The position numbers and the translations under genes were made by a program. Source: a virus. From it: a stretch of 29,414 nucleotides of DNA. The DNA lies in the IMG/VR virus record IMGVR_UViG_3300020129_000306, positions 1-29,414 of that record, one strand, 5' to 3'. The notes under the pieces are model-generated. The model ran no database searches. It had not been told where the DNA came from and saw nothing but the letters and a program-made list of their open reading frames with translations. Position 1 is the first letter of the stretch. Every line of letters begins with the position of its first letter. Of this stretch, positions 1 to 29,414 are shown piece after piece.

Positions 1-147
1 CGATCTATTCTCCGCCGCTCCGCACGGGCGAGTCGTAGCGATCGACTGCCTGCCAACGCCTCGATGATGGGCCAACGGGGCACCGGACCCGAAGGTTGCG
101 GTGCCCTCTGCTCGTGCTCGATTGGAGACGAGTGGCGGCCGGATCAT
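1..147 (-). CDS. Partial leftward gene, reading frame uncertain
   Basis: The left edge cuts this gene. An ATG at 147-145 overlaps the TAA of the gene upstream (TAATG), and that frame stays open to the window edge, giving about 49 residues with no recognisable family. A competing frame from a GTG at 83-81 reads VPRWPIIEALAGSRSL, which resembles the start of small helix-turn-helix proteins seen in actinobacterial phages (an RWPIEPLL-type opening). The coupling favours the first reading and the protein character favours the second. The sequence to the left is needed to decide. Confidence 0.3.
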   Translation of the reverse strand, partial: MIRPPLVSNRARAEGTATFGSGAPLAHHRGVGRQSIATTRPCGAAENRS

Positions 148-419
148 TACCCCCGCAGGTTGTACTCGAACAAGTGGAAAACGAGCTGACCCTCTCGGAT
201 CTGAAACGTACCGAGATGCGTGAGCTTCTCTGGTTCTGGTACCGGATGCCCGGTGCCTAGCAGCACGAAGCGGCGTGTCGCTCTGGGAGCCTCAGGGTCG
301 AGTAGAAACCAGCACTGCGGAGATCCGTGTTGGGCTTGTACGGATAGAAACCTCGCTCCGACGGGCAAGTCCAACGTGAAATTCGACGGCGGGACAGGGA
401 ACTTCCAGATTGTGTGCAT
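147..419 (-). CDS. DUF7352-like phage protein
   Basis: The 90-residue product begins MHTIWKFPVP and carries the run LSVQAQHGSPQCWFLLDP followed by LLGTGHPVP, the pattern I recall for the small phage family DUF7352 (IWKYPL, then LSVQ.Q.G.P..W..VDP, then GTGHP). The function of that family is unknown. The start at 419 is chosen because its ATG overlaps the upstream TGA (TGATG); a TTG one codon earlier is less likely. It is a late member of the leftward chain. The family assignment is from memory of the pattern. Confidence 0.75.
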   Translation of the reverse strand: MHTIWKFPVPPSNFTLDLPVGARFLSVQAQHGSPQCWFLLDPEAPRATRRFVLLGTGHPVPEPEKLTHLGTFQIREGQLVFHLFEYNLRG

Positions 420-589
420 CAAACCTCTCTTTCTTTAGCTTCTCGTTTCGCCTGCTCCACCATCTCCTCAATGATGTCTTGCAGGATCAGCTTCCAGTCC
501 TCCACGGTGAGCGGCCCCTCTACGTAGAGTCCGCGCTCGCTGTCGGGACGCCCGATCTCCTTGCCGGCTTGTGAGTAGCGCCAGGTCAC
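419..589 (-). CDS. Small unknown protein, 56 aa, GTG start
   Basis: This short gene starts with GTG at 589-587, overlapping the TGA of the upstream gene (586-588) as GTGA, and ends with a TGA that overlaps the next ATG as TGATG. The product starts VTWRYSQAGKEIGRPDSERG and ends in a charged helix (LILQDIIEEMVEQAKREAKE). The perfect coupling on both sides and the good amino-acid composition are the reasons to call it. No family was recognised. Confidence 0.7.
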   Translation of the reverse strand: MTWRYSQAGKEIGRPDSERGLYVEGPLTVEDWKLILQDIIEEMVEQAKREAKEREV

Positions 590-837
590 AGGCCTTCTCC
601 TCTCCGCGCACGCTTCCGAGCGGTTCCTTCACCGTCGAGATACGCGACGATCTCTCGCGTCGACCCCGCCCAGCAGAAGTAACACATCGTCCTGAGTCGA
701 TGAAACGGCGTGTTTTGATTCCTCTTGCCGGGCATCCGATCGATGCGTGCGCGCAACGCGAGAAGCGCGTCGAAGATGTCTAGTTCTTCTCTGACGTGCA
801 GCCCCAACGCTGCGATGGCGGCTTCCGCGCAGGTCAC
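586..837 (-). CDS. Unknown phage protein, 83 aa
   Basis: The start is taken as the GTG at 837-835, which overlaps the upstream TGA (GTGA). A longer reading of the frame would run back through the neighbouring gene. The product has an acidic helix (LHVREELDIFDALLALRARI), a central MCYFCWAG with two cysteines three residues apart, and a basic tail (ARKRARRGEGL). The single CxxC could bind metal only with other ligands, so I do not call a zinc finger. No family was recognised. Confidence 0.65.
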   Translation of the reverse strand: MTCAEAAIAALGLHVREELDIFDALLALRARIDRMPGKRNQNTPFHRLRTMCYFCWAGSTREIVAYLDGEGTARKRARRGEGL

Positions 838-1031
838 GGTTCGACCGCCAGCAACTTCTCGACGAACTTGAACCCGGCGTTCGTAAGCCGAACGAATCCT
901 TCCCATTGCGGGTCTTCTTCGATCAACTTGAGCCGGAGAAGGCGCTTATTCGCGAGATCGAAACCGTATGGGACTCGGGTGATCTCACCGATATGGCAGT
1001 CGATGAGCAGCTTCAGGTCGGTGAGCTTCAC
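834..1031 (-). CDS. Winged-helix-like small protein, 65 aa
   Basis: The GTG start at 1031-1029 overlaps the upstream TGA. The body reads LANKRLLRLKLIEEDPQWEG then FVRLTNAGFKFVEKLL: a helix, a LxRLKLIEED turn and a strand-turn-helix of the form V.LT.AG...... This is the usual look of the recognition-helix-plus-wing part of winged-helix DNA-binding proteins. The same LxRLKLIExD pattern recurs in the product of 6379-6645, and a weaker one in 18639-18875. DNA binding is inferred from pattern only. Confidence 0.6.
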   Translation of the reverse strand: MKLTDLKLLIDCHIGEITRVPYGFDLANKRLLRLKLIEEDPQWEGFVRLTNAGFKFVEKLLAVEP

Positions 1032-1207
1032 GCTCGTCTCGCCTTCTCCCGCCGAAACTCGAGCACGTCCTGAACGCTGACGTCGAACGCTCGGCTCGCG
1101 TCCATCGCGGTCTGGTAGTTCGGCGAGAGCAACGAGACGTTGTGTTGCATGACGGCGGACACGAACGCGACCGCCTCGGCCTTGGTGTGGATGTCGATCA
1201 GGTTCAT
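1028..1207 (-). CDS. Unknown small protein, 59 aa
   Basis: The ATG at 1207-1205 overlaps the TGA of the SprT-like gene (ATGA). The stop overlaps the next GTG (GTGA). The product begins MNLIDIHTKAEAVAFVSAVM and ends with a basic helix (EFRREKARRA). A longer frame upstream of 1207 runs through the protease gene and is not used. No family was recognised. Confidence 0.65.
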   Translation of the reverse strand: MNLIDIHTKAEAVAFVSAVMQHNVSLLSPNYQTAMDASRAFDVSVQDVLEFRREKARRA

Positions 1208-1971
1208 CTCTTTTTCTCCCCTTTGTATCGGCGCACCTTCGCGCGCCACTTCTTCTCGATGGTCTCGGCGCGTCTGAGTCGCGCCACAGCCCTCGCAAGC
1301 ATCTTCGTAGCATGTGCGGCGCGCTTCTCGACGAGCTTCTTGGAGAGCTCCGCGCGCGACGGCTTCGGCGCTTTCGGCGCTGGAGGAAAAAGATCGACTC
1401 CTCCGAGCGCGATCTTCTTTTCGAGCTCCGTCATGATGAGCCGGTCCATGGCGTACGCCGCGTTACGCTCCTCCCCGCGGTTCTTCCCGGTAAGAAGCGG
1501 GACGTCGATCCCCCAAAGCTCGCTAGCGGCTCGACGGAGCGTCAAACGGAAGCGTTCTCCGTGCCACTCACGGGGAGGGCAAGCGCAATGGCACATCTCG
1601 TGGACAAGAACTTCGAGAACGTGCTCCGGCTTCGCCGCAGGCCCGAATGCGACACGGATTTTCCGTGAGCGAGGCTTCGCGTGCCCGCTGAAGTGCCCGT
1701 TCGCCTTGTGCCCGACCGTCAGTTCGATCGCTCCGAGGTTCCCGACGAAGGGCGGGCGCTTTCGGTACGCCGCGAAGGCGAGATCGAGATCGATCCCAGC
1801 AGCGACGTTCCCGAGCGCGCGCCGCCGTGCGACATCTTTCCGCTCGGCGGGGAGCGTTTCGCAGCGGTAGCAAGGCGCTGGGATCCAAGGCCCCGGCGTC
1901 TCGCGAGACGCTCCAACAGAGCGCCCGCACTTCGAGCAACGGAAGTCAGGTGCCGCTGAATCGTCACTCAT
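1204..1971 (-). CDS. SprT-like zinc metalloprotease
   Basis: The 255-residue product has the zinc-protease signature HEMCH at residues 124-128 within LVHEMCHCACPPREWHGERF. H137 in the following WHG is the likely third zinc ligand, as in SprT/SPRTN-type proteases. An N-terminal zinc ribbon is formed by C12/C15 and C34/C37. The C-terminal 60 residues are basic and probably coiled (ARAVARLRRAETIEKKWR). SprT relatives cut proteins crosslinked to DNA in eukaryotes; in phages the substrate is unknown, so that role is an inference. The ATG lies one base after the upstream TAA. It is the largest gene of the leftward chain and may have to be co-translated with its neighbours. Confidence 0.85.
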   Translation of the reverse strand: MSDDSAAPDFRCSKCGRSVGASRETPGPWIPAPCYRCETLPAERKDVARRRALGNVAAGIDLDLAFAAYRKRPPFVGNLGAIELTVGHKANGHFSGHAKPRSRKIRVAFGPAAKPEHVLEVLVHEMCHCACPPREWHGERFRLTLRRAASELWGIDVPLLTGKNRGEERNAAYAMDRLIMTELEKKIALGGVDLFPPAPKAPKPSRAELSKKLVEKRAAHATKMLARAVARLRRAETIEKKWRAKVRRYKGEKKR

Positions 1972-1972
1972 G

Positions 1973-2389
1973 TTAGCCGTATCGCTCTTCTCCGAGGAGC
2001 GCGAGCTGCAAGACGATGTCGTAGCTCGCAGCGTCGGCGTCCTCGTACCAGCCGACGCCCCAGCGCTTCACACCCTCTTCCCAGGCGCGCAGCGCCGTGG
2101 ATCGATCGATGCGAAACCAGTGCGGAGGGAGCTCGGCACCTGAACGCCAAGCGGCGAGCGCCTCTTTGGACTGCGGCTCCTTCCCGTGACGGCACTTCTC
2201 GTCGTCTTCCCAGACGAGCCAGCCGCGCTCGTTGTCGTGTTCGACGCCTCGGAGCCAGTACCCGGCGTAGCTGGTCAGGAACAGATCGGAACACTGCGTC
2301 ACGTAGTTGATCCAGAACTCGGCGACCTGAACGGTGAGCGAGAACGTGTGCGGGATCGTCTCTTCTTGTTTTTCTGCGGTTGAGGTCAT
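1973..2389 (-). CDS. Conserved-looking phage protein of unknown function, 138 aa
   Basis: The start is the ATG at 2389-2387, overlapping the upstream TGA (ATGA), so the product begins MTSTAEKQEE. It is rich in Trp and Tyr (FWINYVTQ, GYWLRGVEH, RGWLVWEDDE, WGVGWYED) and ends DIVLQLALLGEERYG. That ending resembles a widespread uncharacterised phage family whose members finish in IVQ.ALFGE..YG. No catalytic motif is visible. Confidence 0.65.
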   Translation of the reverse strand: MTSTAEKQEETIPHTFSLTVQVAEFWINYVTQCSDLFLTSYAGYWLRGVEHDNERGWLVWEDDEKCRHGKEPQSKEALAAWRSGAELPPHWFRIDRSTALRAWEEGVKRWGVGWYEDADAASYDIVLQLALLGEERYG

Positions 2390-2679
2390 GGCTTCTCCGG
2401 TTTGGTTGCTTTCTGGCAGCACCGTTCTGGCGAACGACCGTGCTGCGAACATTCGTAGAAGGGTTCGTAGATGTCATCTTTCGGGTACAGGTGAACGTAG
2501 AGCTCTCCGGGACCGCGCAGCGCTTGGAGCGCCTCTGCGTACCGGACGACGGACATGATGCCGATGGCGGCGTCGCGCGAGGTGTTGTCGTCGTCCTCGA
2601 TGAACCGAAGGCGCTCTGCGATGGCTTTGAGCAGATCCAGGTGTGCCCGCTCGATTGCATAGAGGATAGGTGCCGGCAT
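2386..2679 (-). CDS. Unknown phage protein, 97 aa
   Basis: The ATG at 2679-2677 lies one base downstream of the upstream TGA. The product begins MPAPILYAIERAHLDLLKAI, continues with a charged helix and ends in a Cys/His-containing stretch (YECSQHGRSPERCCQ). Its stop overlaps the next start (ATGA). No family was recognised. The C-terminal Cys/His residues could bind metal but the spacing is not a standard one. Confidence 0.65.
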   Translation of the reverse strand: MPAPILYAIERAHLDLLKAIAERLRFIEDDDNTSRDAAIGIMSVVRYAEALQALRGPGELYVHLYPKDDIYEPFYECSQHGRSPERCCQKATKPEKP

Positions 2680-2680
2680 T

Positions 2681-2917
2681 TCAGCTCTCTTCGAGGTCGT
2701 CGGCGCCGGCAGCCCCGATCGCGGCGCGCACATTCTCTTGCGTAGCTTTGCGCCCGAGGTCATAGGCGGCGCTCGCAACAGCGTCCCACCCCCTGGAGAA
2801 GGCGTAGCGCATCGTACATTCACTCTCGAAGGGGAGCTCGAAGCCGCGCTTGCGGCAGTCAGCTTTCTGCTCCTCGATGAAGCGGTTCTCGGACGCCTTG
2901 GCCCGCTCATAAAACAT
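2681..2917 (-). CDS. Unknown phage protein, 78 aa
   Basis: The ATG at 2917-2915 shares a base with the upstream TGA (TGATG). The product is helical and charged: MFYERAKASENRFIEEQKAD at the start and RAAIGAAGADDLEES at the end. It has two cysteines at about positions 21 and 34 (ADCRKR, ESECTM). No family was recognised. Confidence 0.65.
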   Translation of the reverse strand: MFYERAKASENRFIEEQKADCRKRGFELPFESECTMRYAFSRGWDAVASAAYDLGRKATQENVRAAIGAAGADDLEES

Positions 2918-3210
2918 CACTTTTTGTTCCTTTCCAAGATCGCGAATGCCTCCGCCGTGCGCGCTCGCGCTTCCTTGAACCGATCTCGAGCCGGGGACGA
3001 AGCCGCAGGCATCGACGACGTGGACCTTCGCGGCGTGACATGCCCTCGTAGACGGTCGAGCTCCACCCGAGCCGCCCCGATGGCCGCCGGACTCTTGTCG
3101 GAGAGCAAGCGGTGGCGCATGTCCGCGCTCATGACGTTGAGACAGCGTCCGCAGAAGACCTGCCCCGCAGGGATGGCTTTTCCGCAGCCGGTCGCTCGGC
3201 AGGTGCTCAC
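2917..3210 (-). CDS. Zinc-ribbon phage protein
   Basis: The GTG at 3210-3208 overlaps the upstream TGA (GTGA); a longer frame would run into the neighbouring gene. The N-terminus holds a four-cysteine ribbon: CRATGCGKAIPAGQVFCGRC (C4, C9, C20, C23). The pattern FCGRC followed by a basic helix resembles small phage zinc-ribbon proteins that read FCGRCWR.VP..LR. The rest is basic and Ala/Ser-rich, ending in a helix. Zinc binding is likely; the partner (DNA, RNA or protein) is unknown. Confidence 0.65.
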   Translation of the reverse strand: MSTCRATGCGKAIPAGQVFCGRCLNVMSADMRHRLLSDKSPAAIGAARVELDRLRGHVTPRRSTSSMPAASSPARDRFKEARARTAEAFAILERNKK

Positions 3211-3548
3211 GATGACCTCCCGGCGAGCTTGGCAGCCCACTTCCGAGCGAAACCCGCACGTCGACCTGGGTTGATCTCGGTCTCAGGGTGCTGCGCGATG
3301 GCGCGCAACGCCTGTTCGAGATCTAGCCCGCGCGAGTTCCAGGACCGCACGAGCATGAGCAGGTTTCGAGCCGCCAGCTCTCCGGGCGTCGGATGGCGCC
3401 CAGCGTGGGCGTTGATCGCGACGTCGATCAAGAGCGCCGGAGAGGGCCCTCCCGGCTCCTCGATCTTGCGGACCCACGCCGGCATCCCGTGGAGCTGCTT
3501 CGCGCGGTAGAACGCGACGTCGGCCTTCGTGGGGAACCTCACGATCAC
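3207..3548 (-). CDS. Unknown phage protein, 113 aa
   Basis: The GTG start at 3548-3546 overlaps the upstream TGA (GTGA). The product begins MIVRFPTKADVAFYRAKQLH and has a basic C-terminus (NPGRRAGFARKWAAKLAGRS). The central LLIDVAINAHAGRHPTPGEL and ARNLLMLVRSWNSRGLDLEQ segments look like amphipathic helices. No family or catalytic motif was recognised. Confidence 0.65.
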   Translation of the reverse strand: MIVRFPTKADVAFYRAKQLHGMPAWVRKIEEPGGPSPALLIDVAINAHAGRHPTPGELAARNLLMLVRSWNSRGLDLEQALRAIAQHPETEINPGRRAGFARKWAAKLAGRSS

Positions 3549-3718
3549 CGGTCTCCGTCGAGCTCGGGGTCGTAGGGGCGCACCTTGCCGTAGCGCTGGT
3601 CTTCTTGGAGGTCGCGCCAGGCCTGCTCGGCTTGGCTTTTCGAGGCGAAGCGCTCGACGTAGGTGAACGCCCCCGGGGCGGACACTTCGAGAACGTACGG
3701 TTGTCGGTGACGGGCCAT
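3545..3718 (-). CDS. First gene of the leftward chain, 57 aa
   Basis: This short gene starts at ATG 3718-3716 with a GGAGCG Shine-Dalgarno-like stretch just upstream (GGAGCGAAAATG) and ends in a TGA that overlaps the next GTG. The product begins MARHRQPYVLEVSAPGAF and continues with a helix SKSQAEQAWRDLQEDQRYG. It is the promoter-proximal gene of the leftward block and the only one there with a clear separate ribosome binding site, which fits a chain translated by coupling. Function unknown. Confidence 0.75.
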   Translation of the reverse strand: MARHRQPYVLEVSAPGAFTYVERFASKSQAEQAWRDLQEDQRYGKVRPYDPELDGDR

Positions 3719-3758
3719 TTTCGCTCCTTGGGGGGTCGGACGGAGCCTATCCCGCCAG

Positions 3759-3844
3759 TATTCACCCTACCAACGCTTTTGTATGTACAACGTGGGTGAA
3801 AGAGGTTGACGGTGAATAACGTTCGGGTAGATTACGTCAACCTC
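3759..3844. promoter_or_regulatory. Divergent control region with nested inverted repeats
   Basis: Between the leftward chain and the rhomboid gene there are three perfect inverted repeats: GAGGTTGACG at 3802-3811 with CGTCAACCTC at 3835-3844 (10 bp arms), TATTCACC at 3759-3766 with GGTGAATA at 3811-3818 (8 bp), and TTCACCC at 3761-3767 with GGGTGAA at 3794-3800 (7 bp). A rightward promoter TTGACG (3806-3811), 16 bases, TAGATT (3828-3833) lies inside the first one. It would start transcription only a few bases before the rhomboid ATG at 3847, which has no Shine-Dalgarno, so a leaderless mRNA is possible. The repeats look like operator sites; the promoter is inferred. Confidence 0.5.
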
Positions 3845-3846
3845 AC

Positions 3847-4404
3847 ATGCCGCTCGTGACCCTTTTTCTCGTAGCCGCGAACATCCTTGCCTACGGCCTC
3901 GAACTGGCTTCCGGGGGGCGGTCGTTCTGCGAGGCCTACGGCCTGATCCCGGCCCACTTCATGAAGTCCGGCGCCGTCGCGCCCCTGTTCTCGAGCCTGT
4001 TCCTGCACGACCCGGCAGGGCTCTCCCACCTCGCCGGCAACATGGTCGCCCTGGCCGTTTTCGGTGTGGTTGTAGAACGAGCCCTCGGCGGCTTCCGGTT
4101 CTTGGGCCTCTACCTCGCCGCTGGCGTCCTCGGAGGCCTGATGCACGTCCTGACCGCCTCCGGGGCGACGGACCCCCTGGTAGGCGCCTCCGGAGCCATC
4201 TTCGGGGTCTTGGCCGTGGCGGGCGTACTGCGCCCCCGCCTCATGGGGTTCGTCGCCGCCTTCGTTGGGCTCAACATCTGGAACGCCTTCACCGGCGGCG
4301 GCGGAGACGTCTCGTTCGGCTGCCACATCGGTGGATTCTGCGCCGGCTTCCTCGTCGTGCTGCTGTTGAAGGCGTGCGACAGCGAAGTTCTAGAGGCCGC
4401 ATGA
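3847..4404 (+). CDS. Rhomboid-family intramembrane serine protease
   Basis: The 185-residue product is a complete compact rhomboid. It has several hydrophobic segments, the oxyanion/structural motif HLAGN (H61, N65), the nucleophile motif GASG with S115, and the catalytic histidine H160 in FGCHIGGF near the C-terminus. Rhomboids cut transmembrane helices within the membrane, so it should act in the host inner membrane. Its length matches a core six-helix domain with no extra soluble domain. It is first in the rightward operon and its TGA overlaps the next ATG (ATGA). Codon use looks richer in GCC, GGC and CTC than its neighbours, which may mean a recent transfer. Its target is unknown. Confidence 0.93.
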   Translation: MPLVTLFLVAANILAYGLELASGGRSFCEAYGLIPAHFMKSGAVAPLFSSLFLHDPAGLSHLAGNMVALAVFGVVVERALGGFRFLGLYLAAGVLGGLMHVLTASGATDPLVGASGAIFGVLAVAGVLRPRLMGFVAAFVGLNIWNAFTGGGGDVSFGCHIGGFCAGFLVVLLLKACDSEVLEAA

Positions 4405-4718
4405 AGCGAGAACGCAGTATTACGCTCTTCCGCGTCCACATCGCGCCCAGCGAGTCCGACGGCGAAGGCGAAGACCACGACGAGTGGTTCGGAACCAAGA
4501 GAGAAGCCCTCGCGCGGCGCAAGGAGCTCATCGACGAGAACCCGAACCTCGAAGAACACCGCTTCGGGGAGGACTTCCAGGTCGATCGCGTCGAATTCGC
4601 ACCCATCCCGAAGCGCGCGTTGCTGCTTCGGGTCCTCAACGGTGACGGGATGTACCGATCTTCGATCGTGCGCCCACCTCACACACGGCCTGAAAGGGTC
4701 GCAGAGAGCGATCGATGA
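4401..4718 (+). CDS. Unknown phage protein, 105 aa
   Basis: The ATG at 4401 overlaps the rhomboid stop (ATGA), so the two are translationally coupled. The product begins MKRERSITLFRVHIAPSESD, has an acidic stretch (GEGEDHDEWFG) and a charged helix (TKREALARRKELIDENP), and is soluble. No family was recognised. Coupling to the protease makes it a candidate partner or regulator, but nothing in the sequence shows this. Confidence 0.65.
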   Translation: MKRERSITLFRVHIAPSESDGEGEDHDEWFGTKREALARRKELIDENPNLEEHRFGEDFQVDRVEFAPIPKRALLLRVLNGDGMYRSSIVRPPHTRPERVAESDR

Positions 4719-4945
4719 CCCAAGACGAGCCTGACTTTCGCTACTGGTGGACGGTCGAGGAGTGGGGGCGAGACAAGCGCACCGCCACCATCGCCAGGAT
4801 CAGAGAGAAACAACGCGACGAGTGGCGTTGGTTCGTATTCGACGCCGTAGGCAGCAAGCTGCTCAAAGAAGGCACCAGCACGAGCCAAAAAGGCGCGCGC
4901 GCGGCGTGCCGCAGGTTCGTCCGCAAGCTCCCGAGGGCCGCATGA
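4715..4945 (+). CDS. Unknown small Trp-rich protein, 76 aa
   Basis: The ATG at 4715 overlaps the upstream TGA. The product begins MTQDEPDFRYWWTVEEWGRD and ends with a basic helix (GARAACRRFVRKLPRAA). The pattern WTVEEWG.......TA.IAR......W.W.VFD.. looks like one compact beta-rich domain followed by a helix, seen in many small phage proteins of unknown role. It ends in an ATGA overlap with the next gene. Confidence 0.6.
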   Translation: MTQDEPDFRYWWTVEEWGRDKRTATIARIREKQRDEWRWFVFDAVGSKLLKEGTSTSQKGARAACRRFVRKLPRAA

Positions 4946-5157
4946 AGGCAGAAATCGTAGATCTGGGCGACGCAGGTGAACGCATCATCGTCGGCAAAAT
5001 CAAACCGATCGCCGATCGAGCCTTCTGTCTAGAGATCCATCGCGGCGAGACGGGCAAGTTCGCCAACATGCACGTGCTCCTCACTCGAGAAGAGCTTCAC
5101 GAGCTAGGCGAGGCCGTTCAATCGCTTCTGGAAACCAAGGAGAGTACACGCACGTGA
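4942..5157 (+). CDS. Unknown small protein, 71 aa
   Basis: The start is the ATG at 4942, overlapping the upstream TGA. The product begins MKAEIVDLGDAGERIIVGKI, has strands (RAFCLEIHRG) and ends with a helix (REELHELGEAVQSLLETKES). It is soluble and no family was recognised. The stop overlaps the next GTG (GTGA). Confidence 0.6.
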   Translation: MKAEIVDLGDAGERIIVGKIKPIADRAFCLEIHRGETGKFANMHVLLTREELHELGEAVQSLLETKESTRT

Positions 5158-5585
5158 AAAATGACCAAACCCAAGCCTCCAACCGACCTCTCACAGCCGT
5201 CGACACCATGATGCGCGACCTCGCCGAGAGCCTCCGAGACGTTCTCCAAGAAACGGACGACGCCTACATCGAGCGAGAGCCCGAAGATGCCTTCGTCGAC
5301 CTCGCAGCGCGGCTCGTTCATCGTCTTTCAGACAAGATCACGCTCGTACCGACCACGCAGCACAAGCACAACGAGGCCTCGAGACGGATCTTCGACATTT
5401 TCACCACCTGGATGCAGATGCAGCCGGATCGCGCGTGCGTCACGCGGCTCGACGAGGCCTCGGGAAGGTTCGAGGCGACCGTGATCAGCCCCAACGGGAT
5501 CCAGGGGTACTTCCAGGGCGGCGACGTCCGAGACGCCTACGCGCAGATGGCGCAAGTTCTGCTTTTTGAAGGAGGCGCGATATGA
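5154..5585 (+). CDS. Unknown phage protein, 143 aa
   Basis: The GTG start at 5154 overlaps the upstream TGA. The product begins MKNDQTQASNRPLTAVDTMM and is mainly helical and acidic (LRDVLQETDDAYIEREPEDA), with a C-terminal segment reading TVISPNGIQGYFQGGDVRDA. No catalytic motif is apparent and no family was recognised. It ends with an ATGA overlap to the ribbon-helix-helix gene. Confidence 0.6.
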   Translation: MKNDQTQASNRPLTAVDTMMRDLAESLRDVLQETDDAYIEREPEDAFVDLAARLVHRLSDKITLVPTTQHKHNEASRRIFDIFTTWMQMQPDRACVTRLDEASGRFEATVISPNGIQGYFQGGDVRDAYAQMAQVLLFEGGAI

Positions 5586-5797
5586 GTCCTCCGAAAGGAA
5601 CCGCGATGGCACGCGCCAAGAAGAACGCGAAAGAAGAACCGACCAACGTGAAGGAGCCGAAAGAGGAAGTTGTCAACGTGCGCCTCACGTCGTCGCAGAA
5701 AGAGAAGTTGGCCGGAGTTGCCGCTCGCAAAGGGATGGGGCTGAGCACGTGGTTGCTCTTCCTCGCCCTCGAACACGCGGCGAAAGAAGCACAGTGA
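5582..5797 (+). CDS. Ribbon-helix-helix DNA-binding protein (CopG/Arc-like)
   Basis: The 71-residue product has a basic N-terminus followed by VVNVRLTSSQKEKLAGVAAR and GMGLSTWLLFLALEHAAKEA. That is one strand, helix A, the G.S...(W/I) turn and helix B, the typical ribbon-helix-helix fold, which binds operator DNA as a dimer. The start is the ATG at 5582 that overlaps the upstream TGA; an internal ATG nine codons in is possible. It sits in the rhomboid operon, so the inverted repeats at 3759-3844 are plausible targets, which is an inference. Confidence 0.7.
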   Translation: MSPPKGTAMARAKKNAKEEPTNVKEPKEEVVNVRLTSSQKEKLAGVAARKGMGLSTWLLFLALEHAAKEAQ

Positions 5798-6177
5798 CCG
5801 TGAAGGACTTGAAACCAGGCACCTACACGATCAAGTCGACCGATCTGAAGTTCGACGGAAAAGGCCAACCTCGACTCAAACCGGACGCCAACCCGATACC
5901 AACCATCCCGCGTAAGGCGCGATCGATGAAACGTCTCCGCAAAGACCCGTTGGAAGATCACCCGCGTGCCGCCGAGACGCGCCGAATGATGCTCGAGGCG
6001 CGCATCGACGACGAGCAAGAGGTCATGGACCTTCAGTCGAGTGAGCTCGCGTGCGACATCGCTGACGGGTGGGCTAAAAACCCACGCCGCGGAGAGCTGC
6101 ATCCGGGCCTGGAAGACAATCTCGATCGTCTGGAGCTCATCACGCGCCCAAGCGCGATGCGAAAGGTGCGGCCGTGA
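5794..6177 (+). CDS. Unknown basic phage protein, 127 aa
   Basis: The start is the GTG at 5794, overlapping the upstream TGA (GTGA); a second GTG at 5800 is possible. The product begins with VTVKDLKPGTYTIKSTDLKF, continues through a basic Pro-rich linker (IPRKARSMKRLRKDP) and a helical C-terminus (RRMMLEARIDDEQEVMDLQS). No family was recognised. It is followed after one base by the next ATG. Confidence 0.6.
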   Translation: MTVKDLKPGTYTIKSTDLKFDGKGQPRLKPDANPIPTIPRKARSMKRLRKDPLEDHPRAAETRRMMLEARIDDEQEVMDLQSSELACDIADGWAKNPRRGELHPGLEDNLDRLELITRPSAMRKVRP

Positions 6178-6178
6178 A

Positions 6179-6382
6179 ATGAATGCTCCCAACGGGCTCC
6201 CGGAAAAGATCTGGCTCGTGCGTTGGCCGAACGGCACGCAACACTTCGTCACCAAAGAGCTGCTCGGCGGCGCCTCCGAATGGGCGAAGGGCACGAACGC
6301 AACAGTCGTCGAGTACAACTTCGGGGCGGTCGCGTACTCACCTCCGCCTCCGCCGAAGAAAGACGGAGGCTCCACCCCATGA
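6179..6382 (+). CDS. Unknown small protein, 67 aa
   Basis: The ATG at 6179 lies one base after the upstream TGA. The product begins MNAPNGLPEKIWLVRWPNGT and ends with a proline run (PPPPPKKDGGSTP). The IWLVRWPNGT.HFVT pattern suggests a short beta hairpin. No family was recognised. Its stop overlaps the next ATG (ATGA). Confidence 0.6.
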   Translation: MNAPNGLPEKIWLVRWPNGTQHFVTKELLGGASEWAKGTNATVVEYNFGAVAYSPPPPPKKDGGSTP

Positions 6383-6645
6383 GCCGGCGAGCAACAACGT
6401 TCCGCCCCGACCAACTCACAGGCCCGCAGCGGGTCGCGCTCTTCTTTCTGCGAGACAAGACTCTGGCTGGAGGAGCGTACGTGTACACCATGACGGCAAC
6501 GCTCAGCACATTGCGTGTGCTGTACCGGCTCAAGCTCATCGAGGGAGACTTAAGCAAAAAGTTCAAAGGCCACAGATTCGTTATGATCACACCTGCGGGA
6601 CGAGACGCGATCTACGAGCTACCCCAACCATCCAGAAGCCGATGA
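6379..6645 (+). CDS. Winged-helix-like small protein, 88 aa
   Basis: The start is the ATG at 6379, overlapping the upstream TGA. The product has TLSTLRVLYRLKLIEGDLSK followed by RFVMITPAGRDAIYEL, which is a helix, a turn and a wing in the order expected of winged-helix proteins. The segment YRLKLIEGD matches LRLKLIEED in the leftward gene at 834-1031, so the two may be distant paralogues. It is the last gene of the rightward rhomboid operon. DNA binding is inferred from pattern. Confidence 0.6.
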   Translation: MSRRATTFRPDQLTGPQRVALFFLRDKTLAGGAYVYTMTATLSTLRVLYRLKLIEGDLSKKFKGHRFVMITPAGRDAIYELPQPSRSR

Positions 6646-6659
6646 CTCCGAGCCGCGGT

Positions 6660-6673
6660 GAGCGCGCGCGCTC
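6660..6673. repeat. Perfect 14-bp palindrome between convergent genes
   Basis: GAGCGCGCGCGCTC lies between the end of the rightward gene (6645) and the end of the leftward gene (6683). It can form a short GC hairpin on either strand but lacks a following T run, so it is not a standard intrinsic terminator. It may simply help stop convergent transcription. Confidence 0.35.
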
Positions 6674-6682
6674 CGTCGTCGT

Positions 6683-7012
6683 CTAGGCCCGGTGCGTACC
6701 TTCGACTTCGCGTGCCTCTCGATCGGCAGTGCGCTTGTCGAGCCACATGAGCGCTTCTTCGAGCTTCGTGAGCGCGATAGCGTTCTCTCGGCACGCGAAC
6801 TTGCCGCCGTTCGCCGTCTGGTAGAAACGGATCCGTCCGATCGACGCCGCGATCACGCCTTCAACGAAAGCGCCGTTCGGTTCCTTGCGATCCTCACCGC
6901 GCCAGAGCGGACCGTCCTGCCAACGGATCTCGATCCCAGTACCAACGGACTCGCCGCCAGTAGGGTTTCCGCTCTCGTCCGTCCTATGCGTCTCCGTGAT
7001 TTTCTGTCTCAT
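6683..7012 (-). CDS. Phage protein of the 'FACREN...EGTH' type
   Basis: The 109-residue product has a variable N-terminus (PTGGESVGTGIEIRWQDG), then NGAFVEGVIAASIGRIRFYQ, and the C-terminal pattern KFACRENAIALTKLEEALMW followed by LDKRTADREAREVEGTH. That C-terminus is a frequent phage signature. It resembles the helical hairpin found in the cyclic-nucleotide sponges Acb2 and Tad1 (a ..AI.HLEEA.MW.N.. helix), so a counter-defence role is possible. This link is my inference from the helix pattern. The ATG at 7012 has a GGAG about ten bases upstream, and the gene ends in TAG. Confidence 0.7.
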   Translation of the reverse strand: MRQKITETHRTDESGNPTGGESVGTGIEIRWQDGPLWRGEDRKEPNGAFVEGVIAASIGRIRFYQTANGGKFACRENAIALTKLEEALMWLDKRTADREAREVEGTHRA

Positions 7013-7030
7013 TGTCTGAATCTCCTTCGC

Positions 7031-7366
7031 TCATTCCAGATCCGTCGGATCTCCTCGCGTGACGTGCGCTTTCCCGCCAACAGATTCGACCAGGGCTCCG
7101 AGCGAGCCCATCAACATCTTCTCGCGCTCAGGTTGAGCGGCGATCATGAAGCGCGCTCGCTTCTCCGAAGGCCACTTCATGTTTGGCCTACAACACGAGA
7201 AGTCAGGGCAGCACTCGTGTTTGGAGTTCGGGCAGACCGATTTGCCTTCCACCCACATCTTGAGCTGCTCGTCCGGCGTAGGGGCCCCAGGGGGCGTCCA
7301 CGTCCGGAGGCACCGGACGTCCCCACACTGCCGGTTGCCGCCCGGGTGTCGAGGGCAACCGCTCAT
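7031..7366 (-). CDS. Cysteine-rich phage protein with CCPDFSCC motif
   Basis: The 111-residue product carries N-terminal cysteines (CPRHPGGNRQCGDVRC) and the run CPNSKHECCPDFSCCRPNMK, followed by a helix with KMLMGSLGALVESVGG. The CCPDFSCC core followed by a MLMG.LG helix is a pattern I recall from uncharacterised phage proteins. The number of cysteines argues for a metal-binding fold. The start ATG at 7366 overlaps the upstream TGA (ATGA). Function unknown. Confidence 0.7.
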   Translation of the reverse strand: MSGCPRHPGGNRQCGDVRCLRTWTPPGAPTPDEQLKMWVEGKSVCPNSKHECCPDFSCCRPNMKWPSEKRARFMIAAQPEREKMLMGSLGALVESVGGKAHVTRGDPTDLE

Positions 7367-7653
7367 CGCCCACGCCGTGTTTGAGCCCTAACCTTCTGAA
7401 ACTCTCGTCCGAGTGTCTTCAAGCCTCCGATGAAATCGGGACTCGAGACCACGTCGGCCACGTTCTTCACAGCTCGAACGGTTTCGTTCTCGAGGATCCC
7501 GTCGAGCGCCGGAAGCGTGAGTAAATCGAACTCGCGGATGATCTTGATCGCCCGCACGGCGAAGGCGTTTCGCTCCTTCTCGTCCACGCTGGCGTCCAGC
7601 GCTTGTTCGATGAGCTTCTTCGCCTTGGCGCGCTTCTCGTCCTTCTTACTCAT
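7363..7653 (-). CDS. Unknown helical basic protein, 96 aa
   Basis: The ATG at 7653 overlaps the upstream TGA and the stop overlaps the next ATG. The product begins MSKKDEKRAKAKKLIEQALD and is mostly charged helix, with a basic end (FQKVRAQTRRGR). The opening is like that of small phage proteins annotated as DUF2786-like (KI..LL..A......E...A..RA..I...), but only the first part is suggestive, so I leave the family open. Confidence 0.6.
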   Translation of the reverse strand: MSKKDEKRAKAKKLIEQALDASVDEKERNAFAVRAIKIIREFDLLTLPALDGILENETVRAVKNVADVVSSPDFIGGLKTLGREFQKVRAQTRRGR

Positions 7654-7790
7654 TTCGCCGGCCTTCCGAACGGCAACGCAGCACGCACGCTGTGCCTGCG
7701 CTTGGTGCTGACTATGAGCTTCTTCGGCTGCTTGACAGCCTTCTTGGTGCGCCCCGGTCGCGTCTTCTTCTGAACCGAATACGCGCTCAC
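7650..7790 (-). CDS. Small very basic protein, 46 aa
   Basis: The GTG at 7790-7788 overlaps the TGA of the upstream zinc-knuckle gene (GTGA), and the stop overlaps the next ATG. The product is strongly basic (VQKKTRPGRTKKAVKQPKKL) and would bind nucleic acid or an acidic protein by charge. An acidic-tailed protein is encoded just upstream (7940-8215), which makes a pairing conceivable but unproven. Confidence 0.6.
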   Translation of the reverse strand: MSAYSVQKKTRPGRTKKAVKQPKKLIVSTKRRHSVRAALPFGRPAK

Positions 7791-7927
7791 GCGAGCTTGC
7801 CGCCCGGCTCGTGGCTGCGCTTGTTGTGGCCGAGCTTGCGGCACACCGTACACGCGCGGTGCTTGATGCGCGCAGCCCGCTTCGACTTCTTCGCGAGCTT
7901 CTTCTTCGTCTTCTTCTTGGATGCCAT
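7787..7927 (-). CDS. Zinc-knuckle-like basic protein, 46 aa
   Basis: The ATG at 7927-7925 has a GGGAG eight to twelve bases upstream. The product has a lysine-rich N-terminus (MASKKKTKKKLAKKSKRAAR) followed by CTVCRKLGHNKRSH. That is the CxxC...GHN....H/C pattern of a zinc knuckle, with His in place of the usual last Cys. Zinc knuckles bind single-stranded nucleic acid. The frame is open upstream except for the TAG at 7942-7940 of the preceding acidic-tailed gene, so the two ORFs are in frame and separated by a single amber codon. Confidence 0.7.
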   Translation of the reverse strand: MASKKKTKKKLAKKSKRAARIKHRACTVCRKLGHNKRSHEPGGKLA

Positions 7928-7939
7928 CGAAAAATCTCC

Positions 7940-8215
7940 CTATCTCAGATCGTTCTCTTCGTCGTCGTCTTCGTCGTCTTCGTCGCCGCCCTTGTTCTTC
8001 TTCTTCTTGCGACCGCGACGAGCCGCACCGCCCTCGAAGCGACTCTCGTATTCCTCGAGCATCGCATCGGCGTACCCGGCGGCGACATCTGCCATGGTGT
8101 CGACGAGATCATCGAGTTCGTCCTCGTCCTCGATCTCCAAAGGCATCTCGAATCGAGACATCGCGTCGCGGGTCCAACCGACCCACATCTTCTGCCGCTC
8201 TTCCTTCGTCGCCAT
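7940..8215 (-). CDS. Acidic-tailed protein, 91 aa
   Basis: The start is the ATG at 8215-8213 (a GTG two codons earlier is possible); no Shine-Dalgarno is evident. The product has a Trp-containing helix near the start (RQKMWVGWTRDAMSRFEMPL), an acidic helix, a lysine-rich patch (RRGRKKKKNKGG) and an aspartate/glutamate tail (DEDDEDDDEEN). Acidic tails are common on phage proteins that compete with or mimic DNA. It ends in TAG followed in frame by the zinc-knuckle gene. Confidence 0.65.
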   Translation of the reverse strand: MATKEERQKMWVGWTRDAMSRFEMPLEIEDEDELDDLVDTMADVAAGYADAMLEEYESRFEGGAARRGRKKKKNKGGDEDDEDDDEENDLR

Positions 8216-8237
8216 GAACACGGAAGTACAACGATCG

Positions 8238-9428
8238 TCAACCCGCTGTCAAGCACTGAGCCGTGCTCTTCGCGAGCCGCCCCCAAACAATCTCACGGCC
8301 ACGCACAGCAAGATCAACATCTTGTTTGCGTAGAGCTTCTGCCGAGAGCGATCCAAGCCCTTCAACATGGGCTTTGCTTCCGATCTTCACAGTCCAGACC
8401 AAAGGCGGGCCACCCCCGTACGGGTAACAGTGCAGAACAAGACGATCGAGCGCCGGGAATCCTGGAAGGGCACTCAAAGTCTGAACCCATCCGGCACGAA
8501 TACGCGCACGCACGAAACCTGAACCATGCTCCCGCCTAGCAGCCTCCAAAGCCGCAGTAGGGAGCACATCGAGAAGATCGTACCCCGTACGATGCACGCA
8601 GTGCGCGTGAGAACAGTGGAACAGCCCCCACCGAGCCTCACTCGTCGGAGGGAAGACCACCGTCGAAGAATCCCCGTCGAAACCGCTCGTGTGCTCTCTC
8701 GCCCACGGGCAAGTGACAGCGAGCGCGCCGTTGTCGAGCAGCTCGAACGCCATATCGGCCGCCACGAACGCGCGCCCGAAGAAGGATTCGTCGGCAGAAT
8801 CGTCACACACACTCCGCGCTTTCCTGGAGAAAGACGGCCTCGGTCGGCGCTCCGGGGACGTGGTTTTGCCAGGAAAGGACGGGAGTGTGTCCCACGATTC
8901 TTTCAACACGGTCGGGACGTCGAGCGCGCTCCCCTTCATCGTCTGCCATTCGTACTCCGCTCCGGGCTTGTGGCTCGGCAGGTACCAGAATCGGCTCGCG
9001 TCGCGTGTCGCCTCGTCGAGCGCGTGCTTCGTTCCGATCTTGCTCGCAATCCACATCCAGATCCGTTCGTACTCGCTCGCGTCTACAGGGCGCGAGAACG
9101 GGTAGATGACGCGCAGCTTCGGATGTTTGGGGGTGTGCGAGAAGGTCGTGTACGTGACGCCGCGTGTTTCGGGTAACAGATACTGCGCTTGCTCGATCGT
9201 CGTGTCGCCTTGATCGAAGTCGAGTGTAAGCGCGTGCACCTGCTCGACTCGAGACAGTGCTCGACGGTTCCCCTCGAACGACGCGAGCGAGAACCCGGCG
9301 ACTCGTTCTTTGATCCGCACCACTTCCGGCTGCGCGACGAACGTGTCGACGAATTCGCTCCAAGAATAGTTGGCGCGGCGCCCTTTCGAGAAGGTGCGCC
9401 AAAGCGTGAGGATGAACGACGAGCTCAT
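8238..9428 (-). CDS. Archaeo-eukaryotic-type DNA primase with zinc-binding domain
   Basis: The 396-residue product should make primers for phage DNA replication. The metal-binding DFD (70-72) in VHALTLDFDQ is motif I, SHT (97-99) in TTFSHTPKHPKLRVIYPFSR is motif II, and DEATRDASRFWYLPS (138-152) matches the motif III region of phage and plasmid AEP-type primases. A C-terminal zinc ribbon is formed by C240, H246, C272 and C277 (FHCSHAHC). In many phages this primase is fused to, or directly precedes, the VapE helicase. Here the helicase is on the other strand at 10950. The ATG overlaps the upstream TGA. The last 100 residues have no recognised domain. Confidence 0.85.
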   Translation of the reverse strand: MSSSFILTLWRTFSKGRRANYSWSEFVDTFVAQPEVVRIKERVAGFSLASFEGNRRALSRVEQVHALTLDFDQGDTTIEQAQYLLPETRGVTYTTFSHTPKHPKLRVIYPFSRPVDASEYERIWMWIASKIGTKHALDEATRDASRFWYLPSHKPGAEYEWQTMKGSALDVPTVLKESWDTLPSFPGKTTSPERRPRPSFSRKARSVCDDSADESFFGRAFVAADMAFELLDNGALAVTCPWAREHTSGFDGDSSTVVFPPTSEARWGLFHCSHAHCVHRTGYDLLDVLPTAALEAARREHGSGFVRARIRAGWVQTLSALPGFPALDRLVLHCYPYGGGPPLVWTVKIGSKAHVEGLGSLSAEALRKQDVDLAVRGREIVWGRLAKSTAQCLTAG

Positions 9429-9874
9429 GATGGGCGTTCTCCTTCTTCGGCTAGAACCGGCAGCTTGCGGCGCTGTGCTGCTCGAACCCGTCGCACGATG
9501 AAAATGGCGAGAACGCCAAAATAGTTGTCGTTGTCTTGAAGCTCACGGGCAAACGCCGGCACGCTGCGGTCGCCGCGCCGCTGATTGCAGAGGTTGCAAG
9601 ACGTGATCAGATTGCTCGTCGCGTTCGTGCCTCCGCGGCTTCTCGGAACCACGTGATCGACGGTCGCCGCCTCACCCATCGAGTAGTCTTCCGGAAGACC
9701 TTTCGGCGTGATCTTTTTTCGGCACCATACACAGCGGTGACCGTCTCGGGCGTAGATACGGCGGCGTGTGGCCGGGTGCAGCCACTTGCTTCCTTGTCCT
9801 CTGTTGCCTGCCGTCGGACTTCGACGCGCAGGGTTCCGCAGTCGCGGCAGACCGATCTGCACCGTGATGTTCAT
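9425..9874 (-). CDS. HNH endonuclease
   Basis: The 149-residue product contains a zinc-type HNH domain: CVWC (48-51), TVDHVVPRSRGGTNATSNL with D73-H74 and N88, and CNLCN (93-97). This is the catalytic fold of McrA-like and homing-type nucleases, which cut DNA with a divalent metal. A basic N-terminus (GLPRLRNPARRS) may help bind DNA. The start is the ATG at 9874, which overlaps the upstream TGA (ATGA). It lies between primase and DUF4406 genes, so it may be a free-standing mobile endonuclease or a replication accessory. Confidence 0.88.
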   Translation of the reverse strand: MNITVQIGLPRLRNPARRSPTAGNRGQGSKWLHPATRRRIYARDGHRCVWCRKKITPKGLPEDYSMGEAATVDHVVPRSRGGTNATSNLITSCNLCNQRRGDRSVPAFARELQDNDNYFGVLAIFIVRRVRAAQRRKLPVLAEEGERPS

Positions 9875-10257
9875 GCGGTGAGCTTCGCAGTACTCGCCGT
9901 CGGATCGGTTTCGATGTCGCTCTCTGGATCGTAGCCTGGGGGCCACTCTCCGAGGTGCGTGAGGTCGATGACCCTCTGCGATGCGCTCGCCTCGACAGCC
10001 ATTCCGCTCGAGACGCGCCCGCCGACGAGCCAGATCTCTTCGCAGCGCGCGACCTGCGCCTTGTCTGCTTCGAGCCCTAGCCTCCGATTCTCCGGCGTCT
10101 CGGGAAGCACGCCGGTCAAGACGATCCACGAGCAGACAGGTGAGACGCCCTGCGTGGTGAGCGCCCACGCCGCCCAGATCGCCGCTCGTCGCCGATTCTC
10201 ATTCATGCCTTCGCGCGTCGGCGCTGTGAACGGGTGCGCGAGATAGATCACTTTCAT
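9871..10257 (-). CDS. DUF4406 / nucleoside 2-deoxyribosyltransferase-like protein
   Basis: The product begins MKVIYLAHPFTAPTREGMNE and continues with SWIVLTGVLPETPENRRLGL and EEIWLVGGRVSSGMAVEA. That is the Rossmann-like pattern of DUF4406, related to nucleoside 2-deoxyribosyltransferases, with the glycine-rich GGR.S.GM.VE corresponding to the catalytic glutamate region. It may swap or cleave the N-glycosidic bond of deoxynucleosides or nucleotides. I use the ATG at 10257, where the family normally begins, preceded by GGAAGGGAA. An in-frame GTG at 10296 that overlaps the upstream TGA is an alternative start. Confidence 0.8.
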   Translation of the reverse strand: MKVIYLAHPFTAPTREGMNENRRRAAIWAAWALTTQGVSPVCSWIVLTGVLPETPENRRLGLEADKAQVARCEEIWLVGGRVSSGMAVEASASQRVIDLTHLGEWPPGYDPESDIETDPTASTAKLTA

Positions 10258-10292
10258 GCTTCGACGGTTCCCTTCCGGTCTCGATGTTCGGA

Positions 10293-10625
10293 TCACTCAG
10301 GATGCTCTTCGCCGAGAAACTTCACTGCGTGCGAGTCGAGGCACACGACTCTCATACCGAAGCCGAACGTTGGCGTACCGTGCAAGACGGCGCACTTGTC
10401 GAACTCCAGGTCGCGTCGACGCAACCACTCCTCTTGCGCCGTGTGCTCACGCATCCGATCTTCGATCGGTTGAGGTGCGGGCGCGTCTACTTGCGGCCTT
10501 GTCGGCGTCGGCGCCGCGACGTGCGGATGCGTGTGCTCGTGCCAGCGTTGTTGGCCGTAGGTGACACCCAGCGCGACGATCGCGCCGAGCACCATCCCGG
10601 TGAACAAGTTCTTGAAGTTCACCAC
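10293..10625 (-). CDS. Membrane-anchored protein, 110 aa
   Basis: The product begins MVNFKNLFTGMVLGAIVALG, a single hydrophobic segment near the N-terminus, followed by a His-rich and Pro-rich linker (HEHTHPHVAAPTPTRPQ) and a soluble tail with two cysteines (DKCAVL, RVVCLD). The layout suggests one membrane span with the rest outside or inside the inner membrane. The GTG at 10625 directly follows the upstream TGA; a second GTG one codon later is equally possible. No family was recognised. Confidence 0.65.
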   Translation of the reverse strand: MVNFKNLFTGMVLGAIVALGVTYGQQRWHEHTHPHVAAPTPTRPQVDAPAPQPIEDRMREHTAQEEWLRRRDLEFDKCAVLHGTPTFGFGMRVVCLDSHAVKFLGEEHPE

Positions 10626-10820
10626 TCACGCCGCTTCGCGTGATCGCGAAGTTCGCTTCGTAGCCTTGAGCCCACGTTCGAGGAGCGCACGGATGACCGC
10701 GCTCGTGTTCAACTCGGCGCCTGCGGCGCGACTCATCCTCTTCCGTTCGCGCTCGATCTCGTCGGTGAGCGCGTCGGGGACGCGCACTTCAATCTTGCTG
10801 GTGTGTTTGGGGTCGCTCAT
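10626..10820 (-). CDS. Ribbon-helix-helix regulator, 64 aa
   Basis: The product has SKIEVRVPDALTDEIERERK followed by NTSAVIRALLERGLK. The strand, helix, N.S..IR turn and second helix are those of CopG/Arc-type repressors that bind DNA as dimers through the strand. It is the first gene of the leftward block and lies next to the divergent control region, so autoregulation is likely by analogy. The ATG at 10820 is chosen since the domain begins just after it. No Shine-Dalgarno is seen, so a leaderless or short-leader transcript is possible. Confidence 0.75.
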   Translation of the reverse strand: MSDPKHTSKIEVRVPDALTDEIERERKRMSRAAGAELNTSAVIRALLERGLKATKRTSRSREAA

Positions 10821-10840
10821 GTCAAGGAGGACTTTAACAC

Positions 10841-10949
10841 TGTCTGACCGCGTAGGACAAGCCTGACATATGTTACTTGACGCCCCGTAGCCTTTTTGAT
10901 TAGCTCGGCAGCTCAAACCGTCGAAAACCGTCGAATCGCATGAGGTAGG
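10841..10949. promoter_or_regulatory. Divergent control region with short direct repeats
   Basis: This gap separates the leftward ribbon-helix-helix gene from the rightward VapE gene. It holds two CTGAC repeats (10844-10848 and 10863-10867, 19 bases apart) and a tandem pair of AAACCGTCGAA (10915-10925 and 10925-10935, 10-base period). A TTGACG at 10877-10882 could be a rightward -35 box, with a poor -10 around 10898-10903. Ten-base-spaced repeats on one face of the helix suit a ribbon-helix-helix or activator site. Promoter positions are tentative. Confidence 0.4.
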
Positions 10950-12281
10950 ATGCCGAGCGCGAGCTGGGATACGTATCTTCTAAAGAACAAGCAGGGCGCG
11001 TATTTACCCTGCCTAGCGAACGCTGTTGCGATCCTCACGCACCGGAGAGAGTGGTACAACGTCATCGCTTTCGACGAGTTCTCCAGTTCGATCGTCAAGA
11101 AGAGTGTGCCGCCTTGGCCGGATGATCTCAAACCCGCCAAAGACGCAATCGGTGACTGGACGCAGAGCGATTAGGCGCGCGCAGCCGTCTGGCTCTCGAA
11201 CGAGTACGGGTGCTCTTTCTACTCGTCCGTCGTCGACGAGGCGGTGCAGCTCGTTGCAGAGCGTTGGAAGTTCCATCCGGTGCGCGACTACTTGAACTCC
11301 GACGAGGTCAAGTGGGAAAAGAAACCGCGCGTAGACGATTTTCTCGTTCGTGTCGGAGGCGCCCCTGATTCGATCTACACGCGCGCCATCACCAAGAACT
11401 TCTTCATCGGCGCCGTCGCGCGAATGATGCGACCGGGCGCGCAAGTCGATACGGTCCTCATCCTCGAAGGGCCTCAAGGCGCGCACAAGTCGACGATGCT
11501 GCGTACGCTCGCGGGCGACGACTGGTTCATCGACACCGTCTTCAACATCGGCGGCAAGGACGGATACCAAGCGCTGCGGCGTAAGTGGATCGTCGAGTTC
11601 AGTGAGCTTGATGCGCTCAGCACCGCCGATCTCGCTCGAGTCAAAGCGTTCATCTCGTCGGTGAAGGACAGCTACCGCCCTTCGTACGGCAAGACGACGA
11701 TCGACTTCCCACGCCAGTGCGTGTTCGCCGGCACGGTCAACCCGAACGGCGCTGGCTACTTGAACGACACGACGGGCGCTCGAAGGTTCTGCCCAGTGGT
11801 CGTGAGCAACATAGATCTCAAGACGGTGCGCGAAGAGCGTGACCAACTTTGGGCTGAGGCCTACGCGCGGTACAAGCAAACTGAGAAGTGGCACTTGCGC
11901 GACGAGAAGATCCTCGCGATAGCGGCGCGAGAAGCCGAGGAGCGCCGCGAGCCCGAGGCGTGGGAGACGCACTTCAAAGAGTACCTGCACCTGAACCGAG
12001 CGCTCTACCGCAAGAGCGGCGTCACGATCACGGACCTGCTCACCAACGCGGTGGACGTCCCGAAGGAGCGCCAGAACCGTGCCGCCCAGATCCTGGCAGG
12101 CAAGTCGCTCCGAGCGATCGGCTGGACGAAGATTGTTCGAGGCGCAGACGACGTCCGCCGCTATTTTCCTGCCGATTCGTCTGCGGAACGGCCTCTGAAA
12201 CTGGTTCCTTCTTCCTCCAATCCTCCAATAGAAAAAGGGGATCGGAGGGGGATCACTAAAAAGAGGAGATCAGGGGAATGA
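10950..12281 (+). CDS. VapE-type helicase, interrupted by an in-frame TAG
   Basis: The frame runs 10950-12281 (443 codons) with a single TAG at 11172-11174. Upstream of it are NAVAILTHRREWYNVIAFDE and PPWPDDL; downstream are ARAAVWLSNEYG, WKFHPVRDYL, the Walker A motif LEGPQGAHKST, the Walker B motif KWIVEFSELDAL and GTVNPNGAGYLNDTTGARRF. This is the full order of the virulence-associated protein E (PF05272) superfamily-3-like helicase. The TAG sits at one residue of a conserved helix between DWTQSD and ARAAVWLS, so the parts belong together. After it the only start codon before the core is GTG 11244, which would lose part of the domain. Possible explanations are readthrough, a nonsense mutation or a sequence error. 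The ATG has GAGG five bases upstream. Confidence 0.85.
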
Positions 12282-12326
12282 TCGGGGGGGTAGTCACCTC
12301 AAATTTTGATTGGAGGATTGGAGGAA
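12212..12326. repeat. 18-bp perfect inverted repeat with G-rich loop
   Basis: TTCCTCCAATCCTCCAAT at 12212-12229 is the exact reverse complement of 12309-12326, with a 79-base loop. Each arm is a tandem pair of TCCTCCAA. The loop holds four G runs: 12237-12240, 12247-12251, 12273-12276 and 12284-12290 (G7), and includes the VapE stop. In RNA the left arm carries CCUCC (like the anti-Shine-Dalgarno) and the right arm GGAGG twice. Confidence 0.75.
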
Positions 12327-12355
12327 TCCGAGCCCTACCGCGGGGGTCCGAATGA
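12278..12355 (+). CDS. Possible 25-aa coupling ORF
   Basis: An ATG at 12278 overlaps the VapE TGA (ATGA), and the frame ends in a TGA at 12353-12355 that overlaps the next ATG. It would encode MIGGVVTSNFDWRIGGIR and a few more residues. It lies across the loop and right arm of the inverted repeat, so it may serve to carry ribosomes through the hairpin. Its protein composition is not informative. It could equally be a chance ORF. Confidence 0.3.
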   Translation: MIGGVVTSNFDWRIGGIRALPRGSE

Positions 12356-12654
12356 GCTACGACGCCGCCGAACTCGGAGTCGAGATCCGCGAATTGTTCG
12401 CCGACGCGGCATACGCAGCGCTGCCTCCGAAGCTTCGGCTCTCGATGAAACTGTGGCGCCCATCGAGGCGGAAGTTGCCGCCCGCTGAGGTTCGTCGACG
12501 CAAAAAAGAGCGCCGAAAACAAATGGAGGCGCATATCAGAGCCTTGCGTGTTGAAGAGCGCGAAGCGAACCACGCCAAGTTGGTGCTCAACACAGAGTTG
12601 ACGTTGATGAAGCAACTCGCACCGCAGGCCGTCAAACGGCCGTACTACTGCTAG
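12352..12654 (+). CDS. Unknown basic helical protein, 100 aa, TAG-terminated
   Basis: The ATG at 12352 overlaps the stop of the 25-aa ORF. The product is strongly basic and helical (KLWRPSRRKLPPAEVRRRKK, ERRKQMEAHIRALRVEEREA) and ends QAVKRPYYC before a TAG at 12652-12654. Reading through the TAG adds KCRSTTLTHRCPG before a TGA at 12694-12696, twelve bases ahead of the next ATG. The combined C-terminus would have cysteines spaced as in a zinc ribbon (C, x2, C, then HRC). No family was recognised. Confidence 0.6.
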   Translation: MSYDAAELGVEIRELFADAAYAALPPKLRLSMKLWRPSRRKLPPAEVRRRKKERRKQMEAHIRALRVEEREANHAKLVLNTELTLMKQLAPQAVKRPYYC

Positions 12655-12707
12655 AAGTGCCGCTCGACGACGTTGACGCACCGCTGCCCGGGTTGAAAAG
12701 GAACATC

Positions 12708-13934
12708 ATGGGGATCCAACCATCCGCGTCGAAGACAGAATTGTTACTGCTCTGCCCGCGTCCATTCGATCCGGAGCTCGAAGCCGAGCTCGACCTACCG
12801 GGTGAGCCGGCGCGATACGGCAGCGCGTTCCACCGCGTGCTCGCCGCGTGTCTCCGATCGCCGAAGAAGAAACTGCTCGAGACAACCTCAGGCGCGTACG
12901 CGAAGTCGATCGATCAAGCCGCCGCAGAGTTCGACGTGAAGGACGCGAGACATGAACTCGCCGGGCACGTGAAGAGCAGCGTGAAGGTGCTTCGTAATTG
13001 GCTCACACGAGAGAAGCTCGAGATCGCCGAGATCGAACGCGCCTACTCGATATGGCCGAAGGCGGACGGCACTTGGAAGGCCCGGGTGATCGAAGCACAC
13101 GACGGGAACCACCACTACAAGACACCGCCCGGCGAGATACCTGGGACGCTCGATCTCACAGCGCAGAGCGCGAACAGAAAGCGCGTCGTCGTCATGGATC
13201 ACAAGACGGGTTTTTGGGAGGACTGGTTCGCCGCCGACGAGGAAGATCCTGTGAAGTTCGCGCGCCCAACGACGGTGGCGCAGCTACGCACGCTAGGGCT
13301 CACCCCTGGCAGCAACGGGTCTGTTCCAGACGAGGTCGAGACGGCGATCTTCCACGCCGACCGCAAAGGCTTGCCGATCGTGTACTCCGAGCCGTACGAA
13401 GTAGAAGCACAGCGCGACCATTCGCGCGCGCTCCATTCGGCGCTCACGAGAGTCGGCAAAGGCTTCCTTCGTGCTGGGCCGTATTGCAAGCGGTGCCCGG
13501 CGAGAACAACGTGCCCTGCTCGTGCGGCTGAAACACTCGTAGAGAGCGCGACCGTGCTCGTAGAGATGGCGAACACGTACGCTCTCGAACCTATCGATCC
13601 GACCGCGCTCCACGTGCTGCCGACCGACGACGAACCCCCGTCGCAGGCCGTCATCACGATGCGCGCCGGCAAGCTCTACGATCTTGTGAAACGGTTCGCC
13701 GAGCTAGAGAAGGCCGCACTCGCGGAGATCAAGCGCATGGTGAAGGACGGCGCTGTGATCGAGAACCGCAAAGGCGAAGTGCTCACGATCCGAACGCAGA
13801 CGTACGAGACGCTCTCGAAGAAGAGCGTGATCGAAGCGCTCGGAAAAGTCGCAGGTGAGAAGGAGCTCGCTCGGCTCCGAAAGAAGGGTGTGATCAAAGA
13901 AGCGACGCGCGAGATGTTGGTGGGGGAGAAGTAA
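12708..13934 (+). CDS. Cas4/RecB-like PD-(D/E)XK nuclease with iron-sulfur cysteines
   Basis: The 408-residue product has the RecB-family motifs in order: GSAFH (H42), GTLDLT (D149), VVMDHKTG (D164, K166) and Q192. C16 in LLLLCPRPF and C260, C263 and C269 in CKRCPARTTCPA form the four-cysteine set that binds a 4Fe-4S cluster in Cas4 and AddB-type nucleases. It should resect DNA ends for recombination or processing. The C-terminal 120 residues (from about RAGKLYDLVKRF) are a helical extension typical of the phage forms. The start is the ATG at 12708 with AGGA upstream, and a longer frame is not needed. It is followed by a TAATG overlap. Confidence 0.85.
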   Translation: MGIQPSASKTELLLLCPRPFDPELEAELDLPGEPARYGSAFHRVLAACLRSPKKKLLETTSGAYAKSIDQAAAEFDVKDARHELAGHVKSSVKVLRNWLTREKLEIAEIERAYSIWPKADGTWKARVIEAHDGNHHYKTPPGEIPGTLDLTAQSANRKRVVVMDHKTGFWEDWFAADEEDPVKFARPTTVAQLRTLGLTPGSNGSVPDEVETAIFHADRKGLPIVYSEPYEVEAQRDHSRALHSALTRVGKGFLRAGPYCKRCPARTTCPARAAETLVESATVLVEMANTYALEPIDPTALHVLPTDDEPPSQAVITMRAGKLYDLVKRFAELEKAALAEIKRMVKDGAVIENRKGEVLTIRTQTYETLSKKSVIEALGKVAGEKELARLRKKGVIKEATREMLVGEK

Positions 13935-14332
13935 TGGAAAAGCCGAACGAGGAAACGATAAGCACGGTCGACGCCGGCATGTCCGACGAAGAGCTGCTCG
14001 CCAAGTATGTCGAGCTGGAGCGTTTCGCGGAGGTGAACGGCGAGTCGTTCACGGACGGCTTCGTGAGAGTGCTGCACAAGAAGTCGGTCCTGGCGCGGAT
14101 GGCTTCACTCGCTTCGATTCCGTCAGGTGAGGTCGTTGCGGTGCGAAAAGCGCTAGAGGATGACCTGACAGAGCAAGAGCTTTGCGAGCTGTCGTGCTTC
14201 ATGCCGAACCTCGCATGCGTCATCGAGCGGGAACCGCCTCGGATGGTGGAAGAGACGCGACGAGCGGCCCGTCAAGAGGTCGCGGCACTGTTGCGCGAGA
14301 TCGTGCGCCTTCGAGCGGGGGCAAGCCAATGA
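13934..14332 (+). CDS. Unknown phage protein, 132 aa
   Basis: The ATG at 13934 overlaps the nuclease stop (TAATG). The product is acidic and helical: MSDEELLAKYVELERFAEVN, RKALEDDLTEQELCELSCFM and EVAALLREIVRLRAG. No family or motif was recognised. Coupling to the nuclease suggests co-expression only. It ends with an ATGA overlap. Confidence 0.6.
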   Translation: MEKPNEETISTVDAGMSDEELLAKYVELERFAEVNGESFTDGFVRVLHKKSVLARMASLASIPSGEVVAVRKALEDDLTEQELCELSCFMPNLACVIEREPPRMVEETRRAARQEVAALLREIVRLRAGASQ

Positions 14333-15018
14333 CGGAGGAGGAACAAGTCACCCTTTTGGCTAAGTGGAAAGCGCTTTTAGCCAAAGAGCTGGCAGAGACG
14401 CATCAAGAAGTTGCGGCCATGCTCGAGGAGATGGCCGAACGCGACGACATCCGCACGCTTACCGCGCCTGTAGCGGTACGAGCAATAGCGATCCTTCTAC
14501 GGCAACACGCCACGGCGGTTCTAGCTGCGGCTCCGGCCGAGAACCTGTTTGAAGAAGTCGGAGCGCTAATCGCCACGTGCGCCCGTCTGCAAAAGGAAGT
14601 AGTGGCTTGCGCCGCCGGGCCGTTGAACGGAAGGCAACCGGCGACAGACGCTCCGCCCGTCATCGAGATGGTGGAAACGTATCGAGGTCCTGTAACGGTA
14701 TCCGTTGGCAGACGTTCTAACGATCCGATCGGGGACGATGCGCTGGCCGATCTGGAGCGACTACTCGAGGAAGCGACACCAGGAGAATGGGTCGTCGGCG
14801 ACAACAGGTTCCCGCGCAACGAGGGCGACATTGTTTCTTGGGACAAGCACGCACGCGATTACGACACGGTTTTCGCTGGCGTCGCCATCGACGGCTACAA
14901 CCCGCCGTTGAGCGGCCGTCAAGAAGACAAGGCGTTGGTCGTCGCCCTTCGCAACGCCGCTCCCGCGCTTCTCGCCGAGCTTCGCGAGCTCCGCGCCAAG
15001 CTCAAGGGAGCGTCGTGA
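14329..15018 (+). CDS. Ead/Ea22-like phage protein, 229 aa
   Basis: The ATG at 14329 overlaps the upstream TGA. The N-terminal half is a helical, Ala-rich region (LAKELAETHQEVAAMLEEMA). The C-terminal half has LADLERLLEEATPGEWVVGD and ends RNAAPALLAELRELRAKLKG, the signature layout of the Ead/Ea22-like family found in many phages (ATPGPW ... RNA.PALLAEL). The function of that family is unknown. Its stop overlaps the next GTG. Confidence 0.7.
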   Translation: MTEEEQVTLLAKWKALLAKELAETHQEVAAMLEEMAERDDIRTLTAPVAVRAIAILLRQHATAVLAAAPAENLFEEVGALIATCARLQKEVVACAAGPLNGRQPATDAPPVIEMVETYRGPVTVSVGRRSNDPIGDDALADLERLLEEATPGEWVVGDNRFPRNEGDIVSWDKHARDYDTVFAGVAIDGYNPPLSGRQEDKALVVALRNAAPALLAELRELRAKLKGAS

Positions 15019-15188
15019 GACGCGAATGGGCTTGTCCCGCTTGCGAGGCGCCGTTGGAATGGGACATTGACGCGGTCGAGGACATCCGATGCTGGAACTG
15101 CAATCGGCCGCTCTACGTGCACTACGAAGAAACGTGGGACGGAGACTGGGACGGGTACTACGTGGAGCCGGCAGTAGCGGAGGACTAG
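15015..15188 (+). CDS. Zinc-ribbon protein, 57 aa
   Basis: The GTG at 15015 overlaps the upstream TGA. The product has CPAC at residues 7-10 and CWNC at about 26-29, a rubredoxin-like or zinc-ribbon pair, followed by an acidic Trp/Asp-rich tail (EETWDGDWDGYYVEP). The TAG stop is immediately before the next ATG (TAGAATG), so this amber codon is a genuine stop. Role unknown. Confidence 0.65.
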   Translation: MRREWACPACEAPLEWDIDAVEDIRCWNCNRPLYVHYEETWDGDWDGYYVEPAVAED

Positions 15189-15189
15189 A

Positions 15190-15540
15190 ATGAAGCAATC
15201 GGACGACCCCGACACGAAGGAGCCCGTCAGCGCGCAGGCGAGTGCTCCACCTACGATGACACTACAACCCGGAGGCTTCTACGTTTCGATCGATTGCGAG
15301 CTCTGGTGTTGCTTTCGAGTGGACCCAGACGCGGCCGAGCATGTTCGCGCGCGGTGCGTGCGTGTGTCCGACGGGCGCATCGAGAGCTTCTACGGTGACG
15401 GACGTTACGATGCCGCGGGCACGCGCGAGCACACGTTGCTCGTGGAGGCCTCATTCGCGTACATCGAAGTGGTAGCCGGGCAGCTACCGATCCCGGAACC
15501 GGGTAGCGCAGAGCCAGAAACAAGCGAGCGCGCGCCGTGA
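15190..15540 (+). CDS. Unknown phage protein, 116 aa
   Basis: The ATG at 15190 has GGAG nine bases upstream. The product begins MKQSDDPDTKEPVSAQASAP, has CELWCCFRVDPDA and VSDGRIESFYGDGRYDA, and ends SAEPETSERAP. Its first residues resemble those of the next gene (MKQ..., then PV, then APP), and its last residues resemble those of 16321-16551 (ESERAP). This suggests local duplication of gene ends. No family was recognised. Confidence 0.6.
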   Translation: MKQSDDPDTKEPVSAQASAPPTMTLQPGGFYVSIDCELWCCFRVDPDAAEHVRARCVRVSDGRIESFYGDGRYDAAGTREHTLLVEASFAYIEVVAGQLPIPEPGSAEPETSERAP

Positions 15541-15546
15541 AGCAGC
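15497..15546 (+). repeat. Gene-junction repeat, copy 1
   Basis: This roughly 50-base stretch covers the end of one gene and the GTG start of the next (GTGAAGCA). An imperfect second copy is at 16508-16556. Shorter related pieces occur at 16004-16030 (AGCGAGCACGCCCCGTGAGC) and 16251-16272 (GTCGAGCCCCGTGAAGCAT). The shared core is AGCGAGCGCGCCCCGTGAAG. Confidence 0.6.
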
Positions 15547-15938
15547 ATGAAACGGCAGGCCCGGCGAAGCCCGTCACGGTGTCGGCAACTCTTTCGGAGG
15601 CCGCGCCACCTATCGAGTGGACCGACGGGAAGCCGACGCACTACCGGTGCGCGGCGTGTGGGCAGGTTCACTCCTCGCACGAGGCCGGATGTCTCTCGGT
15701 GCTCGTTGTTACGACGCCGACGATGCTCCCGACCTTGCCGGCGGGGCAGCCGGTGCAGCGTCGTCACGTCTGCGGCGTCTGCCCGAGAGAACTACAACCC
15801 GCGAGCGGGTTTCCCATCGCGGAGTTCGTGGAGCATTCGCAGGCCCATGCCGCGACCGCGGTGCGCGAGCTCGTGCAGGACGCGGATCGCTGCCGGCATG
15901 CCCTGAAGACTATCGAGCACTTCTTGCGCTCGCCTTAG
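15537..15938 (+). CDS. Cysteine-containing protein, 133 aa, TAG with in-frame extension to 16028
   Basis: The GTG at 15537 overlaps the upstream TGA. The product has CAACGQVHSSHEAGC and CGVCP, probable zinc sites, then ends HALKTIEHFLRSP before a TAG at 15936-15938. The frame continues FADSPADMIRRVVLERV and NAAIGGESEHAP to a TGA at 16026-16028, which overlaps the next GTG. That last segment resembles the C-termini ETSERAP and EESERAP of the neighbours, so the extension looks like true coding sequence. Readthrough, a nonsense mutation or a separate ATG at 15960 are all possible. Confidence 0.65.
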   Translation: MKQHETAGPAKPVTVSATLSEAAPPIEWTDGKPTHYRCAACGQVHSSHEAGCLSVLVVTTPTMLPTLPAGQPVQRRHVCGVCPRELQPASGFPIAEFVEHSQAHAATAVRELVQDADRCRHALKTIEHFLRSP

Positions 15939-16024
15939 TTCGCCGATTCGCCCGCGGACATGATTCGGCGCGTCGTGCTCGAACGGGTGAACGCTGCGAT
16001 AGGTGGAGAAAGCGAGCACGCCCC

Positions 16025-16231
16025 GTGAGCGATCCGGTCAAGTGCGACGGCTGCGGCAATAGAGGACCGAGACGTCTCGGGAAGATTGCTCCCGAGGGCT
16101 GGTTCTTCATCGAAGCGAAGGACGAAACGAACCCGGGCGAGGCGTTCATCGTTTACGCCTGCTCTGTTCCCTGCCGCGACGGTCTTTGGCAACTCGGTCC
16201 GGGGAAGCTGGACTTGACGAAAGCGGTCTAG
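16025..16231 (+). CDS. Small CxxC protein, 68 aa
   Basis: The GTG at 16025 overlaps the TGA that ends the extended upstream frame, which is the reason for this start. The product has CDGCGNRG near the N-terminus and CSVPCRDG near the C-terminus, a two-plus-two cysteine zinc ribbon around a strand segment (GWFFIEAKDE). It ends in TAG, and the frame stays open for 30 codons beyond. Function unknown. Confidence 0.6.
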   Translation: MSDPVKCDGCGNRGPRRLGKIAPEGWFFIEAKDETNPGEAFIVYACSVPCRDGLWQLGPGKLDLTKAV

Positions 16232-16324
16232 GTGAGCGCCCCCATGAAAGACGAGTCGAGCCCCGTGAAGCATCCCCGAATCAGAAGCCGTGCTCAGCGG
16301 AGCACGAGAGAGGCGGTCTCTTGA
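16232..16324 (+). CDS. Possible 30-aa ORF following a TAG
   Basis: The GTG immediately after the TAG of the previous gene, or an ATG at 16244, opens a 30-codon frame (SAPMKDESSPVKHPRIRS, then RAQRSTREAVS). It ends in a TGA that overlaps the next TTG (TTGA). It is in the same frame as the upstream gene, so it could be a C-terminal extension, a separate small basic peptide or noise. Confidence 0.3.
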   Translation: MSAPMKDESSPVKHPRIRSRAQRSTREAVS

Positions 16325-16551
16325 GCAAGAAAGGGAGACAACGGAGGCGCGCCAAGAAGCACAAGGCGGCGACCGCGGCGCTAGTAGGCATTACGCCCGA
16401 GCAGTTCGATGCTCTTCCAAAAGCGGAGCGAGCGGCGCTGCATCGACGCAAACACGCCATCGACGCGGAGAGAGTCGGTAGCTTCGGTCTCGCCGATCGG
16501 CTCCACGAACCGGTTAGCGCCGACCCAGAAGAAAGCGAGCGCGCCCCGTGA
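16321..16551 (+). CDS. Small basic protein, 76 aa, TTG start
   Basis: The likely start is the TTG at 16321, overlapping the TGA at 16322-16324; no ATG fits. The product begins LSKKGRQRRRAKKHKAATAA, continues with GITPEQFDALPKAERAALHR and ends ADPEESERAP. The basic N-terminus suggests nucleic-acid contact. The end is similar to that of 15190-15540. No family was recognised. Confidence 0.55.
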   Translation: MSKKGRQRRRAKKHKAATAALVGITPEQFDALPKAERAALHRRKHAIDAERVGSFGLADRLHEPVSADPEESERAP

Positions 16552-16556
16552 AGCAA
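16508..16556 (+). repeat. Gene-junction repeat, copy 2
   Basis: This is the second copy of the junction repeat at 15497-15546. It again spans the end of one gene (…SERAP, stop) and the GTG start of the next (GTGAAGCA). The two copies differ at about ten positions by eye and keep the reading frame, so they look like duplicated gene ends. Confidence 0.6.
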
Positions 16557-16670
16557 TGGGTGATGGCGAACCGCGAATACCTGAGAATTGTCGCGCGGGT
16601 TGTTTTGCTACTGGTTGTTGCGTTTGCGTTCTCGGCGCTAATGACTATTGCGGGAGTAGAACCACCATGA
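16548..16670 (+). CDS. Single-span membrane peptide, 40 aa
   Basis: The GTG at 16548 overlaps the upstream TGA (GTGA). The product begins VKQWVMANREYLRIVARV and continues VLLLVVAFAFSALMTIAG, a single hydrophobic helix of about 20 residues with basic residues before it. It ends in an ATGA overlap with another membrane protein gene. Small phage membrane proteins of this size can act in lysis, exclusion or protein anchoring, but nothing here chooses between them. Confidence 0.6.
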   Translation: MKQWVMANREYLRIVARVVLLLVVAFAFSALMTIAGVEPP

Positions 16671-16858
16671 AGCGTTCTGAGACACAAGATTTTGGGTCCG
16701 TGCTGCTCGCTCTCGGATTCGTTGCAGGCAGCGTGCTCGCCGCCTGGTTCGTCGCCGATCGATTCGATCGTTGCGGGTACGTCGTACTCGGACACTTCGC
16801 CATGTTCGTGCTCGGCGTCTCGTACGCTGATTGGCTGAGAAAAGAGCCGCGCACGTGA
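16667..16858 (+). CDS. Two-span membrane protein, 63 aa
   Basis: The ATG at 16667 overlaps the upstream TGA. The product begins MKRSETQDFGSVLLALGFVA and has two hydrophobic segments (SVLLALGFVAGSVLAAWFVA and YVVLGHFAMFVLGVSYA) separated by DRFDRCG, ending with WLRKEPRT. A hairpin-like topology with both ends on the cytoplasmic side is likely. No family was recognised. Confidence 0.6.
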   Translation: MKRSETQDFGSVLLALGFVAGSVLAAWFVADRFDRCGYVVLGHFAMFVLGVSYADWLRKEPRT

Positions 16859-17139
16859 CGGACCACGGCGAAAGACGCGATCTACCACCGGCGCTGCGCG
16901 ACCGCGCCGTGACGCTGCTCGAAAAGCTTCGGAGTCAAACACCGCGTCCGTCTGCGCCTCGCATCATGACGTACGAGGAGATCCGCGAGGCGCTCCACGC
17001 CGCAGACCGTGCCGGCGACTGCGTGCCGGAGAACATTAATCTCGCGGCGCAGCAGATCGCAAACATGCAACGGCGCCCATACCATGTCGTCGTGATCGAC
17101 GAGAACGGCGCCGTCATCGACCCCAGCTCGAAGGAGTGA
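16855..17139 (+). CDS. Unknown phage protein, 94 aa
   Basis: The GTG at 16855 overlaps the upstream TGA. The product begins VTDHGERRDLPPALRDRAVT, is helical in the middle (TYEEIREALHAADRAGD) and ends in strands (PYHVVVIDENGAVIDPSSKE). It is soluble. No family was recognised. Confidence 0.6.
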   Translation: MTDHGERRDLPPALRDRAVTLLEKLRSQTPRPSAPRIMTYEEIREALHAADRAGDCVPENINLAAQQIANMQRRPYHVVVIDENGAVIDPSSKE

Positions 17140-17143
17140 AACG

Positions 17144-17425
17144 ATGAAGAACAAAGATCAGATCCGAATCACCTCGCAAGGAACGGCAGTACGCCGCAAC
17201 GCAGAGGAGGTGAGTTTCGGAACTTTCAGGGAAGTGAAAGAGGGGCAACCGATCCCGGAGGGCGCCGAGCTCATCCAAGCCAGCGAAGCCGACTCCGACG
17301 GCTGGCGCGACGTGACGTCAATTTACAGCAACGTGAAGAGCGGTCCGGCGCAAGTCGCGACTCCGAAGTATCGCGCCGGCTACGATAGGATCTTCGGCAA
17401 GAAGCCGAGCGTGGGGCTCGCATGA
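17144..17425 (+). CDS. Unknown phage protein, 93 aa
   Basis: The ATG at 17144 follows AAGGAG with good spacing. The product begins MKNKDQIRITSQGTAVRRNA and includes REVKEGQPIPEGAELIQASE, a pattern seen in small phage proteins of unknown role, and ends YDRIFGKKPSVGLA. The stop overlaps the next ATG (ATGA). Confidence 0.6.
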   Translation: MKNKDQIRITSQGTAVRRNAEEVSFGTFREVKEGQPIPEGAELIQASEADSDGWRDVTSIYSNVKSGPAQVATPKYRAGYDRIFGKKPSVGLA

Positions 17426-17832
17426 TCGCGTGGCTGCTCAAGAAGGTCGAAAACATCTACGGCCGCATCCTCTACTGGAAGTGGGACATGGAATCTGCGG
17501 CAGCGGCACGTCGCTTCCAAGGCTGCCAACACGAACGTACCGTCTTCGTCGACGTCGGCACCGTGGTCGAGAAGTGCTGCGAGTGCTGGGCGCTCAGACT
17601 GCCGAAGCTAGGCACTACCGCCAACGAAGAGGACAGGCCACCCGCAGGCGCGATGGCGTGGTACCCGAATTGCGCTCGGCCTGAGCGCGCCATCCGCGCC
17701 GATCGCGTCGTCTGCGACGGGTTCTACGCAGGCGATGGGTGCGGATGGTCGGGATTTTCAGCGGAGCTCCGCCCGAGCGGGTGCTGCCCGACGTGCGGTG
17801 GCGGACACATCAAAACGGAGATGTCGTCGTGA
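17422..17832 (+). CDS. Double zinc-ribbon protein, 136 aa
   Basis: The ATG at 17422 overlaps the upstream TGA. The product has a hydrophobic, Trp-rich start (MIAWLLKKVENIYGRILYWK), a first cysteine cluster (C35 and H37 with C52, C53 and C55) and a second cluster (C98, C107, C121, C122 and C125 in CCPTCGGG). Two metal-binding modules are likely. Whether the N-terminus touches the membrane is open. No family was recognised. Confidence 0.6.
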   Translation: MIAWLLKKVENIYGRILYWKWDMESAAAARRFQGCQHERTVFVDVGTVVEKCCECWALRLPKLGTTANEEDRPPAGAMAWYPNCARPERAIRADRVVCDGFYAGDGCGWSGFSAELRPSGCCPTCGGGHIKTEMSS

Positions 17833-17921
17833 CCCCCCGTCCTTTTCTGGTGCGGGCCCTGGCGATCGTCTGCGTTCTTCTCGGTTGCCTGATCGGCTAC
17901 CTGATTGCGGGGCGGCTGTGA
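17829..17921 (+). CDS. Single-span membrane peptide, 30 aa
   Basis: The GTG at 17829 overlaps the upstream TGA, and the stop overlaps the next GTG. The product begins VTPRPFLVRALAIVCVLLGC and continues LIGYLIAGRL. It is one membrane helix with Arg on both sides. The strong coupling on both sides supports it being real despite its length. Function unknown. Confidence 0.55.
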   Translation: MTPRPFLVRALAIVCVLLGCLIGYLIAGRL

Positions 17922-18340
17922 GTGCGGATCAAGACCGCGTCGCTTCTTGGGTCCGGAAAGTCTTCACCGCGAAGGAGGCTAACGACGTTCCGGAGCGCTC
18001 GTTGCGTGCTGCCGAAGAAGCCATCGAGCTCGCACAGGCTTGCGGTGTTGAAGCCGAGATGGTGCACCGTCTGGTCGACTACGTTTTCAGCCGCCCTGTC
18101 GGTAGGCCTGAGCAAGAGATCGCCGGAACGTTGGTGACTATTTATGCGACAGCGGCGGCGCTCGGCGTGGACGCTCAAGAGGCGTTTGAGATCGAGCTCT
18201 CTCGGATCCAACAACCGGAGATCATCGATCGGTGCCGACGTCGACAGCACGAGAAGCGCGAAGCTCTTGATCGCAGGTCAGGACTCGAGGGCCCGAAACG
18301 TACGAGCGCGGCGCCGCCGGACAAAGAAGGTAAGCCGTGA
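17918..18340 (+). CDS. MazG-like nucleotide pyrophosphohydrolase
   Basis: The 140-residue product reads VPERSLRAAEEAIELAQACG, HRLVDYVFSRPVGRPEQEIA and GTLVTIYATAAALGVDAQEA. This is the pattern of phage MazG-like enzymes (ER..R..EEA.EL.QA.G...... HRLVDYVY.RPVG...QE..G...T). The EEAIE at 33-37 gives the metal-binding glutamates. It would hydrolyse NTPs or (p)ppGpp-like nucleotides, removing aberrant bases or relieving the stringent response. The GTG at 17918 overlaps the upstream TGA. Coupled to small genes of unknown function. Confidence 0.85.
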   Translation: MSADQDRVASWVRKVFTAKEANDVPERSLRAAEEAIELAQACGVEAEMVHRLVDYVFSRPVGRPEQEIAGTLVTIYATAAALGVDAQEAFEIELSRIQQPEIIDRCRRRQHEKREALDRRSGLEGPKRTSAAPPDKEGKP

Positions 18341-18642
18341 GCCGGCTACGTTGGAGCTCCGTGGGGATGTTCACGGCGACGGTTCGTTTGAAAAACTCAA
18401 ACGATAGGCTCGTGATCGTGACCGCAGAGTTGGGTGGGAAGTGGCCTACGCTAGCCGTCGAAACAGACGGAGACGGGGTGGAGGCTGTTCTCGGATCTCA
18501 TGCGCATCGCTTCATCGGCAGCTTCTTCGACGTGTCCGAAGCTTTCGCTGCGAGCGAGGCTTACGCCGCAGAGTGGCGTGCTGGAAAGCGCGCCGATGGG
18601 TGCGAGTGCGACGAGATCGAAGGAAAGGACGGTGATGTGTGA
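18337..18642 (+). CDS. Unknown phage protein, 101 aa
   Basis: The GTG at 18337 overlaps the upstream TGA. The product begins MSRLRWSSVGMFTATVRLKN, has beta-strand-like segments (LVIVTAELGGKWPTLAVETD) and an acidic C-terminus (CECDEIEGKDGDV). No family was recognised. It ends in a GTGA overlap. Confidence 0.6.
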   Translation: MSRLRWSSVGMFTATVRLKNSNDRLVIVTAELGGKWPTLAVETDGDGVEAVLGSHAHRFIGSFFDVSEAFAASEAYAAEWRAGKRADGCECDEIEGKDGDV

Positions 18643-18875
18643 CATCGCCCGACCCCTACGAGATCTGCCGGCGCATCCGGCACTACCAGCAGAAGAATGC
18701 TTACGCGCCGAAGCGCGTGGAGCTCAACAGTTGGTGCGGCAGCGCCGAGTTCGTCGATCAACTCGTAAAGAACGAAATCATCGAGATTTTGCCTCTCTCC
18801 GAGCATGGCCCGCCTGTTGCTGTTGTGCTCACGGAGAAGGGTTATCGGATGGCGACTGTAGAGCGCAGGCGCTGA
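18639..18875 (+). CDS. Winged-helix-like small protein, 78 aa
   Basis: The GTG at 18639 overlaps the upstream TGA. The product begins MTSPDPYEICRRIRHYQQKN and has FVDQLVKNEIIEILPLSEH followed by VAVVLTEKGYRMATV. The helix, LVKNEIIE turn and V.LT..G...... wing are like those of 834-1031 and 6379-6645. It is the last gene before the terminator at 18958. A DNA-binding role is inferred from pattern only. Confidence 0.6.
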   Translation: MTSPDPYEICRRIRHYQQKNAYAPKRVELNSWCGSAEFVDQLVKNEIIEILPLSEHGPPVAVVLTEKGYRMATVERRR

Positions 18876-18957
18876 TCTAAAAACCGCTCGCCTGGACAAC
18901 TGATGTTGGAGCCGGTATGTTTCGGGTCCGAGCAGACCCTTCTGCGTCAGCTCTTCG

Positions 18958-18996
18958 CCCGCAGCCTCTTTCGACGGGGGCTGCGGGTTCTTTTTT
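18958..18996 (+). terminator. Intrinsic terminator
   Basis: The stem CCCGCAGCC (18958-18966) and GGCTGCGGG (18979-18987) is a perfect nine-base hairpin with a 12-base loop, followed directly by TTCTTTTTT (18988-18996). It closes the rightward block that begins at 10950 and insulates the ATPase operon downstream. Confidence 0.88.
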
Positions 18997-19009
18997 CGCA
19001 TCTTCGCTC

Positions 19010-19038
19010 TTGCGCAATTTCACGACGTTCGATAGAAC
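19010..19038 (+). promoter_or_regulatory. Candidate promoter for the ATPase operon
   Basis: TTGCGC (19010-19015), 17 bases, TAGAAC (19033-19038) gives a weak sigma70-like promoter in the 234-base gap after the terminator. CGACGTT (19023-19029) and AACGTCG (19053-19059) form an inverted repeat around the -10, a possible operator. The rest of the gap (18876-19109) shows no gene. Confidence 0.4.
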
Positions 19039-19109
19039 AACACTTCCAGCCCAACGTCGAAGGGCCACTCCTCGGTAGTGGCAGCGGGCGGAAAGAGATT
19101 CGTCGAAAC

Positions 19110-19886
19110 ATGCCGCAGGATGCGTCCGCGCTAGAGCGCGAACCGTACGATCGTGTCCTCTTTTTAGGGGACCCACATATTGGAAAGAGCACGTCGATCG
19201 TGTCGAGTGCGGCGGCCGCGTTCGGCATGGGCTACGTGATGAATTGCGGGAAGAAAGAAGGGCTGTCGGACGCGGGACGGCGTAACAAGCGCTTCAAGTG
19301 GGATCTCATCCGCGACGAAGTGCAAATGGAAGACGCGCTCAAGGAAGCGCGGCGCGGCGCGAAGGACGGCACGTACAAGTGGATCGTCATCGACGACTTC
19401 AACATGTACGCCTCTTGGCTCGAGGTCGCGCTCGAAGATCAGACGCGCAACAACAAAGGTGAATCGGACGGCCGTCGATTCTGGCGGGAGTACCGAAAGC
19501 GTCTGATCAACATTCTCGTGCGCTGCTTCGACTTCAAAGCGCACATCTACGTGATCTCGCACTACATCGAGACCGGCGGCGGGCTCATCGACGGTCAGAC
19601 AGAGAAGACGGGGCCGGGCATCGCGCCGCTGTTCGGCGGAGCTGCGCGCAAAGAGATCCCAGGCATGTTCGGCGACATCGTGTTCATGGCGCCTGCGTCG
19701 AAGGACAAGTCGAGGCGCAGCTTTTTCATCAACCCGGTCGGCGTGTACGGCCCGAGTTGTCTCAGCCTTCCGGGTACGCACGAGATCGATGCCGACGTCG
19801 GTCTTCTGCACGAAGCTTTCGAGAAAGGGACCAAGAACAAAGGTCCCGAGATCACAACCAAACGTCCGAATCAGCAACGAAAGTAG
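19110..19886 (+). CDS. Sak4-like RecA-fold ATPase
   Basis: The 258-residue product has Walker A GDPHIGKST (20-28), Walker B WIVIDDFN (91-98) and a later YVISHYIETG, in the layout of phage nucleotide-binding proteins related to Sak4 (AAA_24). These act with single-strand-binding protein in single-strand annealing or in loading at replication forks. The start is ATG 19110, which places Walker A near the N-terminus as in the family. A longer frame back to 18903 crosses the terminator and is rejected. It is followed by an acidic-tailed protein and, further on, the polymerase. Confidence 0.82.
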   Translation: MPQDASALEREPYDRVLFLGDPHIGKSTSIVSSAAAAFGMGYVMNCGKKEGLSDAGRRNKRFKWDLIRDEVQMEDALKEARRGAKDGTYKWIVIDDFNMYASWLEVALEDQTRNNKGESDGRRFWREYRKRLINILVRCFDFKAHIYVISHYIETGGGLIDGQTEKTGPGIAPLFGGAARKEIPGMFGDIVFMAPASKDKSRRSFFINPVGVYGPSCLSLPGTHEIDADVGLLHEAFEKGTKNKGPEITTKRPNQQRK

Positions 19887-19892
19887 GAAAGA

Positions 19893-20525
19893 ATGGCCAG
19901 AGAATCGAATCAGAAGAAGATGGAGTACAAGCGCGTCTCGTTCGACGTGAACGAGATCGCGCCCGACGCGCCTGCGGGCGAGTGGGGGGTGTCGATCCCT
20001 CGCGGCAAGTGCAAGGTGCAGCCGACGAAGGAAGACCGCTACCCGATGCTGATCGTTCCGATCCGCCTCGATAGCACCGAGGAGGAGGACGAGGTGTATC
20101 AGAAGGCGCTCGGCGCCGAGCTCTCGTCCATGATCGTGTTCTTCGGGGACGAGAAAGCGCGTGCGGCGCGCATGTCGAAGATACGTCTTCGTCAGCTCTG
20201 CGAGGCCGCCGACGTCGACCTCGATGTCATCCCCAAGGATCTCGAAGATCCAGAGAACGATCTCGAGCCGCTCATCCGTGCGCTCGAAGGCAAGAAGTTC
20301 ACAGCATGGACGAAGCTCCAACCGCGGAAGGACACCGGCGAGGTCACCACCGAGGTCGTGTTCTTGAACCCGAACAAGGTGCTGTCTGCTGCCGACGATG
20401 ACGACGACGACAACGGCGACGGCAACGACGACGATGACGACGATTCGGGTAGGCAGTCGTCGAAGAAAAGCCCGTCGAAGAAGAAGCCGGCGTCGGGCAA
20501 GAACGGAGCGAGCAAGAAGAAATGA
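19893..20525 (+). CDS. Acidic-linker protein, probable DNA-metabolism partner of the ATPase
   Basis: The ATG at 19893 has AGGA upstream (TAGGAAAGAATG). The 210-residue product has a folded first part (VSIPRGKCKVQPTKEDRYPM, LIVPIRLDSTEEEDEVYQKA) and a low-complexity C-terminus of aspartates followed by Lys/Ser (DDDDDDNGDGNDDDDDDSGR, then KKSPSKKKPASGKN). Its position after a Sak4-like ATPase and its fold pattern suggest a single-strand-binding-type partner, although no SSB signature is visible. The charged tail could bind ATPase, polymerase or primase. Function is an inference. Confidence 0.6.
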   Translation: MARESNQKKMEYKRVSFDVNEIAPDAPAGEWGVSIPRGKCKVQPTKEDRYPMLIVPIRLDSTEEEDEVYQKALGAELSSMIVFFGDEKARAARMSKIRLRQLCEAADVDLDVIPKDLEDPENDLEPLIRALEGKKFTAWTKLQPRKDTGEVTTEVVFLNPNKVLSAADDDDDDNGDGNDDDDDDSGRQSSKKSPSKKKPASGKNGASKKK

Positions 20526-20689
20526 CCCCGCGTCGTAGACGGTCGCTGCTCGAAGACGACGATCTCACCGAGATAGGTGAGCGCGATGAATCTTCGAGTG
20601 GCGACGTCTGCGAGGCGTGCGGTTGCGTGAGGGGCAAGCACACCGACGATGGGTGTGCTTGCGGAAAGTGCGAAGGGTTCGTCGAATGA
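20522..20689 (+). CDS. Small cysteine-rich protein, 55 aa
   Basis: The ATG at 20522 overlaps the upstream TGA. The product begins MTPRRRRSLLEDDDLTEIGE and has CEACGCVRGKH and CACGKCEG, a compact cluster of six cysteines and one histidine that should bind zinc. The stop overlaps the next ATG. No family was recognised. Confidence 0.65.
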   Translation: MTPRRRRSLLEDDDLTEIGERDESSSGDVCEACGCVRGKHTDDGCACGKCEGFVE

Positions 20690-21327
20690 CTGAGATCAAC
20701 GTGGCGTTCGTTCGTGCAGGTGACTTCGAGCGTGGTGTTCTCGTTTCGCCAGGTCACGAGCGCCTGATCGAGGGCAAGAACGACTACGGCATCAAGAGCG
20801 ACTACTGGGTCTTCGTTTTGCGTGATGCCGATCACGTCGCGACGTTGGACGTCTCGAGCCGCGCGCTCAACGGGCGCTTGCTTGAAACGCCGGAAGAAAC
20901 CCGTCGATGGCACGACGACTACAAGCGTCGGTACAATTACGCGGGCGAACCGCCGTGGGCGCTCCGCGGAACACTCAACATCTGCACGAGCTACCCCACG
21001 GAAGTCGATGTCGTCCGCAGAGGATCGGCTCCTTCCGAGTGCGTGTTTCAGGTGTCGGGGGGGTGCTTTTCTTACGCGAATACGGTTCTTCGGGCCAACC
21101 CCCTCGTGCTCGGACTAGACAGGGTCTTCATGGAAGGACCGCCCGCGTGGTGGTTGGAGAAGCCGGAGGTCGTGCGTGCGCGACTCTTCGAGGAAGAACT
21201 CGGTGTCTGGGGTCCGCTCGAAGCGCGACTCCGTGGAGCCCGGGACGGCGCGCGCGCGGCGCACCTTGCGCTCCCTGCGCAATGTTCGTGCTGCAAAGGT
21301 GAAGGCGTCGTACCGAAAGGAGAATGA
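20686..21327 (+). CDS. Unknown phage protein, 213 aa, with C-terminal CxCC motif
   Basis: The start is the ATG at 20686, overlapping the upstream TGA; a longer frame is not used. The product begins MTEINVAFVRAGDFERGVLV and is beta-rich, with SDYWVFVLRDADHVATLDVS and FEEELGVWGPLEARLRGA. It ends QCSCCKGEGVVPKGE, which is like one arm of a DnaJ zinc finger. No family was recognised. Confidence 0.6.
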   Translation: MTEINVAFVRAGDFERGVLVSPGHERLIEGKNDYGIKSDYWVFVLRDADHVATLDVSSRALNGRLLETPEETRRWHDDYKRRYNYAGEPPWALRGTLNICTSYPTEVDVVRRGSAPSECVFQVSGGCFSYANTVLRANPLVLGLDRVFMEGPPAWWLEKPEVVRARLFEEELGVWGPLEARLRGARDGARAAHLALPAQCSCCKGEGVVPKGE

Positions 21328-21328
21328 G

Positions 21329-21706
21329 ATGGGATCAATGGAAGTCGATATGCGAAAGCACGAGCTGATTCGTCAGCAGGTGCATGCTGGGCTCGCAGCG
21401 CTTCGCGTTCAGGGGCGGCAGATTTGGGGTGACGGTCGGCTGCCGCTGTCTAAGATCTTGACGCGATTGATGGTCGGCGTCGGCGACCTCGCGCGTCTCG
21501 AACGGGACGGGGGCGGAGTCCGCGATCCCGATCACATCGACGACGTGGAGTGGGCGAATGGTTGTCGTGAACTCAAGAAAGAGCTCGGCAACATCATCTT
21601 CTCGACGATCCGTTGGGTCGACGACCTCGGTCTCGACGTGCTCGAGTGTCTCGATCTCGCCATCGAGGCGCAAGAGAAGTTCGCGAAGTCTGGGAGACCG
21701 CGGTGA
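21329..21706 (+). CDS. Divergent MazG-like protein, 125 aa
   Basis: The ATG at 21329 follows AGGAG. The C-terminal helices read ANGCRELKKELGNIIFSTIR and VDDLGLDVLECLDLAIEAQE. This looks like the second half of a MazG-type fold (ELxxELGDxxxx...A..LGLD...), with Asn in place of the usual Asp. The N-terminal half has RLMVGVGDLARLERDG where MazG has EExGELA. Key glutamates are missing, so it may be inactive or bind a different nucleotide. The ORF is followed by a GTGA overlap. Confidence 0.45.
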   Translation: MGSMEVDMRKHELIRQQVHAGLAALRVQGRQIWGDGRLPLSKILTRLMVGVGDLARLERDGGGVRDPDHIDDVEWANGCRELKKELGNIIFSTIRWVDDLGLDVLECLDLAIEAQEKFAKSGRPR

Positions 21707-21918
21707 AGTTCGAGCTGAAGGTGTTGTGGGAAGAAACGCCTACCTTGCTGCACGTAATCGCGAAGCACGGCGACAACACGCTCGGAGTGCTTTCGCTTCC
21801 CGTTAATCCTGCTTGGGATATATCGGCCAGAGAGTGTCGAGATGCGCTCGCTGGGATGCTGCTTCAAGCAATGACCGCGGCTAGGCGGGCGGAAAAAGAA
21901 GAGAAAGACCGCACGTGA
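21703..21918 (+). CDS. Unknown small protein, 71 aa
   Basis: The GTG at 21703 overlaps the upstream TGA. The product begins VKFELKVLWEETPTLLHVIA and ends with a basic helix (QAMTAARRAEKEEKDRT). It is soluble, and no family was recognised. The stop overlaps the next GTG. Confidence 0.55.
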   Translation: MKFELKVLWEETPTLLHVIAKHGDNTLGVLSLPVNPAWDISARECRDALAGMLLQAMTAARRAEKEEKDRT

Positions 21919-22115
21919 TTGCGCGATTCAGAGAGTGGTTCGCGCGCCGACGTCGAATCCGCGCAGCGGAGCGCATGAACCGCCTGTGGACGTGCTGGTA
22001 TTTGTTTTTCCGCTACCTGCACAAGGTTTCGCCTCCGGAGCCGTCAGCCATGTTGGAGAGACGATTCTCGGAGCTCGTCTACTGGCACAAGCTCATGGTG
22101 AGCCGATGGTGGTGA
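21915..22115 (+). CDS. Basic/aromatic small protein, 66 aa
   Basis: The GTG at 21915 overlaps the upstream TGA. The product begins VIARFREWFARRRRIRAAER and has a hydrophobic aromatic stretch (LWTCWYLFFRYLHK), which could be a membrane-associated amphipathic helix. It overlaps the next gene by a few bases. No family was recognised. Confidence 0.5.
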   Translation: MIARFREWFARRRRIRAAERMNRLWTCWYLFFRYLHKVSPPEPSAMLERRFSELVYWHKLMVSRWW

Positions 22116-22231
22116 AGGTCCGCGCCGGCAACCGCTACGTCGAGCGTCCGCTACGCGAGCTGGTCATCGAGGCGCTCGGTGCGCCTCTCTTGGTGTTCGT
22201 GTTCTGGAAAGCAATGCGTGGAGGTTGGTGA
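22112..22231 (+). CDS. Small possibly membrane-associated protein, 39 aa
   Basis: The GTG at 22112 overlaps the upstream TGA (GTGA); the ATG at 22106 would add two residues. The product begins VKVRAGNRYVERPLRELVIE and then ALGAPLLVFVFWKAMRGGW, a hydrophobic segment of about 15 residues. It ends in a TGATG overlap with the DUF3310 gene. Confidence 0.5.
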   Translation: MKVRAGNRYVERPLRELVIEALGAPLLVFVFWKAMRGGW

Positions 22232-22650
22232 TGGCTACAACACAGAGTGAAGATCCAAACGAGCGCGTTGATCATCCGCGCCACTACAACCAGCACCCGA
22301 GCGGTATCGAGACCATCGAGCTCATCGAGCACCTCCCGTGCAGTCTCTCGAACGCTGTGAAGTACATCTGGCGCTGCGGCCTCAAACAGACCGAAACGCC
22401 GCTTCGAGATCTCAAGTCGGCGCGCTGGTACACGGAACGCGAGGCGCGACGCATCGAACTGTACGAGCTCGAAGAAGAGCCGAAGCCGAAGACTGATCTC
22501 GTGTGGCGCGCGCTCGCCCGCGTGGTCATTGGGAAAGAGCCGGTCGAAAGCCTTCTCGGCGCGTACTTGGACGCGCTCCTCGACAGCGACTTCAACCGCA
22601 TGTTGGCTGCGCTCGAAGAAGCGATCGACGATCTCGAGACGAGCTCCTAG
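22231..22650 (+). CDS. DUF3310-containing protein
   Basis: The start is the ATG at 22231, overlapping the upstream TGA. The N-terminal half reads VDHPRHYNQHPSGIETIELI, SNAVKYIWRCGLKQTETPLR and DLKSARWYTERE. These are the hallmarks of DUF3310, a phage family often annotated as nucleotide kinase-like and found near replication genes. The C-terminal half is helical and acidic (LAALEEAIDDLE). The gene ends in tandem stops, TAG then TAA, and the TAA overlaps the polymerase ATG. The function of the family is not settled. Confidence 0.85.
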   Translation: MATTQSEDPNERVDHPRHYNQHPSGIETIELIEHLPCSLSNAVKYIWRCGLKQTETPLRDLKSARWYTEREARRIELYELEEEPKPKTDLVWRALARVVIGKEPVESLLGAYLDALLDSDFNRMLAALEEAIDDLETSS

Positions 22651-22652
22651 TA

Positions 22653-25238
22653 ATGACCGCGCTGCCCGTCGTTCAAGAATACGACCCTAGGGCAGCCGGG
22701 GCTCGCTGCGATCTCTGTCCGCTCAAGGGCAACAACGTCGTTCCGCCGAAAGCCTCGCCGCTTCCTACGAAGGTGGTGTTCGTCGGCGAGGCTCCGGGGC
22801 GCAAGGAAGAGATCTTCGGAGCTCCTTTCATCGGGCAGACCGGGGCTTTTCTCAAAGGGCTGTGTCGTGAGGTCGACCTCAACATTCTCGAGGCTCACCT
22901 CACGAACGCGGCCTTGTGTCGCTCGAACATCGACAAGGAGAACGAAGAGGCTGCCGTCTGCTGCGCGCCGCGGCTGTTGAAAGAGATTGAAAAGTTCGAT
23001 CCAGAGATCCCCATCGTGACGTTCGGAAAGACCAGCACGCTCAGCGTGCTCGGCGTCCGGAGCATCATGCACTCACGCGGGTTCGTTTGGACGGCGCGAG
23101 AGCTCGATCCAGCCCCCGTCTGGAGCAAAGCGAAGAAGGCGAAGCTCCGCGGAGCGCCGAAGTGGAAGGAGATGTGGCTCAAAGCGCAGATTATCGACGG
23201 CCGGAGCAAGCTCGCAGGTCGCACGGTGCTACCGACCGTTCATCCGGCGTTCGTGCTTCGCTCGGACACGTGGCTTCCGGTATTGAAGATCGATCTCGAT
23301 CGGATCGCTCGCTGGGTACGCGGCGAGCTGACGCACGAGATGCTGCTCGAGAACGGCCCGTACACTGTCGTCTCGAAGCGCAAGGACATCATCCGCGAGC
23401 TCAAGAAGTTCGGGCCGGACATCGACGTCGACGTCGAAACAGGCGCGAGCACAGACGGCGGGAAGGACGGTGCAGATCCCATGCGCAACAGGTTGTTGTG
23501 TGTCGGGATCTCTGACGGTGATCACACGGTCGTCATCTGGCCGTGGAGAAAAACACACGCACCGCTCGTGAACGCGCTCATCAAGCGGTCGAAAACCGTT
23601 GGTATGCACAACGGCTACAACTTCGACCAGATCGTGCTCGACCGAAACGAAGTGCCGTTCGAGGCGTACGACGACAAAGCGCAAGATACGCTCATCGGGC
23701 ACCACACGTTCGCGAGCCACATGCCACAACGTCTCTCGCACGTCGCGAGCTGCTTCGTCGACGTCGGGCCGTGGAAGATCACTTTCAAGCAAGGCACCGG
23801 CGGTGCAACCGAGAAAGGACTCCCGCCTGAGAAGCTCAGCGGTGAGGATCTCTGCAAGTACAACGCGGCCGACGCACGCATCCAAGCGCGCACCAGACGC
23901 GAGATGCGGAAAGATTTGGAATCGGAGCTCGACGTCTACTCCGTCGATCTCGAGAACGCACGACTGTGCCGCAGCATGATCATCGGCGGCATCGGCGTCG
24001 ACGTCGAGCGCCGAACACAACTTTTGGAGGCGATGGATCAGAAAGAGAGCGAGCTTCTTTGGAAAATGAGGAAGCTGCTCCGACGAGCGAAGTTCCATCC
24101 GATGCAGCTCGCCGAAGTGCGCAAAGCGCTCTTCACCATCTTGAAGGCGCCGATCGCGTCCGCCGATCCCACCGAATCTGGGCTCCCGAGCACGTCGCAG
24201 ACCACGCTCGAACGGTTGAAGATGAGCCCGACCCGTGCGGGCCGGTTCGCTGATCTGCTCTTGCAATGGCGCGGCGTCGTCAAGATCAAGAGCACCTACA
24301 TCGTCAGCCAAATCCTCGACAAGCCCTCGAAGAAGACACCTACCGTATCGCGCACGCACTTCAACTGGCGCAGCTACGGCGCAGCAAGCGGGCGCTACTC
24401 GTGCCGTTTGCAGTCGTGCCCGCGCGCTGAGTATCTCAAAGACAAGAGCATCGTGCTCGAGACGCGCGTGCGTGAAGTCTACGTCGCTCGCCCGGGGCAT
24501 AAGCTCATCTACTTCGACCTCAGTCAGGCTGAGCTACGTTTCGCTGCCTACCTCTCCGGCGACAAGACGTTCATCGCCGCGTGCGAGTCCGGCGACGTGC
24601 ACACGGCGATGGCGAAGCTGTTGTTCCCAGCCGAGGCCGAGCTCATCGGTCGAGATCCGAAGGGTGCCGGGAAGCCGTTCAGGGACACCGAGAAGAACTG
24701 CATCTTCGGGTGCATCTACTACGCGGAAGCGGCGACGCTGTTCTCGTTCGTACGCTCGAAGGGCCTGCCCGTAGAGATGCGCGACGTCGTCAAGCTGCAA
24801 GACATGGTGCGCGGTACGTGCAGCGACTACTTCCGGTACGTCGAACGTAACAAGCGGCAGGTCGACAAGGTGGGGTACATGCGCGACGCCCTATCCGGGA
24901 GGATCTCATGGCTCGGCTGGCACGCCGGGTTCCCCGACGTCGCGAACCGTCCGATCCAGGGCGGTATCGCGAGCCTCATGAACGTGCGGCTTCCGAAGAT
25001 CAAGCGTGCGCTGCCGAAAGGTGCGGGCGTGGTTGCTCAGATCCACGACGCGGCCATCACGGAGGTTCCTGATCGTCACGTCGATCAAGTGAAGGCGCTG
25101 ATCAAGAAGACGTGGGAAGAACCGGTGATCATTCCCGCGAATGGTTACGGATCTTCGCTGCGCATCGAGGACGGCGCGCGGCAGTTCGTGATGCCGATCG
25201 AGCTTAAGGTCGGTGACAGGTGGAGTGACTTCGGCTGA
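22653..25238 (+). CDS. DNA polymerase I with N-terminal uracil-DNA glycosylase domain
   Basis: The 861-residue product is the phage replicase. Residues 15-225 are a family 4/5-type UDG, with CDLC (19-22) for an iron-sulfur cluster, VFVGEAPGR (42-50), GAPFIGQTGAF and PTVHPAFVLR (195-203). Residues 250-430 are a 3'-5' exonuclease (D260-V-E262, N323-F-D325, Y403...D407). Residues 600-861 are family A polymerase: DLSQAELR (622-629), R677/K681/F685/Y689 of the O helix, and motif C QIHDA (796-800), with Ala in place of the usual Glu. UDG-PolA fusions are known in some phages such as SPO1. The ATG at 22653 overlaps the TAA upstream. A longer frame to 22503 is not used. Confidence 0.93.
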   Translation: MTALPVVQEYDPRAAGARCDLCPLKGNNVVPPKASPLPTKVVFVGEAPGRKEEIFGAPFIGQTGAFLKGLCREVDLNILEAHLTNAALCRSNIDKENEEAAVCCAPRLLKEIEKFDPEIPIVTFGKTSTLSVLGVRSIMHSRGFVWTARELDPAPVWSKAKKAKLRGAPKWKEMWLKAQIIDGRSKLAGRTVLPTVHPAFVLRSDTWLPVLKIDLDRIARWVRGELTHEMLLENGPYTVVSKRKDIIRELKKFGPDIDVDVETGASTDGGKDGADPMRNRLLCVGISDGDHTVVIWPWRKTHAPLVNALIKRSKTVGMHNGYNFDQIVLDRNEVPFEAYDDKAQDTLIGHHTFASHMPQRLSHVASCFVDVGPWKITFKQGTGGATEKGLPPEKLSGEDLCKYNAADARIQARTRREMRKDLESELDVYSVDLENARLCRSMIIGGIGVDVERRTQLLEAMDQKESELLWKMRKLLRRAKFHPMQLAEVRKALFTILKAPIASADPTESGLPSTSQTTLERLKMSPTRAGRFADLLLQWRGVVKIKSTYIVSQILDKPSKKTPTVSRTHFNWRSYGAASGRYSCRLQSCPRAEYLKDKSIVLETRVREVYVARPGHKLIYFDLSQAELRFAAYLSGDKTFIAACESGDVHTAMAKLLFPAEAELIGRDPKGAGKPFRDTEKNCIFGCIYYAEAATLFSFVRSKGLPVEMRDVVKLQDMVRGTCSDYFRYVERNKRQVDKVGYMRDALSGRISWLGWHAGFPDVANRPIQGGIASLMNVRLPKIKRALPKGAGVVAQIHDAAITEVPDRHVDQVKALIKKTWEEPVIIPANGYGSSLRIEDGARQFVMPIELKVGDRWSDFG

Positions 25239-25248
25239 AGGAGATCGA

Positions 25249-25572
25249 ATGGCTCAAGCGAAAAAGCGTGCTGCGAAACGGAAGCCTTCCGACGATCGGA
25301 TCGAATTGATCGTCAAGGACGGCCAAGGGTTCATTGTCGCTCACGGCACGGAGCAACCAGACAATCTCGACAGCAAACGCGCCATCTTCGTGGAAGTCGG
25401 ACCGAAACGCACTGTTGCGTTCAAGGTCACGCAAGCCGAGGCGGTCGACGCGGCGATTGTGATGTTAGGGGCGGCTGGGCCCCATCTCAAGAACTGCACA
25501 GAACACCAAGAGGTACTTATGGGTCTACTCGAAGAGTTAGGGATCGTAGAGTCCGTCGGAGGCGCCAAGTGA
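25249..25572 (+). CDS. Unknown phage protein, 107 aa
   Basis: The ATG at 25249 follows GAAGGAG. The product begins MAQAKKRAAKRKPSDDRIEL and has a beta-rich middle (RAIFVEVGPKRTVAFKVTQA) and a helical end (HQEVLMGLLEELGIVESVGG). No family was recognised. Its stop overlaps the next GTG. Confidence 0.6.
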   Translation: MAQAKKRAAKRKPSDDRIELIVKDGQGFIVAHGTEQPDNLDSKRAIFVEVGPKRTVAFKVTQAEAVDAAIVMLGAAGPHLKNCTEHQEVLMGLLEELGIVESVGGAK

Positions 25573-25949
25573 GCCCTGGGCGCATCTTGAAGCTGGAGGA
25601 CGCTCCGAAAGGCGCGCGTCTCATCGTGTGTGGCGGCCGTGAGTACGCGGACCGCGCGCGTGTGTTCGCGGTGCTCGACGTTCTCGCTCCTCGCGAGATC
25701 GCTCAAGGTGAGGCTGACGGCGCCGACAGTTTCGCCAAGGCGTGGGCGGCGAAGAACGGGGTGCCGTGCGCGCGGTTCCCGGCGCTCTGGCGCATCGACG
25801 GGCAGTACACCGCAGGACCGAAGCGGAACAGGCGCATGTTCGCGAACTTCGAGCCTGACGGTACAGTCTCGTTCCCTGGCGGAACCGGAACGACCGACAT
25901 GGAGAACGTCACGATCGACGGCGGAGCTTGGCTGGTGAGGATTCGGTGA
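25569..25949 (+). CDS. DUF2493 / SLOG-superfamily nucleotide-binding protein
   Basis: The 126-residue product reads RLIVCGGREYADRARVFAVL, ADGADSFAKAWAAKNGVPCA, RNRRMF and VSFPGGTGTTDM. This is the DUF2493 pattern: a Rossmann-like fold of the SLOG superfamily with a glycine-rich nucleotide-binding loop (CGGR) and a second loop FPGGTGT. SLOG proteins bind or process nucleotide-derived ligands, including NAD-related ones. The GTG at 25569 overlaps the upstream TGA. Whether it is a metabolic enzyme or a ligand-binding counter-defence protein cannot be told here. Confidence 0.82.
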   Translation: MSPGRILKLEDAPKGARLIVCGGREYADRARVFAVLDVLAPREIAQGEADGADSFAKAWAAKNGVPCARFPALWRIDGQYTAGPKRNRRMFANFEPDGTVSFPGGTGTTDMENVTIDGGAWLVRIR

Positions 25950-26200
25950 TACCGGTTTGCCTTACCGTCGCTGTTGTAGTGCTCGGCGCGTACGCGCTCA
26001 CTTGGCAGACGATGGTTTGGCGCCGAGAAGACGATCGAAGATTGGAAGCGCTCGAAGAGAACGAGAAGATACGGTGCTCAGCCCTCAAGAGCGGGCGTTA
26101 CGGGAACGGTCAAGCGACGATTCGATGTGAGCTAGATGAAGATCACCACGGACCGCACACAGCCAAACTGGAAGGCTACATGCGGGAACATTGGAAGTGA
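25946..26200 (+). CDS. Membrane-anchored Cys/His protein, 84 aa
   Basis: The GTG at 25946 overlaps the upstream TGA. The product begins VIPVCLTVAVVVLGAYALTW, an N-terminal membrane span, then a charged coil and a C-terminal segment (IRCELDEDHHGPHTAKLEGY) with C, H, H and H as possible zinc ligands. The pattern C....DHHGPH.A resembles short zinc-binding ends seen in phage proteins. No family name was assigned. Confidence 0.55.
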   Translation: MIPVCLTVAVVVLGAYALTWQTMVWRREDDRRLEALEENEKIRCSALKSGRYGNGQATIRCELDEDHHGPHTAKLEGYMREHWK

Positions 26201-26212
26201 AAGGACAACAAA

Positions 26213-27199
26213 ATGGGCTTTGCAGCAAAGATTCTCGCAGATTCGATCTCGCCTGACGGCTTTCGCATCACGACCTGGGAGGCGACATTCCCGAGGATCA
26301 TCCTCGCGGAAGTGAACACGCATTGCATGCTCTCGCGTAACAGCGCGAGCTCGCGTGCGGTGCCGGTGCAGAAGCGTCTCGCGTCGCTAGTGTCGGATTC
26401 GTTCCTCCCGGAAGTGTTCGGCAAGAACAAAGGCGGCATGCAACCCGGCGAAGCGATCGAAGGCGACGACGACACATACGCTCGAATGATCTGGTTGCAG
26501 ATGCGCGACCAGGCGATGAAGGCCGCCGGCAAGCTCGCCGAGATCGGCGTACACAAGCAGTACGCTAACCGACTCCTCGAACCGTTCCTGTGGCACACGG
26601 CGGTCATCACGGCCACCGACGTCGACAACCTATTCAACCTGCGCGTGAACCCGATGGCGATGGGCGAGTTTCAGCATATCGCCGCGTTGATGAAGAAGGT
26701 GCGCGATGAGAGCGAGCCGCGGACACTCAACTACGGTGAGTACCACCTACCGTACGTCGACCCCGGCGAGGCCTTCGATCTGGAGGTTCAAAACATCGAA
26801 GCGTGGAAGGTGTCGGTCGGACGCTGCGCTCGCGTCTCGTACCTCACGCAAGACGGCGTGCGCGACCCGAACGAGGACGTCGGGCTCTCGGATCGTCTCG
26901 ATACGAACGGGCACATGAGCCCGCTCGAACACGTCGCCCGTCCGATGTCTCGATCGGAACTAGTGTTGACGCGGTCGTTCGACATCACTCTGGAGAACGG
27001 CGTCACGTTGCGCACGAACGGGCCCGGCGTTCCGAAGCCCGGACGGATCATCGGCCTGGAGAACGGAGAGGAGTTCAACATTGTCGCGGTGCGCGGCCCG
27101 CTCCACTACGCCGGCAAGTTGAACGGCTGGGTGTCGCGCCGGCAGTTCGTTCGCGGCGAGCACGACATCCTCGGGTACCGAGCCGCCGGTGCGCAATGA
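26213..27199 (+). CDS. thyX: ThyX-like flavin-dependent thymidylate synthase
   Basis: The 328-residue product has NTHCMLSRNSASSRAVPVQK (35-54), the place of the ThyX signature (usually RHRxxSxNxxSxR; THR..SRN..SSRA in phage forms), then EPFLWHTAVITATDVDNLFN, YGEYHLPYV, GRCARVSYL and GHMSPLEHVARP. That order and the C-terminal SPLEH fit ThyX, which makes dTMP from dUMP with FAD. The signature has C38 where arginine is normal. The start is the ATG at 26213 with AAGGACA upstream. The gene is coupled by ATGA to the next gene and supplies dTMP together with dCTP deaminase. Confidence 0.82.
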   Translation: MGFAAKILADSISPDGFRITTWEATFPRIILAEVNTHCMLSRNSASSRAVPVQKRLASLVSDSFLPEVFGKNKGGMQPGEAIEGDDDTYARMIWLQMRDQAMKAAGKLAEIGVHKQYANRLLEPFLWHTAVITATDVDNLFNLRVNPMAMGEFQHIAALMKKVRDESEPRTLNYGEYHLPYVDPGEAFDLEVQNIEAWKVSVGRCARVSYLTQDGVRDPNEDVGLSDRLDTNGHMSPLEHVARPMSRSELVLTRSFDITLENGVTLRTNGPGVPKPGRIIGLENGEEFNIVAVRGPLHYAGKLNGWVSRRQFVRGEHDILGYRAAGAQ

Positions 27200-27669
27200 T
27201 CGGCTACGCACAGCGTGAGATCTTCACGCCTCTGGAACTGAAGCTGCGCGATCACGCGAACACTCTTGTCGCAATCGCGCCGTACGAGATCGACGGCGAG
27301 CCTGTGCGTTGTCACGAGCTCGCCCGCGCGATCGGCGCCGTCCTGGGGCTTCAGCACGAAGACGGTCGTTTCGGTTTCGTAGAGCACACGTGGCTTTGGA
27401 CGAAGCCGATCGATCGTGAACACGCGCCTTGGATGCTTCCGAACATTCTCGACGTGTACGTGCCAGGCAGCGTGCCGCAGGTGCAGTTGATCGACACGCA
27501 ACACACCGGGCTCCCGCAGCGCAGCTACTACGCGCTCTCGAACGTATTCGACGCCGTCATCCGGTACAACGTCATCGACAAGCTCGCTCACGCATTCACA
27601 GAGTCGAAGCTCTGGCCGTTGGAAGGGCTCACTGAAACCTTAAGAGAGGTGATCGATGGCCGCCGCTAA
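27196..27669 (+). CDS. Unknown phage protein, 157 aa
   Basis: The ATG at 27196 overlaps the ThyX TGA. The product reads MIGYAQREIFTPLELKLRDH, ANTLVAIAPYEIDGEPVRCH and HTWLWTKPID...LPNILDVYVPGSVPQVQLID. This resembles an uncharacterised phage family with EHTWLW...ILDVY.VG..P.VQL.D. The function is unknown; its place between ThyX and dCTP deaminase hints at nucleotide metabolism but does not show it. It overlaps the following gene by 14 bases. Confidence 0.6.
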   Translation: MIGYAQREIFTPLELKLRDHANTLVAIAPYEIDGEPVRCHELARAIGAVLGLQHEDGRFGFVEHTWLWTKPIDREHAPWMLPNILDVYVPGSVPQVQLIDTQHTGLPQRSYYALSNVFDAVIRYNVIDKLAHAFTESKLWPLEGLTETLREVIDGRR

Positions 27670-27868
27670 AAAGAAAAAGAAGCAAGAGGAAGCGCCTCCG
27701 TTCGTACAGATCACCGTGTCCTCTTCAGAGTCAGGTGGCGACTGCCTCTACGGCTTGGACGAGAAAGGCCGTGTGTGGCTTCGACCTACCGATTCGGCAG
27801 GAACGAGCTGCGACGGGTGGGAGCTCATCGACAACAAGGTTTGGAAATCAAAGAAGAGGCGCCGATGA
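27656..27868 (+). CDS. Small beta-rich phage protein, 70 aa
   Basis: The ATG at 27656 lies inside the end of the upstream gene (14-base overlap). The product begins MAAAKKKKKQEEAPPFVQIT and reads DCLYGLDEKGRVWLRP...GWELIDNKVW. The pattern (FVQIx..... LYgLdekGrVW..... W) is common in small phage proteins of unknown role. It ends with lysines and arginines (KSKKRRR), giving basic tails at both ends. Confidence 0.6.
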   Translation: MAAAKKKKKQEEAPPFVQITVSSSESGGDCLYGLDEKGRVWLRPTDSAGTSCDGWELIDNKVWKSKKRRR

Positions 27869-28428
27869 TTCTCTCCGGGCTCGAGATCAAGAAACAACGC
27901 GAAGCCGGAACGATCCTCATCGATCCGTTCAACCCCATGCAGGTCAACCCTGCGAGCTACGACTTGCGGCTCGGGAGCACCATCAAAACGTACAAGCGCG
28001 GCCGTTATCGGAACCTGCTCGACACCGAGCGGCGAACGCTAGACTCCGCCAACAAGTCGACGCTCGAGTGCGAAACAGACCACATCCCTCACACCGGTTT
28101 CTTGCTCCACCCTGGCACACTCTATCTCATGCATACGATCGAGCGTGTGCGCACGGACCTCTTCGTACCGATCGTCGACGGGAAGAGTTCCGTCGGGCGC
28201 TTGGGTGTCTTCGTGCACGTCACGGCAGGGTTCGGCGATCCTGGGTTCGATGGGCAGTACACGCTCGAGGTCCTCGTCACGTACCCGACGAAGGTGTACG
28301 CAGGGATGCGTTTCTGCCAGATCCGTTTTCACGCGATCCAAGGCGAGTTCCAACTGTACGACGGGAACTACCGAGACGCTTACTCGGAGGGCCCGCAGCC
28401 TTCGCGCATCTGGAGACAGTTTGAATGA
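27865..28428 (+). CDS. dcd: dCTP deaminase (dUTPase-fold)
   Basis: The 187-residue product begins MILSGLEIKKQREAGTILID and has PASYDLRLG, VDGKSSVGRLGVFVHVTAGF and DPGFDGQYTLEV. This is the trimeric dUTPase/Dcd fold. R112 and the glutamate E135 of TLEV match the dCTP deaminase active site. It would deaminate dCTP to dUTP (or directly to dUMP if bifunctional), feeding ThyX. The start is the ATG at 27865, overlapping the upstream TGA. A bifunctional Dcd/Dut is possible, since no separate dUTPase is visible in the window. Confidence 0.85.
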   Translation: MILSGLEIKKQREAGTILIDPFNPMQVNPASYDLRLGSTIKTYKRGRYRNLLDTERRTLDSANKSTLECETDHIPHTGFLLHPGTLYLMHTIERVRTDLFVPIVDGKSSVGRLGVFVHVTAGFGDPGFDGQYTLEVLVTYPTKVYAGMRFCQIRFHAIQGEFQLYDGNYRDAYSEGPQPSRIWRQFE

Positions 28429-28712
28429 CGCGCAAGCTCGAAGACATCGCGTTGTACATGAACCGCATGGTTCTCGTCCGGAAAGGGATCGTCGAGATCA
28501 AGGGAGTGCAACCGCTCGACAGCATACGGCCGCCAGGGTTCTGGGATGGCACGATCGTCTCGGCGAAAGAGAAAGTAACGGAAGGCGTCCTGGTCGATCA
28601 CGTACTCGGAGTCCGCTTGAGCTTCGGAACGTCACGCAACGACATGGTCATCAACGTCTCGTTTCTCGATGAACGGTGGAAGCTTCGGTACCCTGGAAAG
28701 AATGAGGCGTGA
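28425..28712 (+). CDS. Unknown phage protein, 95 aa
   Basis: The ATG at 28425 overlaps the dCTP deaminase TGA. The product begins MTRKLEDIALYMNRMVLVRK and reads SIRPPGFWDGTIVSAKEKVT and VINVSFLDERWKLRYPG. It is beta-rich and soluble. No family was recognised. The stop overlaps the next GTG. Confidence 0.6.
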   Translation: MTRKLEDIALYMNRMVLVRKGIVEIKGVQPLDSIRPPGFWDGTIVSAKEKVTEGVLVDHVLGVRLSFGTSRNDMVINVSFLDERWKLRYPGKNEA

Positions 28713-28927
28713 CGGACTACAAGCTCGTGAAGGTGCTCTCCGAAGATCTTGTCGGCGTGACGAGCTCTGAGCACGGGCGGCAGCTCTGGCAAAAGGTGAA
28801 GCTACGCAAACAGAAGCGGTGCACGGACTGCGGCGTCTACATCCCGAAGGGAACGGTGTGCTGGTCGCCGATCACGCACCAGTTGAACCGAATGCACCGG
28901 ATCCATATAGACTGTTTGAAAACCTGA
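28709..28927 (+). CDS. Zinc-ribbon protein, 72 aa
   Basis: The GTG at 28709 overlaps the upstream TGA. The product has CTDCGVYIPKGTVCWSPITH and RMHRIHIDCLK: CxxC plus a third cysteine and several histidines, matching a treble-clef or zinc-ribbon pattern. The CGxxIPKG element also occurs in the zinc ribbon of 2917-3210 (CGKAIPAG). Partner unknown. Confidence 0.65.
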   Translation: MTDYKLVKVLSEDLVGVTSSEHGRQLWQKVKLRKQKRCTDCGVYIPKGTVCWSPITHQLNRMHRIHIDCLKT

Positions 28928-29259
28928 TGGACATGCGGAGAATCATCGTCATCGACGGCGTGCTAGATCTAGCTGGCGCGCGTGCCGTCGAATACGCCCT
29001 TCTCCGCCGTCAAGACGTCGCGATCATACGATTCGATGATCCGCCGCTGCGGTTAGAGCAGGACTACTACGACGCGATGCTGGACTTCGAGCGCGCCGTC
29101 AAGCGCATCAAGTCGGAGCTCAAAATTGCGTACCGAGCCGCGCGTGAAGCGGCCGTCAAAGCAGATCGCAGGCCGCGAGAGATCCCCGAGTCACAGTTCA
29201 AGAAACCGACGTTCACACGCCGCGCGTGTGGTGGACGATGGCGCGTGATGCGCGCCTAG
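28927..29259 (+). CDS. Unknown phage protein, 110 aa
   Basis: The ATG at 28927 shares a base with the upstream TGA (TGATG). The product begins MDMRRIIVIDGVLDLAGARA and includes VEYALLRRQDVAIIRFDDPP, then a helical charged half (DFERAVKRIKSELKIAYRAA). It ends RVMRA with a TAG at 29257-29259. The tmRNA begins 22 bases downstream. No family was recognised. Confidence 0.6.
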   Translation: MDMRRIIVIDGVLDLAGARAVEYALLRRQDVAIIRFDDPPLRLEQDYYDAMLDFERAVKRIKSELKIAYRAAREAAVKADRRPREIPESQFKKPTFTRRACGGRWRVMRA

Positions 29260-29281
29260 TGTAGTGTTCAACGGTTCGTCA

Positions 29282-29414
29282 GGGGCCGATCGGCTTCGAC
29301 GTGGGAAGGAAGGACGAGTCAGCGTGCAGAGGCGCCTGTACCTCCAAAACGGGCAACGTATTTGCGAACGACAACGCAAACGCCGTGGCGGCCTAAAACC
29401 CCGCGACCGTCTTC
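29282..29414 (+). ncRNA. ssrA: tmRNA, 5' part (cut by window edge)
   Basis: The sequence GGGGCCGATCGGCTTCGACG at 29282-29301 is the classical tmRNA 5' end (GGGGCxGAxxxGxTTCGACG). The segment AGCGTGCAGAGG corresponds to the helix normally reading GTGCATGCCGAGG. The tag frame then reads GCG AAC GAC AAC GCA AAC GCC GTG GCG GCC TAA (29364-29396), giving ANDNANAVAA, close to the usual AND...ALAA tag. The 3' part with the Ala acceptor arm and TTCGAATC lies beyond the window. It would rescue stalled ribosomes and tag the peptide for proteolysis. There is no visible promoter immediately upstream, so it may be processed from the operon transcript. Confidence 0.9.

Follow-up and report, generated by a model that had tools for sequence, protein, structure and literature searches.

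A rhomboid protease gene resident in a lineage of large soil phages, and its candidate membrane-protein substrates

The window, the whole 29,414-b IMG/VR virus record analysed here, contains an ATG-started open reading frame whose product matches the Pfam family Rhomboid, PF01694, with an E value of 4.9e-22 and 79.1 bits against a cut-off of 22.6 (first entry in Table 1). That cut-off is passed by all 17 members of the viral set described below. The GxSG serine, the C-terminal histidine and HxxxN are all present in the window protein, and H61, N65, G113, S115, G116 and H160 are invariant across the 17. Five to six hydrophobic segments were found in nine of the first ten viral rhomboids by a Kyte-Doolittle scan, which was used for transmembrane helices throughout; the norm for rhomboids is about six such helices. 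By profile and active site the window gene is a true rhomboid, as claimed in an earlier sequence-only reading, which called it complete on the basis of HLAGN, the GASG serine and a C-terminal histidine. A pseudogene reading was rejected, and from the sequence we infer that the phage rhomboid is an active protease. Against the GlpG equivalog model TIGR04239 it scored 14.3 bits, below the threshold of 250. The catalytic histidine adjoins Cys159 (4321-4323), which is kept in most, not all, of the viral rhomboids. C28 and C159 are both invariant in the seven closest relatives, whereas some more distant rhomboids lack them; they might form a disulfide.

Table 1. Positions of the rhomboid gene, its surroundings and related phage features. 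Positions are those of the window unless a locus (L) is given.
Feature	Position	Strand	Remarks
Rhomboid intramembrane serine protease gene, 185 aa	3847..4404	+	PF01694 match; 17-member viral clade, catalytic residues invariant
Codons H61-L-A-G-N65 (HxxxN, oxyanion-side residues)	4027..4041	+	H61, N65 invariant in 17
Codons G113-A-S115-G116, catalytic serine S115	4183..4194	+	G113, S115, G116 invariant in 17
Catalytic H160 codon	4324..4326	+	Invariant in 17
Remaining eight small genes of rhomboid operon	4401..6645	+	Mostly 4-bp overlaps
Divergent leftward operon of small genes	147..3718	-	Includes SprT-like 1204-1971
Promoter-like site TTGACG-16-TAGATT	3806..3833	+	13 nt before ATG
Element GTGAATA-N-TAGATT facing rhomboid	3812..3833	+	Same kind before rhomboid in G011
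Same kind of element (GTGAATACTGGCGGGATAGGCT) facing leftward operon	3744..3765	-	
IIGKGRYAxExYP-like proteins	L013:2135-3580, L018:8253-8744, L018:8948-11371, L013:7010-7576 (minus)		G002
HerA-like ATPase	L029:14931-16745	minus	Relatives in G001, G002, G017, G019, G022, G027

The rhomboid heads a rightward run of nine genes (3847-6645), which bears out its earlier placing in a phage operon. Within this run, relatives of the family encoded at 5154-5585 were found in nine of the first ten records and generally lie a short way downstream of the rhomboid. The promoter-like site in front of the rhomboid is the only match in 3550-6900, where 0.5 would be expected in shuffled sequence. The element GTGAATA..TAGRYT occurs only twice in the window, against 0.1 occurrences expected, and both copies lie in the divergent control region. 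A perfect 9-bp inverted repeat, AGGTTGACG/CGTCAACCT at 3803-3811 and 3835-3843, flanks the promoter-like site in an operator-like arrangement and ends 3 nt before the rhomboid ATG. The rhomboid stands among early-type genes, apart from the structural genes.

Bacterial contamination of the contig was rejected in view of its phage genes and its lineage relatives. Replication and nucleotide genes of phage type lie on both sides of the rhomboid, the phage genes of the window being PolA-UDG, VapE helicase/primase, ThyX-like, Sak4-like, PD-(D/E)XK and dCTP deaminase. Of the 66 genes called in the window with our own codon-usage caller, 45 are related to genes in other records of this phage lineage, 31 of them to genes in G003. 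Since this is a virus record with phage genes and so many lineage relatives, the stretch is not bacterial chromosome, the one circumstance that the sequence-only reading had named as fatal to its interpretation. The product of 22653-25238, encoded near the ThyX-like and dCTP deaminase-like genes, combines a family A DNA polymerase with a uracil-DNA glycosylase domain at its N-terminus.

The 17 viral rhomboids comprise the relatives found in viral scans, with identities of 57-74%, and those in records reached via a capsid-like gene; further viral scans returned the same 28 records and no added independent lineages. They form one clade with support of 94/95, apart from a small outgroup sample of three other phage and five bacterial rhomboids. 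The bacterial relatives found were only about 30-39% identical to the phage rhomboid, and plasmid-borne ones only about 29-39%. The phylogeny suggested as a way to the bacterial donor named none: the viral rhomboids form one old clade, and two scans of bacterial genomes yielded no close relative. The rhomboid-bearing records span a GC content of 59-70%, and the neighbourhood of the gene is kept: the rhomboid stays together with the small family at 5154-5585 and with those encoded at 7363-7653 and at 7940-8221. The dN/dS of the window rhomboid is about 0.26-0.34 against most relatives and 0.47 against one; the viral rhomboid is under purifying selection. On these comparisons the rhomboid is a long-standing resident gene of a large-phage lineage, not a stray host gene.

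The phages that bear the rhomboid are large, come from soil and form a family without cultivated members; the window represents part of the replication side of their genome. Terminal overlaps of 87-127 b are found in G002, G007, G009, G022, G029 and G032, which are therefore read as apparently complete circular genomes of 67-125 kb. Their putative structural module contains three very conserved proteins (102452-105386 in G002, a record of 111,461 b, L013-L018), spike-like proteins and many single-span proteins; each large record encodes about 24-51 proteins with one or two hydrophobic segments. Several different proteins of G002 share an N-terminal motif like IIGKGRYAxExYP and have unrelated C-terminal parts, as if it were a common attachment peptide for exchangeable spikes (Table 1). 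Another G002 product (88780-89388), with host-like lipoprotein features, had no plasmid match.

Profiles for terminase (PF03237 and phrog_2) and portal (PF04860) had no match in the 12 large records, six of them with terminal overlaps, and very divergent versions could escape them; the same profiles do match in control genomes. Because terminase and portal went undetected, the sequences suggest a tailless virion, perhaps one containing a membrane. AlphaFold models of two putative capsid proteins had pLDDT values of 27 and 31, PDB sequence-profile searches with the capsid-like families gave nothing useful, and no phage in the annotated collection encodes these proteins. A HerA-like ATPase with repeated C-terminal HTH-like segments occurs in seven records only; it was rejected as the packaging motor, being absent from the complete G009, G029 and G032. 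The tailless HerA/FtsK phages (PM2, PRD1-like; PMC5894146) likewise have no terminase or portal, carry small membrane proteins beside capsid genes, as here beside the putative ones, and have such an ATPase, here present in some members. They differ in that a jelly-roll capsid could not be demonstrated in the present phages, three complete members of which have no such ATPase. Caution is needed with the tailless reading because known prokaryotic double-jelly-roll viruses have genomes of about 7-18 kb (PMC5894146), compared with 67-125 kb here. The phages may be very large tailless, membrane-containing ones.

The earlier proposal that the rhomboid might process a phage membrane protein is favoured by our results, but through other substrates than the four single-span open reading frames put forward (10293-10625, 16548-16670, 17829-17921 and 25946-26200). 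These were rejected, all being without the motif described below; two are uncalled as genes, one is confined to the window and one occurs in four records. None of the putative substrates is encoded in the window, and the likely ones belong to the structural module, which this fragment does not reach. They are three protein families, F65, F70 and F155, whose C-termini consist of K-[LI]-S-T-G-A-[IM], a transmembrane helix and a tail rich in Lys and Arg, up to 57 aa long. F155 has clear LysM and peptidoglycan-binding domains, and F65 resembles it across the first 55 residues. It is chiefly through their C-terminal anchors that the three families are alike (at about 46-60% over stretches of 25-61 aa), as with sorting signals. 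Strisovsky et al. 2009 reportedly observed a preference of rhomboids for hydrophobic residues at P4 and P2'. Mutagenesis of a rhomboid substrate has shown that a small P1 residue (A, C, S, G) is required, and that P4 and P2' are sensitive, with glycine not accepted there (PMC2941825). The sequence L-S-T-G|A-[IM] fits the published cleavage motif.

The pattern [LIM][ST]x[GASC]x[ILMVF], defined after inspection of the sequences, was scored at the start of the transmembrane helix of F65, F70 and F155. It is present in 29 of 32 such proteins from the 11 rhomboid-bearing records with a structural module and in 0 of 12 from six rhomboid-lacking large records (Fisher 2e-8, uncorrected for descent). 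Among other membrane proteins it occurs at a background rate of 15/598, or about 2.5% (9/358 and 6/240 in rhomboid-bearing and rhomboid-lacking records, respectively). The P1 position of F70 is Gly or Ala in all 11 rhomboid-bearing phages (GLSTGAI, KKLSTGAM, KKISTAGM). It is Leu, Tyr or Pro in five of the six rhomboid-lacking ones, the sixth being without the segment, and the preceding Leu-Ser is mostly kept (GGLSLYAK, TLSLPMK, NLSTPAK, GGLSTLAK; the anchor of G022 reads LSLPMK). There are exceptions: F70 of G032 does not match at its site, F65 of G001 and G002 is a variant, and the rhomboid-lacking G028 carries a partial motif, MSTGAK. When 188 gene families were ranked by co-occurrence with the motif, the rhomboid came first (11/11 against 0/6, p 8e-5) and the next best family reached 9/11 against 0/6; fragments and contigs stopping at the rhomboid neighbourhood were left out. 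G019 and G033 were accordingly dropped as breaks in the match, both contigs ending where the rhomboid should begin. On the capsid-gene tree there are only about two changes of rhomboid state, with which a sign test is powerless, and much of the match is therefore explicable by shared descent.

The catalytic site is intact, the gene is conserved, the motif goes with the rhomboid, and a promoter-like control region of its own precedes the operon that the gene heads. Our preferred explanation, which we regard as about an even call, is that the main substrates of the phage rhomboid are its own virion (or entry) membrane proteins. The C-terminal helix and basic tail would hold the F65, F70 and F155 proteins in the membrane. 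Cleavage by the rhomboid at the Gly-Ala bond, where the helix begins, would free the outer domain from its anchor. The most likely time is early infection. If the membrane of the virion fuses with the inner membrane of the host, the N-terminal domain would become periplasmic and the basic tail cytoplasmic, the N-out orientation that rhomboids cut. Cleavage would then retire the entry apparatus, so that the envelope is repaired or further virions are kept out. Alternatively, the proteins would be processed while virions assemble. No hydrophobic start resembling a signal peptide was seen at the N-termini of the three families, read directly in G002, and an N-in orientation, wrong for a canonical rhomboid, is therefore possible in the producing cell. 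The lack of signal peptides counts against own-virion cleavage, as do the few state changes, the post hoc motif and its exceptions in F70 and F65, the lack of putative substrates in the window and the early-type position of the gene, although that position fits action in the next host.

A rather unlikely alternative has a host membrane protein as the target, for superinfection exclusion, receptor shedding or counter-defence, and STGA as a motif of purely structural meaning in the anchor helix. Small genes of early type, in an operon under a separate divergent control region as is typical of host-takeover genes, would suit such a target, as would the small number of times that the rhomboid state changes on the tree. 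It leaves unexplained why Gly or Ala is fixed at P1 only where the rhomboid is present and why the rhomboid ranks first in co-occurrence, and an accessory gene directed against the host would be less likely to be retained vertically for so long across so wide a GC range. The rhomboid could also clear orphan or excess membrane proteins of the phage, or of the host. Bacterial rhomboids perform such quality control (PMC7232013), and the many small membrane proteins of the large records would provide it with work. These proteins are equally many in the rhomboid-lacking relatives, however, and quality control reads the instability of a helix, for which a fixed cleavage-like motif on three families is unneeded; we consider this role improbable. 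Rhomboids occur in almost all bacteria (14 of 14 control genomes), as would suit a passenger gene of bacterial origin with no function in the phage, but the single viral clade, the invariant active site, dN/dS values mostly near 0.3 and conserved synteny make this highly improbable.

Own-virion cleavage, if true, would mean that a virus processes proteins of its own virion within the membrane, and that intramembrane proteolysis takes part in phage entry or in the maturation of virions. For most prokaryotic rhomboids, to our knowledge, neither role nor natural substrate has been established; a virus in which a rhomboid is accompanied by recognisable candidate substrates makes substrate prediction directly testable. 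More tentatively, a large tailless membrane-containing lineage may carry the first viral system in which a C-terminal signal and a dedicated rhomboid are paired, several peptidoglycan-binding virion proteins being cut off their anchors.

Rhomboids are rare in phage genomes, as had been supposed, and a 2025 review of the rhomboid superfamily makes no mention of viruses or phages (PMC12615303). The window gene is not the first phage rhomboid, one having been annotated earlier in the Stenotrophomonas phages DLP5 and DLP3, where the passages on the gene describe a 'moron' or a membrane-associated serine protease and propose no substrate (PMC5834331, PMC7326821). The rhomboids of DLP5, DLP3 and the Stenotrophomonas phage Summit also have recognisable catalytic elements, but these phages are siphoviruses and their rhomboids are very divergent, outside the clade of the window gene. 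In the substrates of AarA (TatA) and Rhomboid-1 (Spitz) the cleavage site is likewise near the N-terminal end of a helix, with Ala, Cys, Ser or Gly at P1 (PMC2941825), as in the putative L-S-T-G|A-[IM]; those substrates are N-out, whereas the orientation and cleavage of the phage proteins are predicted from sequence.

The cellular rhombosortase/GlyGly-CTERM system (Haft and Varghese 2011, PMC3237569) also combines one rhomboid with several proteins that bear a C-terminal motif, a transmembrane helix and a basic cluster. Its substrates have signal peptides, a GlyGly motif and tails of 0-5 aa, unlike the phage proteins with their LSTGA motif and longer tails. The phage rhomboid scored 20.7 bits against the rhombosortase model TIGR03902, below the cut-off of 84. 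Because both the score and the signal-peptide feature fail, it was not filed as a rhombosortase. In both systems Gly stands at the start of the helix, and enzyme and partners are jointly present or absent, in the phages with few independent changes. The phage pairing thus resembles rhombosortase/GlyGly-CTERM by analogy, as a viral counterpart outside that family.
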